Below are positions 1 to 58,443 of a DNA stretch of 58,443 bases, piece after piece. This DNA comes from an uncultured Selenomonadales bacterium. Lineage in GTDB: Bacteria; Bacillota; Negativicutes; Selenomonadales; Selenomonadaceae. The position numbers and the translations under genes are program-made. The DNA lies in assembly GCA_947304355.1 (NCBI GenBank), contig CAMZAX010000013.1:1-58443 (forward strand). Reading direction: 5' to 3'. The notes under the pieces were generated by a model. The model was not told the origin of the DNA. It did no database searches and worked only from the letters and a program-made list of their open reading frames with translations. Position 1 is the stretch's first letter. Each line of letters begins with the position of its first letter.

Positions 1-54
1 TCAAAATCTGCCGTAGGCAACTACGTGCCGGTTCGAGTCCGGCCTTCGGCACCA
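1..54 (+). tRNA. tRNA-Leu (CAA), 3' part
   Basis: Only the 3' part lies in the window. It starts at U33-CAA-AA of the anticodon loop, followed by a long variable arm (CGTAG-GCAA-CTACG), a T-arm (GCCGG-TTCGAGT-CCGGC), a seven-base acceptor strand CTTCGGC, discriminator A and encoded CCA. The type II variable arm, CAA anticodon and A73 point to leucine. Selenocysteine tRNA was considered because TCA can also be read, but the variable arm is short and the discriminator is A. Confidence 0.85.
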
Positions 55-80
55 ATGCAGAAAAACTTTTTTCCTAAAAT

Positions 81-111
81 AAAATCCCCTCGCACAACGC
101 GGGGGGATTTT
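81..111. terminator. Bidirectional rho-independent terminator
   Basis: AAAATCCCC(T)CGC - ACAA - GCGGGGG-ATTTT forms a GC-rich stem flanked by A and T tracts on both sides. It can therefore end the tRNA-Leu transcript on the plus strand and the glmM-cbiK-DUF192 operon on the minus strand. Confidence 0.8.
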
Positions 112-114
112 GCT

Positions 115-456
115 TTACAAGTTTACGTTTCGTGTGAATCGTTGACCGACGGCAAGCTTGAGACGTTTCGCCGAGCCGCAGGGCAGTTCCAGTGCGCCCC
201 AAGCTCCGAAGCAAACGCTCATGCCCAGCCACGGCGTCAGGTCGCGCACGATTTTTTTTATGCGAAAGTTTTCGTCCAGATAAATCACGTCGATGGCGAA
301 GCGCATGAACAACATATGCACGCTGTTGCACGGCGCAAGCAACAACCCGCGTCCTTCGGGCAGACGACGACGAAACATCAGCCCACGCAGGCGTCCGAAA
401 AAATTATCGGCAAGTTCAACTTCAAGCGTCGCCCCGTTGATAAAAAATTTTTCCAT
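115..456 (-). CDS. DUF192 family protein
   Basis: A small protein of about 113 residues with the DUF192 (COG1430) core: FFGRLRGLMFRR, then LPEGRGLLLAPCNSVHM, FMRFAIDVIYLD and a C-terminal GxAKRLKLAVGQ strand. In this family the Cys-Asn-x-x-His cluster is conserved; the function is not established. No signal peptide is visible, although many homologues are exported. ATG at 456 is chosen (MEKFFING); a GTG at 465 would add three residues and overlap the stop of the upstream gene. It is the last gene of the glmM operon, just before the terminator. Confidence 0.75.
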   Translation of the reverse strand: MEKFFINGATLEVELADNFFGRLRGLMFRRRLPEGRGLLLAPCNSVHMLFMRFAIDVIYLDENFRIKKIVRDLTPWLGMSVCFGAWGALELPCGSAKRLKLAVGQRFTRNVNL

Positions 457-461
457 GCGTG

Positions 462-896
462 TCACCGTGAAATCTTCGCCAAGGCAAGCAACGCAAGCCC
501 GACCGCCAACATGACGAACATAATCGGCAACGCGACGAAAAACATCAGCGCGGCGAACGCAAGCCCGATTAACACGGCGGCGATTTGCGCAAGACGGTTG
601 CCGTTTAGCAGGGCGCGCACGAACGAGCCGACAGCCCGTCCGAAAAGACTCGTGCCAGTGAAGTTGACGTAAGTGCCGCGCGTGCCGTAATCGTAACTGC
701 GCCGTTGACTGCGGAAAGTTTCTTCGTCAGCGCGCCTGCCCGTCGAGTCGGTCGAGTCCGCGTCAATCGTCACGCCGTCAAAAAAAGTTTTCTCCGTGCG
801 CGTCATTTCGCGGACGTTGCCTTCCGTGTTTTCGTAGCCGCAAAAATTGCACCGCATCGAGTTGCCGAGCTCCTTGCCGCACCGCCGACATTGCAT
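462..896 (-). CDS. Zinc-ribbon membrane protein
   Basis: 144 residues. The N-terminus has a rubredoxin-like zinc ribbon (CRRCGK ... CNFCGYEN). A polar middle segment of about 60 residues follows, then a C-terminal hydrophobic region from about residue 105 long enough for two transmembrane helices (IAAVLIGLAFAALMFFVALPIMFVMLAVGLALLALA). This is the common prokaryotic zinc-ribbon-plus-membrane-anchor layout without a known function. It follows the cbiK stop directly, with GGGAG upstream, so it is cotranscribed. Confidence 0.65.
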   Translation of the reverse strand: MQCRRCGKELGNSMRCNFCGYENTEGNVREMTRTEKTFFDGVTIDADSTDSTGRRADEETFRSQRRSYDYGTRGTYVNFTGTSLFGRAVGSFVRALLNGNRLAQIAAVLIGLAFAALMFFVALPIMFVMLAVGLALLALAKISR

Positions 897-1658
897 TTAA
901 ATCACACTCCCAAGAATTTTTTTGTTGTTGCTTAGTTTGTCGATATAAAGCGCGCGGAAACTTTCAAACGAACCGAGCCCGTCGCGAATCACGCGAACGC
1001 TGAAACCCTGCGCGGCAAGACGCGTGAGCCACGAATCGCCGTCGCCCGCAATGTCTTCCGCCACGTGCACGCCGCCGTTGAACAGCAACGGAGCCAAGAC
1101 GATTTTATCTGCGCGGCGGTCTTGCAGTCGCTTGAGTACGTCGGCAAAGTTGGGCGTGTCGCTTGATTCGATAACGCCGATGTGCACGTCGTCGCCCGCG
1201 AGCCTTTGCAGGCTTTCGTAAACGGGATTGTGTCTGTGCGGCGAGCCGTGCCCGATTAAAATCAAATCTTCGTCGTCGTCGCGCTTAAAGCAGTCAAGAA
1301 TCGTCGCCAAGATTTTTTCGTCAAGCGGTTCGGTCATCAGCGGCGGGATAACTTCAACGTCGTCACTTGCGCAGATTTTTATTTTGTTGTCGAATTCTTC
1401 GCCGGGCGTCAAATGCGTCGGCAGGAGGAAAATTTTTTCGTAACCGTCGCCGCGCAACTTGTCAATCGCTTGCGGCAGCGTGTCGATTGCAATGCCGCGC
1501 CGTGCCAGCTTGCGAATCATGAAATTGGACGTGAAGGCTTGCCGCACCTCGAACGCGGGGAACGTCGCCGAAATTTCCGCCGCAAGCCTGTCGAAAGTTT
1601 TGGCGCGAATCGCGTCGTCCGCCGAGCCGAAACTCACAAGCAGTATCGCGTTACGCAT
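897..1658 (-). CDS. cbiK: Sirohydrochlorin cobaltochelatase (CbiK type)
   Basis: 253 residues, the length expected for CbiK without a signal peptide. It inserts Co2+ into sirohydrochlorin in the anaerobic cobalamin pathway. The N-terminus AILLVSFGSADD is typical. The two metal-binding histidines lie in LLPTHLTPGEEFDNK and LIGHGSPHRHNP, and the end LAPLLFNGGVHVAEDIAGD also fits. Lack of a leader suggests a cytoplasmic enzyme. The start overlaps the glmM stop by 8 nt, so translation is coupled. Two further cobalamin genes (cobM, cbiG) sit 40 kb away in this window. Confidence 0.88.
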   Translation of the reverse strand: MRNAILLVSFGSADDAIRAKTFDRLAAEISATFPAFEVRQAFTSNFMIRKLARRGIAIDTLPQAIDKLRGDGYEKIFLLPTHLTPGEEFDNKIKICASDDVEVIPPLMTEPLDEKILATILDCFKRDDDEDLILIGHGSPHRHNPVYESLQRLAGDDVHIGVIESSDTPNFADVLKRLQDRRADKIVLAPLLFNGGVHVAEDIAGDGDSWLTRLAAQGFSVRVIRDGLGSFESFRALYIDKLSNNKKILGSVI

Positions 1659-3000
1659 CGCACTTTTCGACCTCCGCCGCGATTTTGTTGCAAATGCGGT
1701 TGAGCTGATTTTTGTCAGGACCTTCCGCCATAACGCGAATCAAAGGCTCCGTGCCCGAAGGTCTGACCAAAATTCTGCCCGTCGTGCCGAGTTCAGCCTC
1801 ACCCTCCGCTATCGCCAACTTGACTGCCTCCGAACGTTTGCAAGCCTCTTTGTCGCGCACGCGCACGTTAAGCAAGACTTGCGGGTAAGTCGTCATGAGC
1901 CCGTTGAGTTCGCTTGCCGAAGCCTTGAATTTTTTCATGGCAGTCAAGACTTGCAACGCGGTTATCAAGCCGTCGCCCGTCGTCGAATAGTCACTGAAGA
2001 TGATGTGCCCGCTCTGTTCGCCGCCGAGTCTGTGATTGTTCGCGCGCATGTTTTCAAGTACGTAGCGGTCGCCCACAGCCGTGACTTCGCAACGCAAGCC
2101 CAATTCCTCCAACGCCTGACGGAAGCCGATATTGCTCATGACGGTCGTCACAATGGTTTTGTCGGGCAAGGCGTCGACTTTAAGCATCAACTTCGCGCAG
2201 ATAATCATGATGTGATCGCCGTCGATAACGTCGCCGCGTTCGTCAATGCAAAGGCAGCGGTCGGCGTCGCCGTCGTGCGCAATGCCAATCGCCGCGTGAT
2301 TCCGCAGAACCGCAAGCCGCAAGCTTTCCATGTGCGTGGAGCCGCAATAGTCGTTGATGTTGAGACCGTCGGGCTTGTCGCCGATTAAAATCAAATCCGC
2401 GCCGAGCCGTTCCAATACACGCGGCATAGCCTTATAAGCCGCGCCGTTCGCGCAGTCCAGGACGATTTTCATGCCGTCGAAGCGTTCAGTCGTCGTGCTC
2501 ATGACGAAGCCGATATAATCTTCCAAAAGGTTTTGGCGGCGTTCGATATGACCGACGCCTTCGCCCGTGGGACGCTCGAAGTGTTTGCCCGCCTCGATGT
2601 CGCGGACGATTTGTTCGATTTCGTCTTCGACCTTATCGGGGAGCTTGTAGCCGTCGCCGCCGAAAAATTTTATGCCGTTGTCGTGAAAGGGATTGTGCGA
2701 CGCGCTGATGACGATGCCTGCCGCCGCGTGAAGTTTTTTCGCCAAGTAAGCGACGGCCGGTGTGGGCACGACGCCTGCGGGGATTGCCTTGCCGCCCGCC
2801 GAGCAAATGCCCGCAATCAAAGCCGATTCCAACATCTCGCCGCTGATTCGCGTGTCGCGTCCGATTAAAATTTGCGGCACGCCCTTTGCATGTTGACCGA
2901 AATAAATCGTCGCCGCCCGTCCCAATCGATATGCCAATTCCGGCGGCAATGCGGTATTTGCCTCTCCGCGCACGCCGTCCGTCCCGAACAATCTTGCCAT
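1651..3000 (-). CDS. glmM: Phosphoglucosamine mutase
   Basis: 449 residues. It converts glucosamine-6-P to glucosamine-1-P for UDP-GlcNAc, peptidoglycan and lipid A. Seen: N-terminus MARLFGTDGVRGEAN, the phosphoserine loop VISASHNPFHDNGIKFFG, the metal loop HDGDADRCLCID, the sugar loop GGEQSGHIIF and the phosphate loop VRPSGTEPLIRV. An upstream in-frame ATG would add 28 residues, but the start at 3000 has GGAGG eight bases upstream and matches the family N-terminus. First gene of the minus-strand operon, divergent from ftsY. Confidence 0.95.
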   Translation of the reverse strand: MARLFGTDGVRGEANTALPPELAYRLGRAATIYFGQHAKGVPQILIGRDTRISGEMLESALIAGICSAGGKAIPAGVVPTPAVAYLAKKLHAAAGIVISASHNPFHDNGIKFFGGDGYKLPDKVEDEIEQIVRDIEAGKHFERPTGEGVGHIERRQNLLEDYIGFVMSTTTERFDGMKIVLDCANGAAYKAMPRVLERLGADLILIGDKPDGLNINDYCGSTHMESLRLAVLRNHAAIGIAHDGDADRCLCIDERGDVIDGDHIMIICAKLMLKVDALPDKTIVTTVMSNIGFRQALEELGLRCEVTAVGDRYVLENMRANNHRLGGEQSGHIIFSDYSTTGDGLITALQVLTAMKKFKASASELNGLMTTYPQVLLNVRVRDKEACKRSEAVKLAIAEGEAELGTTGRILVRPSGTEPLIRVMAEGPDKNQLNRICNKIAAEVEKCDA

Positions 3001-3085
3001 GTAAATTCCCTCCGCTAAAAATTTTTTCGGCAATTTTATCGCGTATCGCCCGTCAAAGCAACCGAAACGCCACCAAAGTTTCATG

Positions 3086-3113
3086 TTGCAGGAAAATCAC
3101 AATCTGCTAAAAT
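3086..3113 (+). promoter_or_regulatory. Putative sigma-A promoter of ftsY
   Basis: TTGCAG (3086-3091), a 16-base spacer and TAAAAT (3108-3113), about 20 bases upstream of the ftsY start codon, which itself has AAGGAGG. Each box differs from consensus by one or two bases. Confidence 0.5.
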
Positions 3114-3134
3114 AATTCGCAAGGAGGTCTTAAC

Positions 3135-4046
3135 ATGGGATTCTTTGACAGACTCAAAGCAGGCTTGAGCAAAACCCGCGAAAAATTTATTGACAAGATT
3201 GACGATATTCTTCACGGCTCCGCGAAAATTGACGACGACCTTATCGACGAGCTGGAGGAAACTTTGATAACTTCTGATGTCGGCATGGCGACGACCGAAA
3301 AACTTATCACGGGCTTACGCAAAGGCGTACGCAAAGCCGAAATAACTTCGCCCGCCGACGTGAAAAATTTTTTGTCGAATCAAATCCGCGACATACTCAC
3401 CGAAGAGGAAGGCGAAGACGATTACGTTATCCCGCCGCGCGTGATTTTGATGATTGGCGTCAACGGCGCGGGCAAGACCACGACTATCGGCAAGCTCGGC
3501 GCGTATTACGCCGCGCAGGGCAAACGCGTCATGATGGCGGCGGCGGACACCTTCCGTGCCGGCGCGATTGATCAGCTTGAGATTTGGGCGCAACGGACGG
3601 GTGCGGCGTTTATCAAGCACTCCGAAGGCTCCAACCCGTCAAGCGTTGCACTCGACGCCGCACGCTCGGCACTTGCGCAAAATATTGACGTGCTGCTTGT
3701 CGACACGGCGGGACGTTTGCAAAACAAGTACAACCTCATGGAAGAGCTGAAAAAAATTAATCGCATCCTCGGCAAGGGCATATACGGCGCGCCGCATGAA
3801 GTCCTGCTTGTCCTCGACGCCACGACGGGGCAGAATGCTTTGCGGCAAGCGGAATTGTTTTCGCAGACGGCGGGCATTACGGGCATTGTTCTTACGAAAC
3901 TCGACGGCACGGCAAAGGGTGGCATGATTATCGGCATAAAAGAACAGCTCAACATTCCCGTCAAGTGGGTGGGCGTTGGCGAACGGCTTGACGATTTGCG
4001 CCCGTTCAACGCAAAAGAATTTGCCGACGCGCTTTTCGGGCTGTGA
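3135..4046 (+). CDS. ftsY: Signal recognition particle receptor FtsY
   Basis: 303 residues: the NG domain of the SRP receptor GTPase with a short N-terminus and no long acidic A domain, as in many Firmicutes. Seen: P-loop GVNGAGKTTTIGKLG, AADTFRAGAIDQL, VDTAGRLQNKYNLMEEL, TKLDGTAKGG and the C-terminal GVGERLDDLRPFN. It docks ribosome-SRP complexes at the membrane for cotranslational insertion. The start has a full AAGGAGG. It is apparently monocistronic; ffh is not in the window. Confidence 0.97.
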   Translation: MGFFDRLKAGLSKTREKFIDKIDDILHGSAKIDDDLIDELEETLITSDVGMATTEKLITGLRKGVRKAEITSPADVKNFLSNQIRDILTEEEGEDDYVIPPRVILMIGVNGAGKTTTIGKLGAYYAAQGKRVMMAAADTFRAGAIDQLEIWAQRTGAAFIKHSEGSNPSSVALDAARSALAQNIDVLLVDTAGRLQNKYNLMEELKKINRILGKGIYGAPHEVLLVLDATTGQNALRQAELFSQTAGITGIVLTKLDGTAKGGMIIGIKEQLNIPVKWVGVGERLDDLRPFNAKEFADALFGL

Positions 4047-4089
4047 CGAACTTTCTTCCCGCGCAAGAAAGTCTTCAAAGAATTATTTT

Positions 4090-4252
4090 GATCTACTTTC
4101 TTTGACCGAGCAAAGAAAGTAGCAAAGAAACTCGCCTCGCAGGGGCGGCTGCCGATGATGGTTCCAACGTTCGCGCCTAAGTCAGCCGGGTATTGCCCGC
4201 GGACTTCGCATCACGCTCAGTACGCGGGCGGGCGCGCGTCCATGCGCGCCTC
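4090..4252 (+). repeat. Structured dispersed repeat, copy 1
   Basis: Intergenic element between the convergent ftsY and pagL-like genes. It begins GATCTACTTTCTTTG, folds back on CAAAGAAAGTAG, continues through CCTCGCAGGGGCG, has a second stem around a CATCACG loop (CCCGCG...CGCGGG) and ends with GGCGCGC-GTCCAT-GCGCGCC. The copy at 14921-15090 keeps the loops and the order, with different stem sequences. The shared orientation is given as plus. It may also serve as the ftsY transcript end. Confidence 0.75.
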
Positions 4253-4255
4253 AAA

Positions 4256-4822
4256 TTACCAGCTGTGCGCGTAGCCGATTGAAAGCCCCATTGTGTTGTA
4301 GCCCGGATTGTGACGACGCAAGCCGTTGGAAAAGTGACTGAACGAGTAGCTGAGGCTGACCGAATCCGTGTCGCAAAATTGCCACGTCAACCTGGGGCCG
4401 AGTCGCCACAGGAAACCGTAAGCGCGTCCGTCGTAGGGGTGCGCGCGATTGTACAGCATAAGCGAGCCCGTCAAGTCCAACGAGCCGTGCAGCTTGCCCG
4501 AAAGCCGTTTATCCCAACGAAACATGAACGCCGCGCCCAAGCCGACGCCGTTGCTGTCGTGGCGGACGTCGTCGTATTTTTTCGATTTGATGTAGCCGAC
4601 AGCCCGCGTAAACGTCAGCCCGCGCCAATAGCTCATGACGCCGTTATCGGTGACTTTCTCAAAGTAGTGGATGTTGTAGTTGTTGACGTTGCGCCAATGC
4701 GACGGTTCGCCCGAAAGATATTCAAGCTGAATTTCGTTGGCGTCGTCAAGCGGCTTATCTTCGGCATTCGCGACACCGCTTAACATCAAACAGATCGCCA
4801 GCGTTGACAAAAATTTTTTCAT
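4256..4822 (-). CDS. PagL-like lipid A 3-O-deacylase (acyloxyacyl hydrolase family)
   Basis: 188 residues from the ATG at 4822 (GGGAGG eight bases upstream; the reading frame extends 13 codons further). A signal peptide (MKKFLSTLAICLMLSGVANA) is followed by alternating strands typical of a small outer-membrane beta barrel, ending in an aromatic residue (HSW). Near the end, SFSHFSNG contains the H-x-S-N motif that carries the PagL catalytic His and Ser. PagL removes the 3-O acyl chain of lipid A in the outer membrane. The presence of an outer-membrane enzyme is one reason for placing the organism among diderm Firmicutes. Motif-based call; sequence identity to PagL appears low. Confidence 0.65.
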   Translation of the reverse strand: MKKFLSTLAICLMLSGVANAEDKPLDDANEIQLEYLSGEPSHWRNVNNYNIHYFEKVTDNGVMSYWRGLTFTRAVGYIKSKKYDDVRHDSNGVGLGAAFMFRWDKRLSGKLHGSLDLTGSLMLYNRAHPYDGRAYGFLWRLGPRLTWQFCDTDSVSLSYSFSHFSNGLRRHNPGYNTMGLSIGYAHSW

Positions 4823-4914
4823 GCGTTGTCGCCTCCCAAAAATTTTCCGCCAATCTATCACAGCGAAAATTTTTTGGCAAGGAACGGCGACCGCTCAAGA
4901 CGAGGACAAATTTC

Positions 4915-5418
4915 GTGAAATGGATTAATCATCAAATAGTGACGGGCTTTATCGTGTGCACGGCGACGGACAACGCGCTGTTCACGGCGTCCGCGATAGT
5001 CGGCGCGGTCTTGCCCGACAGAGTCGAAGGTTCGCCGCCCAAAGAAAGTTCAGCCTATTGGAAGTGGCGCAAGAAACACCGCACGTGGTCGCACTACCCG
5101 CCGATTTACATCGCGCTGATAATCGCCGCGCAGGTCGCCAAGGGTTATTATCCCGAACCGACGCTTGCCTTCGCGCTGAACTTGCTGACTTACGCAATGG
5201 TCGGGGCGTTGTTGCATGTCGTCGAAGACGGACTGTGCGGCAAGGTGCCGATTTTCCTGCCGCACAAAAAATACGGGCTCAAGCTGTTCAAGGTCGGCTC
5301 GTGGCGCGAATATTTCTTCGCCGCGCTGATTATCGCCGCGTGTCTGTTCGCAAGATTCGGAGACGCGGACACGTTGACGGCTTACATTGATTTGCTGAGA
5401 GGACACCTTAACTTATGA
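4915..5418 (+). CDS. YdjM-like membrane-bound metal-dependent hydrolase (DUF457 type)
   Basis: 167 residues from GTG 4915, which has GAGGA eight bases upstream. Begins MKWINHQIVTGFIVCTATDN, with several hydrophobic helices (IYIALIIAAQVA, ALNLLTYAMVGALLHVVEDG, YFFAALIIAACLFA). Conserved polar motifs sit at the helix ends: HRTWSHYPP and HVVEDGLCG, which match the H-R-x-x-S/T-H and H-x-x-x-D patterns of the YdjM/DUF457 family. Substrate unknown. The stop overlaps the next start (ATGA), so it is translated with the SGNH hydrolase and the two may act on the same envelope material. Confidence 0.65.
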   Translation: MKWINHQIVTGFIVCTATDNALFTASAIVGAVLPDRVEGSPPKESSAYWKWRKKHRTWSHYPPIYIALIIAAQVAKGYYPEPTLAFALNLLTYAMVGALLHVVEDGLCGKVPIFLPHKKYGLKLFKVGSWREYFFAALIIAACLFARFGDADTLTAYIDLLRGHLNL

Positions 5419-7034
5419 AAAATTTTTTGACGTTCGCAATAATCGCCGCGCTGATGAGTTTCTTCGCGATATTCAGCCTGTACATGGCGGAGAAGACCGA
5501 CGTGTTGCAACTCAACGGGCGACTGTTGGAAGTGAACTTCGTGCAAGACGGCGACGATACCTTAATGACGTGGCGACCGTTGCCGTACCCTTGCGTCTAC
5601 GAAATCGCGACGGTCAGCCGCAGCACCGGGCTCGTCGAAGGCTCGCCGCCCTTCCACATACTCAAGGAGGACGAATCGCGCCTTGCAAGCTACACCGTGC
5701 CGCGTGCGCCCATTCCGACGTTTTATTTCGTGACGGCGCGCGGACTGTTCGGCGAAATTTATCGCAGCCCGAAAATTTACGCCAACCCGAATTTCCCGAC
5801 GCCGCCGCGTCCGGTAAGCATTTATCACTACGACGCCGACAATCCAGCAAGTTTGATGCCGTTCCTGATTTGGCACACCGTACCCGGTGCCGTTTGTTAC
5901 GAGCTGGAAATTTTGGACGCGCCGCCCGAAGTCGAAGGCGGCATTGCACTTTCGACGCGACATCATCTCGACAGCACGCGCAAAATTTACACCAACGGTT
6001 ATCAAGCCGACCTGCGTCCGTTCGCGAATTCTCCCGCGATTTATTGGCGGGCAAGGGCTTTGGGCTTGCACCACGAGCCGATTGGCGAATTCAGCAAGGC
6101 TGAACGAATCGTCGTCGACGCGTCGAAGCCCGTGCCGAACTGTCCGCTGATTAACAACTTTGACTTCATTGATTACCTGCCGCAACCGATTTATCACGTG
6201 TTCGATTGGATACCGATTCACGACGCGGCGAAGTACGAAGTGGAAATGCTGATTCACCCGCCCGCCGTGGAGAACGACACCGAGCCGAGCCCCGACAGCG
6301 TTTGGCGCATGATTTCAAACGACGTGTCCAGTTGTTACGACGAATACGGGCGACCCTATGCCGGCGCGTATTATTGGCGCGTGCGTGCTTTGGACGAAAA
6401 CAATCAGCCAATCGGCACGTGGTCGAACAGCGAAAAATTTATCGTCGAAGACTACACGGGCGGCGTGGACGTGGCGGTTTTTGGCGACAGCATTTCGCAC
6501 GGCGGCGGCGCAGTCAGCTACTCTCCGCGCGCGTTGCAATACAGCTACGAGACTTACATTGACTTTCCCGTTGTCAACATCAGCCGCAGCGGCGACACGG
6601 CTCACACGACGCTTGAACGATTCAATCAAGACGTCCTGCCGCTCAAGCCGCGCAACTTGATTATCTCGACGGGCGCGAACTGTCTGCGCGACGCCGGCAT
6701 TTCAGCCGAAGACGTTATCGCCGACCTTGAAGGCATAAACAAGCTTTGCGTGCAAAACGACATCCGCCCGATTTTCTTGACGCTCATGCCGATTAATCCC
6801 GCCAATTTGTTGAACGCCTTCCACACGGCGACCGACCCCGGCTGGTACGAAAAGCTTCAGCAAATCAACGCGTACATCAAGCGTCAAGAATTCGTCATCG
6901 ACTTGGAGCCGTATTTCTACGACGCGCAAGGCACAATGGACGCGGGCTTTGCGATTGACGGCATTCATCCCGACATTCGCGGCAAAATGCTGATGGGCGA
7001 ACTTATCAGCAAGAACAAAAATCTTTTCAAGTGA
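5415..7034 (+). CDS. Membrane-anchored SGNH/GDSL hydrolase
   Basis: 539 residues. An N-terminal transmembrane segment (FLTFAIIAALMSFFAIFSLYM) anchors the protein outside the membrane. About 330 residues follow that look like repeated fibronectin-like strands (YEIATVSRS, YELEILDAP, YEVEMLIHP each beside WRxR or WR segments). The C-terminal third is an SGNH esterase: VFGDSISHGGG (nucleophile Ser), SRSGDT (Gly), STGANCLRD (Asn) and DGIHPDIRG (Asp-x-x-His). Likely deacetylates or deacylates a cell-surface polymer; the substrate cannot be told. Followed by a strong terminator. Confidence 0.8.
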   Translation: MKNFLTFAIIAALMSFFAIFSLYMAEKTDVLQLNGRLLEVNFVQDGDDTLMTWRPLPYPCVYEIATVSRSTGLVEGSPPFHILKEDESRLASYTVPRAPIPTFYFVTARGLFGEIYRSPKIYANPNFPTPPRPVSIYHYDADNPASLMPFLIWHTVPGAVCYELEILDAPPEVEGGIALSTRHHLDSTRKIYTNGYQADLRPFANSPAIYWRARALGLHHEPIGEFSKAERIVVDASKPVPNCPLINNFDFIDYLPQPIYHVFDWIPIHDAAKYEVEMLIHPPAVENDTEPSPDSVWRMISNDVSSCYDEYGRPYAGAYYWRVRALDENNQPIGTWSNSEKFIVEDYTGGVDVAVFGDSISHGGGAVSYSPRALQYSYETYIDFPVVNISRSGDTAHTTLERFNQDVLPLKPRNLIISTGANCLRDAGISAEDVIADLEGINKLCVQNDIRPIFLTLMPINPANLLNAFHTATDPGWYEKLQQINAYIKRQEFVIDLEPYFYDAQGTMDAGFAIDGIHPDIRGKMLMGELISKNKNLFK

Positions 7035-7050
7035 CGATGCTTGCAAACAA

Positions 7051-7088
7051 AAACTCCCTGCAGAAATTTCCGCAGAGAGTTTTTTTTA
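7051..7088 (+). terminator. Rho-independent terminator
   Basis: AACTC(C)CTGC - AGAAATTTCC - GCAGAGAGTT followed by eight T. It lies 17 bases after the SGNH hydrolase stop. The A-rich left flank may let it work weakly on the minus strand for the 3D-domain gene. Confidence 0.75.
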
Positions 7089-7100
7089 TGTGAGCGTCGT

Positions 7101-7766
7101 TTATTTTAATACGAAAACGGTAACGTTGCGTCTGCCGAAGTCCATTGCCTGGTAATAATCTTCCATGCAAAGGTCGATTCGATAGCCGTAAATCGCGCCG
7201 CCGGTGTCCGCTGCCAAAGCCTCGCCGTAGCCGGGGATGTAAACCCTGGAGCCCAGCGGGATAATGGCGGGGTCAACGGCAACAACGCCGTAAGTCGCGG
7301 GAATGCCCATTGCGGTTATGCACGCCCCGTCGCCGTCCGTGGGCAAGTAGGCGGTCGCCTCCATGTCCATAACTTGGCTGTAGTTCAGATAGCCTTCCGA
7401 AGTTTCAATGACGTTCGCGGGTTCGGGCTCTGCGATTTCGGGCAAGTCCTCAATCGTGTTGATGTTGTCAAAGGGCGCGTCGGCTTGCGTCAAGTCTTGA
7501 CCCAATGAACGTTCCACGACTTCGGCAAAGGCGCGCGTCAATTCGTCGTCCGCGTCGACCGTGAGTCTGCCGTTTTCGCCAACTGCAATCGCTGTCGGTT
7601 CTGTTGCGCTCGTCTCTTCGATTTGAACTTCGACGGGCTCGGCGGGCAGTTCGTTATCCTGTTCGGTAAAGCCCGTATTCATCGCCGTGAAACCCATAAC
7701 CATGAGACAGAGCACGCATTTTTTCTCGATAGATTTAAGTGCCTTGAATATTTTTCGCTTCATCAT
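7101..7766 (-). CDS. 3D-domain (double-psi beta-barrel) exported protein
   Basis: About 221 residues. A basic N-terminus and hydrophobic stretch (CVLCLMVMGFTAMNTGF) look like a signal peptide or anchor. An acidic linker of about 100 residues follows, then a C-terminal 3D domain: MEATAYLPTDG, TAMGIPATYGVVAVDP, IIPLGSRVYIPGYG, ALAADTGGAIYGYRIDL, AMDFGRRNVTVFVL. The three Asp of the family are present. Homologues (YocH, YabE C-terminus, MltA/RlpA-like) bind or cleave peptidoglycan. The start is uncertain: ATG 7766 or 7763 follow GGCGGCGGA, and a start at 7802 is possible. A promoter 250 bases upstream implies a long structured leader. Confidence 0.75.
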   Translation of the reverse strand: MMKRKIFKALKSIEKKCVLCLMVMGFTAMNTGFTEQDNELPAEPVEVQIEETSATEPTAIAVGENGRLTVDADDELTRAFAEVVERSLGQDLTQADAPFDNINTIEDLPEIAEPEPANVIETSEGYLNYSQVMDMEATAYLPTDGDGACITAMGIPATYGVVAVDPAIIPLGSRVYIPGYGEALAADTGGAIYGYRIDLCMEDYYQAMDFGRRNVTVFVLK

Positions 7767-8014
7767 TCCGCCGCCTGACGCAACGTCCTGTCGCGTCCCC
7801 AAGCAGGACGACTGACTTAGTCGCCTCTTTGCTTCGGAGCAGCTGACCCCCTTTCAGAAAACACAAAACGTTGAACACTTATCGCCCGAACGAGCGGGCA
7901 AGGTTGAAACTGATTTTAATTTGCACGCGCCGTATTATGTCATACGCCGCTGAAGAAATCTTGAAATATGTCAAATGCCGCAACGCCACGGTTGACGGCT
8001 CCAATCAAAAACCG
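7767..8014 (-). promoter_or_regulatory. Long structured 5' leader of the 3D-domain gene
   Basis: About 250 bases of non-coding RNA between the promoter at 8021-8049 and the start codon. Visible stems on the minus strand: CGTAT-gacata-ATACG, GCCCG-CTCGTT-CGGGC, CGACT-AAGTC-AGTCG and GTCCTG-N13-CAGGAC. The last overlaps an alternative pairing GACGC...GCGTC that runs up to the ribosome binding region. I could not match it to c-di-AMP, c-di-GMP, cobalamin or M-box riboswitch consensus. Confidence 0.4.
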
Positions 8015-8020
8015 CCGCGA

Positions 8021-8049
8021 AGTATACTGCGCGACGGCGTATTTGTCAA
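8021..8049 (-). promoter_or_regulatory. Consensus sigma-A promoter, minus strand
   Basis: Read on the minus strand: TTGACA (8049-8044), exactly 17 bases, TATACT (8026-8021). It lies after the vanX stop and points at the 3D-domain gene, whose start codon is some 250 bases away. Confidence 0.65.
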
Positions 8050-8078
8050 ATGATATAACTTTCAGAACATTTAAGGCG

Positions 8079-8792
8079 TCAATTTTTCAGCGCGGTGACG
8101 GGGAACGTGAAATACGTGTCGGGATAAGGCTCGTCCTTCAGCGTGAAATGCCACCACTCCGAATCCAGCGGCTTGAAGCCGTGCTTTAACATGGCGTCGC
8201 GCAGGAATTGACGATTCTTGAGTTGCGCCCGCGTGAGGTTGCCTTTGTAATCGGGGTGCGACTCAATGCCGAAGTGGTCGAACGTGCCGCCCATGTCGAC
8301 TTCTTTGCCGGTCTTCATGTCGAACAGCGTCAAATCAATCGTGGAGCCGCGCGTGTGCCCGGATTTTTCCATGATGTATTCTTCGGCGAACAGCCGCGAT
8401 TTGTCGACTTTCGGGTAGAAATATTTTTTCATGCGCTTATCGTCAATGTCTTTCGCCCAGCGCACGAAGTGATCAACCGCGCATTGCGGACGATAGGCGT
8501 CGTAAACCTTCAAGCGATAGCCGAACTTTTTCACGTAGTCGGAAACGTTCTTCAAAGCCTGCGCCGCCTCAATCGTCATGAGCGCGCAAGGCTGTTGGTA
8601 GCCGTCAATCCTGTCGCCGACGAAATTGTACGTCGAATAGTAGCGAATCTCCTGGATTATATCGGGAATGAATTCGCCCAACACGACGAAGCCCGACGGG
8701 TCATCCGGTGCGGTTGAACGTTGCGCCTGCGCGGGCGTCGTGAACAAACTCAACGCAAGTAGCGCGCCGATTAAAATTTTGGTAAACTTCAT
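8079..8792 (-). CDS. D-Ala-D-Ala dipeptidase (VanX/DdpX family)
   Basis: 237 residues from ATG 8792 (AAGGAG upstream). Signal peptide MKFTKILIGALLALSLFTTPAQA. The zinc peptidase core is complete: VYDAYRPQCAVDHF, SGHTRGSTIDLTL (His and Asp ligands) and EWWHFTLKDEPY (catalytic Glu, His ligand). It hydrolyses D-Ala-D-Ala in the periplasm, probably for wall turnover; no vanHA or vanRS neighbours suggest a resistance role. The N-terminal 92 bases overlap the 3' end of the upstream fthC-like gene. Confidence 0.88.
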   Translation of the reverse strand: MKFTKILIGALLALSLFTTPAQAQRSTAPDDPSGFVVLGEFIPDIIQEIRYYSTYNFVGDRIDGYQQPCALMTIEAAQALKNVSDYVKKFGYRLKVYDAYRPQCAVDHFVRWAKDIDDKRMKKYFYPKVDKSRLFAEEYIMEKSGHTRGSTIDLTLFDMKTGKEVDMGGTFDHFGIESHPDYKGNLTRAQLKNRQFLRDAMLKHGFKPLDSEWWHFTLKDEPYPDTYFTFPVTALKN

Positions 8793-9349
8793 TGCAAACA
8801 CTCCTTTCGGTCGTCATGACCGCGTTAATTTTAGCGTCGTGCGGTTCGGTCGGCAAGGCGTCGACAAGCTGAAAATCGTAGGCAAGCGCGACTTTGACGG
8901 AGTTGACGGCAAGCGGCAAAAATCTGTCGTAGTAGCCGCCGCCCAAGCCCAATCGTCCGCCGCTCAAATCGAACGCCGCGCCGGGCACAATCACGCAATC
9001 AATCTGCGCGGGGTCGACAAATTTTCGTAACTCCCGCTTGACGGTTTGAATCCCGAAGGCTCCGACTTCCAACGCGTCAAAGTTCGGCACTTCAACCGCT
9101 CGCATGACGCCCTTGCCGACGATAAGCGGTATCGCCAAAATTTTCCCGTCGTCGAAACACGCCGCGAACAACTCGGCAAGCTGAAGTTCTTCGGGCGTCG
9201 ACGCGTATGCCATGACGATTTTCGCCGTGCGATAAATTTCCGTCGCCGTGAATTTTTTTATAAGCGCGTTACTGATTCGGTCGCGTTCGTCGTGAGGAAC
9301 AGCCGCCCGTCTTGCAAGAACCTCGCGCCGCAAAGATTTTTTCCGTTCG

Positions 9350-9363
<14 letters not shown>
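8701..9363 (-). CDS. 5-formyltetrahydrofolate cyclo-ligase
   Basis: 220 residues from MPAIDERKKSLRREVLARR. Returns 5-formyl-THF to the folate pool as 5,10-methenyl-THF using ATP. Family motifs: RREVLARR, PTEELQ-type strand YASTPEELQLAEL, VIVPGAAFDLSGGRLGLGGGYYDRFL, ALAYDFQLVDALPTEPHDAKINAVMT. The family normally ends soon after that last motif; here about 25 further residues run into the vanX coding region. The start overlaps yajC by 14 nt and lacks a strong ribosome binding site, so it is likely translated by coupling. Confidence 0.85.
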
Positions 9364-10784
<1,421 letters not shown>

Positions 10785-10815
10785 TTAAGCCCGCTCTCAA
10801 CCTATCTCCGTTATC

Positions 10816-11586
10816 TTAAATTTTCCGTCCTTGTCTTGCAGCAAAAATTTTTTCCACATGCACAATCATTATCGCCGCAACTTCATTTTCGGTCAAGCAG
10901 TCCAAGACAATCGTGCCGCCGACTTTGTTCAGTTCAATCATCGCCGGGCGAATGTGGTCGTCCCTGTCGAGTTGCGTGCCGCGTTCATTGAAGTGCCGCA
11001 AAAATTTTATGAAGCCGCCGCGCAGAGTTTCGCTGCCCATGAACGAGCGCGACGCGATTGAAAAAAGTTTGCTGTAAAAATCTTTCAAGCCCAAGGCTTC
11101 CAAGCCGTCGAGCCCGAAGACGTGTCCTGCCCACCAGTATTTTGACAGCGTATTGGTCAAAATTTTTTCGCGCGCGTTGCCGTTGAAAAAGAATCTGTTC
11201 GTGATTCGTTCAATGGTATCGTCCGCTTTGATGCCGCGCAGATTGTCGAGCTTGTCGTATTCCCACCGCCGCCGAACGTAATCGTAAAATGCGTCGTGAC
11301 ACAGCCCCGCCCAAAGTTTTTCGTCGGCAGCTTGGCGCGGCGTCAGGAAGTGCAGATTTCTGTAAAGGATTTTGCTGTTGCGGAAGTCAACCTCGCCGAC
11401 ATCAAATTCTGTGTCGAGCGGCGTAAGTTCAAAGTCGGGCACGTCGCGAAACTTCACGAAAGGATTTTCGCCGCAAACGTCGACGAGCCACGAGTTGTCG
11501 CGCTCCGTCAGATATTTTTCGTAAGTCGTCTGCAAGCCCGTCTTGAGCGTGGCGAGCGCGTCGCCCTTGAGATAGCAAAGTTCCAT
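10816..11586 (-). CDS. DUF6339-like protein of a GHKL-ATPase cassette
   Basis: 256 residues from ATG 11586 (TGATG overlap with the upstream gene). Starts MELCYLKGDALATLKTGL. It has the pattern I associate with DUF6339: DEKLWAGLCHDAFYDYVRRRW, a basic NRFFFNG segment, LTNTLSKYWWAGH and a C-terminal GGTIVLDCLTENEV. In my recollection such proteins occur beside GHKL ATPases of the MutL/MORC type and Z1 helicase or methylase genes in defence islands. Biochemical role unknown. Third gene of the cassette between queA and tgt. Confidence 0.6.
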   Translation of the reverse strand: MELCYLKGDALATLKTGLQTTYEKYLTERDNSWLVDVCGENPFVKFRDVPDFELTPLDTEFDVGEVDFRNSKILYRNLHFLTPRQAADEKLWAGLCHDAFYDYVRRRWEYDKLDNLRGIKADDTIERITNRFFFNGNAREKILTNTLSKYWWAGHVFGLDGLEALGLKDFYSKLFSIASRSFMGSETLRGGFIKFLRHFNERGTQLDRDDHIRPAMIELNKVGGTIVLDCLTENEVAAIMIVHVEKIFAARQGRKI

Positions 11587-12451
11587 CACGAATCCTCCGT
11601 CGCGTCGTCTAAAGCGACCGCGATACTCTTCAAAGCCTGCGTTATCGGCGAGCCCATAACCGCTTGCGCCAATGTCAGCGCGTCCGTCGATTTGAGCACG
11701 TCGACGAAGTTCAAACTCCGCCGCTTGTACACCGCCGTAAGCGACAGAAACCACGCGTCCGATTCGTGCTCCTGCGCGGCGCGCTTGAGTTCGTCGAACA
11801 CGGCAACCAGCACGGGCAAGATTATCATCGCGTTCAAAATCGGTTGCATTGACGGATTGGCGCAATATCGGCGGTACAAGTTGTAATCCTTTGAGTTCAA
11901 GCCGATTCGTATCTTTTGCTCCGTCAAGTCGAAGTCAGGCAGCGCGTTGCCAAGCTTTTTGTAGACGCTGAAAATCGAATCGACGTTCTTGAAAATGTTC
12001 GGGTCTTCGACAAGCGTCAGCGGCTTGAAGTTGTCGTAGGCGAGGATGTTGCCCGCCTCCAAGTCGAAGGTCAGCCCGTCAAATTCGTCGTTCCAATCGG
12101 CGCAGGAAAAAGCTTTCACTTCGCGGCGCAAGACGATAAAAGCTGCGCAATAAAGCTTGTGTCCTTCACATCTCTCAAAGGGATTTTGCAAACGAATTCG
12201 CTTACAGCATGAGTAAAAATTTTGCGATAAATTGTCGCAGGGCATTCGACGTGGAAAAGAAATTCGGCGTCGCCGCGTGCGATTAATCGATTGAGTTCCG
12301 CGCAGTCCGTCGACAGCTTGACGGCGAAGACAAGATTGCCCGCCGCGTTAATTGACGGTTGCGCCTCCGCGAAGAATCGACAAGTCTTGTAGTCGTCGCG
12401 CCCTTCGGCAAGCACGGGATAAGTAAACAGGCGGCGCAGTTCAATTCTCAT
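11586..12451 (-). pseudogene. Frameshifted middle gene of the GHKL-ATPase cassette
   Basis: One gene read in two frames. The first part starts at ATG 12451 (MRIELRRLFTYPVLAEGRDD), overlapping the ATPase gene by 11 nt, and runs in frame to IPLRDVK near 12165. The protein then continues as GHKLYCAAFIVLRREVKAFS in the frame reached by one missing base (AAGG at about 12163-12166) and goes on to the stop at 11586. Restored length is about 288 residues. No catalytic motif recognised. The downstream half alone has no plausible start, so the gene is either broken or carries a sequencing error. Confidence 0.6.
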
Positions 12452-13853
12452 AGACGGCGACCTCCAGCGCGTAATGTCTGTCTTGCGGCAGTTCAAAGAT
12501 TATATTCGCGTCGACTTTGCCGCGCAGGTTTGTGAAGTTTATTTCGCCGCTCGCCGAAGGAACCGCGCTTTTCAAGTCGACGGATTTGGCTTGCGTGACG
12601 GAAAGTCTTTCGCCCGTGTTGCTTTCGCCGAGAGCCGAAATTTCAATGCGCCCGCTTTCAATCGTTTGCGGCACATTGACAATCAGCCGATAGGTGCGCC
12701 TGCCGATTTTTATCACGCGCAATTTGTCGCAATAAACTTTGTCGGACTGACCGGGCGGCGGCTCGTATATTTTCGTCGTCGAGTCGTCGGGCGTCGTCGT
12801 CAACTTTTCGAGTGTCGGAATCGTGTTGCGCACCCAGCGTTTCAATTCGGCGAGATATTTCGTTGTGTCTTTGCGGCGTGTCGGGTGACGCGACGGCTCC
12901 CAATTTGTATGGTCGGGTGTCTCTGTTTCGCGGAAAAAGGCGTTGAGGTCGTACCCTTCGAGTTCAAGAATCGCCGTGAAGTTCAGCGCGCGCGGAAAGC
13001 GATCGAGTTCAAAAAGTTTCATGCCGTTCTTGCGCACGATTAATGTGTTGCCGCTGAACCGTGACTTGCAAGTTGTTGCGGTGAATGGCGACGAGAAAAT
13101 TTTCAACCAGCGCGCCAATAAGTTCGTCTGCCCAGTTGTCTTTGCCGTTGAAACCGTAAATGAAAACGTCGGTGCCTCTGCCCGTGCGCTTATGAATTTT
13201 TTCAAGCGCGGGAATGCGCGGGACGGGCATACTGCCGTTCGTATCGCCGTAGTAGCCGTGCCCGCCGCGATTGTTTGGTCGTCAAGATTGAACGACACAA
13301 GCTTTGTAACGGCCTGCGCGGCGCGTTCCCATCTTTGATTGAGCGTGCGATAGAAGACCATGCGGAAAAACGAATTCGCAAAGGGCGCGTTCTTGCCGAT
13401 GCCGAAATTGCCCGCCTTGACGTCGGATTTGGTCGTGCCGCCGTTGATTTTGGTAAGCGTGTTCCAACCGCGCATGGAGCGTGCGTCAAACGGCTCGGCA
13501 AGCCCCGTCGTGTGAAAGTCGCTGATTCGCAGGACGGACGTCGCGGCATATTTCAGCTTAAGCAGTGCGTCAGTGATGAAAGCTTCCGCCTTCACGTTGC
13601 CCTTCCAAAAAGTTCGACAAGCCCGCAAAAATTTTTCGTACTCGCGGACGCCGGGAATGTCTTTCGGGCTGATTTCATAGCGTTCAAATTCGACATTAAC
13701 GGCGGTGTTTTCGTGAGCCGCCGCGTCGAGAGAGTTTTGGCAAGTCTCGCGCGCCAACGACGGAATTTCTTTGCCCGCGAAAATTTGAACGCCCGCATCG
13801 GCAATGCCGTTAATCGCTCCGCCGCCGTTCGACGGGAAGTTCCAGCCTGTCAT
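12441..13853 (-). CDS. paraMORC/MutL-like GHKL ATPase with compensated frameshifts
   Basis: 470 residues. N-terminal GHKL ATP-binding fold: ETCQNSLDA (Mg-binding Asn40), ISDFHTTGL (Asp112, box G1) and AGNFGIGKNAPFANS (box G2, 147-161), followed by an S5-like domain with ETPDHTNWEPSRHP, as in the bacterial relatives of MORC proteins found in defence loci. Residues about 199-266 look foreign. The neighbouring frame over 13056-13260 instead reads HGYYGDTNGSMPVPRIPALE and RGTDVFIYGFNGKDNWADEL, which fits the family. One lost base near 13260 and one gained near 13055 explain this. The gene begins 6 nt after queA. Confidence 0.65.
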   Translation of the reverse strand: MTGWNFPSNGGGAINGIADAGVQIFAGKEIPSLARETCQNSLDAAAHENTAVNVEFERYEISPKDIPGVREYEKFLRACRTFWKGNVKAEAFITDALLKLKYAATSVLRISDFHTTGLAEPFDARSMRGWNTLTKINGGTTKSDVKAGNFGIGKNAPFANSFFRMVFYRTLNQRWERAAQAVTKLVSFNLDDQTIAAGTATTAIRTAVCPSRAFPRLKKFISARAEAPTFSFTVSTAKTTGQTNLLARWLKIFSSPFTATTCKSRFSGNTLIVRKNGMKLFELDRFPRALNFTAILELEGYDLNAFFRETETPDHTNWEPSRHPTRRKDTTKYLAELKRWVRNTIPTLEKLTTTPDDSTTKIYEPPPGQSDKVYCDKLRVIKIGRRTYRLIVNVPQTIESGRIEISALGESNTGERLSVTQAKSVDLKSAVPSASGEINFTNLRGKVDANIIFELPQDRHYALEVAVYEN

Positions 13854-13859
13854 AAGTCG

Positions 13860-14888
13860 TCAACTCCTGCGCGTGATAAACATTGCGTCGCCGAAGGAAA
13901 AAAATCTGTAGCGTTGCGCGACAGCCTCGCGATACGCCTGCAAAATGAAATCCCGTCCCGCGAACGCGCTGACCAACATCAGCAGCGTCGACTTGGGCAG
14001 ATGGAAGTTGGTTATCAGCGCGTCGACGATTTTGAATTCGTAACCGGGGTAGATGAAAATTTTCGTCGCGTTTGAGCCGACAGCCACGGACGTTTTGTCG
14101 ACGGCCGCCGCCTCCAGCGTTCGGATTGACGTGGTGCCGACCGCAATAACGCGTCCGCCGCGCCTTTTCGTTTCGCGAATCAAATCGGCAGTCGCTTGCG
14201 GTATCGAATAAAATTCTTCGTGCATTTCGTGTTGTTCAATCGTCTCGACCTGCACGGGGCGGAAAGTTCCAAGTCCCACGTGCAACGTGACGAAACCGAG
14301 CTTGACGCCGAAATTTTCAAGGGCGCGCATTTGTTCCGTCGTGAAGTGCAAGCCGGCAGTGGGCGCGGCGGCGGAGCCTCGTTCGCGATTGTAAACGGTT
14401 TGATAGCGTTCGCTGTCGTCAAGTTTCTCGTGAATGTAGGGCGGCAACGGCGTTTCACCCAAGCGGTCAAGAATTTCCTCGAACACGCCGCTGAATCGGA
14501 ACTGCACGACGCGTCCGCCGAAGTCCGTGCGCCCGACGACTTGACAACTCAGCTCGTCGCCGAAAAAAATTTCTGCGCCCTCGGTGATTTTCCTGCCCGG
14601 CTTAACCAAAGTCTGCCACGTCGTCGCGTCCAAACGTCGCAACAGAAAAACTTCCACGCGTGCGCCCGTCGACTTGCGTCCGATAAGTCGCGCGGGGATT
14701 ACTCGCGTGTCGTTGAAAATCAGCGCGTCGCCCGCCGTCAAAAATTTCTGCAGGTCGTAAAAATGTTCGTGTTCAATCGCCCGCCGCGCAGGGTCAAGCA
14801 CCATGAGCCGCGACGCGTTGCGCGGTTCAATCGGTCGTTGCGCGATTAGTTCTTCGGGCAAGTCGTAATCAAAGTCGCTTAGCAGCAT
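13860..14888 (-). CDS. queA: S-adenosylmethionine:tRNA ribosyltransferase-isomerase
   Basis: 342 residues from ATG 14888 (family start [23 protein letters not shown] upstream). Builds epoxyqueuosine on tRNA by transferring ribosyl from SAM to 7-aminomethyl-7-deazaguanine. Seen: [51 protein letters not shown] and [19 protein letters not shown] longer reading frame upstream adds 24 residues without family support. First gene of the operon that includes the GHKL cassette and tgt. Confidence 0.95.
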
Positions 14889-14920
14889 TAAGTCTCCGTC
14901 CCAAATATTTAATGTTTTAG

Positions 14921-15090
14921 GATCTACTTTCTCTTTGTTCGCCCAAAGAGAAAGTAGCAAAGAGAAAAGGCACCTCGCAGGGGCGAAGGAGGCAAAGCCA
15001 ACCCTCGCCGCTCAATAATTTAGGGCTGGTGCGCCGCTCGCTACATCACGTAGCGAACGCGGCGACGGCCGCCCGTCCATGGGCGGCCTC
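14921..15090 (+). repeat. Structured dispersed repeat, copy 2
   Basis: Begins GATCTACTTTCTCTTTG, pairs with CAAAGAGAAAGTAG (both arms have the extra CT/AG absent from copy 1), continues through CCTCGCAGGGGCG, has a middle stem TCGCTA-CATCACG-TAGCGA and ends in GGCCGCCC-GTCCAT-GGGCGGCC. Copy 1 is at 4090-4252. It fills the gap between the PheC-like gene and queA, so the queA promoter is either inside it or further upstream. Confidence 0.75.
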
Positions 15091-15105
15091 TGGAGGGGTT
15101 TTCGA

Positions 15106-15903
15106 TTATTTATGCGGCCTCCGTCCCAAATATTTAATCTCCAACTGCTCCAATCTGCCGTCCATGCGCAATTCAGCCAAGACGAAGTTGATGTAGTTCA
15201 AAAGCTCCTGGTCGCCCTTCGCCATTAAAACGCCGCAAGAATGACGCGTGCCCGCAAACGGTTTGTCGACAAGCGGCGCGGCAAGTCGCGGCTCGCGCTT
15301 AACCCAACTGATTGCCTCGACGGTCTCGGTTATCATGATGTCGGCTTTGCCCTCGGCGATTTGAATCGGAATGTCGGCGTTGGCCTCGTGCACAATCAGC
15401 GTCGCGTTCGGCAGGTTGGCGCGTGCAAATTTCTCGTTGGTGCCGCCGGGATTAATCATGATTCGGACTTCGGGCTTGTTGAGGTCGGCAACGCTCTTGA
15501 ATTTTTTGGCGTCGGTCTTGCGGCAGAGAATCGTTTTGCCGAAGAGCCCTTCGCCGTAAGCGTCGCTCATTGCCATCGTCCGCGCCCGCGCGAAGTTCCG
15601 CGAAATACCGCAAAGCGCAATGTCAAATTTATCCGCCTGCGTGTCGGCGGCAAGGGTCGGCCACGTCGTCGGGACGTATTCAATCGTCACGCCCAACGAC
15701 TCGGCGATAATCCGCGAAAGCTCAGCGTCAATGCCTTCGTATTCGCCCGTCGCGGGGTTCAGGTACGACATCGGTATATAGTCGCCCGTCGTGCCGATTC
15801 GTATCGTGCCGCGCGCCGCAATGTCGTCCAAGTGACCCGCCTCAAGCCGTCCCGTCGACAGCAACAGAATCACCGCGACGATTGTTAAGCACAGTCGTTT
15901 CAC
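15106..15903 (-). CDS. Periplasmic solute-binding protein family 3, cyclohexadienyl dehydratase-like
   Basis: 265 residues. Signal peptide (MKRLCLTIVAVILLLSTGRLEA). The fold is that of amino-acid binding proteins: RGTIRIGTTGDYIPMSYLNP, GIDAELSRIIAESLGV, FDIALCGISRNFARA. The segment IMINPGGTNEKFARANLP and ADIPIQIAEGKADIMITETVEA closely resemble the periplasmic cyclohexadienyl dehydratase PheC, which makes phenylpyruvate from prephenate or arogenate. No ABC permease or ATPase gene is adjacent, which favours an enzyme over a transporter subunit. Could still be an orphan amino-acid binding protein. Confidence 0.65.
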   Translation of the reverse strand: MKRLCLTIVAVILLLSTGRLEAGHLDDIAARGTIRIGTTGDYIPMSYLNPATGEYEGIDAELSRIIAESLGVTIEYVPTTWPTLAADTQADKFDIALCGISRNFARARTMAMSDAYGEGLFGKTILCRKTDAKKFKSVADLNKPEVRIMINPGGTNEKFARANLPNATLIVHEANADIPIQIAEGKADIMITETVEAISWVKREPRLAAPLVDKPFAGTRHSCGVLMAKGDQELLNYINFVLAELRMDGRLEQLEIKYLGRRPHK

Positions 15904-15916
15904 GTTAAGCCCTCCG

Positions 15917-17035
15917 TCAGTAAAGTTTTTTCAGCTTGGTGCCGCTGTAGTAGTGCGCAAGAATTTTTTCGTAAGACCAACCGCCCTTGGCGTAGTCGCG
16001 CGCGCCGACTTGGCTCATGCCGACGCCGTGCCCGTGCCCGTAGCCCGTGAAAACAACCGCGTCGCCGTCAATCGTCATGTCGAAAAGCGTGCTCGGCAAA
16101 GAAAATTTCCGCCGCAACTCGGTGCCTTCAAGCGTCAAAATTTTTTTCGTACCGACAACCTGCGCGGACTTGACGCGACCCGAAGGCGTGCGGTCTTTTG
16201 CCTCCTTGCCGATTGTCATCTTGCTGAGATTGACGGATTTCAAATCGCCGAAGCCTTCGCCGAAGCGCGACGAAAAATCTTTGACGGGCACTTTAACCGT
16301 CCAGGGCTCGCCGGGCTGAAGGACTTCCTTGACGGCAATAAGATACGATACGGCGGTGCCCCAAACGTCGCCGACGCTCTCGGTCATGCCGCCGCTGTCC
16401 GTGTGAAAATTCGTATCGGCAAGCTTGTCCTTGAACGTCAAAACCATTGCGTGCGTCTCGTCAATCGCTCTGTCGACGGAATCGTATTTCGCTACGCCGA
16501 TATAAACTTGGCAGTGCGTCGAGTCGCAAAGGTCGTAGCCGTCTTTGACGTGCCGCCCGCGATTTTTCATGGCGAACGTCCGCGCAGCCACCGCTTGAGC
16601 TTTGAGAGCCTCGGCGGGGAACGAAGGCGACATTTCCTTTGACACGACGCCGCGCAGATATTCTTCGAGCGGTGCAAGATTTATGACGGTGAGCGCGTCT
16701 TTGCCCTTGTTGACGGTGACGCCGCCGTAATATTCCTTGCCGTCAATCGTCGTGCGCAAATCTTTCATGGGAATTTTTTCGGGGCGAATTTCAATCGCGT
16801 TGAGTTCCATCTTGTCAAAGGCGACGACAAAATCTTTGGCGGCGGGGATTTTTTGGACGATGTTGCCCTTGGCGGCGTTAATCATGACGCAGGGCGCGGA
16901 CACTTGCAAAGTCACTTGCTTGACGCCGCTTTTGAGCCCGACGCGAATTTCGGGTTGCCAAACTTTTTCGGGCGCGGCTTGCGCGACACCGGTCACGACG
17001 AAAAGAATCATCGCCGCGATTAAAAAATTTTTCAT
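15917..17035 (-). CDS. SpoIID/LytB domain protein
   Basis: 372 residues from ATG 17035 (AAGGAG upstream). Signal peptide (MKNFLIAAMILFVVTGVAQA), then the SpoIID/LytB amidase-enhancer or lytic transglycosylase domain: LEEYLRGVVSKEMSPSFPAE, LKAQAVAARTFAMKNRGRH, TSGG-like DSGGMTESVGDVWG, and the C-terminal GYGHGHGVGMSQVGARDYAKGG. Acts on peptidoglycan in the periplasm. Such genes occur in non-sporulating diderm Firmicutes, so this does not by itself indicate sporulation. ATGA overlap with the upstream membrane-protein gene. Confidence 0.88.
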   Translation of the reverse strand: MKNFLIAAMILFVVTGVAQAAPEKVWQPEIRVGLKSGVKQVTLQVSAPCVMINAAKGNIVQKIPAAKDFVVAFDKMELNAIEIRPEKIPMKDLRTTIDGKEYYGGVTVNKGKDALTVINLAPLEEYLRGVVSKEMSPSFPAEALKAQAVAARTFAMKNRGRHVKDGYDLCDSTHCQVYIGVAKYDSVDRAIDETHAMVLTFKDKLADTNFHTDSGGMTESVGDVWGTAVSYLIAVKEVLQPGEPWTVKVPVKDFSSRFGEGFGDLKSVNLSKMTIGKEAKDRTPSGRVKSAQVVGTKKILTLEGTELRRKFSLPSTLFDMTIDGDAVVFTGYGHGHGVGMSQVGARDYAKGGWSYEKILAHYYSGTKLKKLY

Positions 17036-18657
17036 TGGCGAAACTCCTTTGGAACAAAAACTTTGCAACGAACGGCTTTGTAATCTTCGACGCGTTCGCT
17101 TTCATACACGGCGCGAAAATCCTTGTCGGCAGACAGTTCGTCGAAAATAAACGGATTCTCATTCGTAACGAAAATATGCGTGAACTTGTAACGATTGAAA
17201 AAATCTTTGTAATAAATTTTACCGCTCCCGAAATCGAAGTACTCCGCGAGAATATTTTTTTGACCGTTATTGGCGGGCAGGAAGACTTCCGAGCGCGAAT
17301 CAATGTAATATTTGACGCCGAACAAGCCCGCCTTGCCGCCGTAGCCCTGCCCCGCGTACAGTGAAATATTTTCGGGGCGTTCGGTTCGCAGGATGAAGTT
17401 CATGGCGGCGGTAAAGTCTCCGTTGACTTCGTTAGCGTTGCGATTGAGCGTCGTAAAGTAAATTCCTCCGACGACGAGCGCGACGACGGACAGCGACAAA
17501 ATTTTTCGCGGCAATATCGCCTTGTGGAGTAATTGTCCTTCAAACTTCAAGACGAGCAAATTGTACAGCACGACGAGCGTCGCCGCCAACAACAAAATTT
17601 CAAGCGGTGCGGAAAGTTTTTCAAAGCCGGCTTTGAAGAGCGTCGTAATTACCGCCGTGTCGAAGAAGACCGCCGCCAAAAACATCGGCAACAACACGCC
17701 GCTCTTCGCCAAAAATTTCGGCGGTGTAAAGTCGCGCCACACGTAAGCAATCGGGAACGTCGCCACGAAGTAAAACAGAATTTCGTTGCGTTTGTGCATA
17801 ATCGTCAAATACATCAGCCCGCCGCTCAGGAAAATGTATCGCCACGGGATTTTGAACTTCGCCAACGACGCGATAAGCACCGCCGCCGAAAAGTAAAAGC
17901 ACTTTCCGAAAAGCCCGTGCGCCGACGGCGTGAACATTTCGCGGATATGCGTGTCAATCAAATCGATGCCGTAGGAGCGGAAAACGTAAGTCATTGCGTC
18001 GACGCCGTAAGGATTAATCAGCCCGACGGCAACAATCGCCGCCATTGCCGCGAGCAAAAATTTCACGTGACGCCCGTCCTTGACGAAAAGGAACGGCAAG
18101 CACAAGACCAACGCCATAAGCCAAACCGCCGCGTGCAGATTGATAAGCGCGACCGATATGACGGGCATCGGCAACAGAAACTTGAAATCGTGCGTGCGCG
18201 TGAATTTTTCCAGCATGAAGACTTCGATTAAAAGCAACGGCGTCGAAAAGATTTGCGGGCGCGGGACAATCGTCGGCGTCGCGAACAAACCGACAAACAA
18301 ACTCAACACGAACGACAACGCTTTGTTGCCGCCGCTGACGAAAAGGCACAGCCGCCAATGAATCAGCACCAACGCCGTCGCGCATATGCAATCGACAACC
18401 GGCAAACCGTTCGAGCCGAAATTTTTATAAGCCTCCCAAAACAGGACGCCGCTTAGCCACTGTTGCGCCACGAGCTGTAAATTTTCGTGAATCGTGAACG
18501 GGTCGACGTGCGGAATGCCGTGTTCCAAAACATAACGTCCCAAGTTGATGATAAAATAGATGTCCGTCGTTTCGTCGATTGTCAAGAACATTTGTCCGCC
18601 CGCCGCGATTGTCGCCAACAAAATCGCCTGAATCGCCGGCAGAAATTTATTGCTCAT
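17032..18657 (-). CDS. Polytopic membrane protein, GT-C glycosyltransferase-like
   Basis: 541 residues, with at least ten hydrophobic helices up to about residue 400 and a soluble C-terminal domain of about 130 residues (FILRTERPENISLYAGQGYGG, YYIDSRSEVFLPANNG, YKFTHIFVTNENPFI). An early periplasmic loop carries DETTDIYFIINLGRYVLEHG and HVDPFT, like the acidic loop of GT-C enzymes. Likely a lipid-linked sugar transferase of the cell envelope, but no catalytic residue can be fixed. It starts 5 bases after the FAD oxidoreductase stop, with heptamer repeat sequence in the ribosome binding position. Confidence 0.6.
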   Translation of the reverse strand: MSNKFLPAIQAILLATIAAGGQMFLTIDETTDIYFIINLGRYVLEHGIPHVDPFTIHENLQLVAQQWLSGVLFWEAYKNFGSNGLPVVDCICATALVLIHWRLCLFVSGGNKALSFVLSLFVGLFATPTIVPRPQIFSTPLLLIEVFMLEKFTRTHDFKFLLPMPVISVALINLHAAVWLMALVLCLPFLFVKDGRHVKFLLAAMAAIVAVGLINPYGVDAMTYVFRSYGIDLIDTHIREMFTPSAHGLFGKCFYFSAAVLIASLAKFKIPWRYIFLSGGLMYLTIMHKRNEILFYFVATFPIAYVWRDFTPPKFLAKSGVLLPMFLAAVFFDTAVITTLFKAGFEKLSAPLEILLLAATLVVLYNLLVLKFEGQLLHKAILPRKILSLSVVALVVGGIYFTTLNRNANEVNGDFTAAMNFILRTERPENISLYAGQGYGGKAGLFGVKYYIDSRSEVFLPANNGQKNILAEYFDFGSGKIYYKDFFNRYKFTHIFVTNENPFIFDELSADKDFRAVYESERVEDYKAVRCKVFVPKEFRQ

Positions 18658-18662
18658 TGACC

Positions 18663-18690
18663 TTATCCCTTATCCCTTGTCCCTTGTTCC
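18663..18690. repeat. Heptanucleotide repeat array
   Basis: On the minus strand four units: GGAACAA GGGACAA GGGATAA GGGATAA. It forms the C-terminal codons and stop of the FAD oxidoreductase and leads into the ribosome binding region of the next gene. Confidence 0.85.
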
Positions 18691-20237
18691 TTTGCCTCGT
18701 GATAAGTTTGCTCCGCGTTGATCTTCCAAATGTCGGACTTGGGGAATTGCCCGCCGATGGCGCAGACCGCCGCAATCGCCGTCAACATGCTGTGATCCAT
18801 GTTGTTGTAGCGGTGCTGACCGTTGCGCCCGATGCAGTAAAGATTTTGAATCTCGTCGAGCGCGGCGCGCAGTTCGCCGATATTTTCGTAGGTGTCGAAA
18901 TAAGCGGGATAAGCCTTCGGGACTTTGACGCGCACGCCGAATTTAACGGACGCCGCGTCGATAATCCCGATTGACGCCAATTCTTCCGCCGCGAATTTTA
19001 TAAAGTCGTCGTTGCTCATTTGCCAGAGTTCGTCGCCTTCGTTGCAAAAATATTCGAGACCGAGCCAAACGGAATTTTCCGGGTCGGCAACCATGTACGG
19101 CGACCAGTTGTTAAAAATTTGCAGGCGACCGAGCTTGACGGACGGTTCTTGAATGTAAATCCAGCAATCAGGCACGATGTTGCCGAGCGTCTTGATTTTG
19201 GTTTTGTTGGGCGGCAAAAGCTTGTCGACGAGGAGCCCTACGGTTATGAAGTCGCGATAGGGCAAGCCGCGCGCGATTTGCAGTTGTCGAAAGTTCAAGC
19301 CGTCGTCGAGAGCTTCGGCGAGTTCTGCAAGCGGCATACTTGACAGGAAATAGTTGGCGGGGAAAGTCAACATGCCGGCGGGCGATTGGGCGCGCACAGA
19401 GCGGACGATTTTTTTTGCGTCGACGTGAATGCTTTTGACGGTTGAGCCGGTGAGGACTTCGCCGCCGAGCCGCTTAATTTCGTCGGCGAATTTTTCCCAC
19501 AGCTGCCCCGGACCGAACTTGGGATAGTAAAAGCGTTCAATCAGCGACGTTTCGCCCGCGCCCTCCTTCGAGCCAAAAGTTTTCTTCACGAAGTCGACAA
19601 TTGTTTTGCCGAGCGAAAGCCCTTTGATTCGTTGCGCGCCCCAATCCGCGCCGATTTCTTGAGGCGTGCGTCCCCAGACTTTGGTCGTGTAGTCGCGGAA
19701 AAAAGTTTCGTACAGCCTTTGCCCGAAACGATTAATCATGAAGTCTTCGAGCGTGTGCTCTTCGCGTTGAGTGAATTTCGTCTTGAGGAAACTTGTGCCG
19801 ATTGAAAACATTTCGAGCAAGCCGAGGTTGCGAATCGTATCGAAGTTGAGCGACACTGGATAGGAGAAAAATTTTCGCCGATAAAAAATTCTTGATACGC
19901 GGTTGCGGTTCAGAAAAACTTCGTCGACAGATTCGGGATCCGCGCCGCCGTCAACCAAAACCGATTCACGTCCGAGTATTTTGTCGTCGAAAGCGGGCGC
20001 ACCCTGCGCCGGCAAAAGTGATTGCCACAGCTTGACGATTTCGTCGTCTTTGGAAAAAAATCTGTGACCGCCGATGTCCATGCGGTTGCCGTTGAAATTC
20101 ATTGTGCGCGCGAGTCCGCCAACAAATTTTTCTTTTTCGAGGACGACGGGCTTAATGTCGGTGTGTTTCAGCAAATAATAAGCGGCAGTCAAACCCGCGC
20201 AACCCGCGCCGATAATTATGGCGTGTTTCTTATGCAT
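18663..20237 (-). CDS. FAD-dependent NAD(P)-binding amine-oxidoreductase family protein
   Basis: 524 residues. N-terminal dinucleotide fold [20 protein letters not shown], then [31 protein letters not shown], as in UDP-galactopyranose mutase and protoporphyrinogen-oxidase-like proteins. Also [36 protein letters not shown] and, near the end, [22 protein letters not shown]. Proteins of this type accompany envelope-polysaccharide genes, consistent with the GT-C-like protein downstream. The last nine residues (KEQGTRDKG) and the stop are encoded by a heptamer repeat, so the natural C-terminus was probably shorter or different. Confidence 0.8.
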
Positions 20238-20922
20238 CGGCTGTGACCTCCGTCGTCGGCAGGTACAGCAAAATATTTTGCGCGCCGATTTGCGCGACGC
20301 CGAACTTAACGTTGTCGCCCGCGTGACACCCGAAATCTTTCGTCGGCTCGTTGAGCAATTCGCCCGTCAAAATATTTTCGTCGACGCTCATGCAACGCAC
20401 CCAAAGCAATTCGGGTTGTTGATTTGCGCCGAGGAAGTAAACAACCACGTCGTCGGGATAATGTGGGTGGCGGAAGGCGTCGAGGTTTTTAATCAGGCGC
20501 GTCTCTTCGCGGGCGGCGTCGACTTCGTTGCGGTCGTTAATCATGGCAATGCGGTCGCGGAAGGGCAACGAGTATTCGGCAGTCAAAATCCTTATCTCCG
20601 CGTCGTCGACTTGATTGCGCTTGAACTTGACGGATTTTTTGTAGCTTGCGATAAAATTTTTAATACGTTCGCCCGAAAGCCGCACGCCCGCCAAAATTTC
20701 AAACACAAACGTTTCGCCGTCAATGTACGCGTAAGTCAAAAAGCCGTCGAGTTTTTCTTCGGGCGGATAATCGAACGCGTCGCGCCACTTCACCGCGTCG
20801 ACGAGGCTTTTGTCGGTCAGCAGGCAGATTTGCCGATACATGTCGCGAAAAAATATTTCTTCAACCTTCAAAGCGTTCATCTCCAAAAAAATTTTTAGAG
20901 CGTGTTGGTTTAAAGTTGTCAT
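20230..20922 (-). CDS. Uncharacterised protein, C-terminal DUF2314-like
   Basis: About 230 residues from ATG 20922. No signal peptide or membrane helix. The C-terminus [22 protein letters not shown]...[11 protein letters not shown] resembles the DUF2314 pattern (WVRV - G - NEP - GD - V). The N-terminal two thirds are unfamiliar. The start is uncertain: no clear ribosome binding site precedes 20922, and the alternative ATG at 20880 has GGAG directly against it. Overlaps the FAD oxidoreductase start by 8 nt, so the two are translated together. Confidence 0.5.
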
Positions 20923-21204
20923 GTGACGAGGAATTTTTTCGTATGACGAGGCGCAAGCGCGAAGGCGTAGTAAGCTACGTCGAGCGCGCGGCAACAACGT
21001 CAGGCGGAAAAATAACCGTCACTGCAAAATTTGACCAACAACCCCTAACTTGCGCATTATAGCACACGCGCCAACAAAAAACGGTGCCGTGTTGAAAAAA
21101 TTTTTGGCGTTTGATAAACTTCGCTTATCGACAAAAAAATTTCTGCCCCTTCCCGCGCGGACGGGGCTAAAATAAAATTTCGTACGGAACAAATTTTTTG
21201 AGGA
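20923..21204. other. Divergent intergenic region with GC-rich hairpin and minus-strand -10 box
   Basis: 282 bases without a gene. On the minus strand TATAAT preceded by TGC (21061-21056) is a good extended -10 for the DUF2314-like gene, leaving a leader of about 130 bases. That leader holds a GC-rich foldback (GCGTAG-TAAG-CTACG followed by CGAGCGCGC). A second short stem CCGCGCGGACGG-type sequence lies near 21155. Nothing else recognised. Confidence 0.4.
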
Positions 21205-21705
21205 GTGACGAAAATTTTGTTTACCCACATAACCCAGTCCCCATACGGGACGGTAAAATTGGCGGCTAAAGTGGCGCAACGCGTGCGCGAAGGTACGGTT
21301 ATCTGCTTGGAGGGCAGCTTGGGCGCGGGCAAAACGCTTTTCGTTCAGTCAATGGCGCGCACACTCGGCGTCCAGGGCGAAGTCACAAGCCCGACGTTCA
21401 ACTTGATGAGCATCTACGAAGGCTTCTGCCCGATTGTTCACTTTGACCTTTACCGCTTGCGCACCGAGGACGAGCTGGAAGACATCGGCTTTTACGAGTA
21501 CACCGATTTTCCGGAGGGGATTGTCTTTATCGAGTGGGCTGAAAAATTCCCGCAGGCTTTGCCCGAAAATTACGTCGTGATAAAAATCGAACGGCTCAAA
21601 GACGCGCGGAACATGCGACGCATTACCTTCGATTGCGTGGGCGACGAACATAAAGATTTTATCGCAGAACTTGAGGAATTCGTTACAAAGGATGAACTGC
21701 CTTGA
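21205..21705 (+). CDS. tsaE: tRNA t6A biosynthesis ATPase TsaE
   Basis: 166 residues. Walker A LEGSLGAGKTLFVQSMA, followed by VTSPTFNLMSIYEG and HFDLYRL, then DIGFYEY and VFIEWAEKFP, all typical of TsaE. It works with TsaB and TsaD to make threonylcarbamoyl-A37. GTG 21205 is taken as start, but GAGGA abuts it, so a TTG at 21217 is possible. TTGA overlap with tsaB. Confidence 0.93.
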   Translation: MTKILFTHITQSPYGTVKLAAKVAQRVREGTVICLEGSLGAGKTLFVQSMARTLGVQGEVTSPTFNLMSIYEGFCPIVHFDLYRLRTEDELEDIGFYEYTDFPEGIVFIEWAEKFPQALPENYVVIKIERLKDARNMRRITFDCVGDEHKDFIAELEEFVTKDELP

Positions 21706-22373
21706 ATATTTTGGGAATCGAAACCGCGACGCGTGCAGCAAGTGTCGCGGTAATTTTTGACGGCAAAATCGTCGCCGAGACCGTTCGCGAATCGCCGCAG
21801 AGTTTTTCCGAAACACTCCTGCCGCAAGTCGAGGACGTCATAAAATTTTCGGGCGCGTTTGAAAATCTTGACGCCGTTGCCGTGTCAATCGGTCCGGGGT
21901 CGTTCACGGGCTTGCGTATCGCTTTGGCGACGGCAAAGGCTCTTGCTTACGCGTGGGGCATAAAAATCATCGGCGTGCCGACGCTTTTGGCAATGTCTTA
22001 CAATTTTCCGAACGCAAAGGTCTTGCCGCTAATCGACGCGCAAAAAAATCGTGCTTACTGTCAACTGTTCGCGAATTGCGCCGCGCTGTCGTCGTTGGCA
22101 GTCAAACCGATTGACGAGGCGATAACCGAGGCGGGTCGGCTTGACGGCGACGTTTTCGTTTGCGGCGACGTGCTTCACAAAATCAAAACGTCCTTGCCGC
22201 CGAACGTTCGACTTGCGCCGCCGAATTTGAAAATGCCGCGTGCGTCGTCTGTCGCGCTGTGCGGAGCAGATTTACTTGCGGCGGGCAAAGTTGATAACGT
22301 CATGAACTTGGAGCCGCTTTACGTTCGACGTTCGGAGGCTGAGGAGCTTTGGGAACAGCGTCACTGCCGTTGA
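21702..22373 (+). CDS. tsaB: tRNA t6A biosynthesis protein TsaB
   Basis: 223 residues from TTG 21702. Begins MNILGIETATRAASVAV; AVSIGPGSFTGLRIALATAKAL is the TsaB signature, with PLIDAQKNRAYC-type strand following. Inactive ASKHA-fold partner of TsaD. Its stop lies beyond an out-of-frame ATG region, 35 bases before the rimI start. tsaE-tsaB-rimI is the usual order; tsaD is not in the window. Confidence 0.93.
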   Translation: MNILGIETATRAASVAVIFDGKIVAETVRESPQSFSETLLPQVEDVIKFSGAFENLDAVAVSIGPGSFTGLRIALATAKALAYAWGIKIIGVPTLLAMSYNFPNAKVLPLIDAQKNRAYCQLFANCAALSSLAVKPIDEAITEAGRLDGDVFVCGDVLHKIKTSLPPNVRLAPPNLKMPRASSVALCGADLLAAGKVDNVMNLEPLYVRRSEAEELWEQRHCR

Positions 22374-22408
22374 TTCAAACGCGGTGGAGAATTTTTTACG
22401 GAGCAACC

Positions 22409-22852
22409 ATGGAACTTTTATTCAGAGCAATGACGCAGGACGACGCCGAGGCGGTTGCCGCGATTGAGGCTAAAAGTTTCGCCGTGCCGTGGAAACGCGA
22501 CGACTTTTGGCGCGAGGCGAAAAACGAATTGGCGTCGTATATCGTCGGCGTGCTTGACGGCAAGATCGTCGCCTACGCGGGCGCGTGGGTTTCGTTCAAT
22601 CAGGCGGACGTAATGAGTGTGGCGGTTGACCCCGAATATCGCGGGCAAGGCTTGGGCACGTTGCTTTTCGGCGAATTGATTCGCGTCGTCAAAGCACGCG
22701 GCGCGACGGCGATTACGCTTGAAGTTCGTCCGAGCAACACGGCGGCGATTAAACTTTACGAGAGCTTCGGTCTTCGGAGCGTCGGGCGGCGGCGCGGCTA
22801 CTACATTGACAACGGCGAAGACGCTTTAATCATGTGGAACACGCGACTTTAG
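22409..22852 (+). CDS. rimI: Ribosomal-protein-alanine N-acetyltransferase
   Basis: 147 residues from ATG 22409 (GGAG upstream). GNAT fold: FRAMTQDDAEAVAAIEAKSF, VMSVAVDPEYRGQGLGTLLFGEL (acetyl-CoA loop Q-x-x-G-x-G/L) and LEVRPSNTAAIKLYESFGL. RimI acetylates the N-terminal alanine of ribosomal protein S18; placement after tsaB is the standard context. Confidence 0.9.
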   Translation: MELLFRAMTQDDAEAVAAIEAKSFAVPWKRDDFWREAKNELASYIVGVLDGKIVAYAGAWVSFNQADVMSVAVDPEYRGQGLGTLLFGELIRVVKARGATAITLEVRPSNTAAIKLYESFGLRSVGRRRGYYIDNGEDALIMWNTRL

Positions 22853-22865
22853 GAGGTCTTTGACG

Positions 22866-23738
22866 TTGCAAATTAAAGGCACGCTTATGCTTTTGGGCGC
22901 GGCGTTTTTCTGGGGCACGACGTTCGTTGCGCAACTGACGGGCATGGACGAATTGGAGCCCTTCAGCTACGCGGCGGGCAGATATTTAATCGGATTCCTG
23001 TCGCTTGTTATTGTGGCGGTCGTCACGAGCAAACGGCGGGCAGTCGAACGGCGGCGTCAAAAATATCTGCACGGCTACGGCGTCGGCTTGCTAATCGGCG
23101 TGGTGTTGTTTATCGCAAGTTCAATGCAACAAATCGCCCTGCAGTATTCGACGGCGGGCAAAGCGGCGTTCATCACGTGCCTTTATATCGTGTTCGTGCC
23201 GCTTGGTGCAAAACTTTTGGGCGCGACGATTCGGCGTGAAAATTGGCTGGGCGCAGGCTTGGCAATCGTCGGGCTGTACCTTTTGGCAATCGGCGAAGGC
23301 TTTTCGATTCAGCTCGGCGACGCGATTTTATTCGTCAGCGCATTTTTCTGGACAGCGCAAATTTTGCTGATAGATCGTTTCGCGTCACGCGTCGACTTAA
23401 TCGAGTTGTCCGCCGCGCAGATTTTTATCGTGATGGTTTTGAGTTTCGCGGCAATGTTCGCGCTGGAGACGCCGCACTTGACGGCAATGCTGAATTCATG
23501 GTTCCCGATAGTCTATGCGGGCGTGATGAGTTCGGGCGTCGCGTTTACGTTGCAACTTTACGGACAGCGTTACGCGGAGCCGGCGGCGGCGGCAATCTTG
23601 ATGAGTTTCGAGGCAATCTTCGGCGCGTTGGCGGGTTGGTTCTTCCTCAACGAAGTGATGACGGCGCGTGAATTGTTCGGTTGTCTGCTGATGTTAATCG
23701 GTATGCTTGCGACGCAGTGGACGTTGATAAAGTCGTAA
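22866..23738 (+). CDS. DMT superfamily transporter (EamA domains)
   Basis: 290 residues with ten predicted helices in two EamA repeats: LMLLGAAFFWGTTFVAQL in the first and QLGDAILFVSAFFWTAQILLIDR in the second. The end ASAEPAAAAILMSFEAIFGALAGWFFLNE matches the second-repeat signature closely (EPAAAAILMSFEAIF). Exports or imports small metabolites; substrate unknown. TTG 22866 (nine bases after AGGAGG) is preferred to TTG 22860. Last gene of the tsaE operon. Confidence 0.85.
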   Translation: MQIKGTLMLLGAAFFWGTTFVAQLTGMDELEPFSYAAGRYLIGFLSLVIVAVVTSKRRAVERRRQKYLHGYGVGLLIGVVLFIASSMQQIALQYSTAGKAAFITCLYIVFVPLGAKLLGATIRRENWLGAGLAIVGLYLLAIGEGFSIQLGDAILFVSAFFWTAQILLIDRFASRVDLIELSAAQIFIVMVLSFAAMFALETPHLTAMLNSWFPIVYAGVMSSGVAFTLQLYGQRYAEPAAAAILMSFEAIFGALAGWFFLNEVMTARELFGCLLMLIGMLATQWTLIKS

Positions 23739-23761
23739 TAATTATTTGACTGTCCGCGTGC

Positions 23762-23787
23762 AAAAAAAAAGCCGCCTCGCAGGCGGA
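23762..23787 (-). terminator. Rho-independent terminator of the repeat-protein gene
   Basis: On the minus strand CCGCCT-GCG-AGGCGG followed by CTTTTTTTTT, about 55 bases after the stop of the gene at 23842-26205. Confidence 0.8.
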
Positions 23788-23841
23788 TACTAACTGCTGT
23801 TTATGGCGACAAGCAACCCGTGTCGCGGACGCCTTCAAGTG

Positions 23842-26205
23842 TCAAACTTGCGTCAAGCCGCCGGTCTGCACGTTGGCAACGTAGGTCGCGCCCTCAATTT
23901 TGTAAGTCAAGCCGCTGCCTTGGACGTTCAACATGCCGCCGTCCGTGAAAGTGAATGTCGTGTCCGTCGCCGTGACAACCACGTTTGCAATTTGATTGAA
24001 CGTCACGCCGTAAAGATTAACCGAATCGAAGGCGTTGGCGTTTTGCGCGAAGACGACGCCGCTGCCGGGCGTGTAAACGAATTCGTCAGAGCCTGCGCCG
24101 CCGACCAAAGTGTTGACGCCGCCGAAGCCGCCCCACATTGACGCGCCGCCGCTGCCCGCGATTATCAAGTTGGAGCCGAACGAGCCGCCGACCAAAACTT
24201 CCCTGCCGACAAGACTGCGCCCGTCAAGGACAGCCTCGCCGCTTGCGTAACACGCTTGACCCGCAATGTTGCCCGCGCCGTCCGTGACAGTGATGATTTT
24301 GTCCATGTAGTCCACGAGCGTCAACGTGCCGTCAGAAAAATTCAGCGCGAAGTTCCCGAACAAATTCACGCCGTTGACTGTGCCGCCGACGCGAATCACG
24401 TCCGTGTTGCCGTAATTTACGATAACGTCGTTGCCGCCGCCGTCAATGTAAACGAATTCGTCGCGCCCCAAGCCGCCCGCCATTGTGTCGTCGTAAGCAC
24501 CGAAGCCGCCCCATAACGTGGAGCCGCCGTCGCCCGCGAAGATGTAATCGGAGCCCAGAGCCGAGCCTACGATGACTTCAAGATGAGGCAAAAGGTTGCC
24601 GTAGGTGACGCCGCCCCACGTCGGGGAGTAAACGTAAGCGGTGGTGGTGCCTTCGATGTCTGCTATCGAAATGATTTTGTCCTTGCAGTCCTGGACAATC
24701 AGCGTGCCCGTCGAACAGTTGACCGCCAAATTTTCGCCGTCGTAGTTGAAGCCCAAGCAGTCGGGCGCGTAACGAATCTTCGCGCCGTTCTCGCCCGTCT
24801 CGCTGAAGGTGACGCCCGCGTAATCGGAAATGACGCCTATGCCGCCGATATAAATGTAATCGTCGCTGCCGTCCACTTTGCCGACGTTGGTGACGCCCGT
24901 AACGTCTTGACCGTAAACAACTTCAGTGACGCCGGCAGTCGCAGTTGTATCAGTCGTTGAAATGCCTGCGGTGGCAGTCGTCGCGTTGGTGTTTATGCCG
25001 TCGACGTAGACGAGCTGAACGCCCGAAACCGTCGCGCCGTTAATCGTTGTTTCGCGTGAGCCGTCGCTGTTGTCGATAACGACCATGCTGCGGGCGGGGG
25101 TGGCTGTGTCGCCCGAAATGGTTATCGCGCCGACAGTGTTGGTTGAATCAGCGTCGACGTTGCCCGCGCCGATTCCGACGCCGTTGCTTATGCTTGACGC
25201 CGTAACGGTTGCGTCGCCGCCGATTGAAACGGTGCCCGCGCTGTTGGTGCCGCCGTATTGAGCGTAACCCGAACCGATGCCCGCGCCGCCCGTCGACGAA
25301 GACGCTGTGACGGTAGCCGCGCCGTCGATTGTGATGTTACCCGCCGAAGACGTGTTGCCGAACGCCGCGCCCGAACCGATACCTGCGCCGTTGCCCGTGG
25401 AGACTGCATTGACGCCCGCCGTGCCGCCGATTGAGATGTTGCCGACAGAGCCGCCGAAGCCCGAACCGATTGCCGCACCGTCTTGACTTGTCGCGCTGAT
25501 GTTGCCGCCCGTGATGTTAATCGTGCCGGGGTTTGTCAATTCGCCCGTGCCTGCGCCCGTGCCTATGCCCGCGCCCGACGAACTTCTTGCATTGACGGAG
25601 CCGCCCGCTATCGCGATTGTGCCGACAGTCGATTGGAAACCGGAGCCGACGCCCGCGCCGTAATTGCTCGTTGCAGTGACGACGCCGCTGTTTATGGTTA
25701 AGTTGGAAGTGGACGCCTCGCCGTAGTCTGTGCCGACGCCCGCGCCGTAGCCGGGAGCCGTTGCCGTGAGGTAGCCCGTGCCGTTAATCGTGACGCCGCC
25801 GCCGATATTGAGAGCCGCCGCGTTGGTGCCGCTCGTCGTCAGGGTGTTGTTGCCGACCAAAGTCAACGTGCCGCCGCCCGTGCCGAATTTGATTGCGTTG
25901 CCCGTGCTTGACAGGTTGAGGCTGTCTATCGTCAAGTTGGCGGCGTTCGTGCCCGTGACGATCTGCGCGACAAGCGGGGTGCCTTCCGTGCCGACGATTG
26001 TGACGGGCTCGCTCGTGTCGATTGTTATCGTGCCGGTGTAGCCGCTTTCCAAGCTTTGCGTGCCGCCCGCCGTGATTAACATGTCGCTTGTCGTCGTAGT
26101 GTCTTCGTCAGTTGTCGTGTCGTCAGTCGTATCGTCGGTGGTGGTGTCGTCGGTTGTCGTATCGTCTTCGGGGAAACGCTGAAGGTCGAAGATAAATTTT
26201 TCCAT
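23842..26205 (-). CDS. Secreted repeat protein with MEKFIFDLQRF N-terminus and hemolysin-like repeats
   Basis: 787 residues. No classical signal peptide. It starts MEKFIFDLQRF, an N-terminal motif I recall from repetitive proteins of Negativicutes but cannot verify. Residues 12-40 are Asp/Thr only. Residues about 45-390 form a Gly/Ser/Thr-rich beta-helix with a GAGIGSG-type turn repeated about seven times. The second half has degenerate RTX-like turns (FAGDGGSTLWGGFGAYDDTM, GGLGRDEFVY, SMWGGFGGVNTLVGGAG). Probably exported by a type I-like route and placed on the cell surface. GGAGG precedes the start. No secretion genes are adjacent. Confidence 0.6.
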   Translation of the reverse strand: MEKFIFDLQRFPEDDTTTDDTTTDDTTDDTTTDEDTTTTSDMLITAGGTQSLESGYTGTITIDTSEPVTIVGTEGTPLVAQIVTGTNAANLTIDSLNLSSTGNAIKFGTGGGTLTLVGNNTLTTSGTNAAALNIGGGVTINGTGYLTATAPGYGAGVGTDYGEASTSNLTINSGVVTATSNYGAGVGSGFQSTVGTIAIAGGSVNARSSSGAGIGTGAGTGELTNPGTINITGGNISATSQDGAAIGSGFGGSVGNISIGGTAGVNAVSTGNGAGIGSGAAFGNTSSAGNITIDGAATVTASSSTGGAGIGSGYAQYGGTNSAGTVSIGGDATVTASSISNGVGIGAGNVDADSTNTVGAITISGDTATPARSMVVIDNSDGSRETTINGATVSGVQLVYVDGINTNATTATAGISTTDTTATAGVTEVVYGQDVTGVTNVGKVDGSDDYIYIGGIGVISDYAGVTFSETGENGAKIRYAPDCLGFNYDGENLAVNCSTGTLIVQDCKDKIISIADIEGTTTAYVYSPTWGGVTYGNLLPHLEVIVGSALGSDYIFAGDGGSTLWGGFGAYDDTMAGGLGRDEFVYIDGGGNDVIVNYGNTDVIRVGGTVNGVNLFGNFALNFSDGTLTLVDYMDKIITVTDGAGNIAGQACYASGEAVLDGRSLVGREVLVGGSFGSNLIIAGSGGASMWGGFGGVNTLVGGAGSDEFVYTPGSGVVFAQNANAFDSVNLYGVTFNQIANVVVTATDTTFTFTDGGMLNVQGSGLTYKIEGATYVANVQTGGLTQV

Positions 26206-26217
26206 GGGTTCGCCTCC

Positions 26218-29200
26218 TTAAAAATCAAAGTTCAAAAGTTTTAACGCCGCCTGCTCCAAGCGGTATGCCTCGAATCGTTTTTCGTTTGCCGCCAATGCCA
26301 AGGCGTTTATCCGAATCTGCGCGGCTGTGTCCTTCAGCAAAGGCACGGGCACCGAACGGACGTGGTTATCGTCAATCTCGTCGACGACTGCGCCGTAGGT
26401 GTTGCGCTTGATGAGTTCGCGTCCGTAGTCTGTCGACAGGAAGACGCTCAGATAGCCCGCCACGTCGACGCTCGCGGGGATAACGCGAATGATATGCTCG
26501 GACGCTACCCATCCGTCCCAATGCTTAGGGACAAGCGCAACGTTGCCGATTGTCCCGCTTCGGGTTATCAGCGTCGTGTTCTCGGTAAGTTCAAGCTCTG
26601 TTGAAATTCTGTCGGCGTGAAATGCAAGCGACAAATATTTTTTATTCGACGGGTCAAGCTCTCCGATTTGTTTGCCGCCGATAAAAATTCTGCCGTGCCC
26701 TTCGTCGACGTAGACGCGCTTGAACCTTCCGGGCAAGACGACTGCGCGGCTGATTCGTTCGTCGGCAACGGTCGTGACTTCGGCGGCGTGGGCTTGCAGG
26801 TGCGAGATTATCCTTTCGACAAGCGGCGTGTGAAATGATGCGTCGAGCCGCCCGCGCAGGTTGCTCAGCTTGACGGAGAAAATTTTTTCGTTTCGGAAGT
26901 CCTCAAGCGGCGGCAAGTTCAGCGCGTCGATTAAAATTTTTTCCGCCTCGTCGAGCAGTGCGTTCGATTCGTCGCGCAGTTCGTATGAACGGACAATCAG
27001 CCCGTGAATCTTGCGCTTGAGGTCTTCGGGCGCGTCGGGAACGGGAATGTCCGCGAGGTGTTCAGGATCTACATGAACAATTACTGCGCCGTAAGTTTGA
27101 GCTGAAATCATTTTCTGTCCGACGGAACTTTTCAAGTAAGCGTAAATGTATCCCGCGTCTAAAGGATTGTCAAAGTCGATTCTCATCAAATCCGGCGTAA
27201 AAATTTTTTTGTCGAGAGTCTTTGACACATAAGCGACTTTGCCGACCGTACCCGAACGCGTCATTAAAACCTGTCCTTCATGAACGCGCAAATAATCAAG
27301 AAGTCCCGCCACATTATTTTTCGCCGCATATCCGCTCGGCTTTGGAGCAATATCAGTGATTGCGTTGGCTTGATATATCGGGAAATCAGATTTATCAACC
27401 AAAATCACTTTTGAACGTCCGCACATGTAAGACGACGCCAACTCTTTGAACAGCACGGATTTTTTCATGACGGCTTGTCGTGCGTTGAGGGCGTCGGCGT
27501 CGAAGACACTTGCCTCAAGCCGGAGCCCGCGAGATTGAACGTCGGAGAGTTTCACGGCGCACCACTTAACGGGCGAATCGAAATGAAGTTTTTTTTTCCA
27601 CGCGTTATAGGCGCGGGCAACATCGGCGGTCTCGTCGTCGATAATTTTTTCGTCGCCGTTAAGAATTTCTCTGCCGTCGTCGTCGCGCTTGAAGATGACA
27701 TTGCCGCGCTTGTCGTGCCCGACTTTTTCAACTTGCGCCATGAAAATTTCGTAGTCGATAATGCCGCAGCGTTCTTCGGCGAAAATTTCTTCGGGCGTCT
27801 TTTTCTGCAGGAACAATACGGAAGTTTGCGTGCCGTTGTGCGGCTGAAAGGTGTCGGCGTGCAGGTCGACGCTTGCAAGGATTTTGTGATTGCGAATGAG
27901 CCAAGTGCGAATGTAGCCGAGTCCCGGCGAACCGAGAATCGAATCGGGCAGGACAATGCCCATGCGCCCGCCGGGCTTGAGCAGTTGGGTACAGCGTTCG
28001 ACGAAAAGAATTTCGGGCGGCACCGAGGCGCGCAGGTCGTTCGTCATGAGCCAAAGGTTATTTTCCGCGTCGAAAGTCCAGACGTGTGCGAGTTCAAATT
28101 GGCGCAGGATGTGTTTGTCGTCGATTGGGATTTTGCTGCCGAAGGGCGGATTTGTGACAATCACGTCGAACAGCGCGATTGAATTGGCGTTGCGAAAATC
28201 GGCGGGCGTCTTGTTGAAAGCTTGAGCGAGCCCGCGCTTGAAGTCCGCGCTCCACTCGTGCGGCGGCAAAAGCGAATTGGCTTGCCAAATATTTCCGCTG
28301 CCGTCGTTGTTCATGACCATGTTCATTTTCGCCGCCTTGACCAGGTCGGGATTGAGGTCGAAGCCGAAAAAATTTTTGCTTGCGGTTTCGGCGATTGCAT
28401 TTTGAAATTGGCGTTGAATGTCCGCGTTCCAATCGGCGCGTGGCGTTTTGAACTCTTCGACAAAAGATTTTTCCAGCTTGCCGATAACGTGCGTCATTGC
28501 GATGACGGGGAAGCCGCCGGTGCCGCAGGAGCTGTCCAAAATTTTTTCGTCGATTTGCGGGTCAATCATGTCGACGACCATTTTCATGACGTTGCGGGGC
28601 GTGAAGAATTCGCCTCTGTCCCCGCGCAGGTTCGCGCCGACAATTTCTTCGTAAGCCTTGCCCTTGATGTCGATGTTGGTGTTGAGCAGGCTGTACTTTT
28701 GCAATTCGCTGACGAGGCGTGCAAGACTGCGCGGCGTAAGTTCAAGCGAATCGGCGTCGCTGAAGATTTGCGGGTAACGACCTTTGACGCGGTTGAAAAT
28801 TTTTTCGATGCGATTCTTGACGACCAACAGCCCGTCGGGGTTTTGGCGTTCGCTGCTCGTGGCATAGAAGTTGAGCTTATGCGGCAAGTTCTTTTCGTCT
28901 TCGATCTTGCAGAAAATAATCTTGAGGAACTCGAAAAAAGCTTTGTCCTTGTGGAGCCCGTCGTTGCCGTAAATGTAATCGTGACACGTCCTGAAGACGA
29001 ACAACAGATTATCGGCGGCGGCGTTCTTTAGATTTTGGCGGGTCGGGCGGTCAATTTCGGCGATGTCGCCTTCGGCGGAGGGTATGTCATTATATTCCTC
29101 GAAGCGAAAAGTTTTTGTCGTGTCGTCGAAAATTTTTCGGAAGACGAAGCGTTGAATGCTGTTCGTCCACATACCCCAATCGCAGTTGGCGCAAATGCTC

Positions 29201-29517
29201 ATGTAGGATTTGAGCTGTTCTATACCGTCCTTTGCGGCGGAGGGGCTGATTTTCGCCTGCTTGCACTCGACGATGATTTTGACGGCGGCTTGAACTTTTT
29301 CGGCATTCTTATCGAAGACGACAATATCAGCGCGGGGACGCTTGGAGCCGTTTTGCAAAACGAATTCAATTTTGATTTGATCCGGCAGGTAGCGATGTTC
29401 GTCGACGAGCCGCCGCTCAATGGTCTGGCGAACGTATTCCTCGGCAGTGTCGTTGCGAAATGTGCCGTCAACGTAATCGCGAATCTTGCCGTCGGGGATT
29501 GTGACAACGTTATCCAT
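26218..29517 (-). CDS. Single-chain restriction-modification enzyme (R-M-S fusion, type IIG-like)
   Basis: 1099 residues. N-terminal nuclease of the HSDR_N type: RADIVVFD (Asp64) and IIVECKQ (Glu84, Lys86). A helical linker leads to an N6-adenine methylase with GEFFTPRNVMKMVVDMI, SAM motif I ILDSSCGTGGFP (about 327-337) and catalytic NPPFG (456-460). The C-terminal 450 residues hold two HsdS-like target-recognition halves with parallel phrases (VLMTRSGTVGKVAYV / TLITRSGTIGNVALV, and QTYGAVIVHVDPEHLADIPVP / NTYGAVVDEIDDNHVRSVPVP). Cutting, methylation and recognition are thus in one polypeptide. It begins 2 bases after the thrS stop, so it shares that transcript. Confidence 0.85.
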   Translation of the reverse strand: MDNVVTIPDGKIRDYVDGTFRNDTAEEYVRQTIERRLVDEHRYLPDQIKIEFVLQNGSKRPRADIVVFDKNAEKVQAAVKIIVECKQAKISPSAAKDGIEQLKSYMSICANCDWGMWTNSIQRFVFRKIFDDTTKTFRFEEYNDIPSAEGDIAEIDRPTRQNLKNAAADNLLFVFRTCHDYIYGNDGLHKDKAFFEFLKIIFCKIEDEKNLPHKLNFYATSSERQNPDGLLVVKNRIEKIFNRVKGRYPQIFSDADSLELTPRSLARLVSELQKYSLLNTNIDIKGKAYEEIVGANLRGDRGEFFTPRNVMKMVVDMIDPQIDEKILDSSCGTGGFPVIAMTHVIGKLEKSFVEEFKTPRADWNADIQRQFQNAIAETASKNFFGFDLNPDLVKAAKMNMVMNNDGSGNIWQANSLLPPHEWSADFKRGLAQAFNKTPADFRNANSIALFDVIVTNPPFGSKIPIDDKHILRQFELAHVWTFDAENNLWLMTNDLRASVPPEILFVERCTQLLKPGGRMGIVLPDSILGSPGLGYIRTWLIRNHKILASVDLHADTFQPHNGTQTSVLFLQKKTPEEIFAEERCGIIDYEIFMAQVEKVGHDKRGNVIFKRDDDGREILNGDEKIIDDETADVARAYNAWKKKLHFDSPVKWCAVKLSDVQSRGLRLEASVFDADALNARQAVMKKSVLFKELASSYMCGRSKVILVDKSDFPIYQANAITDIAPKPSGYAAKNNVAGLLDYLRVHEGQVLMTRSGTVGKVAYVSKTLDKKIFTPDLMRIDFDNPLDAGYIYAYLKSSVGQKMISAQTYGAVIVHVDPEHLADIPVPDAPEDLKRKIHGLIVRSYELRDESNALLDEAEKILIDALNLPPLEDFRNEKIFSVKLSNLRGRLDASFHTPLVERIISHLQAHAAEVTTVADERISRAVVLPGRFKRVYVDEGHGRIFIGGKQIGELDPSNKKYLSLAFHADRISTELELTENTTLITRSGTIGNVALVPKHWDGWVASEHIIRVIPASVDVAGYLSVFLSTDYGRELIKRNTYGAVVDEIDDNHVRSVPVPLLKDTAAQIRINALALAANEKRFEAYRLEQAALKLLNFDF

Positions 29518-29519
29518 TT

Positions 29520-31301
29520 TTAAAAGCTTTGGTCACGCGTGGAAATTTTGTTTTGGACGTAAGCAATGAAGTCGTCGACGTTCATATCAACGCTGTCTTT
29601 CGCGCTGTACTTGCGAATCGGCAGGACGCCCGTTTCGACTTCCTTGTCGCCGATAACGACGGTGTAAGGAATTTTTTTGACTTGGCTGTCGCGTATTTTT
29701 TTGCCGACTTTCTCGTTGCGGTCGTCAACTTCGGCGCGGATATTGAGCTCGAAAAGTTTTTGCGCAAGATTTTTTGCGTAGGCGAAGTGCGCGTCGGTTA
29801 TCGGCAACAGCTTGATTTGCACGGGCGCAAGCCACACGGGGAACGCTCCGGCGTAGTGTTCAATCAAAATTCCGATAAAGCGTTCGATTGAGCCGTAAAC
29901 GACGCGGTGCACCATAATCGGGCGGTGCTTTTCGCCGTCCTCGCCGACGTAGTTAATATCGAACTTTTCGGGCAACATCATGTCAAGCTGAATGGTGCCG
30001 CATTGCCACGTTCTGCCGATTGAGTCTTTTAAGTGGAAGTCAATCTTCGGACCGTAGAACGCGCCGTCGCCCTCGTTTATGACGTATTCAAGCCCGCGAT
30101 GGTCAAGGGCTTTTCTCAGCGCGTCGGTGGCAAGTTCCCACGTCGCGTCGTCGCCCATGGAGTTTTCGGGGCGTGTGGACAGCTCGGCTTTGTATTGCAG
30201 ACCGAACGTCTTGTAAACTTCGTCGAACAAGTCAATCGTCTTTTGGATTTCGTCTTCGACCTGCGTGGGCGTCATGTAGATATGTGCGTCGTCTTGATTG
30301 AAGTTGCGGACGCGGAACAAGCCGTGCAGGACGCCGCTCTTTTCGTGGCGGTGAACCAAACCGACTTCAGCCAAACGAAGCGGCAAGTCGCGATAGCTGT
30401 GACTGTGCGTGTTGTAGACGAGAATACTGCCGGGACAATTCATGGGCTTTACGGCGTAGTCTTCGTCGTCAATCTTGGTGAAGTACATGTTTTCCTTGTA
30501 ATGGTCCCAATGCCCCGAAGTTTCCCACAGCTTGCGATTGAGGATGACGGGCGTCGTGATTTCTTGATAACCGTAGCGGCGGTGGACTTCGCGCCAATAA
30601 TTCAGCAGTTCATTGCGAATAACCATGCCGTTGGGGTGGAAGAAGGGGAAGCCGGGTCCTTCGTCGTGCAGGCTGAACAAATCCAATTCCTTGCCGAGTT
30701 TGCGGTGGTCGCGACGCGCCGCCTCCTCCAGCATGTGCAGATATTCGGCAAGCGCATCCTTCGTTTCAAACGCCGTGCCGTAAATGCGTTGGAGCATTTT
30801 GTTATGTTCGTCGCCGCGCCAATACGCGCCCGCAATCGACATGAGCTTGAACGCCTTGACTTTGCCCGTCGATTGAACGTGAGGACCCGCGCACAGGTCG
30901 GTGAAGTCGCCCTGCGTGAAAAGCGAAATTTCGGCGTCTTCGGGCAGAGCCTCAATCAATTCGACTTTGTAGGTTTCGCCCTCGTCGGAGAATTTTTTCA
31001 GCGCGTCCGTGCGGCTGAGCGTCGAGCGTTCGAGCTTGAGATTTTGCTTGACGATGGCTTTCATTTCGCGTTCGATGTCGGCAAGGTCTTCGTCGGTTAT
31101 CTTGTGTTCGGTGTCGATGTCGTAATAAAAGCCCGTGTCGATTGCCGGACCGATGGCGAGTTGAACGCCTTTGCCGTCCGCGCCGCCGTAAAGATGTTTA
31201 ATCGCTTGCGCCATGATATGGGAAGCGGTGTGCCTGAGTGCGTGCAGAGCCTCCGCGCCTTCGACTTCCGCCAAACTTCCGTCTTTCGTGATTATCGTCA
31301 T
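29520..31301 (-). CDS. thrS: Threonyl-tRNA synthetase
   Basis: 593 residues. Editing domain ALRHTASHIMAQAIKHLY (HxxxH), with LCAGPHVQSTGKVKAFKL; catalytic class II core with GPGFPFFHPNG, VKPMNCPGSILVY, RLAEVGLVHRHEKSG, RVRNFNQDDAHIY and MVHRVVYGSIERF; then the anticodon domain. It is shorter than the 640-residue E. coli enzyme because the N-terminal TGS domain is essentially missing (about 20 residues precede the editing domain). Only 80 bases separate it from deoB, too short for a T-box leader. The restriction enzyme follows at once. Confidence 0.95.
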   Translation of the reverse strand: MTIITKDGSLAEVEGAEALHALRHTASHIMAQAIKHLYGGADGKGVQLAIGPAIDTGFYYDIDTEHKITDEDLADIEREMKAIVKQNLKLERSTLSRTDALKKFSDEGETYKVELIEALPEDAEISLFTQGDFTDLCAGPHVQSTGKVKAFKLMSIAGAYWRGDEHNKMLQRIYGTAFETKDALAEYLHMLEEAARRDHRKLGKELDLFSLHDEGPGFPFFHPNGMVIRNELLNYWREVHRRYGYQEITTPVILNRKLWETSGHWDHYKENMYFTKIDDEDYAVKPMNCPGSILVYNTHSHSYRDLPLRLAEVGLVHRHEKSGVLHGLFRVRNFNQDDAHIYMTPTQVEDEIQKTIDLFDEVYKTFGLQYKAELSTRPENSMGDDATWELATDALRKALDHRGLEYVINEGDGAFYGPKIDFHLKDSIGRTWQCGTIQLDMMLPEKFDINYVGEDGEKHRPIMVHRVVYGSIERFIGILIEHYAGAFPVWLAPVQIKLLPITDAHFAYAKNLAQKLFELNIRAEVDDRNEKVGKKIRDSQVKKIPYTVVIGDKEVETGVLPIRKYSAKDSVDMNVDDFIAYVQNKISTRDQSF

Positions 31302-31381
31302 AAAAATTTGCCTCCTTAGATTTTGCCTTGCAGCGAAGGTATTGTAAAAAAGTTTTCGCGAAATGGCAAGCGCGAATACCG

Positions 31382-32560
31382 TCAGCGGGCGATTGACGAC
31401 AGAAAACTTTTGCCACGCGTCTCAAGCGTGACGCTGAAAATTTCGGCGACGGTCGCCGCGATGTCCGCGAATGTGTTCAGCGTGCCGAGGTTGACGCCCG
31501 CGCGGACGCGTGAGCCGTAAACAATCAGCGGGACGTTTTCGCGCGTGTGGTCTGTTCCCTTGGCGGCGGGGTCGCAACCGTGGTCGGCAGTTATCATCAA
31601 CAAATCGTCGTCGCGCATTTTGTTTAGGAAGTCGCCGAGCTGAGCGTCGAAGGTCGTCATTGCCTGCGCGTAGCCGTCAACGTCGCGGCGGTGCCCGAAC
31701 TTCATATCGAAGTCAACCAAGTTCACGAAACACAGCCCGCGAAAATTTTCGTCCATAACGCGCAAGGTTTTGTTCATGCCGTCCGTGTTGTCGACGTTGA
31801 TGCCGAGCGAACGGCTTATCCCTTGCCCCGCGAAGATGTCCGCGATTTTGCCCACGCCGATTGTCGCGAAGTCGTTTTCGGTCAGCGCGTCGAGAATCGT
31901 TTTGGCGGGCGGCTTCAGCGAGAAGTCGTGACGGCGCGGCGTGCGTTCGTAGTTCGGAAAGTCGCCGACGAACGGGCGGGCGATAATCCTTCCGACGCCG
32001 CAGTCGCCCTGCATGATTTCACGCGCGGCGCGGCAGTAGCGATACAGCTCGTCGACGGGAACAAGCTTTTCATTTGCGGCGATTTGCAAGACGCTGTCGG
32101 CGGACGTGTAGACAATCAGCGCGCCGGTCTCCTCGTGCGCCCGTCCGTAGTCGCGAATGACTTGCGTGCCCGAATACGGTCGATTGCAAAGAATTTTCCT
32201 GCCGAAACTTTTTTCCAGCGCGGCGACGACTTCGGGCGGGAAGCCTTCGGGATAAGTCGGCAACGGGCGTTCGGAAACAAGCCCGGCAATCTCCCAATGC
32301 CCGATTGTCGTGTCTTTGCCGTTCGACGCCTCAACGACTCGCGCGAATGAACCGTCGGGATTTTCAGCGCGCTGACCAAAATCAACGCCGTCGATATTGA
32401 ACAAGCCGAGCCGCGCAAGATTGGGCGTGCAGAAATTTTTCGACTCGACGATTGAACGCAGGGTATTGGGGTTATCGTCGCCGAAGGCTTGAGCGTCCGT
32501 CGCGCCGCCTATCCCGCAACTGTCCAACACAATCAGGAACACGCGTCTGATTTTTTTCAT
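31382..32560 (-). CDS. deoB: Phosphopentomutase
   Basis: 392 residues from ATG 32560 (GGAGG nine bases upstream). Interconverts (deoxy)ribose-1-P and -5-P in nucleoside salvage. Alkaline-phosphatase-superfamily metal sites are visible: FLIVLDSCGIGGATDA, NGKDTTIGHWE (phosphothreonine), VNLVDFDMKFGHRRD and LMITADHGCDP with GTDHTRENVP. Extended -10 sequence TGTATAAT lies upstream on the minus strand at 32594-32589. Confidence 0.95.
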   Translation of the reverse strand: MKKIRRVFLIVLDSCGIGGATDAQAFGDDNPNTLRSIVESKNFCTPNLARLGLFNIDGVDFGQRAENPDGSFARVVEASNGKDTTIGHWEIAGLVSERPLPTYPEGFPPEVVAALEKSFGRKILCNRPYSGTQVIRDYGRAHEETGALIVYTSADSVLQIAANEKLVPVDELYRYCRAAREIMQGDCGVGRIIARPFVGDFPNYERTPRRHDFSLKPPAKTILDALTENDFATIGVGKIADIFAGQGISRSLGINVDNTDGMNKTLRVMDENFRGLCFVNLVDFDMKFGHRRDVDGYAQAMTTFDAQLGDFLNKMRDDDLLMITADHGCDPAAKGTDHTRENVPLIVYGSRVRAGVNLGTLNTFADIAATVAEIFSVTLETRGKSFLSSIAR

Positions 32561-32666
32561 GATTGCAGCCTCCAAAAGTTTTTTGATTATTATACACCCG
32601 CGAGGAAGCGGAATGAAAAATTTTATCTGTTGCTTGCGGGCGGCAGATTTTTTTTTTACGCTGTGA

Positions 32667-32672
32667 TATAAT
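32667..32672 (+). promoter_or_regulatory. Extended -10 box upstream of the first diguanylate cyclase
   Basis: TGTGATATAAT: perfect TATAAT at 32667-32672 with upstream TGTG, 32 bases before the GTG start. No good -35 is visible; an A/T tract of eleven T lies just upstream. Confidence 0.45.
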
Positions 32673-32703
32673 CGTCAAAAATTTTCGTAAGGGAGCGAGT
32701 CAA

Positions 32704-34656
32704 GTGTCTGCCGGAAGGATAACTCTGATTTGCATTGCAGGATTAGCTGTAAACTTGGTTGGTTCTTTGATTACAAAAATATTTGGTTTGCCGCTTTACC
32801 TCGACACAATCGGCACGATTTTCATTGCGGCACTCGGCGGCTACGTCCCCGGCATAGCGGTCGGCTTCTTCACGCACCTTACCAAATCGTTCGTCGACCC
32901 GTCGCAAATGTACTACTGCGCGATTAACGTTGCCATTGCGATTTTCGTTACGTTCCTGTCACGAAGAGGTTACTTCCACAGCTTCGGCAAGACGTTCCTT
33001 ATGATTCCGGCGATGATTCTGTTGTCGGGGCTGGGCGATTTCTTCCTCGAAAATTTTTTAAAGGCATCGGACATCCTCAAACCGATACTCGAATACAACA
33101 AGAACTTGGCAGCAAACTTCCCGCAAGAATTCGCAGACAAAGGCATTTCGGTTTTCACGACGTACTTCATGCTCAAATACGTCGTCCCGTCGCACGTCAA
33201 AAAAGCTTTCCGCACAATCGGGCAAAAGCAGGCTCCGCTGACCGACGAAATGAAACGCGTCGTCAATCAGAACAGCTACCTTAAGTCGTCGCTTCGCACG
33301 AAGATGATGGCGATTTTGGTATTGAGTTCGCTCTTGCTGTCGCTGTCCATTTCACTGATAAGTTACCTGCTCTTCAAGGAAACAATAATCGAAGACCGCA
33401 TAAAGACCGTCGACAGCATGGTTACGATTATGCTCAACGAACTCGATCCGAATCGAATTGATGATTACCTTCGGCTCGGCACCAAAGCTCCCGACTATGC
33501 CGATATGAACAAACGTTTCTACGCCATAAAAAACAGCAACCCCGATATACGATACATGTACGTTTATCGAATTGAGGAGGACGGCTGTCACGTTGTCTTC
33601 GACCTGGACACGGACACCATGAAAGGCAACAAGCCCGGCGACGTTATGGAGTTTGAGGAAGAATTCATGCCGTATCGCGACGCTTTGCTTGCCGGCAAAC
33701 CGATTCCGCCGATAATTTCCGACAACAGTTACGGTTTTATACTCACGCTCTACAAGCCGCTGTACGACGCCAACGGCAAATGCAAATGTTACGCGGGCGT
33801 CGATTTTTCACTGGACTTGCTGACAATGTACGGCAGGACGTTCCTTATCAAGCTGTTCACGCTGTTCGCGGGCTGTTTCGTCTTTATCATTGCGATAGGA
33901 CACGGCTTTATCGAAAACAACGTCATCATTCCCGTCAACACGATGGCTTATTGCGCGCGAAATTTTTCTTACGACAGCGAATCGGCTCGCGAAGCAAACT
34001 TCACGCGAATCAGAAAGCTCGACATACGAACGGGCGACGAGATTGAAAATTTGTATCAAGCCCTGCTCATGACTATGAACAATGTTTTGGGCTACTTCAA
34101 TAACCTCAAGCGCGCCAAAGTTCAAGTCACCAACATGCAGGTCAAAGTTATGGCAATGGACGAAATCGCTTACAAAGATTCGCTGACGGGCGTGAAGAAC
34201 AAAGCCGCTTACGACAAAAAAATTTCCGAACTCGACGCCAAGATTGAAAACGCTCAAGCGGTCTTCTGTATCGTTATGGTCGACGTGAATTACCTCAAAA
34301 AAGTCAACGACACTTACGGGCACGAGCGCGGCAACGAGTATCTGATTAACGCTTGCAGGTTGGTCTGTTCGGTCTTCGGCGCGGAACACGTCTATCGAAT
34401 CGGCGGCGACGAATTCGTTGTGATTATCGACGACGACAGAGTTGCCATCGCTCAATATTTCGTCAAGCAATTCAAAACCGAAATGGAACGCAAGAATGTC
34501 AACGAGGCACTTCAGCCGTGGGAACGCATTTCGGCGGCGGTCGGCGTCGCGTATTACGAATCCGTTTACGACCAAACGGCAGATGAAGTCTTCAAGCGCG
34601 CCGATAAGGAAATGTACGCCAACAAACTTGCAATGAAGGCGCAACGCACGGATTAA
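32704..34656 (+). CDS. Membrane diguanylate cyclase (GGDEF), copy 1
   Basis: 650 residues from GTG 32704 (GGGAG upstream). Five or six N-terminal helices with LPLYLDTIGTIFIAALGGYVP, similar to the membrane module of ECF-type substrate-binding components. A helix near residue 205 leads into a Cache-like periplasmic sensor (IKNSNPDIRYMYVYRIEED ... LTLYKPLYDANGKCKCYAGVDF). A further helix and a HAMP-like segment follow. The C-terminal GGDEF domain has DSLTGVKNKAAYD, VMVDVNYLKKVNDTYGHERGNEYL and RIGGDEF (567-571), so it should make c-di-GMP. No RxxD inhibitory site is seen upstream. Confidence 0.85.
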   Translation: MSAGRITLICIAGLAVNLVGSLITKIFGLPLYLDTIGTIFIAALGGYVPGIAVGFFTHLTKSFVDPSQMYYCAINVAIAIFVTFLSRRGYFHSFGKTFLMIPAMILLSGLGDFFLENFLKASDILKPILEYNKNLAANFPQEFADKGISVFTTYFMLKYVVPSHVKKAFRTIGQKQAPLTDEMKRVVNQNSYLKSSLRTKMMAILVLSSLLLSLSISLISYLLFKETIIEDRIKTVDSMVTIMLNELDPNRIDDYLRLGTKAPDYADMNKRFYAIKNSNPDIRYMYVYRIEEDGCHVVFDLDTDTMKGNKPGDVMEFEEEFMPYRDALLAGKPIPPIISDNSYGFILTLYKPLYDANGKCKCYAGVDFSLDLLTMYGRTFLIKLFTLFAGCFVFIIAIGHGFIENNVIIPVNTMAYCARNFSYDSESAREANFTRIRKLDIRTGDEIENLYQALLMTMNNVLGYFNNLKRAKVQVTNMQVKVMAMDEIAYKDSLTGVKNKAAYDKKISELDAKIENAQAVFCIVMVDVNYLKKVNDTYGHERGNEYLINACRLVCSVFGAEHVYRIGGDEFVVIIDDDRVAIAQYFVKQFKTEMERKNVNEALQPWERISAAVGVAYYESVYDQTADEVFKRADKEMYANKLAMKAQRTD

Positions 34657-34675
34657 GCAGTTAGGAGTTTGATTA

Positions 34676-36454
34676 ATGATTCAAAAAAGCAATGCACCGT
34701 CGCCGATTCTGATTTGCGTCGCGGCGGTTATCTTCAACTTGGTCGCCTCGTTCGCAGCGAGGCATTTTGATTTGCCGTTGTATCTGGACACGGGCGGCAC
34801 GATTTTTATCGCAATGCTAAGCGGCTACGTCCCCGGCATCGTCGTCGGCTTCGCGACAAATTTTTTGAACTCGTTCGCCGAAGAATCCGAAATGTATTAT
34901 TGCTCCGTCAGCATTGTCGTCGCGATTTATACGACGTTCCTTGCGCGGCGCGGCTACTTCCAACGGCTCCCGAAGACACTGTTGGCAATTCCCGCGCTTG
35001 CGTTCATTACGACGCTGTGCAACGATTTTATCAAGAATTTTTTATTCTGCACGGGCGTCGTTCAAGCTTTAAGCGAAATTGGCACGAACTTCGCGACGAT
35101 TTTCCTGCGCGAAATCGCCGACAAGGGCTTGATGATTCTGCTGATGTTCGCCGTCGTGAAAGTCTTGCCCGCGTCGATAAAGGACGCGTTCAAGGGCTTG
35201 GGTCGCAAGCAGGCTCCGCTGTCCGCCGAAATGCACCGCGCCGTTTTCAAGCGCAAATGCCCGCTGACTTCGTTGCGCACGAAAGTTTTGCTGATTTTGA
35301 TGTTGAGTTCGTTGTTTATCGCGGCGTCGATTGCGTCAATCAGCTACAGGATTTTCGAGCAGGCGGCGACTGCCGTGCAAGTCAAAATTGCCGACGGGCT
35401 TGCGACGATTGCTGCCGGCTCCGTCAAGGGCGCGACGGACTTTGCCGATGTCGAAAAAGATTTGCTTGACATAAAGAACAGCAATTCCGACGTGAAAAGC
35501 CTGCGCGTCGAGAAATTCTCGGCGGACAAGCCGACTGTGCCGATTATCGCCGACAACACGTTGACGATTTACAAGCCCGTTCGCGACGCGGCGGGCAACG
35601 CTCAATACTGCGTCGCGATTGACATGTCGCTGAGTTTGCTCTCCGAATACGGCAGGACGTTTACCGCGAAAGTTTTGGCGTTGTTTTCGGGCTGCTTCCT
35701 GTTCGTGTTCGTTATCGGCTTGCGCTTCGTCGAGAACAGCGTCATCTTGCCGATAAACACGATGTCCTATTGCGCCGAAAATTTTGCTTACGACAGCAAC
35801 GAGATTTGCGCGCAGAACGTCGAGCAGATAAAGCAGTTGGACATACACACGGGCGACGAGATTGAAAATCTTTACGTCGCGCTGATTAAGACTACGCAAG
35901 ACGCGCTGACGTATTTTGAAAAGTTGCGGCGGGCGAAAAAGCAGGTCGCCGAGATGGACGCGTTGGCGCACCGCGATTCGCTCACGGGCATAAAAAATAA
36001 AGCCGCCTACGACGAGACGACTTCACGGCTTGACGGCGAAATTTCTTCGGGCGGCGCGGACTTTTGTATCGTTATGGTCGACGTGAACTTCCTAAAGAAA
36101 GTCAACGACACCTACGGGCACGAGCGCGGCAACGAATATCTTTTGAACGCCAGCCGATTAATCTGCGCGGTCTTCGGCGAGGAACACGTTTACCGAATCG
36201 GCGGCGACGAATTTGTTGTGATAATCGAGGGCGAGAAAGTTTCTCTGTGCAAATACTTCGCCGAACAATTCAAAGCCGAAATGGCGCGCAAGAACGCCAA
36301 CACCTTGCTTGAGCCGTGGGAAAAAGTTTCGGCGGCAATCGGCGTGTCCTACTATCGTGCGGGCGTCGACAAGACTGCCGACGAAGTGTTTAAGCGCGCC
36401 GACAAAGAAATGTACGAAAACAAAATCGCCATGAAGGCGCAACGCACGGATTGA
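34676..36454 (+). CDS. Membrane diguanylate cyclase (GGDEF), copy 2
   Basis: 592 residues, AGGAG before the ATG. A paralogue of the preceding gene with the same layout and very similar ends (both finish KRADKEMY-N-A-MKAQRTD). The periplasmic sensor is about 50 residues shorter: the arginine/tyrosine-rich stretch of copy 1 is missing. GGDEF is intact (RIGGDEF, near residue 509). Tandem duplication followed by divergence of the sensor suggests two signals feeding the same output. They are 19 bases apart and probably cotranscribed. Confidence 0.85.
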   Translation: MIQKSNAPSPILICVAAVIFNLVASFAARHFDLPLYLDTGGTIFIAMLSGYVPGIVVGFATNFLNSFAEESEMYYCSVSIVVAIYTTFLARRGYFQRLPKTLLAIPALAFITTLCNDFIKNFLFCTGVVQALSEIGTNFATIFLREIADKGLMILLMFAVVKVLPASIKDAFKGLGRKQAPLSAEMHRAVFKRKCPLTSLRTKVLLILMLSSLFIAASIASISYRIFEQAATAVQVKIADGLATIAAGSVKGATDFADVEKDLLDIKNSNSDVKSLRVEKFSADKPTVPIIADNTLTIYKPVRDAAGNAQYCVAIDMSLSLLSEYGRTFTAKVLALFSGCFLFVFVIGLRFVENSVILPINTMSYCAENFAYDSNEICAQNVEQIKQLDIHTGDEIENLYVALIKTTQDALTYFEKLRRAKKQVAEMDALAHRDSLTGIKNKAAYDETTSRLDGEISSGGADFCIVMVDVNFLKKVNDTYGHERGNEYLLNASRLICAVFGEEHVYRIGGDEFVVIIEGEKVSLCKYFAEQFKAEMARKNANTLLEPWEKVSAAIGVSYYRAGVDKTADEVFKRADKEMYENKIAMKAQRTD

Positions 36455-36847
36455 TTATTCGAGCGCGGAATTTTTCAGATAGCAAACGTCCTTCCCGTCA
36501 ATCTTTTGGACGGCGATTGTCCCGACGACGGTTATTTCGTTCGCGCCCGCCGGATATTTGCCGTTGCTCAAGACGAATTCCAAGCCTTGAGAGCAACAGC
36601 CCGCCGCGTCGCGAACAAGGCAAGCGTGAATCGTTTGCGACGCCGAGACGGGATAAGTCGTGTATTCGCCGCGCATACGCATCGTCTTGCCGACGAAGGT
36701 CGCGGGACTGTTCACCATGTTGAAGACGGTCGAGTAAACCATCGTCGAGCTCATGCGCGTCAAATCAATGTCGACGGCGGCGGCGCGTGCAAAGCTTGAA
36801 CATGTCACCGCGACGAACAGAATCACTGCGGCAAAAAATTTTTTCAT
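36455..36847 (-). CDS. Small exported protein of the zinc transporter operon
   Basis: 130 residues with a signal peptide (MKKFFAAVILFVAVTCSSFARA). The core MVYSTVFNMVNSPATFVGKT - MRMRGEYTTY - CLVRDAAGCCSQGLEFVL suggests a small OB-like beta fold with a Cys pair. I recall similar proteins next to metal ABC transporters in Firmicutes; no biochemical role is known. It overlaps znuB by 4 nt, so it belongs to the operon. Confidence 0.6.
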   Translation of the reverse strand: MKKFFAAVILFVAVTCSSFARAAAVDIDLTRMSSTMVYSTVFNMVNSPATFVGKTMRMRGEYTTYPVSASQTIHACLVRDAAGCCSQGLEFVLSNGKYPAGANEITVVGTIAVQKIDGKDVCYLKNSALE

Positions 36848-37683
36848 GACAAACCTCCGAATTCATTGAACGCGAAACAAATTCCGAACGTCAGCGCGTC
36901 AACCGCAACAATCGTCGAGCCGACGGGAGTGCCCGCCAATATCGAAGCGATTATCCCGACGAAAGCGCACGCCACCGACAACGCCGCCGAGCAAATCGTC
37001 ACGGCGCGAAACGTCTTGAACAACTTCATTGCCGACAACGCCGGAAAGATTATGAACGCCGAAATCAAAAGCGAGCCGACCAAGTTCATTGCCAAGACGA
37101 TTATCACCGCGATGACGACCGAGATTGTCAAGTTGCACGCGTCGACGTTGAGCCCCGCCGCCCGCGCAAAGTCTTCGTCGAACGTCACCGCAAAAATTTT
37201 GTGGTAAAACAAAACGAACGCCGCAATCATCAAGACCGACAGCCCGACGCTGAGCCAAACCTCCGCGTCCGTGAGCGTCAATATCGACGTGGAGCCGAAC
37301 AGCACGCTGCACACGTCGCCCGACAAATTCGACGACGCCGCGAACAAATTCATGACCAAATAGCCGAACGCCAACGAGCCGACCGAAATCATTGCGATTA
37401 TCGCGTCGCCTTTTATTTTTGTCCGTTGACCGCCGCGCAGGATTAAAACCGCGCAGAGTATCGTAAGCGGCAAAGTCAACAGCATTTTGTTGGCGAAGTT
37501 CAAGACGGTCGCCACTGCCAGCGCGCCGAATGCCACATGCGCCAGCCCGTCGCCGATGAGCGAAAATCTTTTCAGCACGAGCGTCACGCCCAACAGCGAC
37601 GAACACAGCGCGATAAGCACGCCGACAATCAGCGCGTTTATCACGAACGGATATTGCAAGTAAAGTTCCAAAGTCTCAAGCAT
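36844..37683 (-). CDS. znuB: Zinc/manganese ABC transporter permease
   Basis: 279 residues from ATG 37683, overlapping znuC by 8 nt. Eight to nine hydrophobic helices of the ABC-3 family: YPFVINALIVGVLIALCSSLLG, KRFSLIGDGLAHVAFGALA, DAIIAMISVGSLAFGYLVM, DEDFARAAGLNVD (coupling helix), MNLVGSLLISAFIIFPALSA. Pairs with the ATPase and binding protein upstream. Zinc is the likely metal because of the binding protein; manganese cannot be excluded. Confidence 0.88.
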   Translation of the reverse strand: MLETLELYLQYPFVINALIVGVLIALCSSLLGVTLVLKRFSLIGDGLAHVAFGALAVATVLNFANKMLLTLPLTILCAVLILRGGQRTKIKGDAIIAMISVGSLAFGYLVMNLFAASSNLSGDVCSVLFGSTSILTLTDAEVWLSVGLSVLMIAAFVLFYHKIFAVTFDEDFARAAGLNVDACNLTISVVIAVIIVLAMNLVGSLLISAFIIFPALSAMKLFKTFRAVTICSAALSVACAFVGIIASILAGTPVGSTIVAVDALTFGICFAFNEFGGLS

Positions 37684-38338
37684 TGCGGAAGTCCTCCCGC
37701 GTCCCGAAGAAAATTTTTTCGCCGAGGTGCAAAACATGTGACGCGTATTTAATCGCCTCGTGCACGTCGTGAGAGATCATGATTATCGTCAAGCCGTCGC
37801 GATTGAGCGCGGCAATGACTTTGTACATATCGGCGGCGGCTTCGGGGTCGAGCCCGGCAATCGGTTCGTCGAGCAACAAAATTTTTTTCGCGGCGCACAA
37901 TGCCCTTGCCAACAGGACGCGCTGTTGCTGACCGCCCGACAATTCGCGGAAACACTTCGTCGCCAATGACGCAATGCCGAGCCGAGCCGTGTTCCGGGCG
38001 GCGATTCGCTTGTCTTCGGACGTGTAGAACGGCAGGAACTTTTTTCGAGCAAGGCAGCCCGACAAAACAATTTCCTCAACCGACGCGGGGAAGTCTTTTT
38101 GGATTTGCGTTTGTTGCGGAAGATAGCCGATGTCGCCCGCCGTCAATCCGTTCAAGAAAATTTTCCCGCCCAGCGGTTTTTGCAAGCCGAGGAGCGTCTT
38201 TACGAGCGTGGACTTGCCCGCGCCGTTTTCGCCGATTATGCAAAGGTAATCGCCCGCGCCGACCGCGAAACTCAAATCCTTGACGACGACGCGCGTGCCG
38301 TAGCCCAACGAAACGTTTTCGCACGCAATCAGATTCAT
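37676..38338 (-). CDS. znuC: Zinc/manganese ABC transporter ATP-binding protein
   Basis: 220 residues. Complete ABC ATPase: Walker A IIGENGAGKSTLVKTLLG, Q-loop YLPQQTQIQ, signature LSGGQQQRVLLARAL, Walker B ILLLDEPIAGLD and H-loop IMISHDVHEA. The stop overlaps znuB and the start overlaps the znuA stop by 4 nt, giving znuA-znuC-znuB order. Confidence 0.92.
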   Translation of the reverse strand: MNLIACENVSLGYGTRVVVKDLSFAVGAGDYLCIIGENGAGKSTLVKTLLGLQKPLGGKIFLNGLTAGDIGYLPQQTQIQKDFPASVEEIVLSGCLARKKFLPFYTSEDKRIAARNTARLGIASLATKCFRELSGGQQQRVLLARALCAAKKILLLDEPIAGLDPEAAADMYKVIAALNRDGLTIIMISHDVHEAIKYASHVLHLGEKIFFGTREDFRNA

Positions 38339-39300
38339 TGTAACGCCTCGCGCAAGACCGACAAATTTTTTTCCATTATCGAAAGATACGTCGCGCCTTC
38401 GACCTTCGCTTGCATCGAATCGAGCGTCAAGATTCGTTGATTCTTCCGCGCCGTGTTCGCGATAATCGTTTCGGCGATTTTGTGATTCGTGCCCTCAATC
38501 ATCATGACGCACGGCAAATTTAATTCGTCGACCTTGCCCGCCAAAAACGTGACGGTTTGAAAGCTTGCCTCTGTTTCCGCCGAACAGCCCGCGAACGCCG
38601 CGAAGTACTTCAAGCCGTAATCGTCGACCAAGTAGCGGAAAGGAAATCTGTCGCCGAACACCAACGTCTTGCCCTGCGCGGCGGCGAGCGTGTCGCGATA
38701 CTTTTCGTCGAGTGCGGCGAGCTTTGATTTGTAAGCGGCGGCATTTGCCTTCAGCGCGTCGACCTGCGCGGGCGCGGCTTTAATCAGCGCGTCGGTTATT
38801 GCGTCGCACAAAATTTGCGCGTTGGTCAGCGAAAGCCAAACGTGTTCGTCGGGCATGTCTTCATGTTCGTGATGTTCATGTTTTTCGTTCATGCCTTCGA
38901 CGTATTCTTCGTGCTTGAGTCTGTTGCCGAGCGCGTTCATGAAATTGACGACGATAATATTTTTGTTAACGGCTTGCCGGAGCGCGTCGTTTACCCACTC
39001 GTCCGATTCGCCGCCCACGTAAATGAACACGTCGCAATCGGAAATCGTCATGATATTCTGCGCGGACGGTTGAAAGCTGTGCAAGTCAATGCCCTTGTCC
39101 ACAAGCAACGTCAAATCGAATGCGTCATTGCCGCCGATAATTTCGCGCGCCCAATCGTAAGCGGGGAAAATCGTCGCGACGACCTTGACTTTATTATCGC
39201 CGGCGGGCTTATCCGTGCCGCACGCTGTAAGGAACAAGGAACAAGGGACAAGATTATCGCCCAAAAAATTTTTTTCATGTGATACCTCCGTTTCGGGCAT
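38335..39300 (-). CDS. znuA: Zinc-binding lipoprotein ZnuA, signal peptide out of frame
   Basis: Mature part is a normal metal-binding protein: VKVVATIFPAYDWAREIIGG, DLHSFQPSAQNI, a His-rich loop (EHHEHEDMPDEH), VWLSLTNAQ, FGDRFPFRYL and AAFAGCSAETEASF. The lipobox FLTACG is in this frame. The proper start, ATG 39278 with GGAGG six bases upstream, reads MKKIFWAIILSLVPCSL and then runs out of frame. The array GGAACAA GGAACAA GGGACAA at 39231-39251 lies between start and lipobox. In the lipobox frame the only upstream ATG is 39300, which gives a charged N-terminus (MPETEVSHEKNF). As sequenced, export should fail; four or one repeat units would restore it. Confidence 0.8.
   Translation of the reverse strand: MPETEVSHEKNFLGDNLVPCSLFLTACGTDKPAGDNKVKVVATIFPAYDWAREIIGGNDAFDLTLLVDKGIDLHSFQPSAQNIMTISDCDVFIYVGGESDEWVNDALRQAVNKNIIVVNFMNALGNRLKHEEYVEGMNEKHEHHEHEDMPDEHVWLSLTNAQILCDAITDALIKAAPAQVDALKANAAAYKSKLAALDEKYRDTLAAAQGKTLVFGDRFPFRYLVDDYGLKYFAAFAGCSAETEASFQTVTFLAGKVDELNLPCVMMIEGTNHKIAETIIANTARKNQRILTLDSMQAKVEGATYLSIMEKNLSVLREALQ
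39231..39251. repeat. Heptanucleotide repeat inside the znuA signal peptide
   Basis: Three units on the plus strand: GGAACAA, GGAACAA, GGGACAA (TTGTCCC TTGTTCC TTGTTCC in the coding direction). Unit length 7 is 1 mod 3, so each gain or loss shifts the reading frame of znuA. Confidence 0.9.
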
Positions 39301-39301
39301 A

Positions 39302-39347
39302 AAAAAAACCCGCGCAGATTATACCACGCGGAAAAAATTTTTGTCAC
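39302..39347 (-). promoter_or_regulatory. znuA promoter overlapping the hexokinase terminator
   Basis: Minus strand: GTGACA (39347-39342), 18 bases, then TGG-TATAAT (39323-39318). The -10 box lies in the loop of the hairpin CCGCG ... CGCGG followed by GTTTTTTTT (to about 39302), which would terminate the hexokinase gene just upstream. One short stretch thus serves as terminator and promoter. No clear Zur operator recognised. Confidence 0.6.
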
Positions 39348-39354
39348 ACCGTAA

Positions 39355-40659
39355 TTATTTTTGAACGGCCATAGCCGCCGCGATAGCCGCACCGAGCCCG
39401 GAGCCGCCGTTGTCGAGAATCGTATCGACCTGCGCGGCATCTTCGCCGAGGAGTTCGCTGATTGCCTTGGTGATGTTTTCCTTGGCAAGCGGCATCTTTT
39501 CGTAAACGGAGCCGTCAACCGCCACGTGCTGACGCTGAATCTTGCCGTGCCCCGCGCGTTGCCAGACGAGAGCCACGAACGAAGCCGCAACCAGTCTTGC
39601 CGAACGAATCACGATAACCTTTGCAAGTTCGCGGATTTTGGCAACGTCGTCGCGGTCAAGTTCGCGCCCGACTTTCGCCATGATAATATCGGTTGCCTTG
39701 CCGAGATTCGGCGATTCGTCCAGAATAATCATCGACATATCGACGGAGGTCAACGCGTAACGTTTGCCCTTTTCGCCCAAAAGTTCCGCAATCGCCATGC
39801 CGAACAGTTCGCCCATGTAGCGACCGGAAACCATTTTCTCGAAACGCTGTTCGCCGGGCTTTTCGGAACCTTCGTCGTATTCCTTGTCGAAGCGATTGGG
39901 CACGAGCTTGGAGAAATTGCCGCATTCAAGGTTGAGAATCATGCCGCCCGCGCCGACGCTCTTCGGGTCGTGAATCGACGGTTCAAGGTAGCAAGTGTTG
40001 TGACCCGTGGCGTAGATTGAGCCGATAAACGTATCGGGCGTCTTGTAAGCCGCGCTGAGCAACACGGCAACGGTATCGTTGAGGACGGCGACAGGTTCGA
40101 CGTTGCCCGCGCCGCGACGTTTGAGAGCCGCGACAAGCAAATCGTTGGCAACTTCGCCCTCGACGCCCTGCGTTGCGAATTCTTTCGTCCAGATAATCAG
40201 CCGTGCGTTGTAAAGATTGTCCTGCGTCGACGGGAAAGAAAACGTGTGCCCAAGGTAATATTTCTTCGCGTGGTCGCCGTCAATCGCCTCGTCAATCAGT
40301 TCGGCAATGAAGTCGAACATTTGTTCGGCGGTGGCGTCTTTGCAAATGTAATCGTATTCGCCGGGGACGACCAGCGGACGCCCGACGCGTTTGACAATCT
40401 CGAATTTGCCGTCGCCGTCCAGCCGAATGCGGAAGACGCGAATATTGGTGCCGCCGAAGTCAAGCGCAAGGTATTCGCCCGTCTCCTTGCCGCTGGGCAG
40501 ACCGACGTAAGATTTGAGCATACGCATCGACGACAAGCTGACATCGCGCAGACCCAACTGCAAATCTTGACGGAAGCTCGCCGCGATTTGGTGTAGCCGT
40601 TCGCCGCCGATTGTGAATTCCGCGATAATCTCTTTGAACTGTTCCTCGTTGAACGCCAT
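39355..40659 (-). CDS. Hexokinase, eukaryotic-type family
   Basis: 434 residues from ATG 40659 (AAGGAGG upstream). Phosphorylates hexoses with ATP. The sequence follows the two-domain eukaryotic hexokinase family rather than bacterial glucokinase or ROK kinases: GEYLALDFGGTNIRVFRIRL (phosphate 1), GHTFSFPSTQDNLYNA (sugar binding), EPVAVLNDTVAVLLSA (catalytic Asp), GSIYATGHNTCYLE, and YDEGSEKPGEQRFEKMVSGRYMGEL. The ATG at 40713 is in frame and would include the heptamer repeats (MRNENPCPLSLVP), but the inner start has the ribosome binding site. A GH13 glycosidase 5 kb away could supply glucose. Confidence 0.85.
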   Translation of the reverse strand: MAFNEEQFKEIIAEFTIGGERLHQIAASFRQDLQLGLRDVSLSSMRMLKSYVGLPSGKETGEYLALDFGGTNIRVFRIRLDGDGKFEIVKRVGRPLVVPGEYDYICKDATAEQMFDFIAELIDEAIDGDHAKKYYLGHTFSFPSTQDNLYNARLIIWTKEFATQGVEGEVANDLLVAALKRRGAGNVEPVAVLNDTVAVLLSAAYKTPDTFIGSIYATGHNTCYLEPSIHDPKSVGAGGMILNLECGNFSKLVPNRFDKEYDEGSEKPGEQRFEKMVSGRYMGELFGMAIAELLGEKGKRYALTSVDMSMIILDESPNLGKATDIIMAKVGRELDRDDVAKIRELAKVIVIRSARLVAASFVALVWQRAGHGKIQRQHVAVDGSVYEKMPLAKENITKAISELLGEDAAQVDTILDNGGSGLGAAIAAAMAVQK

Positions 40660-40675
40660 TAAAAATTCCTCCTTA

Positions 40676-40723
40676 GGGACAAGGGACAAGGGACAAGGGT
40701 TTTCATTCCTCATTCCTCATTCC
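40676..40723. repeat. Composite heptamer element upstream of hexokinase
   Basis: Plus strand: GGGACAA x3 (40676-40696), a short junction, then TCATTCC x3 (40703-40723). Read on the minus strand it is GGAATGA x3, AAAACCC, TTGTCCC x3, directly before the hexokinase ribosome binding site. The same composite occurs at 47183-47248. Confidence 0.85.
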
Positions 40724-40743
40724 TAATTATTTTTCTCGCGTCG

Positions 40744-40749
40744 ATTATA
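40744..40749 (-). promoter_or_regulatory. -10 box upstream of hexokinase
   Basis: TGTTATAAT on the minus strand: perfect TATAAT with an upstream TG, about 85 bases before the start codon, so the composite heptamer element lies in the transcribed leader. The -35 region is poor. Confidence 0.45.
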
Positions 40750-40807
40750 ACATGCGTGAATGATTTTGAACATTGCGGAAAAAATTTTTTGCACGCCGCC
40801 GATTATT

Positions 40808-40836
40808 GCGTTCAAGCGAAAAAAAGTTTAAAATCT
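40808..40836 (+). promoter_or_regulatory. Putative promoter of cobM-cbiG
   Basis: TTGCGT, 17 bases and TAAAAT upstream of cobM, whose ATG follows GTAAGGAG. No cobalamin riboswitch consensus is visible in the 230 bases before cobM. Confidence 0.4.
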
Positions 40837-40891
40837 TTTCAGAAGACTTCAACGGAATTTTTTTGGACGTCAACGGTAAGGAGTTGTTATC

Positions 40892-41659
40892 ATGGTTCAC
40901 ATAGTCGGAGCGGGGCCCGGCGACCCCGAATTGCTCACAATCAGAGGACACAAACTTTTAAGCGAAGCGGACGTTGTGATTTACGCCGGCTCGCTCGTCA
41001 ACGAAGACATCTTGAAATTTTGCAAGGCCGAAGCAGAAATTTACAACTCCGCGCAGATGATGCTGGAAGAAATCATGCACGTCATAATTTTGGCGGAAAG
41101 AGCGGGCAAGTCAACCGTGCGCCTGCAAACGGGCGACCCGTCGATTTACGGCGCGATTCAGGAGCAAATGGACGCCATGACCGCGCGCGGCATCGAATTC
41201 GACGTGACGCCGGGTGTAAGCTCGTTTTTGGCGGCGGCTGCGGCTCTCAAGCAGGAATACACTTTGCCGGGCATAACCCAAACCGTCATAATCACGCGGC
41301 GCGGCGGACGCACGCCCGTCCCCGATACCGAATCGCTCAAGAAACTCGCGCAACACCAAACGACAATGTGTATCTTCCTGTCGATAAGTCTCATTGACGA
41401 CATCAAGCGCGAACTCATGTCGGCGGGCTTCAAGTCGTCGACGCCGATTGCCGTGGTTTACAAGGCGTCGTGGCCGGGCGAAGAAAAAGTTATTCGCGGG
41501 CGGCTCGACAACATCGTTCAGCTGGTAAAGGAAGCAAAAATCGATCGCACGGCTTTGATTATCATCGGGCATTGCTTAGACCCGCGCAAAGAACCGCTCC
41601 CGCAATCCAATCTGTATTCACCAAAATTCGGTCACATGTTCAGGCAGGCGAGATTCTAA
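40892..41659 (+). CDS. cobM: Precorrin-4 / cobalt-precorrin-4 C11-methyltransferase
   Basis: 255 residues. SAM-dependent tetrapyrrole methylase: HIVGAGPGDPELLTIRG, ADVVIYAGSLVNEDIL, VRLQTGDPSIYGAIQEQM, VTPGVSSFLAAAAAL, QTVIITRRGGRTPVP and TALIIIGHCLD. These motifs are specific for CobM/CbiF. With cbiK elsewhere in the window it indicates the oxygen-independent (cobalt-early) route. Confidence 0.95.
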   Translation: MVHIVGAGPGDPELLTIRGHKLLSEADVVIYAGSLVNEDILKFCKAEAEIYNSAQMMLEEIMHVIILAERAGKSTVRLQTGDPSIYGAIQEQMDAMTARGIEFDVTPGVSSFLAAAAALKQEYTLPGITQTVIITRRGGRTPVPDTESLKKLAQHQTTMCIFLSISLIDDIKRELMSAGFKSSTPIAVVYKASWPGEEKVIRGRLDNIVQLVKEAKIDRTALIIIGHCLDPRKEPLPQSNLYSPKFGHMFRQARF

Positions 41660-41660
41660 A

Positions 41661-42551
41661 TTGAGAACGGCAATTATATCCATAACGACAAACGGTGCCC
41701 GCCTTGCCGAAAAAATTTCCGCGAAGGTCGGCGGGCAGACTTTCGCCAAGGGCAGAAACTTCAACAAGCTTGACGAATTGGTTGCGGAAATCTTCGGCAA
41801 GTTCGACGGACTGATTTTTATCTGCGCGGCGGGTATTGCCGTGCGAATTATCGCGCCGCATATCGTAAGCAAGCTCAGCGACCCGGCGGTTTTGGTTATC
41901 GACGAATGCGGGCAAAACGTCATCAGCCTTTTGAGCGGACACGTCGGGCGTGCCAACGAATTGACGATTGACATTGCCAAGGCGATTGAAGCAAATCCCG
42001 TTATCACGACGGCGACGGACGTTGAAGGCAAAATTTCAATCGACGGCATTGCCTCAAGGCTCGGACTGTTGCCCGAACCCAAAGAGGCGATTAAGGCGAT
42101 TAACGCGGCGATTCTGCGCGGCGAAGATGTCTTCGTGACGGCGGGCGACGTGCGCTTGAATTTGATTCCGCAAAACTTAATCGCGGGCGTCGGGTGTCGG
42201 CGCGGCACGTCGTCGCTGAAAATTTTCGAGGCGATTCAACGCGCCTGCGCAATGATTCATCAGCCGATTGAGCGCGTGAAACTTTTGGCGAGCGTCGACG
42301 TGAAAAAGGACGAAAACGGTCTTATCGCGCTGGCGGACGTCATGGGACTTGAAGTGCGATTTTTTTCCGCGTCGGAGTTGCAAAAGAAAATCGACGATTA
42401 CAAGCTTGCCGAATCGCGTTTCGTCAAGCGGACGGTCAGCGTCGGCAACGTCTGCGAGGCAGCGGCTTTGTGTTGCACGGACAACGCGCGCTTTGCCTTG
42501 CCCAAAACCACTTTCAAGGGCGTGACTGTCGCTTTGCTTTGGGAGCGGTGA
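41661..42551 (+). CDS. cbiG: Cobalt-precorrin-5A hydrolase
   Basis: 296 residues from TTG 41661, one base after the cobM stop. Opens the delta-lactone of cobalt-precorrin-5A with loss of acetaldehyde. Seen: N-terminal domain AIISITTNGARLAEKI; middle FDGLIFICAAGIAVRIIAP, DPAVLVIDECGQNVISLLSGHVGRAN; C-terminal IAGVGCRRGTSS with EAAALC and VTVALLWER. Translation is probably coupled to cobM. Confidence 0.93.
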   Translation: MRTAIISITTNGARLAEKISAKVGGQTFAKGRNFNKLDELVAEIFGKFDGLIFICAAGIAVRIIAPHIVSKLSDPAVLVIDECGQNVISLLSGHVGRANELTIDIAKAIEANPVITTATDVEGKISIDGIASRLGLLPEPKEAIKAINAAILRGEDVFVTAGDVRLNLIPQNLIAGVGCRRGTSSLKIFEAIQRACAMIHQPIERVKLLASVDVKKDENGLIALADVMGLEVRFFSASELQKKIDDYKLAESRFVKRTVSVGNVCEAAALCCTDNARFALPKTTFKGVTVALLWER

Positions 42552-42553
42552 AC

Positions 42554-43282
42554 GTGGCGCACAAACTTGACGGACGCCTTGAACGCGAAATAATTTCAAC
42601 GGCGCGACGTTGCGGCGTGAAGAAATTGATTCTGTTCGGCTCGCGGGCACGCGGCGACAATCGCGAACGCAGCGACATTGACTTGGCGTTCAGCGGCGGC
42701 AACTTCGACGATTTTGCGCTTGCCGTCGAGGAAATTGATACGTTGCTTTTGTTCGACGTTGTTTGTCTTGACGGGAACATTGACGCCGACTTTCAAGCAG
42801 AAATCGACCGCGACGGCGTTGTTTTGTTCGAGGAGGTGCCCGCCGTCATGAAAAAGTTTGAACACTTTTGTAAAGCCTTGACAGTACTGAACGAGGCGGA
42901 CGCGGCGCGGGCAGGCGAATTGATTTATCGCGTCGGCATTATCAGATGGTTTGAAATTTGTTTTGAGCAAGCTTGGAAGCTTATGAAAGAGATGCTGGAG
43001 AATCACAGCTTATATCCCGACAAGATTGTTTCACCGCGAGCAATAATAAAAATTTCTTATCAATACGGCATGATTGACGACGAGGAAATTTGGCTTGAAA
43101 TTCAAAAGACGCGTAACCTTTTGGCGCACATTTACAACGAGGAAGAATCGTTGCAAGCCGTGGAAAAAATAAAAGCCTCTTACGTGGAGACTTTCCTTAA
43201 GCTTAAAGCCGAGGTTGAGCAAAATTGGCTTAACGAATCACCGCTTGATAATCGACGGGGCGACGATGGCAAGCAAGACTAA
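42554..43282 (+). CDS. Fused MntA-type nucleotidyltransferase and HEPN (HepT/HI0074-like) protein
   Basis: 242 residues from GTG 42554 (GGGAG eight bases upstream; starts two bases after cbiG). Residues 1-95: minimal nucleotidyltransferase with G29-S30 ten residues before D41-I-D43, the GSX10DXD motif of MntA antitoxins. Residues about 99-235: all-helical HEPN domain of the HI0074 type with R187-NLLA-H192-I-Y194, the RX4HXY motif of HepT toxins, in which the partner adenylylates the Tyr. Normally two genes; here one frame. AGGAGG at 42831 and ATG 42848 inside the linker could start HEPN alone. The last 45 bases overlap the convergent EamA gene. Confidence 0.75.
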   Translation: MAHKLDGRLEREIISTARRCGVKKLILFGSRARGDNRERSDIDLAFSGGNFDDFALAVEEIDTLLLFDVVCLDGNIDADFQAEIDRDGVVLFEEVPAVMKKFEHFCKALTVLNEADAARAGELIYRVGIIRWFEICFEQAWKLMKEMLENHSLYPDKIVSPRAIIKISYQYGMIDDEEIWLEIQKTRNLLAHIYNEEESLQAVEKIKASYVETFLKLKAEVEQNWLNESPLDNRRGDDGKQD

Positions 43283-44131
43283 AATTATCCCGACCGACTC
43301 GACCGCGCCGAACGCCGTCCCGAAAATCGCCCGGCTGATTATCACGGAGGCGGCGGGCTCTGTCGTCGCGGTTATCGACGCCTCTTCGGGTGTCAAGAAT
43401 CGCAAGCCCGCGTTGAAACTCAAGAACGCGCCGACCGTCCCGAAAATTATTATCCAGCTCACGTCGAACAGCACGTCCGCTGCGACGAACGGCAGCCACG
43501 CCCGCTCGTCAATCAGCGCGAACGTCGTCAGCCCGCCGATAAACATGCCCACGCCCGTCAAAAAGTACGGGTCAATTTTTTTTGCGAACAAATGTTTCGG
43601 ATAAATCGCGCTGAATGCAAACGCCGCGCCGCTTAACAAACTCCAAACGACGCACGCCGCAGGCACGAGCAATTTCGTCGGGTTGCCGCCCGTCACGAGC
43701 AGGAACACGCCGCTCATTGCCAACACGACCGCAATCACTTCGCCGCGCTTGGGCAGACGCTTATGACAGAAACTTTCCCACAGCACGACCATCGCCGGGC
43801 ACGCGTAGGTTATCACCGTCGTCGCCGCCGCCCCGCCGATTGATATGCCTTGAAAGTACGTGAACTGCATGAACATCACGCCGATTATCCCGTAAATCGC
43901 AACGTCGAGCCAAAAGCGCGGGTGTCGATTCAAAAAGCCGAGCGTCAGCCAAAATTTTTTGCGCCGCGCCGACAGCAATATCAAAATCGCGCCCGCCAAG
44001 CACATGCGGATATTTGTAAGCTCCATTGGCGTTTTCGACGAGTGCGCGAAGAAATCTTGAACAGCCACGCCCGACGACGCCCACAGTACGCCCGCCAAGC
44101 CTACGAAGATTAAAGCCAATCCCCTGCTCAT
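43238..44131 (-). CDS. DMT superfamily transporter (EamA domains)
   Basis: 297 residues from ATG 44131, ten hydrophobic helices in two EamA repeats: ALIFVGLAGVLWASSGVAVQDF in the first and VWSLLSGAAFAFSAIYPKH in the second, with LGAFLSFNAGL-like and EEASITATTEPAASVIISRA signature. Substrate unknown. Only distantly similar to the EamA protein at 22866. The 3' end overlaps the nucleotidyltransferase-HEPN gene on the other strand. Confidence 0.85.
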   Translation of the reverse strand: MSRGLALIFVGLAGVLWASSGVAVQDFFAHSSKTPMELTNIRMCLAGAILILLSARRKKFWLTLGFLNRHPRFWLDVAIYGIIGVMFMQFTYFQGISIGGAAATTVITYACPAMVVLWESFCHKRLPKRGEVIAVVLAMSGVFLLVTGGNPTKLLVPAACVVWSLLSGAAFAFSAIYPKHLFAKKIDPYFLTGVGMFIGGLTTFALIDERAWLPFVAADVLFDVSWIIIFGTVGAFLSFNAGLRFLTPEEASITATTEPAASVIISRAIFGTAFGAVESVGIILVLLAIVAPSIIKR

Positions 44132-44140
44132 GAATAACAC

Positions 44141-44938
44141 CTACTTGATAAACTTCGGCTTGAGTATCAGCGTCACGAAGTACACGACCGCCGCGCAGGT
44201 CACAATCGTCGCGCCCGCCGCCGAGTTCAGTTCGTAAGCCAAAAGCAAACCCGTCAAGCCCGACGCCAACGCGATAAGCACGCTTAACACGTGGTAGCTC
44301 TTTACCGAGTTGGTGACGTTGCGAGCCGCCGCCGCCGGCAATACCAACAGCGCATTGATTATCAAAATGCCGACCCACTGAATGCTTAACGCCACGACGA
44401 CCGCCAACAGTATCGCGAAGACCGATTCGACCGCCTGCGTCCGTATGCCGCGACTGCGAGCCAGCGTCTGATTCACCGACAAAATCAACAGCCGATTGAA
44501 CAGCAAAGCCCAACTCACGACGACAAGCGCGAATACCGCCGCCAAGCCGATTAAATCGTCGCGCGTGATGCTGAGCAAGTCGCCGATAAGGAAGCGCGAA
44601 AATTTATTGAACTGCCCGCCCGCCGACATTATCATCAAGCCGAGCGCGATTGCCGTCGAGCTGAACACGCCGATAACCGTGTCCGCGCCCGCGTGCGATT
44701 TGTTCTTTATGTACGTTATCAACAGCGCGAAGATTATCGAGAAGCCGAGCAACCCGACAATCTCCGAGCCCACGCCGATAAGCGCACCGATAGCTATGCC
44801 CGTGAACGCGCCGTGACCGAGCGAGTCCGAGAAAAACGCCATCCGATTCGACACGACCATCGTCGACAGCAATCCGAACAACGGCGTAACCATAAGCACC
44901 GCCGCCAACGCGTTGCGCATGAATTCATATTCAAACAA
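44141..44938 (-). CDS. Metal ABC transporter permease (ABC-3 family), second copy
   Basis: About 265 residues from TTG 44938 (MFEYEFMRNALAAVLM matches the family start; a longer frame begins at 44983 without ribosome binding site). Helices include FFSDSLGHGAFTGIAIGALIG, SSTAIALGLMIMS, LIGDLLSITRDDLIGL, QTLARSRGIRTQ and IQWVGILIINALLVLPAAAARN. It differs from znuB at 36844 and has no ATPase or binding-protein gene beside it, so it may share components with the other transporter or be a leftover of a second operon. Confidence 0.82.
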   Translation of the reverse strand: MFEYEFMRNALAAVLMVTPLFGLLSTMVVSNRMAFFSDSLGHGAFTGIAIGALIGVGSEIVGLLGFSIIFALLITYIKNKSHAGADTVIGVFSSTAIALGLMIMSAGGQFNKFSRFLIGDLLSITRDDLIGLAAVFALVVVSWALLFNRLLILSVNQTLARSRGIRTQAVESVFAILLAVVVALSIQWVGILIINALLVLPAAAARNVTNSVKSYHVLSVLIALASGLTGLLLAYELNSAAGATIVTCAAVVYFVTLILKPKFIK

Positions 44939-45003
44939 TGTAATCACCGCAGGGAATTGTAACACCTGCAAAAATCTTTTCAAGCAGTGGAGGTTTGACA
45001 GCC

Positions 45004-45441
45004 GTGAAAAAAATTTTGCTTGCCGTCGTCGCGTTAGTGATTCTGTTCGCGCTGACGACTTCGCCGAAAATTTTCGTCGGCAGTGAAAATCAAGCCGTTG
45101 CCGTCGTCGACGCCGCGCAGGGTTTGCCGCTCACGATTGAGTTTATGCATTCGGTGCAAAAGACGCCCGTTATCGAGGAGCTTGAGTATCGCGACGGCGA
45201 ATTCGTTTTGCTTCGGACGCGTTACAAGTCGTTGGGCGTCGGCTTGCCCTTCGACGCGGCGGACGGTCACTTCAGGCGCGAGGGCGATTGGTTCATTATG
45301 GACGACATGAATCGCCGTTTCAAAGGCTTGGAACTGCGCACGGGCAAAGGTACGCGCTTGACCGTCACCGTCGCCGGCAACCGTTTCGAGCTGTACAAAA
45401 AATTTCCGCCGGGTACAAAAATTATCGTCAAGCGTTTCTGA
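45004..45441 (+). CDS. DUF1850 family protein
   Basis: 145 residues from GTG 45004 (GGAGG ten bases upstream). A signal or anchor helix (ILLAVVALVILFALTTSP) precedes a small beta-rich domain with FMHSVQKTPVIEELEY, KSLGVGLPFDAADG and a C-terminal IVKRF. DUF1850 proteins are usually encoded beside TRAP transporter genes of the TAXI type; none is seen here. Divergent from the metal permease. Confidence 0.75.
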   Translation: MKKILLAVVALVILFALTTSPKIFVGSENQAVAVVDAAQGLPLTIEFMHSVQKTPVIEELEYRDGEFVLLRTRYKSLGVGLPFDAADGHFRREGDWFIMDDMNRRFKGLELRTGKGTRLTVTVAGNRFELYKKFPPGTKIIVKRF

Positions 45442-45473
45442 CTGTGATACAATCTCCGCAAGGAGGTTTTTTT

Positions 45474-47186
45474 ATGAACAGACGAACGTTTATCAAGGGG
45501 GCGATTGCATTGACGGCGGCGGCTTGGGCGAATCCGATGATTGTTATCGACGCGGCGGAAAATTTTAAGTGGTGGCAAAAGAAACCCGTCTATCAAATTT
45601 ACCCGAAAAGTTTTCTGGACACCGACGGCAACGGTATCGGCGACCTGCGCGGCGTCATTGACAAATTGGACTACATCAAAAGCCTTGGCGCGGGCGCGAT
45701 TTGGTTGACGCCGATTTATCCTTCGCCCATGGTCGACAACGGCTACGACATTTCAGACTACACGGCGATTAATCCGCTGTTCGGCACGCTTGACGACTTT
45801 GACGAACTTGTTGCCGAGGCGAAGGCGCGCGACATAAAAATCGTCATGGATTTGGTCTTCAATCACAGCTCCGACCAACATCCGTGGTTCCTTGAGTCGA
45901 AATCGAGCCGCGACAACCCGAAAGCCGATTGGTACATTTGGCGCGACGAAAAAACTAATTGGCGTTCAATCTTCGGCGGCAGCGCGTGGCAGTGGTGCGA
46001 AGAGCGCGGGCAATATTACTTGCACACGTTCGCGACGCAACAGCCCGACTTGAATTGGGAAAATTCCGACGTGCGACGCGCCCTCTACGACGCCGCAAAT
46101 TTCTGGCTTGACCGTGGCGTTGGCGGCTTCCGCATTGACGCGATTGTTTACATAAAAAAGCCCGCGCAGTTCGTCGACGGCACGCCCGACGCTGACGGCA
46201 CTTGCTCCGTCCACAACATGACGGCGGCTTTGCCCGGCATTCTGGATTTCCTGCACGAGTTCAAGCGCGAAGTTTGCGACGGGCGCGACATCTTCACGGT
46301 CGGCGAGGCGAACAGCGTCAAGCCCGAAGACCTTCCGCAGTGGGTCGGCTCTCACGGCGTCTTCGATATGCTGTTCGAGTTCAGCCACGTCAATGTTATG
46401 TTCCCGCACGGCGAAGTTTGGCACCGCGCCGAACTGTACAAGCTCAGCGACTTCAAGCAGGCGTTGACCGACAGTCAACGGGCGACGCGCGACAGTTGGT
46501 ATCCGATTTACTTCGAGAATCACGACAAGCCGCGTTCGGTGAACAATTTCTTTCCGCACGGCTCCGACAAGACTTTGGCGGCGAAGGCAATGGCGATTAT
46601 TCTGCTTACCCTGCGCGGCACGCCGTTTATCTATCAAGGCGAGGAACTCGGCTTTGCAAATGTGGCGTTCGATTCGATTGACGACTACGACGACGTTTCG
46701 TCGCGCGGGCAATACGATATGGCGCGGGCGGACGGTTTCAGCGACAAGCAGGCTTTGCGTTTCGTGCACCGATTCAGCCGCGACAACGCGCGCACGCCAA
46801 TGCAATGGAACACGTCGCCGAACGCGGGCTTCACGAGCGGAAAACCGTGGCTGCCCGTTCACGAAGACTTCAAGACCTGCAACGCGGCGGTCGAAGATAA
46901 AAACGCCGACTCGGTGCTGAATTTTTATCGGCGGCTTGTCTCATTCCGCAATGCAAGTGACGTTTTAATCGGCGGCGACTACGCGGAGCTGTGTCACGAC
47001 AGTGAGGAGCTTTACGTTTTCACGCGGACGCTTGGCGACAAAAAAATCTGCACGGCGGTCAACTTCACGACGCACGACGTTAAACTTCCCGACAAAATTT
47101 TTGACGGCGCGAAGAAACTTTTCGGCAACTACCCCGACGAAAAAAATTATCTGCGCGCGACGGAGGCGGTTATCTATGGCAATTAG
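45474..47186 (+). CDS. Tat-exported GH13 alpha-glucosidase
   Basis: 570 residues from ATG 45474 (AAGGAGG). Twin-arginine signal MNRRTFIKGAIALTAAAWA. The GH13 barrel is complete: KPVYQIYPKSFLDTDGNGIG, MDLVFNHSSDQHPWF, GVGGFRIDAI (nucleophile Asp), FTVGEAN (acid/base Glu), YFENHDKPR (third Asp), RTPMQWN. The arrangement matches oligo-1,6-glucosidase, sucrose/trehalulose synthase and trehalose-6-P hydrolase relatives; a periplasmic location makes trehalose-6-P unlikely. Overlaps the HAD gene by 11 nt. Confidence 0.88.
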   Translation: MNRRTFIKGAIALTAAAWANPMIVIDAAENFKWWQKKPVYQIYPKSFLDTDGNGIGDLRGVIDKLDYIKSLGAGAIWLTPIYPSPMVDNGYDISDYTAINPLFGTLDDFDELVAEAKARDIKIVMDLVFNHSSDQHPWFLESKSSRDNPKADWYIWRDEKTNWRSIFGGSAWQWCEERGQYYLHTFATQQPDLNWENSDVRRALYDAANFWLDRGVGGFRIDAIVYIKKPAQFVDGTPDADGTCSVHNMTAALPGILDFLHEFKREVCDGRDIFTVGEANSVKPEDLPQWVGSHGVFDMLFEFSHVNVMFPHGEVWHRAELYKLSDFKQALTDSQRATRDSWYPIYFENHDKPRSVNNFFPHGSDKTLAAKAMAIILLTLRGTPFIYQGEELGFANVAFDSIDDYDDVSSRGQYDMARADGFSDKQALRFVHRFSRDNARTPMQWNTSPNAGFTSGKPWLPVHEDFKTCNAAVEDKNADSVLNFYRRLVSFRNASDVLIGGDYAELCHDSEELYVFTRTLGDKKICTAVNFTTHDVKLPDKIFDGAKKLFGNYPDEKNYLRATEAVIYGN

Positions 47187-48021
47187 GAATGAGGAATTAG
47201 GAATTATGAATGAAAACCCTTGTCCCTTGTCCCATGTCCCTTGTCCCTGCAAAGTAGCTGCGAGCGATTTCGACGGCACACTTTTTCGCGGCGAGAACAT
47301 CACGGCAACGGACGTGGCGGCAATAAAATCGTGGCGGGCGGCGGGCAACAAGTTCGGCATAGTTACGGGGCGTTGCTGCCCGATGCTGATTTCGCGCCTG
47401 AAAGATTTCGACGTTACGCTTGACTTCGCGATTTGCGACAACGGCGCGATAATCTTCGACGGCGCGGGGCAAATCATCTTCGAGACGGAGATACCGCCGA
47501 AAGTTTTGCTTGCGCTGATGAATGACGCTCACGCGGCAAAAAGTTTTCATTTCCTGTTCGAGGCGGCGGACGAAACTTTTTGCGTAAACGTCGGCGAAAA
47601 GTCTTGGGTTTGGCGCGAGAAAATTCATTGGGAAAATTTTTTGACGTTCACGGACGCCGCGCAGGTTCCCGCCTTCCCGAAGAAAATCAATCAGCTTGCT
47701 TTGGGCTTCGAGACGGTCGACGAGGCGCAGGCTGCGGCGGACGCGTTGAATCAAAACTTCGGCGACGTGATTTTCGCGCAACGCAACACCTACAGCCTTG
47801 ACATAGTGACGGCGGGCATTAACAAAGGCGCGGGCGTCGCGAAACTTTTGGAGCTGACGGGTTGGCGCGGCGCGGTTCACGTTATCGGCGACGAATCGAA
47901 CGATTTGCCAATGATACGACGTTTCAACGGGTGCACTGTGTCGACGGCGAAAGATTTCGTCAAGCGCGAGGCGGCGGCGGTCTTCGATTCCGTCGGCGAC
48001 ATGCTGAAAAATTTTTCTTGA
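47176..48021 (+). CDS. HAD-IIB (Cof-type) phosphatase with repeat-derived N-terminus
   Basis: 281 residues from ATG 47176, nine bases after GGAGG inside the end of the GH13 gene. Cof-type HAD: ASDFDGTLFRGENITATDV (nucleophile Asp), GIVTGR, ICDNGAIIFDG, NKGAGVAKLLELTGW and VIGDESNDLPMIR. Only MAI precedes a 22-residue stretch (RNEELGIMNENPCPLSHVP...) that is pure heptamer-repeat translation; the conserved protein resumes at KVAASDFDGT. The insert keeps the frame. Likely dephosphorylates a sugar phosphate or cofactor. Confidence 0.85.
   Translation: MAIRNEELGIMNENPCPLSHVPCPCKVAASDFDGTLFRGENITATDVAAIKSWRAAGNKFGIVTGRCCPMLISRLKDFDVTLDFAICDNGAIIFDGAGQIIFETEIPPKVLLALMNDAHAAKSFHFLFEAADETFCVNVGEKSWVWREKIHWENFLTFTDAAQVPAFPKKINQLALGFETVDEAQAAADALNQNFGDVIFAQRNTYSLDIVTAGINKGAGVAKLLELTGWRGAVHVIGDESNDLPMIRRFNGCTVSTAKDFVKREAAAVFDSVGDMLKNFS
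47183..47248. repeat. Composite heptamer element inside the HAD gene
   Basis: Plus strand: GGAATGA/GGAATTA-type units (47184-47213), AAAACCC, then TTGTCCC TTGTCCC ATGTCCC TTGTCCC to 47247. The junction GAATGAAAACCCTTGTCCC is identical to that upstream of hexokinase (40676-40723, opposite strand). Confidence 0.85.
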
Positions 48022-48046
48022 CAAATGTTAGCAAAGCCTTTATAAT
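48018..48046 (+). promoter_or_regulatory. Consensus sigma-A promoter of the tRNA cluster
   Basis: TTGACA (48018-48023), 17 bases, TATAAT (48041-48046): a perfect promoter, 35 bases upstream of the first tRNA-Gly. The -35 box overlaps the last codons and stop of the HAD gene. Confidence 0.85.
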
Positions 48047-48080
48047 GCGCGCTGTGTTAGTCAAGTGACTGATACAAGAA

Positions 48081-48156
48081 GCGGACATAGCTCATCTGGT
48101 AGAGCGCAACCTTGCCAAGGTTGAGGTAGCGAGTTCGAGCCTCGTTGTCCGCTCCA
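48081..48156 (+). tRNA. tRNA-Gly (GCC)
   Basis: Acceptor GCGGACA pairs with TGTCCGC; anticodon stem-loop CAACC-TTGCCAA-GGTTG has GCC; T-arm CGAG-TTCGAGC-CTCG; discriminator T and encoded CCA. Confidence 0.9.
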
Positions 48157-48163
48157 AGAATTT

Positions 48164-48238
48164 GCGGAAGTAGCTCAGTGGTAGAGCACAACCTTGCCAA
48201 GGTTGGGGTCGCGAGTTCGAGCCTCGTTTTCCGCTCCA
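48164..48238 (+). tRNA. tRNA-Gly (GCC), second copy
   Basis: Acceptor GCGGAAG pairs with TTTCCGC; the anticodon arm is the same as in the preceding tRNA (GCC); encoded CCA. The acceptor and D-arm differ slightly, so this is a diverged tandem duplicate. Confidence 0.9.
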
Positions 48239-48268
48239 ATTTTTTTGACAACAAGTTGGTTACCGGTT

Positions 48269-48345
48269 GGACCCGTAGCTCAGTTGGTTAGAGCAACCGG
48301 CTCATAACCGGTCGGTCCTAGGTTCAAGTCCTAGTGGGTCCACCA
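48269..48345 (+). tRNA. tRNA-Met (CAT), elongator-like
   Basis: Acceptor GGACCCG with (T)GGGTCC, anticodon loop CTCATAA, T-arm TAGG-TTCAAGT-CCTA, A73 and CCA. The paired first base and absence of the three G:C pairs in the anticodon stem argue against an initiator. A lysidine-modified Ile tRNA has the same anticodon and cannot be fully excluded. Confidence 0.8.
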
Positions 48346-48358
48346 ACTTATCATAAAC

Positions 48359-48436
48359 GACTCCGTAGCTCAGCTGGATTAGAGTATTTGACTACGAATC
48401 AAAGGGTCGGGGGTTCAAATCCCTCCGGGGTCGCCA
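48359..48436 (+). tRNA. tRNA-Arg (ACG)
   Basis: Acceptor GACTCCG with CGGGGTC, anticodon loop CTACGAA (ACG, read as ICG), T-arm GGGGG-TTCAAAT-CCCTC, G73 and CCA. Confidence 0.9.
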
Positions 48437-48442
48437 CGAATC

Positions 48443-48527
48443 GGGTAGGTGGCCGAGTGGTTAAAGGCGACGGACTGTAAATCCGTTCTCACTGAGTACG
48501 ATGGTTCGAATCCATCCCTGCCCACCA
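48443..48527 (+). tRNA. tRNA-Tyr (GTA)
   Basis: Acceptor GGGTAGG with CCTGCCC, anticodon loop CTGTAAA (GTA), a long variable arm (TCTCACTGAGTACGA region) as in bacterial tRNA-Tyr, A73 and CCA. Last tRNA of the cluster. Confidence 0.9.
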
Positions 48528-48541
48528 CTTAGAAAACACAA

Positions 48542-48567
48542 ACGTCGTCGAAAGGCGGCGTTTTTGC
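48542..48567 (+). terminator. Terminator of the tRNA cluster
   Basis: ACGTCGTC-GAAA-GGCGGCGT followed by TTTTTG: a stem with G-U pairs and a GAAA tetraloop, 15 bases after tRNA-Tyr. Confidence 0.7.
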
Positions 48568-48573
48568 TTTTAA

Positions 48574-48622
48574 GGGACAAGAGCAAAGGGACAAGGGACA
48601 AGAGCAAAGGGACAAGGGACAA
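48574..48622. repeat. Heptamer repeat with 21-base higher-order unit
   Basis: GGGACAAGAGCAAA followed by GGGACAA GGGACAA GAGCAAA and GGGACAA GGGACAA: two to three tandem 21-base blocks built from three heptamers. It sits between the tRNA terminator and the next hairpin. Confidence 0.8.
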
Positions 48623-48623
48623 G

Positions 48624-48659
48624 AAAAGACTGCCACGCGTCTTGCATGACAGTCTTTTT
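48624..48659. terminator. Bidirectional hairpin terminator
   Basis: AAAAGACTG - 17 bases - CAGTCTTTTT. The U tract on the minus strand (CTTTT) and plus strand (TTTTT) let it end both the tRNA side and the minus-strand gene at 48693. Confidence 0.65.
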
Positions 48660-48692
48660 GATTTCGGGCGGCGGAAATGCCGTCGCTTGAGT

Positions 48693-49418
48693 TTATTCGA
48701 CGATTGATGTTCCGTTGAGTTCGTTGGCACGCGTGTCGAAGCGGCTCATTATCTCGTTGTAGGTCTGCTTGGAAATTTCGGGCATGTTGTCTTGACCGGT
48801 GATTTTGTTCCACGTCATGCCCGCTTGTTTGAAGCCTTCTTCGACAGCCGCACGCATCTGCGAAAGTTTTTCGGGGTCGTTGCCCGCTATCGCCGTCGCC
48901 AAATCGAAAATGCGCGTGGACACCGCGTCGACTGACCAAGCACCGCCGGGTGCGATTGCCTTTGCCGCGTCTTCGGGGTTGGTCGCCACTTCCGGCAAAC
49001 CGAACATCGACGCGTCAATCTGTGTGCCGCCGAAATTCAGAATGCCTATGCCTTCGTCAAGCCAGCCTTGCAACTTGTCGTTCGATTCGGTCAAAGCCTG
49101 AATCATGACGTTGATGAACGCCTGCTGTTGCGTTTCCAAATCGTCTTGCAAAGCTTGAACTTGGTCGGCGGAAAGCCCCTTCGTTTCCTTCGTGCCCGCG
49201 TCGTCGACGGAGAAATCTTCCGCCGTCTGCTTGGGTGCCTGAGCCGCCTGCTTTGCCGCGTCGGAAATGTCCAGCTCGAACGCCTCGCCGAGTTTCGACG
49301 AATCTTGAGCTTGCGCCGAAGAATTCTGCGCGGACGCCTTTGCGTTTGCCGAGTTCTTCGCTTGCACGGCGTACTGTGCAATGCCCTGCGACACTCTTGA
49401 AATACTGCTTACATCCAT
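48693..49418 (-). CDS. Uncharacterised protein, DUF5610-like
   Basis: 241 residues from ATG 49418 (AAAGGAGG upstream). The N-terminus MDVSSISRVSQGIAQYAVQA is amphipathic, followed by an Ala/Gln/Ser-rich stretch (residues 20-60), like flagellar or surface-secreted proteins without cleavable signal. The C-terminus RAAVEEGFKQAGMTW ... ISKQTYNEIMSRFD resembles the DUF5610 pattern. Function unknown. Second gene of a two-gene operon with its upstream neighbour. Confidence 0.5.
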   Translation of the reverse strand: MDVSSISRVSQGIAQYAVQAKNSANAKASAQNSSAQAQDSSKLGEAFELDISDAAKQAAQAPKQTAEDFSVDDAGTKETKGLSADQVQALQDDLETQQQAFINVMIQALTESNDKLQGWLDEGIGILNFGGTQIDASMFGLPEVATNPEDAAKAIAPGGAWSVDAVSTRIFDLATAIAGNDPEKLSQMRAAVEEGFKQAGMTWNKITGQDNMPEISKQTYNEIMSRFDTRANELNGTSIVE

Positions 49419-49462
49419 GTTGAAAACCTCCTTTAAGTTAGCGAACTCACAAGCCGCGCGTG

Positions 49463-49942
49463 TCACAACATCAGCAACATCTGCAGTTCCAAACTGCGCG
49501 TCGGTTTGAGTTCCGTCGCAACGGAGCCGTCGGGTTGGGGCGGCGCATTGTAGTCGGGCACGACAATCATATTCGGCTTGAGCTTAATGCGGTCGGTTAT
49601 CGTCCCGTTTTCGTAGGTCGTTATCATAACCGAGCCGTCGGGCAGGAAACGTTTAATCTTTTCGACGCAAGGTATATTCGGCGTGCTTGCGTCTTCGCGA
49701 TTGGCGTTGCCCGAATCTTCGTCGGCTTTGACTTCGCCCGTCAATTCTTCGTGCAGGTCGCGTATCTCGTCGAGTTGCTCTTGAAGTGCCTCCATGGCTT
49801 GAACGTCGGCTTGGACGTTGGCGAGCTTCGCGGCGAGAATTTTGGAATACTCCGAGGCGACGGGCATCTTGCCCCTGTATGACGACTGCGCGGCGTTGCG
49901 TCCGTTGCTTGCCGGCGGCATTGTGACTTCCCAAATTCCCAT
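49463..49942 (-). CDS. Uncharacterised coiled-coil protein
   Basis: 159 residues from ATG 49942 (GGAG nine bases upstream). Residues 25-65 form a likely coiled coil (EYSKILAAKLANVQADVQAM, LQEQLDEIRDLHEEL). The second half is a small beta domain (IKRFLPDGSVMITTYENGTI, DRIKLKPNMIVVPDYN). No signal peptide. Not recognised. It has a good promoter and lies 44 bases upstream of the DUF5610-like gene, so the two probably act together. Confidence 0.5.
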   Translation of the reverse strand: MGIWEVTMPPASNGRNAAQSSYRGKMPVASEYSKILAAKLANVQADVQAMEALQEQLDEIRDLHEELTGEVKADEDSGNANREDASTPNIPCVEKIKRFLPDGSVMITTYENGTITDRIKLKPNMIVVPDYNAPPQPDGSVATELKPTRSLELQMLLML

Positions 49943-50002
49943 GTCTATCACGCTCCGTTCGTTTAGAAATTTATCGGCGTTTTGAGCGCGTTGTTAAAGT
50001 GA

Positions 50003-50032
50003 CTTATATCATGTTGCGGCGTCGCTTGTCAA
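50003..50032 (-). promoter_or_regulatory. Sigma-A promoter of the two-gene operon
   Basis: Minus strand: TTGACA (50032-50027), 18 bases ending in ATGA, TATAAG (50008-50003), about 60 bases upstream of ATG 49942. Confidence 0.65.
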
Positions 50033-50093
50033 TTTATTTGCGGCGGGGGATTTTTTTTGCTATCATGTGTTAAAAACTCTGGAGGCGGGCAAC

Positions 50094-50204
50094 GTGACGT
50101 TGCATCCTGCGGTCGCGCCGAATCGTTACGATTATTTGGAGTTGCTGACCGCGCTTAAGCTTGATAAATTTTTGGAGGCGACATTATATGTTAAGCGACG
50201 TTGA
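50094..50204 (+). CDS. Possible small leader ORF upstream of fhs
   Basis: 36 codons starting GTG 50094 behind GGAGG (50081-50085). The product starts [20 protein letters not shown] and ends LYVKRR. Its stop lies 14 bases inside fhs in another frame, which would couple translation of the two. It is short, and no homologue is known to me; it may be a leader peptide or chance. Confidence 0.3.
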
Positions 50205-51855
50205 AATTGCACAGACCACGCTTGTCGACAAGATAACGACGGCGGCGACCAAGCTCGGCTTGACCGAAGACGATTTGGAATTTTACGGGAAGTTCAAGGC
50301 GAAAATTTCTCCCGACGTGTGGCGGCGCGTCAAAGACAATCCCGACGGCAAATTGATTCTCGTCACGGCGATAACTCCAACGCCCGCCGGCGAAGGCAAG
50401 ACTACAACATCAATCGGGCTGGCTGACGCGTTTGCTCGGCTCGGCAAAAAAATTTGCGTTGCGCTGCGCGAACCAAGCCTCGGTCCTTGCTTCGGAATCA
50501 AAGGCGGCGCGGCGGGCGGCGGCTATGCGCAAGTCGTGCCGATGGAAGATATTAACCTGCACTTCACGGGCGACTTTCACGCGATAACTACAGCGCATAA
50601 TCTCCTTGCGGCGGTGCTCGATAATCACCTGCAACAGGGCAACGAACTCAAAATCGACGTTCGGCGTGTCGTTTGGAAACGCGTCCTCGATTTGAACGAC
50701 CGCGCCCTCCGCAACGTCATTGTCGGGCTCGGCGGCAGAATAAACGGCGTCCCGCGCGAAACCGGCTTCGATATAACCGTTGCTTCCGAAATGATGGCGA
50801 TTCTCTGTCTTGCCAAGGACTTCGCCGACTTGAAAGCACGGCTCGGCAAAATCATCGTGGCTTACACCGTCGACGGCTCGATTGTCACGGCTGATGATTT
50901 GAAAGTCACGGGCTCGCTTGCGTTGTTGCTTAAAGACGCAATCAAGCCGAATCTTGTGCAGACGTTGGAGGGAACGCCCGCGCTGATTCACGGCGGCCCC
51001 TTTGCGAATATTGCTCACGGCTGCAACAGCGTCACTGCCACGCGATACGCCCTCAAGCTCGCCGATATTGTCGTCACGGAGGCGGGCTTCGGTGCAGACC
51101 TCGGCGCGGAAAAATTTTTGGACATCAAGTGTCGCATGAGCAGCTTGCGTCCCGACGCCGTTGTTGTCGTCGCCACGATTCGCGCGCTGAAAATGCACGG
51201 CGGCGTTGCCAAAACCAATCTCGCCGAACCGAACGTCGCGGCTGTCGAACGCGGGCTTGCCAATCTTGAAAAACATATCGAAAACGTTCAAGCCTTCGGA
51301 CTGCCCGCGATTGTCGCGCTTAACGACTTCCCGACGGACACCGACGACGAAATTGCGGCTGTCGAAAAAATCTGCGCGGCAAAGGGCGTTCGTTTCGCTC
51401 GGTCGAAAGTTTTCGCGGAAGGCGGCGCGGGCGGCATTGAACTTGCCAAAGCAGTCGAAAAAAGTTTCAACGATTCCAAGCACTTCAAATTCACTTACGC
51501 CGACGACGACACCATTGCCGACAAGATTTTGGCGGTCGCTCAAAAAATTTACGGCGCGAAGGGCGTCACCTACACCGCCGCCGCCAAAAAACAGCTCGCG
51601 GAGATTGAAAAGCTCGGCTTCGGCAAATTCCCGATTTGCGTTGCGAAAACTCAATACTCGCTGTCCGACGACGCAACGAAACTCGGTCGCCCGAAAGATT
51701 TCAACGTTACTGTCCGCGAACTCAAAATCAGTGCGGGCGCGGGCTTCGTGGTCGTGCTCAGCGGAAATATCATGACGATGCCGGGCTTGCCGAAACGTCC
51801 CGCCGCCGAACAAATCGACATCACGCCCGACGGCGTCATCAGCGGATTATTCTAA
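50188..51855 (+). CDS. fhs: Formate-tetrahydrofolate ligase
   Basis: 555 residues from ATG 50188 (GGAGG nine bases upstream). ATP-dependent activation of formate to 10-formyl-THF. Seen: P-loop [95 protein letters not shown] and [14 protein letters not shown]. The stop and the next start share TAATG. No THF riboswitch consensus was found upstream. Confidence 0.97.
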
Positions 51856-53054
51856 TGACTAAGCCCGAACTGCTTGCGCCTGCGGGTAATCTTGAAAAGT
51901 TGCAAGCCGCACTGATTTACGGAGCGGACGCGGTTTACTTCGGCGGGAAAAATTTCAGTCTGCGCGCTTACGGCGACAACTTCACCCGCGAAGAAATTCT
52001 TCAAGCCGTCGAATTCACGCACGCGCTCGGCAAAAAAATCTACGCGGCAGTCAACATTTTCGCGCACAACGCCGACCTCGACGCGCTTGCCGACTACTTG
52101 ACGTTTCTGGACGGCGCGGGCGTCGACGCGGTGTTGGTTTCCGATTTGGGCGTCTTCGCGCTCGCCAAGGAGCTCACCGGCTTGAAAATCCACGTCAGCA
52201 CCCAAGCCAACGTCACGAATCGGCGCGCGGTTAAATTCTTCGGCGAACTCGGCGCAAGTCGTATCGTCCTTGCCCGCGAACTCTCCCGCGCAGAAATTCT
52301 CGACATCAAAGCCGATTGCGCAACGGAGCTTGAAATTTTCGTGCACGGCGCAATGTGCATATCGTATTCGGGTCGCTGTTGGCTGTCGAAGTTTTTGACG
52401 GGTCGCGACGCCAATCGGGGCGCGTGTACTCATTCCTGTCGTTGGAAATATCAACTCGTCGAAGAAACGCGCGCGGGCGAATACTTTCCCGTCGGCGAAG
52501 ACGAACGCGGCTCTTACGTCATGAACTCCAAAGATTTGTGCCTGTTGCCGTGCCTCGATAAAGTCATTGCAAGCGGCGTGGCGTCGTTGAAAATCGAAGG
52601 GCGCATGAAAAGCGTCAACTACGTGGCGGGCGTCGTCAAGGTTTATCGGGCGGCGATTGACGCTTACTTCGACGGCAATTTCATCGTGCGCGACGAATGG
52701 CTTGCCGAACTCGATAAAGTTGCGCATCGTCCCTACACGACGGGCTTTTTCCTGAGCGACGGCGCGCCGACTGAAATTCACTCGACAGCCAAGCCGAGAC
52801 GTTCGGCGGACTTTTTGGGGATTGTTCGTGCCTTCGACGGCTCAAGCATGACGGCGACGATTGAACAGCGCGGCAGGTTTGCAGTCGGCGAACGTGTTGA
52901 ATTTCTTCAGCCGCACGGACGAACTTTTTCGCAGACGCTGACCGATATGCGCGACGCGGACGGCTTGACGATTTCCGTTGCGCCGCACGCTCAACAGGTC
53001 GTAACAATCCGCGTCGACGAACCCGTTGAAATTTGGTCGTTAATGCGAAAGTAA
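51855..53054 (+). CDS. U32 family protein, tRNA hydroxylation protein TrhP-like
   Basis: 399 residues. KPELLAPAGNLEKLQAALIYGADAVYFGG, LSDLGVF-type strands, HGAMCISYSGRCWLSKFLTGRDANRGACTHSCRW with the conserved cysteines of the iron-sulfur site, and EYFPVGEDERGSYVMNSKDLCLLP. The last two phrases are typical of TrhP/YegQ, which takes part in 5-hydroxyuridine formation at U34 using prephenate. Such proteins were formerly called U32 peptidases or collagenases. C-terminal barrel-like domain from about residue 320. Translationally coupled to fhs. Confidence 0.85.
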   Translation: MTKPELLAPAGNLEKLQAALIYGADAVYFGGKNFSLRAYGDNFTREEILQAVEFTHALGKKIYAAVNIFAHNADLDALADYLTFLDGAGVDAVLVSDLGVFALAKELTGLKIHVSTQANVTNRRAVKFFGELGASRIVLARELSRAEILDIKADCATELEIFVHGAMCISYSGRCWLSKFLTGRDANRGACTHSCRWKYQLVEETRAGEYFPVGEDERGSYVMNSKDLCLLPCLDKVIASGVASLKIEGRMKSVNYVAGVVKVYRAAIDAYFDGNFIVRDEWLAELDKVAHRPYTTGFFLSDGAPTEIHSTAKPRRSADFLGIVRAFDGSSMTATIEQRGRFAVGERVEFLQPHGRTFSQTLTDMRDADGLTISVAPHAQQVVTIRVDEPVEIWSLMRK

Positions 53055-53057
53055 ACT

Positions 53058-54041
53058 TTAGGCGACGGCAACGTTGCCATTTTTTTTGCAGGCGTCAACC
53101 ACCGTCATAACGTCAAGCGAAGTCTTCAAGCCGCGTTCGACGGCAGAATAATCGTCACGCTCAAAAATCTCTCCGAAGTCAACGAATTCGTGAATCATGC
53201 GATGAGGGAACTTGTTCAGCGCAACCGTTTGAACTTCCGCGCCGCGAACGCTCAAATCGAACGAATTCAGCTCATTGGGCGGGCTCGTCGAATAAATATA
53301 GCCGCCGTCACCCTGCACGCTCAAAAAACACGGGCTTGCCGAATCCTTCGCGCCGACGCATTGCGCCAAAAAATTTTCGTACTCCAAAGTTGCGACGCCG
53401 CTCGTGTCCACGCCGTTAAATCCGACGTTCGCCGCGTATGAAACTTTCTTCGGCAAACCGAACAGCCCGACGACGAAATTCAAGTTGTAAATGTTAATAT
53501 CGGCAAGCGCGCCGCCGAAAAGTTTCGGGTCGAAGGCGGGCGCGACTTCACCGCGCTTGTAGGCGTCGTAGCGGCTCGAATATTGCGAATAATTGCATTG
53601 GACAAGCTTAACGTCGCCGATTTGCTTCAGCGCGTTGCGTATCGCAAAAAAATTCGGCTGATGTAAAGTTGTAACTGCCTCGAACAGGTAAAGCCGCTTT
53701 TTCAACGCCAAGTCAATTAATTCTTGCGCCTGCGCGGCGTCGACGGTGAACGGCTTCTCGACGATGACATTTTTGCCCGCCGCAAGAAATTTTTTGGCGT
53801 ATTCGTGATGAACGGTGTTAATCAGCCCGACGTAAACGAAGTCAATCGCCGAATCGCTCAAAATATCGTCAAGGTCGGTCGTGAAATTTTTGACGTTGAA
53901 CTTTTCGGCAAGGGCGGCGGCTTTGTCGCGGCTGTGCTTTCGCGCCCAAATGTTGGCGACGTTGAATTTGCCCGAAGTTTGAATCGCGCCAATCGCCTCC
54001 GGAATAATTTTGCCCGTGCCGAGAATTGCGATATTAATCAT
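53058..54041 (-). CDS. Gfo/Idh/MocA family oxidoreductase
   Basis: 327 residues. N-terminal Rossmann fold NIAILGTGKIIPEAIGAI, then VYVGLINTVHHEYAKKFLAAGKNVIVEKPFTV with the family EKP motif, and a C-terminal domain containing GGALADINIYNLNFVVGLFG (Asp and Tyr of the active-site region). An NAD(P)-dependent sugar or polyol dehydrogenase; the substrate is unknown. Its ribosome binding region is made of heptamer repeat sequence. Convergent with the U32 gene, 3 bases apart. Confidence 0.85.
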   Translation of the reverse strand: MINIAILGTGKIIPEAIGAIQTSGKFNVANIWARKHSRDKAAALAEKFNVKNFTTDLDDILSDSAIDFVYVGLINTVHHEYAKKFLAAGKNVIVEKPFTVDAAQAQELIDLALKKRLYLFEAVTTLHQPNFFAIRNALKQIGDVKLVQCNYSQYSSRYDAYKRGEVAPAFDPKLFGGALADINIYNLNFVVGLFGLPKKVSYAANVGFNGVDTSGVATLEYENFLAQCVGAKDSASPCFLSVQGDGGYIYSTSPPNELNSFDLSVRGAEVQTVALNKFPHRMIHEFVDFGEIFERDDYSAVERGLKTSLDVMTVVDACKKNGNVAVA

Positions 54042-54051
54042 AAAAATTCCC

Positions 54052-54086
54052 CCTTTTCCCTTACCCCTTTTCCCTTATCCCTTGTT
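54052..54086. repeat. Degenerate heptamer array upstream of the Gfo/Idh/MocA gene
   Basis: On the minus strand about five units: GGGATAA GGGAAAA GGGGTAA GGGAAAA GGGGGAA, ending five bases before the ATG. The last unit supplies the Shine-Dalgarno-like purine run. Confidence 0.7.
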
Positions 54087-54131
54087 TTTTCCTGCGCTCG
54101 TGATAAAATTTCGTCAAAAGGAGTGAGCGAC

Positions 54132-54545
54132 GTGTACAAGCCCACGCAGGAACAAATAATCGAATTTTATCACGCGAACACCGTCATAGATTTTTTGGAG
54201 ATTGACGTTGTGCCGACGCCCGATGGCGAAGCGCGGCTCGAACTTTGTGCGGACAGTCGACACGCAAATTTATATTCAATGGCGCACGGCGGCGTTTTGA
54301 CGACGATGGCAGATACCGCAATGGGCGCGAAGTGTCTGGCGTTGGGCAAGCGCGTCGTCACGATTTCGCTTACGATTGAATTTATGCACGCGGTAATGAC
54401 AAACACGCCGCGCGTCTTCACCGACGCCAAAGTTCTGCACGACGGACGCAAAACAATGGTCTGCGAATGCAAAATCGTCGACGCGAAAGGAAAACTTTAC
54501 GCAAAAGCCTCCGCGACGTTTTACGTGACAGGTTTGCTCGATTAA
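54132..54545 (+). CDS. PaaI family hotdog thioesterase
   Basis: 137 residues from GTG 54132 (AAAGGAG upstream). Hotdog fold with MAHGGVLTTMADTAMGAKCLAL, VTISLTIEFMHAVMTN, RVFTDAKVLHDGRKTMVCEC and a closing AKASATFYV. The HGG motif and the helix Asp match acyl-CoA thioesterases of the PaaI group. Substrate unknown. A TTGTTT - TAAAAT promoter-like pair precedes it, next to the heptamer array. Confidence 0.88.
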   Translation: MYKPTQEQIIEFYHANTVIDFLEIDVVPTPDGEARLELCADSRHANLYSMAHGGVLTTMADTAMGAKCLALGKRVVTISLTIEFMHAVMTNTPRVFTDAKVLHDGRKTMVCECKIVDAKGKLYAKASATFYVTGLLD

Positions 54546-54628
54546 TGCAATTTTTTTGCGGCTCAAAGCGGTTTCTAATGATACCGCCTTACACTTTGCA
54601 TGAAAAATCTTTTCGGGAGGTAATGAAA

Positions 54629-55453
54629 ATGCTTAGGAACTTCAAATTGCTCGGCGTCCTGTTCGCGGCGATAGTCCTGTCGTTTAGTGCAAAGGTCGAC
54701 GCCGCTACGAATTGGAACACCAACGTCATTCAAGTCACGGGCATGGGTGTCGCCAATCCGAAAATGGCAACGACGCCCGCTCATGCCGCAATGATGGCAA
54801 GACGCGCCGCAGTCGCCGACGCTTATCGGCAACTGGCAGAGGCTGTAAACGGCGTGCAGGTCGACGCAGAAACCACCGTCGAACAGATGATGCTTACCAA
54901 TGACGTTGTGCGCACAAAAATTTCCGCGACAATCAAGGGCGCGCAAATCGTCTCCGAAGGCGAACTCACGGGCGGCGGTTACTCCGTCACGTTGGAATTG
55001 CCGCTTTTCGGCGAAACAAACAGCATTGCCGAATCGGTCTTCGACCGTCCCGCAACCATTGAGCCGTTCCCGACACCTGCACCCGATTACACGCCGCCTG
55101 TCGTCGACACGCGTCCTACTTACAACGGCTACACCGGGCTTGTCGTCGACTGCAGGGGCTTGGGGCAAATCAATTTCGTCATGAGCCCCGTTATCAAGGA
55201 CGTGCGCGGTCAAAAAATCTACGGTCACAAAAACCTTGACCCCGACAGAATCATCCGCGAAGGCATGGCAAGTTACGCTCGCGACATGAACGAAGCTGCC
55301 CGCGCAGGTTCCAATCCGTTGGTCGTTCGTGCCGTGTCGCTCGCCGACTTGAACGCCAATCCCGTGCTAAGTCCCGAAGACGCCGACTTGGTGCTTTACG
55401 AAAACAATCAATCGCACTTCCTCGAAAACGTCGCGGTCGTCTTCCTTTACTAA
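54629..55453 (+). CDS. Exported LPP20-like protein
   Basis: 274 residues from ATG 54629 (GGGAGG eight bases upstream). Signal peptide ([25 protein letters not shown]) without lipobox Cys. The domain [18 protein letters not shown]-type helix, [24 protein letters not shown] and [12 protein letters not shown] follow the LPP20/FlgT-N pattern. A Pro-rich linker leads to a second domain ([41 protein letters not shown]). Periplasmic or outer-membrane associated; function not established. Ends before a strong terminator. Confidence 0.65.
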
Positions 55454-55473
55454 GCAAATATCGAACTTAACAG

Positions 55474-55499
55474 TCCCCGTCAGGCGGCGGGGATTTTTT
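55474..55499 (+). terminator. Rho-independent terminator
   Basis: TCCCCG-TCAGGCGG-CGGGGA followed by TTTTTT, 20 bases after the LPP20-like stop and 22 bases before the RTX gene start, so the RTX gene must have its own promoter or depend on read-through. Confidence 0.8.
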
Positions 55500-55520
55500 A
55501 CACGGAAGGAACGATTATTT

Positions 55521-58443
55521 ATGGCAACTTTAGGCTCAAATACACCCGACAAACTTTTGACCGGCACGGAAGAGGCAGATTTTATTCAGAACGGCTCCAA
55601 CGGTTCCAACGTCACCATTCAAGGCTTGGGCGGCAATGACACCTTGCAAAATTGGGGCTCGTCCGTCACTATCCTCGGCGTTTCAGGCAACGATTCTGTC
55701 ATCAACAGAGGCTCCGACGTTTCAATCGACGGCGGCGCGGGCAATGACTTCCTTGCCAATCTCGCAAACTCCCTCACGATTCAAGGCGGCGTCGACAAAG
55801 ACACCATCCACAACGACGGTTCCGACGTCTTCATTGATTCGGGCGCAGGCAACGATTCTATTCAAAATGCGGGCTCCCGCGTCAATATCAACATGAACGG
55901 CGGCAACGACTTTATCAAAAACTTTGCCGCTTACGTTACGATAAACGGCGGCGACGACAACGACACAATCGGCAACTGGCAGGGCTCCGATTCCGTTTCT
56001 GTCTTCGGCGGCGCGGGCTCCGATTCACTTTACAACAACGACAGCCACTTCGTCACTTTGCGCGGCGGCGCAGGTTCCGACGTTCTTAAAAACATCAACG
56101 GCAATTACAGCCTCATCGACGGTCAAGGCGATAACGATTCTATTCAAAACGGCGGCTCCAACTCCACTATACTCGGCGGCAAGGGTAACGATTCCATTGT
56201 CAATAAAATCGTTTACTACTCAGACGGCAAGGGCGGCGTCATTACCGTAAGCCCCGATTCCGTTACCATCGACGCCGGCTCCGGCAACGACTTTATTACC
56301 AACGACGCCAATGCCGTTTCAATCTCAGGCGGCGACGGCGACGATTACATTCAAATCCTCGGCGGCTCTTCCGTCACCCTCGGCGGCGGCAAAGGTAATG
56401 ATTCGCTCACGGGCTCGGCTAAGCCTCAAGTCTTCCTTTACAGCGGCGGCAACGACATCATTACCAACTACAGCGGCGAAGACACCGTTCAAATCGCGGC
56501 GGGCTCAATCGCCTCCGTCATCGTCTCCGACGGCAATGTTGTCTTCCAAATCGGCAACGGCTCACTCACTCTCAAACACATGCAGGGGCGCGTTATCACA
56601 GTGACCGACGCCGACGGCAATACCTCTTCCCATCGTTACGGCGAAACCGGCTATTCCCCTCAAGACGTAATCAAAAATCTCGTCAAGGCTTGGGCTCAAT
56701 CTTCTCTAAGCGACACCGCTAAGCTCGACGAATCTATCAAGCTTTCCACTCACTTCATCGGCATTCAAGACGCGATTGACCAAATGATTGCCGATTGTAA
56801 TGCTGCCGCCGACGTCGATACCTTCTTGCGCAAATACTGCGGCATCATACTCGACAACGACGACACCGGCGCGATTATCGGTTGGGACGCGGGCGGCGAT
56901 CTTGTCATCAACGACGATAACATTGTCGGCGAAACTCTCGAAACCGTTCAAAAGCCAAATTACACCGATACGACTTTCTCGGCGGGCAACTTGTCGATTC
57001 ACCTCGGCTCAAGCGGCTCCACGCTAAACGACAACGGCAAAAAGACTTTCGACGGCATTTATTCTTGGTGGGCTCAAGAGGCTGTTACGCTCATCGAAAA
57101 CAGCTACGGCGTCACCTTCAGCGATTCCGATTCCATTAACATCGCAATGGTCAGGAATGCTTCCTTCGCGGGCAACACCCGCTCCGACGGTTACATGCAA
57201 CTCAATCAGGGCAATATCGAATTCGCAGACGCCGACGATTACAACGGCAACGGCATTGACCGCACCTTTGCTCACGAAATGACGCACGTCGCGCAGTATT
57301 TCCTTATGGGCGGCTCCTTACCGCAATTCCTTATGGAAGGGCTCGCAGACCTCACCTGCGGCATTGACGACCGCAGCGGCAAAAATTCTTTACTCACGGC
57401 TCTTGCCGATGACTCCGACAGCTTGGCTGCTTACCTTAACATCCAAAACGACGGCACGGGCTCGGCTCCCTCCTACGTCGCGGGGTACATGTTCTATCGC
57501 TATATTGCGCGGCAGGCGGCTCTTGCTTACGATGATACAAAAGATTATGCTTTCAAGGACGGCTCGGCGATTTTCGGTTCCGACGATTCCGAACTGCTTA
57601 CCGGCAACGCCAACAACGTCACAATCACTGCAGGAGGCGGCGACGATTCCATTACCGCTTACGGCACGAACATGTTGATTCAAGGCGACGGCGGCGACGA
57701 TTCTGTCATAAACAGCGGCGACGGCTCCACAATCAGCGGCGGCTCCGGCGACGACACCATTTATAATCGCGACGCATCCAACGTCGTCTTCCTATACTCG
57801 GCGGGCGACGGCAACGATTCCATTCGCGGTTTCAATGACACTTCCACTTTGCAGATTGTCGGCACTTACGGCGGCTCCCTAAAGAGCGGCAGCAATATTC
57901 TCGTCACTGTTGACGACAACGTCATTACCTTGGTCGGCGCGTTGAACCTGTCGAAAGTCAACATTGTCGACACGAAGACAATCACTGCCGTTAAGTTCAC
58001 GGACGAAGACGCCGCTAATCAAACTCTCGACGCGGAGATAATCACTGCAGACGCGTCCGCACGCTCAAAATCGATTACAATCACGGCAAACAAGCTCGCC
58101 AACTCAATCGCGGGCGGCGACGGCAAGGATGTCATTTGGGCGGGTGCCGGTGACGACACGCTAACGGGCGGCAACGGCAACGACAAACTTTACGGGCAAG
58201 GAGGCAACGACTGTCTGGAAGGCGGTGCCGGTGACGATTTGTTAAGCGGTTACACGGGCAATGACACCTTGGCGGGCGGCGACGGTAATGACACGTTAAC
58301 GGGCGGCACAGGCAATGATCTGTTCATTTACACGGCAGGCAACGATGTCATAACCGATTACGCTTCGGGCGACAAAATTTCACTCGGTGCGGCTCTGACA
58401 AGCACAAGCCTCAACGGCTCGGACGCGGTCTTGACTGTCGGCA
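55521..58443 (+). CDS. Large RTX protein with an internal zinc metallopeptidase, 3' end outside the window
   Basis: At least 974 residues from ATG 55521 (GGAAGGA upstream), open to the window edge. Residues 1-330: beta-roll of degenerate repeats around GGxGNDxIxN. Residues 335-680: globular region with H585-E-M-T-H589 and E606 in FLMEGLADL, the layout of a gluzincin-type zinc protease. Residues 690-800: more Asn/Asp-rich turns. From about 860: canonical RTX nonapeptides ([20 protein letters not shown] ...) that bind calcium. No N-terminal signal peptide; such proteins leave by type I secretion using a C-terminal signal, which is not in view. Transporter genes are not visible. Confidence 0.8.

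Follow-up and report, generated by a model that had tools for sequence, protein, structure and literature searches.

In the znuA gene of an uncultured Selenomonadales bacterium, an array of heptamers stands where a lipoprotein signal peptide would have its hydrophobic core, and the start codon and the lipobox on its two sides lie in different frames. We give a probability of about one half to the reading that a repeat-driven replacement of the signal peptide was followed by a length mutation that broke the frame, the locus not being an established phase switch. The znuA array belongs to a heptanucleotide repeat, mainly CCTTGTC/CCTTGTT, that is dispersed in the manner of STRRs. It lies on the minus strand of the window, the 58,443-nucleotide stretch of DNA analysed here (Table 1), which is part of an assembly of 2.4 Mb in 66 contigs that is 88% complete (genome G000 hereafter).

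Table 1. The znuA locus, further heptamer arrays of the window, and in-frame array lipoproteins elsewhere in the G000 assembly
Feature	Position	Strand	Basis and remarks
Mature ZnuA frame, 295 codons and stop	38335..39222	-	Pfam PF01297, E 4e-68 (scanned as ORF 38335-39300); dN/dS 0.22 against G010
znuC, ABC ATPase, intact ORF	37676..38338	-	Pfam PF00005, E 5e-27
znuB, permease, intact ORF	36844..37737	-	Pfam PF00950, E 1e-46
Heptamer array, three units (TTGTCCC TTGTTCC TTGTTCC)	39231..39251	-	In place of the signal-peptide hydrophobic core
znuA ATG, frame MKKIF...	39276..39278	-	GGAGG at 39289-39285; MKKIF n-region also in the G010 orthologue
Lipobox Cys codon TGC (FLTA-C-G)	39220..39222	-	Out of frame with ATG 39278
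Promoter-like site GTGACA-18-TATAAT, 5' of znuA	39318..39347	-	Consensus match alone; 1 found against 0.2 expected (shuffles)
CCTTGTC array, znuA-type family, hexokinase leader, just 5' of AAGGAGG	40675..40699	-	TRF, mismatch search, reading
Second heptamer type TCATTCC/ATGAGGA, adjoining the previous array	40703..40728		Repeat search, TRF
AATTAGG array, then CCCTTGT array, in frame with downstream HAD-like ORF (by eye)	47181..47248		
znuA-type family array at gene junction	18661..18692		TRF, array reading
znuA-type family array (AAGGGAC)	48572..48624		TRF
znuA-type family array (CCCTTAT/CCCTTTT)	54050..54083		TRF
In-frame array lipoproteins of G000	C3:2773, C5:72588, C10:44885, C25:27506, C37:4490		

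The peptide translated from ATG 39278 begins as MKKIFWAIILSLVPCSLQRAA, its frame opening as MKKIFWAIILSLVPCSL, and ends at a stop at 39111, while TTACAGCG separates the 3' end of the array from the lipobox TGC. TRF reports the array at 39229-39252, with a period of 7, 3.4 copies and a score of 41, so that a tandem unit not divisible by three is found inside both the coding region and the signal peptide; it is not a long or homogeneous tract of the slippage-prone sort, having three imperfect units. The distance from the ATG to the TGC, 56 nt, puts the start out of frame with the lipobox, and the signal peptide fails to reach the lipobox Cys in frame. The earlier note, which had described three heptamers between this start and an out-of-frame lipobox, is confirmed on this point, and its arithmetic, by which one added or two removed units would join the two frames, is borne out. 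A terminator-like hairpin (39332-39309) overlaps the promoter-like site 5' of znuA. Directly upstream of znuA a protein of the Hexokinase_1/Hexokinase_2 family is encoded (39355-40674; Pfam E 2e-51 and 8e-50); this family is mainly eukaryotic.

Pfam finds a ZnuA domain followed by an ABC ATPase and an ABC-3 permease, the arrangement of a ZnuA system, and the mature part, which had been proposed to be intact, is indeed open over all its codons from the Cys onwards. Relative to the nearest relative, G010, dN/dS is 0.22 for znuA, 0.185 for znuC and 0.097 for znuB (134 codons), the first of which supports constraint on znuA over the divergence from G010. The leader of the G010 orthologue, MKKIFVLLAALLTAINFSG-C, is 57 nt long, array-free and in frame; the best named ZnuA match, in a Selenomonadaceae MAG contig (64% identity), also has an ordinary signal peptide. 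The earlier note had pointed to the ZnuA N-termini of close relatives as a check on the locus: the MKKIF n-region is shared with G010, and the array is found neither there nor in the MAG contig. The 14-mer CCTTGTYCCTTGTY occurs in none of the 80 named loci.

Among the 37 of the 66 known genus members that were searched, a close relative of the window ZnuA is present only in G000 and G010. In G010, two contigs end at codon 102/103 of znuA, each carrying AT-rich sequence; these ends (L147, G010:C13:1-60, and L148, the end of G010:C55) cut the gene at the same codon, and their AT-rich sequence is foreign to it. The G010 gene thus looks interrupted, as if by insertion of a mobile element. Of the 66 genus genomes, 62 encode a second ZnuA-type lipoprotein. 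G000 is one of them, and there this protein has an ordinary, in-frame signal peptide; it may render the window znuA dispensable.

The znuA repeat, which the earlier note had described at this locus, is not confined to it: the 16-mer CCTTGTYCCTTGTYCC has 128 matches in the G000 assembly (69 + 59), seven being found in a backwards control, and the same family stands in frame in other coding genes. The exact 21-mer of znuA occurs at six places in the assembly, and with at most 2 mismatches allowed the 16-mer is met 13 times in the window, far more than by chance (mean in shuffles, 0.06). Ten of the 60 genus genomes searched, G000 included, carry the 16-mer; G000 has by far the most matches and G010 the next most, 36. 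Note that the backwards control is confounded because the T form, CCTTGTTCC, reads identically backwards; it is therefore not a clean null, as seen in G010 (36 matches, 30 in the control) and G074 (none, against 22). We read 102 distinct arrays, 61 of them from G000 (taken from 100 listed among the 128 matches and from the six places of the 21-mer). The commonest sizes in G000 are four units (22/61) and five units (21/61), counted with imperfect units included and in arrays picked by a two-unit seed. Both the many arrays of one heptamer over the genome and the preference for about four units are STRR-type traits.

The heptamer unit is stop-free in all six frames when read by hand, and on the coding strand of znuA its T form specifies the largely hydrophobic LVPCSLF in all three frames. 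A simple codon score, for which 35 long ORFs from the window served as training set, places 20 of the 102 arrays within a single coding frame shared by both flanks; 51 are coding on one side only and 22 on neither side, three stand between opposite strands and six at junctions of same-strand genes. These last six had been flagged as spanning a frame shift, and all of them read as two-gene junctions with no frameshift inside one gene. In-frame N-terminal arrays are present in DnaE-like, TyrA-like, FolC-like and HAD-like genes (labels by eye). No second coding array that throws its gene out of frame was met among the arrays read, those coding on one side only having been frame-checked in part. 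For the array 5' of an smpB-like gene (identified by eye), the scan counts three units in G000 and four in G010, so that unit numbers do change over longer times.

TRF also finds several heptamer arrays in the window beside that of znuA. Those at 40675-40728 and 47181-47248 share a 54-nt composite, 91% alike and in opposite orientations, in which AATTAGG/AATGAGG is paired with CCTTGTC. At the fliR/flhB junction, heptamer-like arrays are present in eight of the 30 fetched orthologues (L308, L310, L314, L316, L317, L325, L333, L336); they differ by species (CCTTGTC, CCTAGTC, AATTAGG, GATTCAG and others), all stand at one position ahead of the conserved N-terminus of FlhB and are stop-free by eye in the stretch printed. 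Heptamer arrays may have a hot spot at this junction. We considered flhB as a second frame-off gene, its array-side ATG being out of frame in G000, and rejected it, because the frame is open further upstream; the frame is likewise open upstream throughout the 30 fetched orthologues, in many starting at an ATG that lies within the gene before it, and G000 follows them (MKCT...). At 55590-58318, tandem repeats rich in glycine and aspartate resemble those of the RTX type.

The use of such arrays as lipoprotein signal peptides was searched for in 66 genomes of the genus as an array with a lipobox-like stretch 3-20 nt behind it. This pattern was found at 12 loci in five genomes (G000, six; G072 and G082, two apiece; G079 and G015, one apiece), and the backwards control gave a single match in all. 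A start is visible for 11 of the 12 (that on C10 is ambiguous, with several in-frame ATGs), and ten of these 11 are in frame, all but znuA. In G015 the contig breaks off within the array, and the frame is intact up to that point. By Pfam, the proteins concerned in G000 are cyclophilin-like, SBP_bac_3, rhodanese, NMT1_3 (TAXI-type), flavodoxin and ZnuA. Examples of the in-frame peptides are MKKFFAAVILSLVPCSLFLTAC, MKKFFLAILLFLVPCSLFLIGC and MRKFLLAIILSLVLCPLSLAVTGC; such array peptides presumably direct the export of the lipoproteins that carry them. When the search was extended to 380 genomes of the class, the 66 of the genus included, nine had matches; those outside the genus (G140, G260, G263, G284) lack a further full unit in the stretch shown and seem to be chance matches. 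In two cases (L239/L243, and two L234 loci), different lipoproteins have near-identical array signal peptides with the same diverged unit, TTGTCCT, as if the peptide had been copied between genes within a genome. The start region of the rhodanese lipoprotein (L241) is itself an array, of AATGCGA/AATGCGT, whose successive units supply ATGs in more than one frame; the CCTTGTC-type signal peptide follows it.

Comparison with orthologues indicates what the arrays replaced. The TAXI-type lipoprotein is matched in 36 of the 66 genomes; 30 loci were fetched and 27 signal peptides were readable, the marker motif having missed three of the 30. Ordinary signal peptides, mostly like MKALKLLLLLPIIALCFG, account for 25 of the 27, and arrays for the two in G000 and G072. 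Likewise, 28 of the 30 loci read for the genus-wide ZnuA-type protein are array-free, the arrays being those of G079 and G015. The G079 gene is 86% identical to that of G014 over 780 nt of the mature part; the two also align in the last part of the upstream gene, in the n-region (ATGAAAAAATTTTTA) and in the lipobox (CGGTTGCGG), and differ only in the core. The mature parts of G015 and G064 are 96% identical, with the array core in G015, whose upstream region is off the contig. For the TAXI gene, G000 and G010 are 83% identical, and the n-region and upstream DNA differ too. Judged from these alignments, arrays stand in place of formerly ordinary signal peptides, or of their hydrophobic cores, in some cases recently, and the extent of the replacement is variable, from a clean swap of the core alone in G079 to more in the TAXI gene of G000. 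Separate origins of the arrays are suggested by close orthologues that are array-free.

The same family of signal peptides gives an indication of how znuA lost its frame. In a gap-free alignment with substitutions, the znuA signal peptide matches that of C3:2773 over 27 nt to the left and 8 nt to the right of the array, the array itself being 21 nt long in znuA and 28 nt in C3:2773. The C37 signal peptide has 63 nt, like that of C3:2773, both being 7 nt longer than that of znuA, and these two have the highest alignment scores with znuA among the 11 signal peptides compared. Since their flanks are free of gaps, the frame break of znuA is most simply explained as a length change of one heptamer, in line with the whole-unit change that the earlier note had supposed. 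The proposed loss of one unit leans on resemblance to these nearest two paralogues, and an indel outside the array is a possible alternative. Of the other in-frame array signal peptides, seven differ from znuA by 4, 10 or 13 nt, the start on C10 being ambiguous; as in-frame lengths span 60-69 nt, a difference of 7 nt is not very unlikely by chance.

On this basis, the following course of events may be proposed. An array would have taken the place of the znuA signal-peptide core, as in other lipoproteins of the genus, most likely after the split from G010. One heptamer would then have been lost by a slipped-strand or recombinational event, both the direction and the mechanism being conjectural, after which translation from ATG 39278 would miss the lipobox and ZnuA would not be made as a lipoprotein. 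Regain of one unit could in principle restore the frame, and a low rate of slippage is suggested because the array has three imperfect units, an argument from unit number.

Permanent loss of znuA fits these data as well as switching does. We consider it unlikely that znuA is a true contingency locus like Neisseria opa, where slippage in the leader repeat would switch ZnuA and the other array lipoproteins at a high rate. Such a locus would agree with a unit that is not divisible by three and stands in the leader as CTCTT does in opa (PMC3960869, PMC3899988), with several lipoproteins of the same array design, with a mature frame that has stayed intact behind a frame-off start, and with the differing unit numbers at the smpB-like gene. 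It is harder to reconcile with a znuA array of only three imperfect units, with the diverged units of the other signal-peptide arrays, all ten of which with a visible start are in frame, and with in-frame arrays in seemingly indispensable genes, e.g., the DnaE-like gene (by eye); moreover, the species is represented by a single assembly, and one genome per species was compared. Rather improbable, to our mind, is decay of a redundant accessory system, with a permanent frame break and a znuA that is turning into a pseudogene. The widespread second ZnuA-type lipoprotein, ordinary and in frame in G000, would make for redundancy, and the restriction of the window-type ZnuA to two of the genus members searched, the apparent interruption in G010 and a dN/dS higher for znuA than for znuB over the 134 codons all point the same way; yet the 295 znuA codons have neither a stop nor a further frameshift (though a recent break would look alike), the dN/dS of znuA is close to that of znuC, and the znuC and znuB ORFs are intact.

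An assembly or consensus artefact, with a real number of units that differs or a base that was lost, is improbable: the assembly is fragmented and incomplete, and arrays can trouble assembly, the G015 contig ending within one, but a 21-nt array is shorter than an ordinary short read, and the remaining five array lipoproteins assembled for G000 keep their frame. We give very little credence to the idea that znuA is not broken at all, the lipobox frame being reached from ATG 39300 or through ribosomal or transcriptional slippage on A7/T6. ATG 39300 is in the lipobox frame and an A7T6 run stands just 3' of ATG 39278; however, the leader from ATG 39300, MPETEVSHEKNFLGDNLVPCSLFLTAC, is acidic, has polar residues in its core and lacks a visible Shine-Dalgarno sequence, this ATG would be about 11 nt from the transcript start suggested by the promoter-like site, and it is the n-region from ATG 39278 that matches the orthologue and the paralogues.

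Several known systems share traits with the replacement and frame break seen at znuA. In Neisseria opa (P.II), as in znuA, a non-triplet tandem repeat encodes part of the signal peptide and the number of units sets the frame (PMC3960869, PMC3899988). For opa, a rate of 1e-3 per cell and generation is given (PMC3960869). The opa unit differs in being the pentamer CTCTT, znuA having three imperfect heptamers in a lipoprotein gene; the znuA repeat is, moreover, dispersed over the genome and in frame elsewhere, and is known here from a single assembly per species. In Haemophilus, the repeats of HMW1/HMW2 sit in the promoter and not in the leader. They are likewise seven-base repeats that affect a surface protein gene (PMC8262952). 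GGGNATC heptamer repeats are dispersed in Xanthomonas and Nostoc (Rehm et al., 2015, PMC4692102), and that paper describes for them, and for cyanobacterial STRRs, many arrays per genome, about four units being favoured, and a frequent location near gene ends, as in the present family. G-triplets, another shared trait, are found here on the opposite strand (GGGACAA), the znuA copy having mostly GG and not GGG. The present unit differs from GGGNATC and the STRRs in sequence, in being open in six frames and in coding in N-termini and in the core of lipoprotein signal peptides; the same paper cites an enrichment of simple repeats near N-termini (PMC4692102). The TAACTGA direct repeats of Beggiatoaceae, also dispersed heptamers, often stand beside start codons, and close strains differ by indels in 7-nt steps; differently from the repeats described here, they are mostly intergenic, and signal-peptide use does not figure in the available passages (MacGregor, 2015, PMC4679880). 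The literature search returned no title on heptamer-built lipoprotein signal peptides (subscription journals lying mostly outside its coverage), and no paper on heptamer repeats in Negativicutes.

In the sources cited here, dispersed heptamers elsewhere are described mainly as intergenic and of unsettled use. The comparison of orthologues within this genus catches heptamers that replace, in frame, a defined segment of a protein, the core of the signal peptide, in different genes and different species. The captured signal peptides offer a test of how the repeat spreads, of the limits on where it lands, and of slippage as a source of switching or of broken genes. Tentatively, and with considerable doubt, one may suppose that the heptamer is a spreading, frame-indifferent module that overwrites signal cores, and that the captured lipoproteins are jointly stochastic through a built-in switch, znuA being off at present. 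Such a module could overwrite the cores of many export signals because it is hydrophobic in every frame of one strand. If this were true, a set of nutrient-binding lipoproteins would be stochastically variable together.
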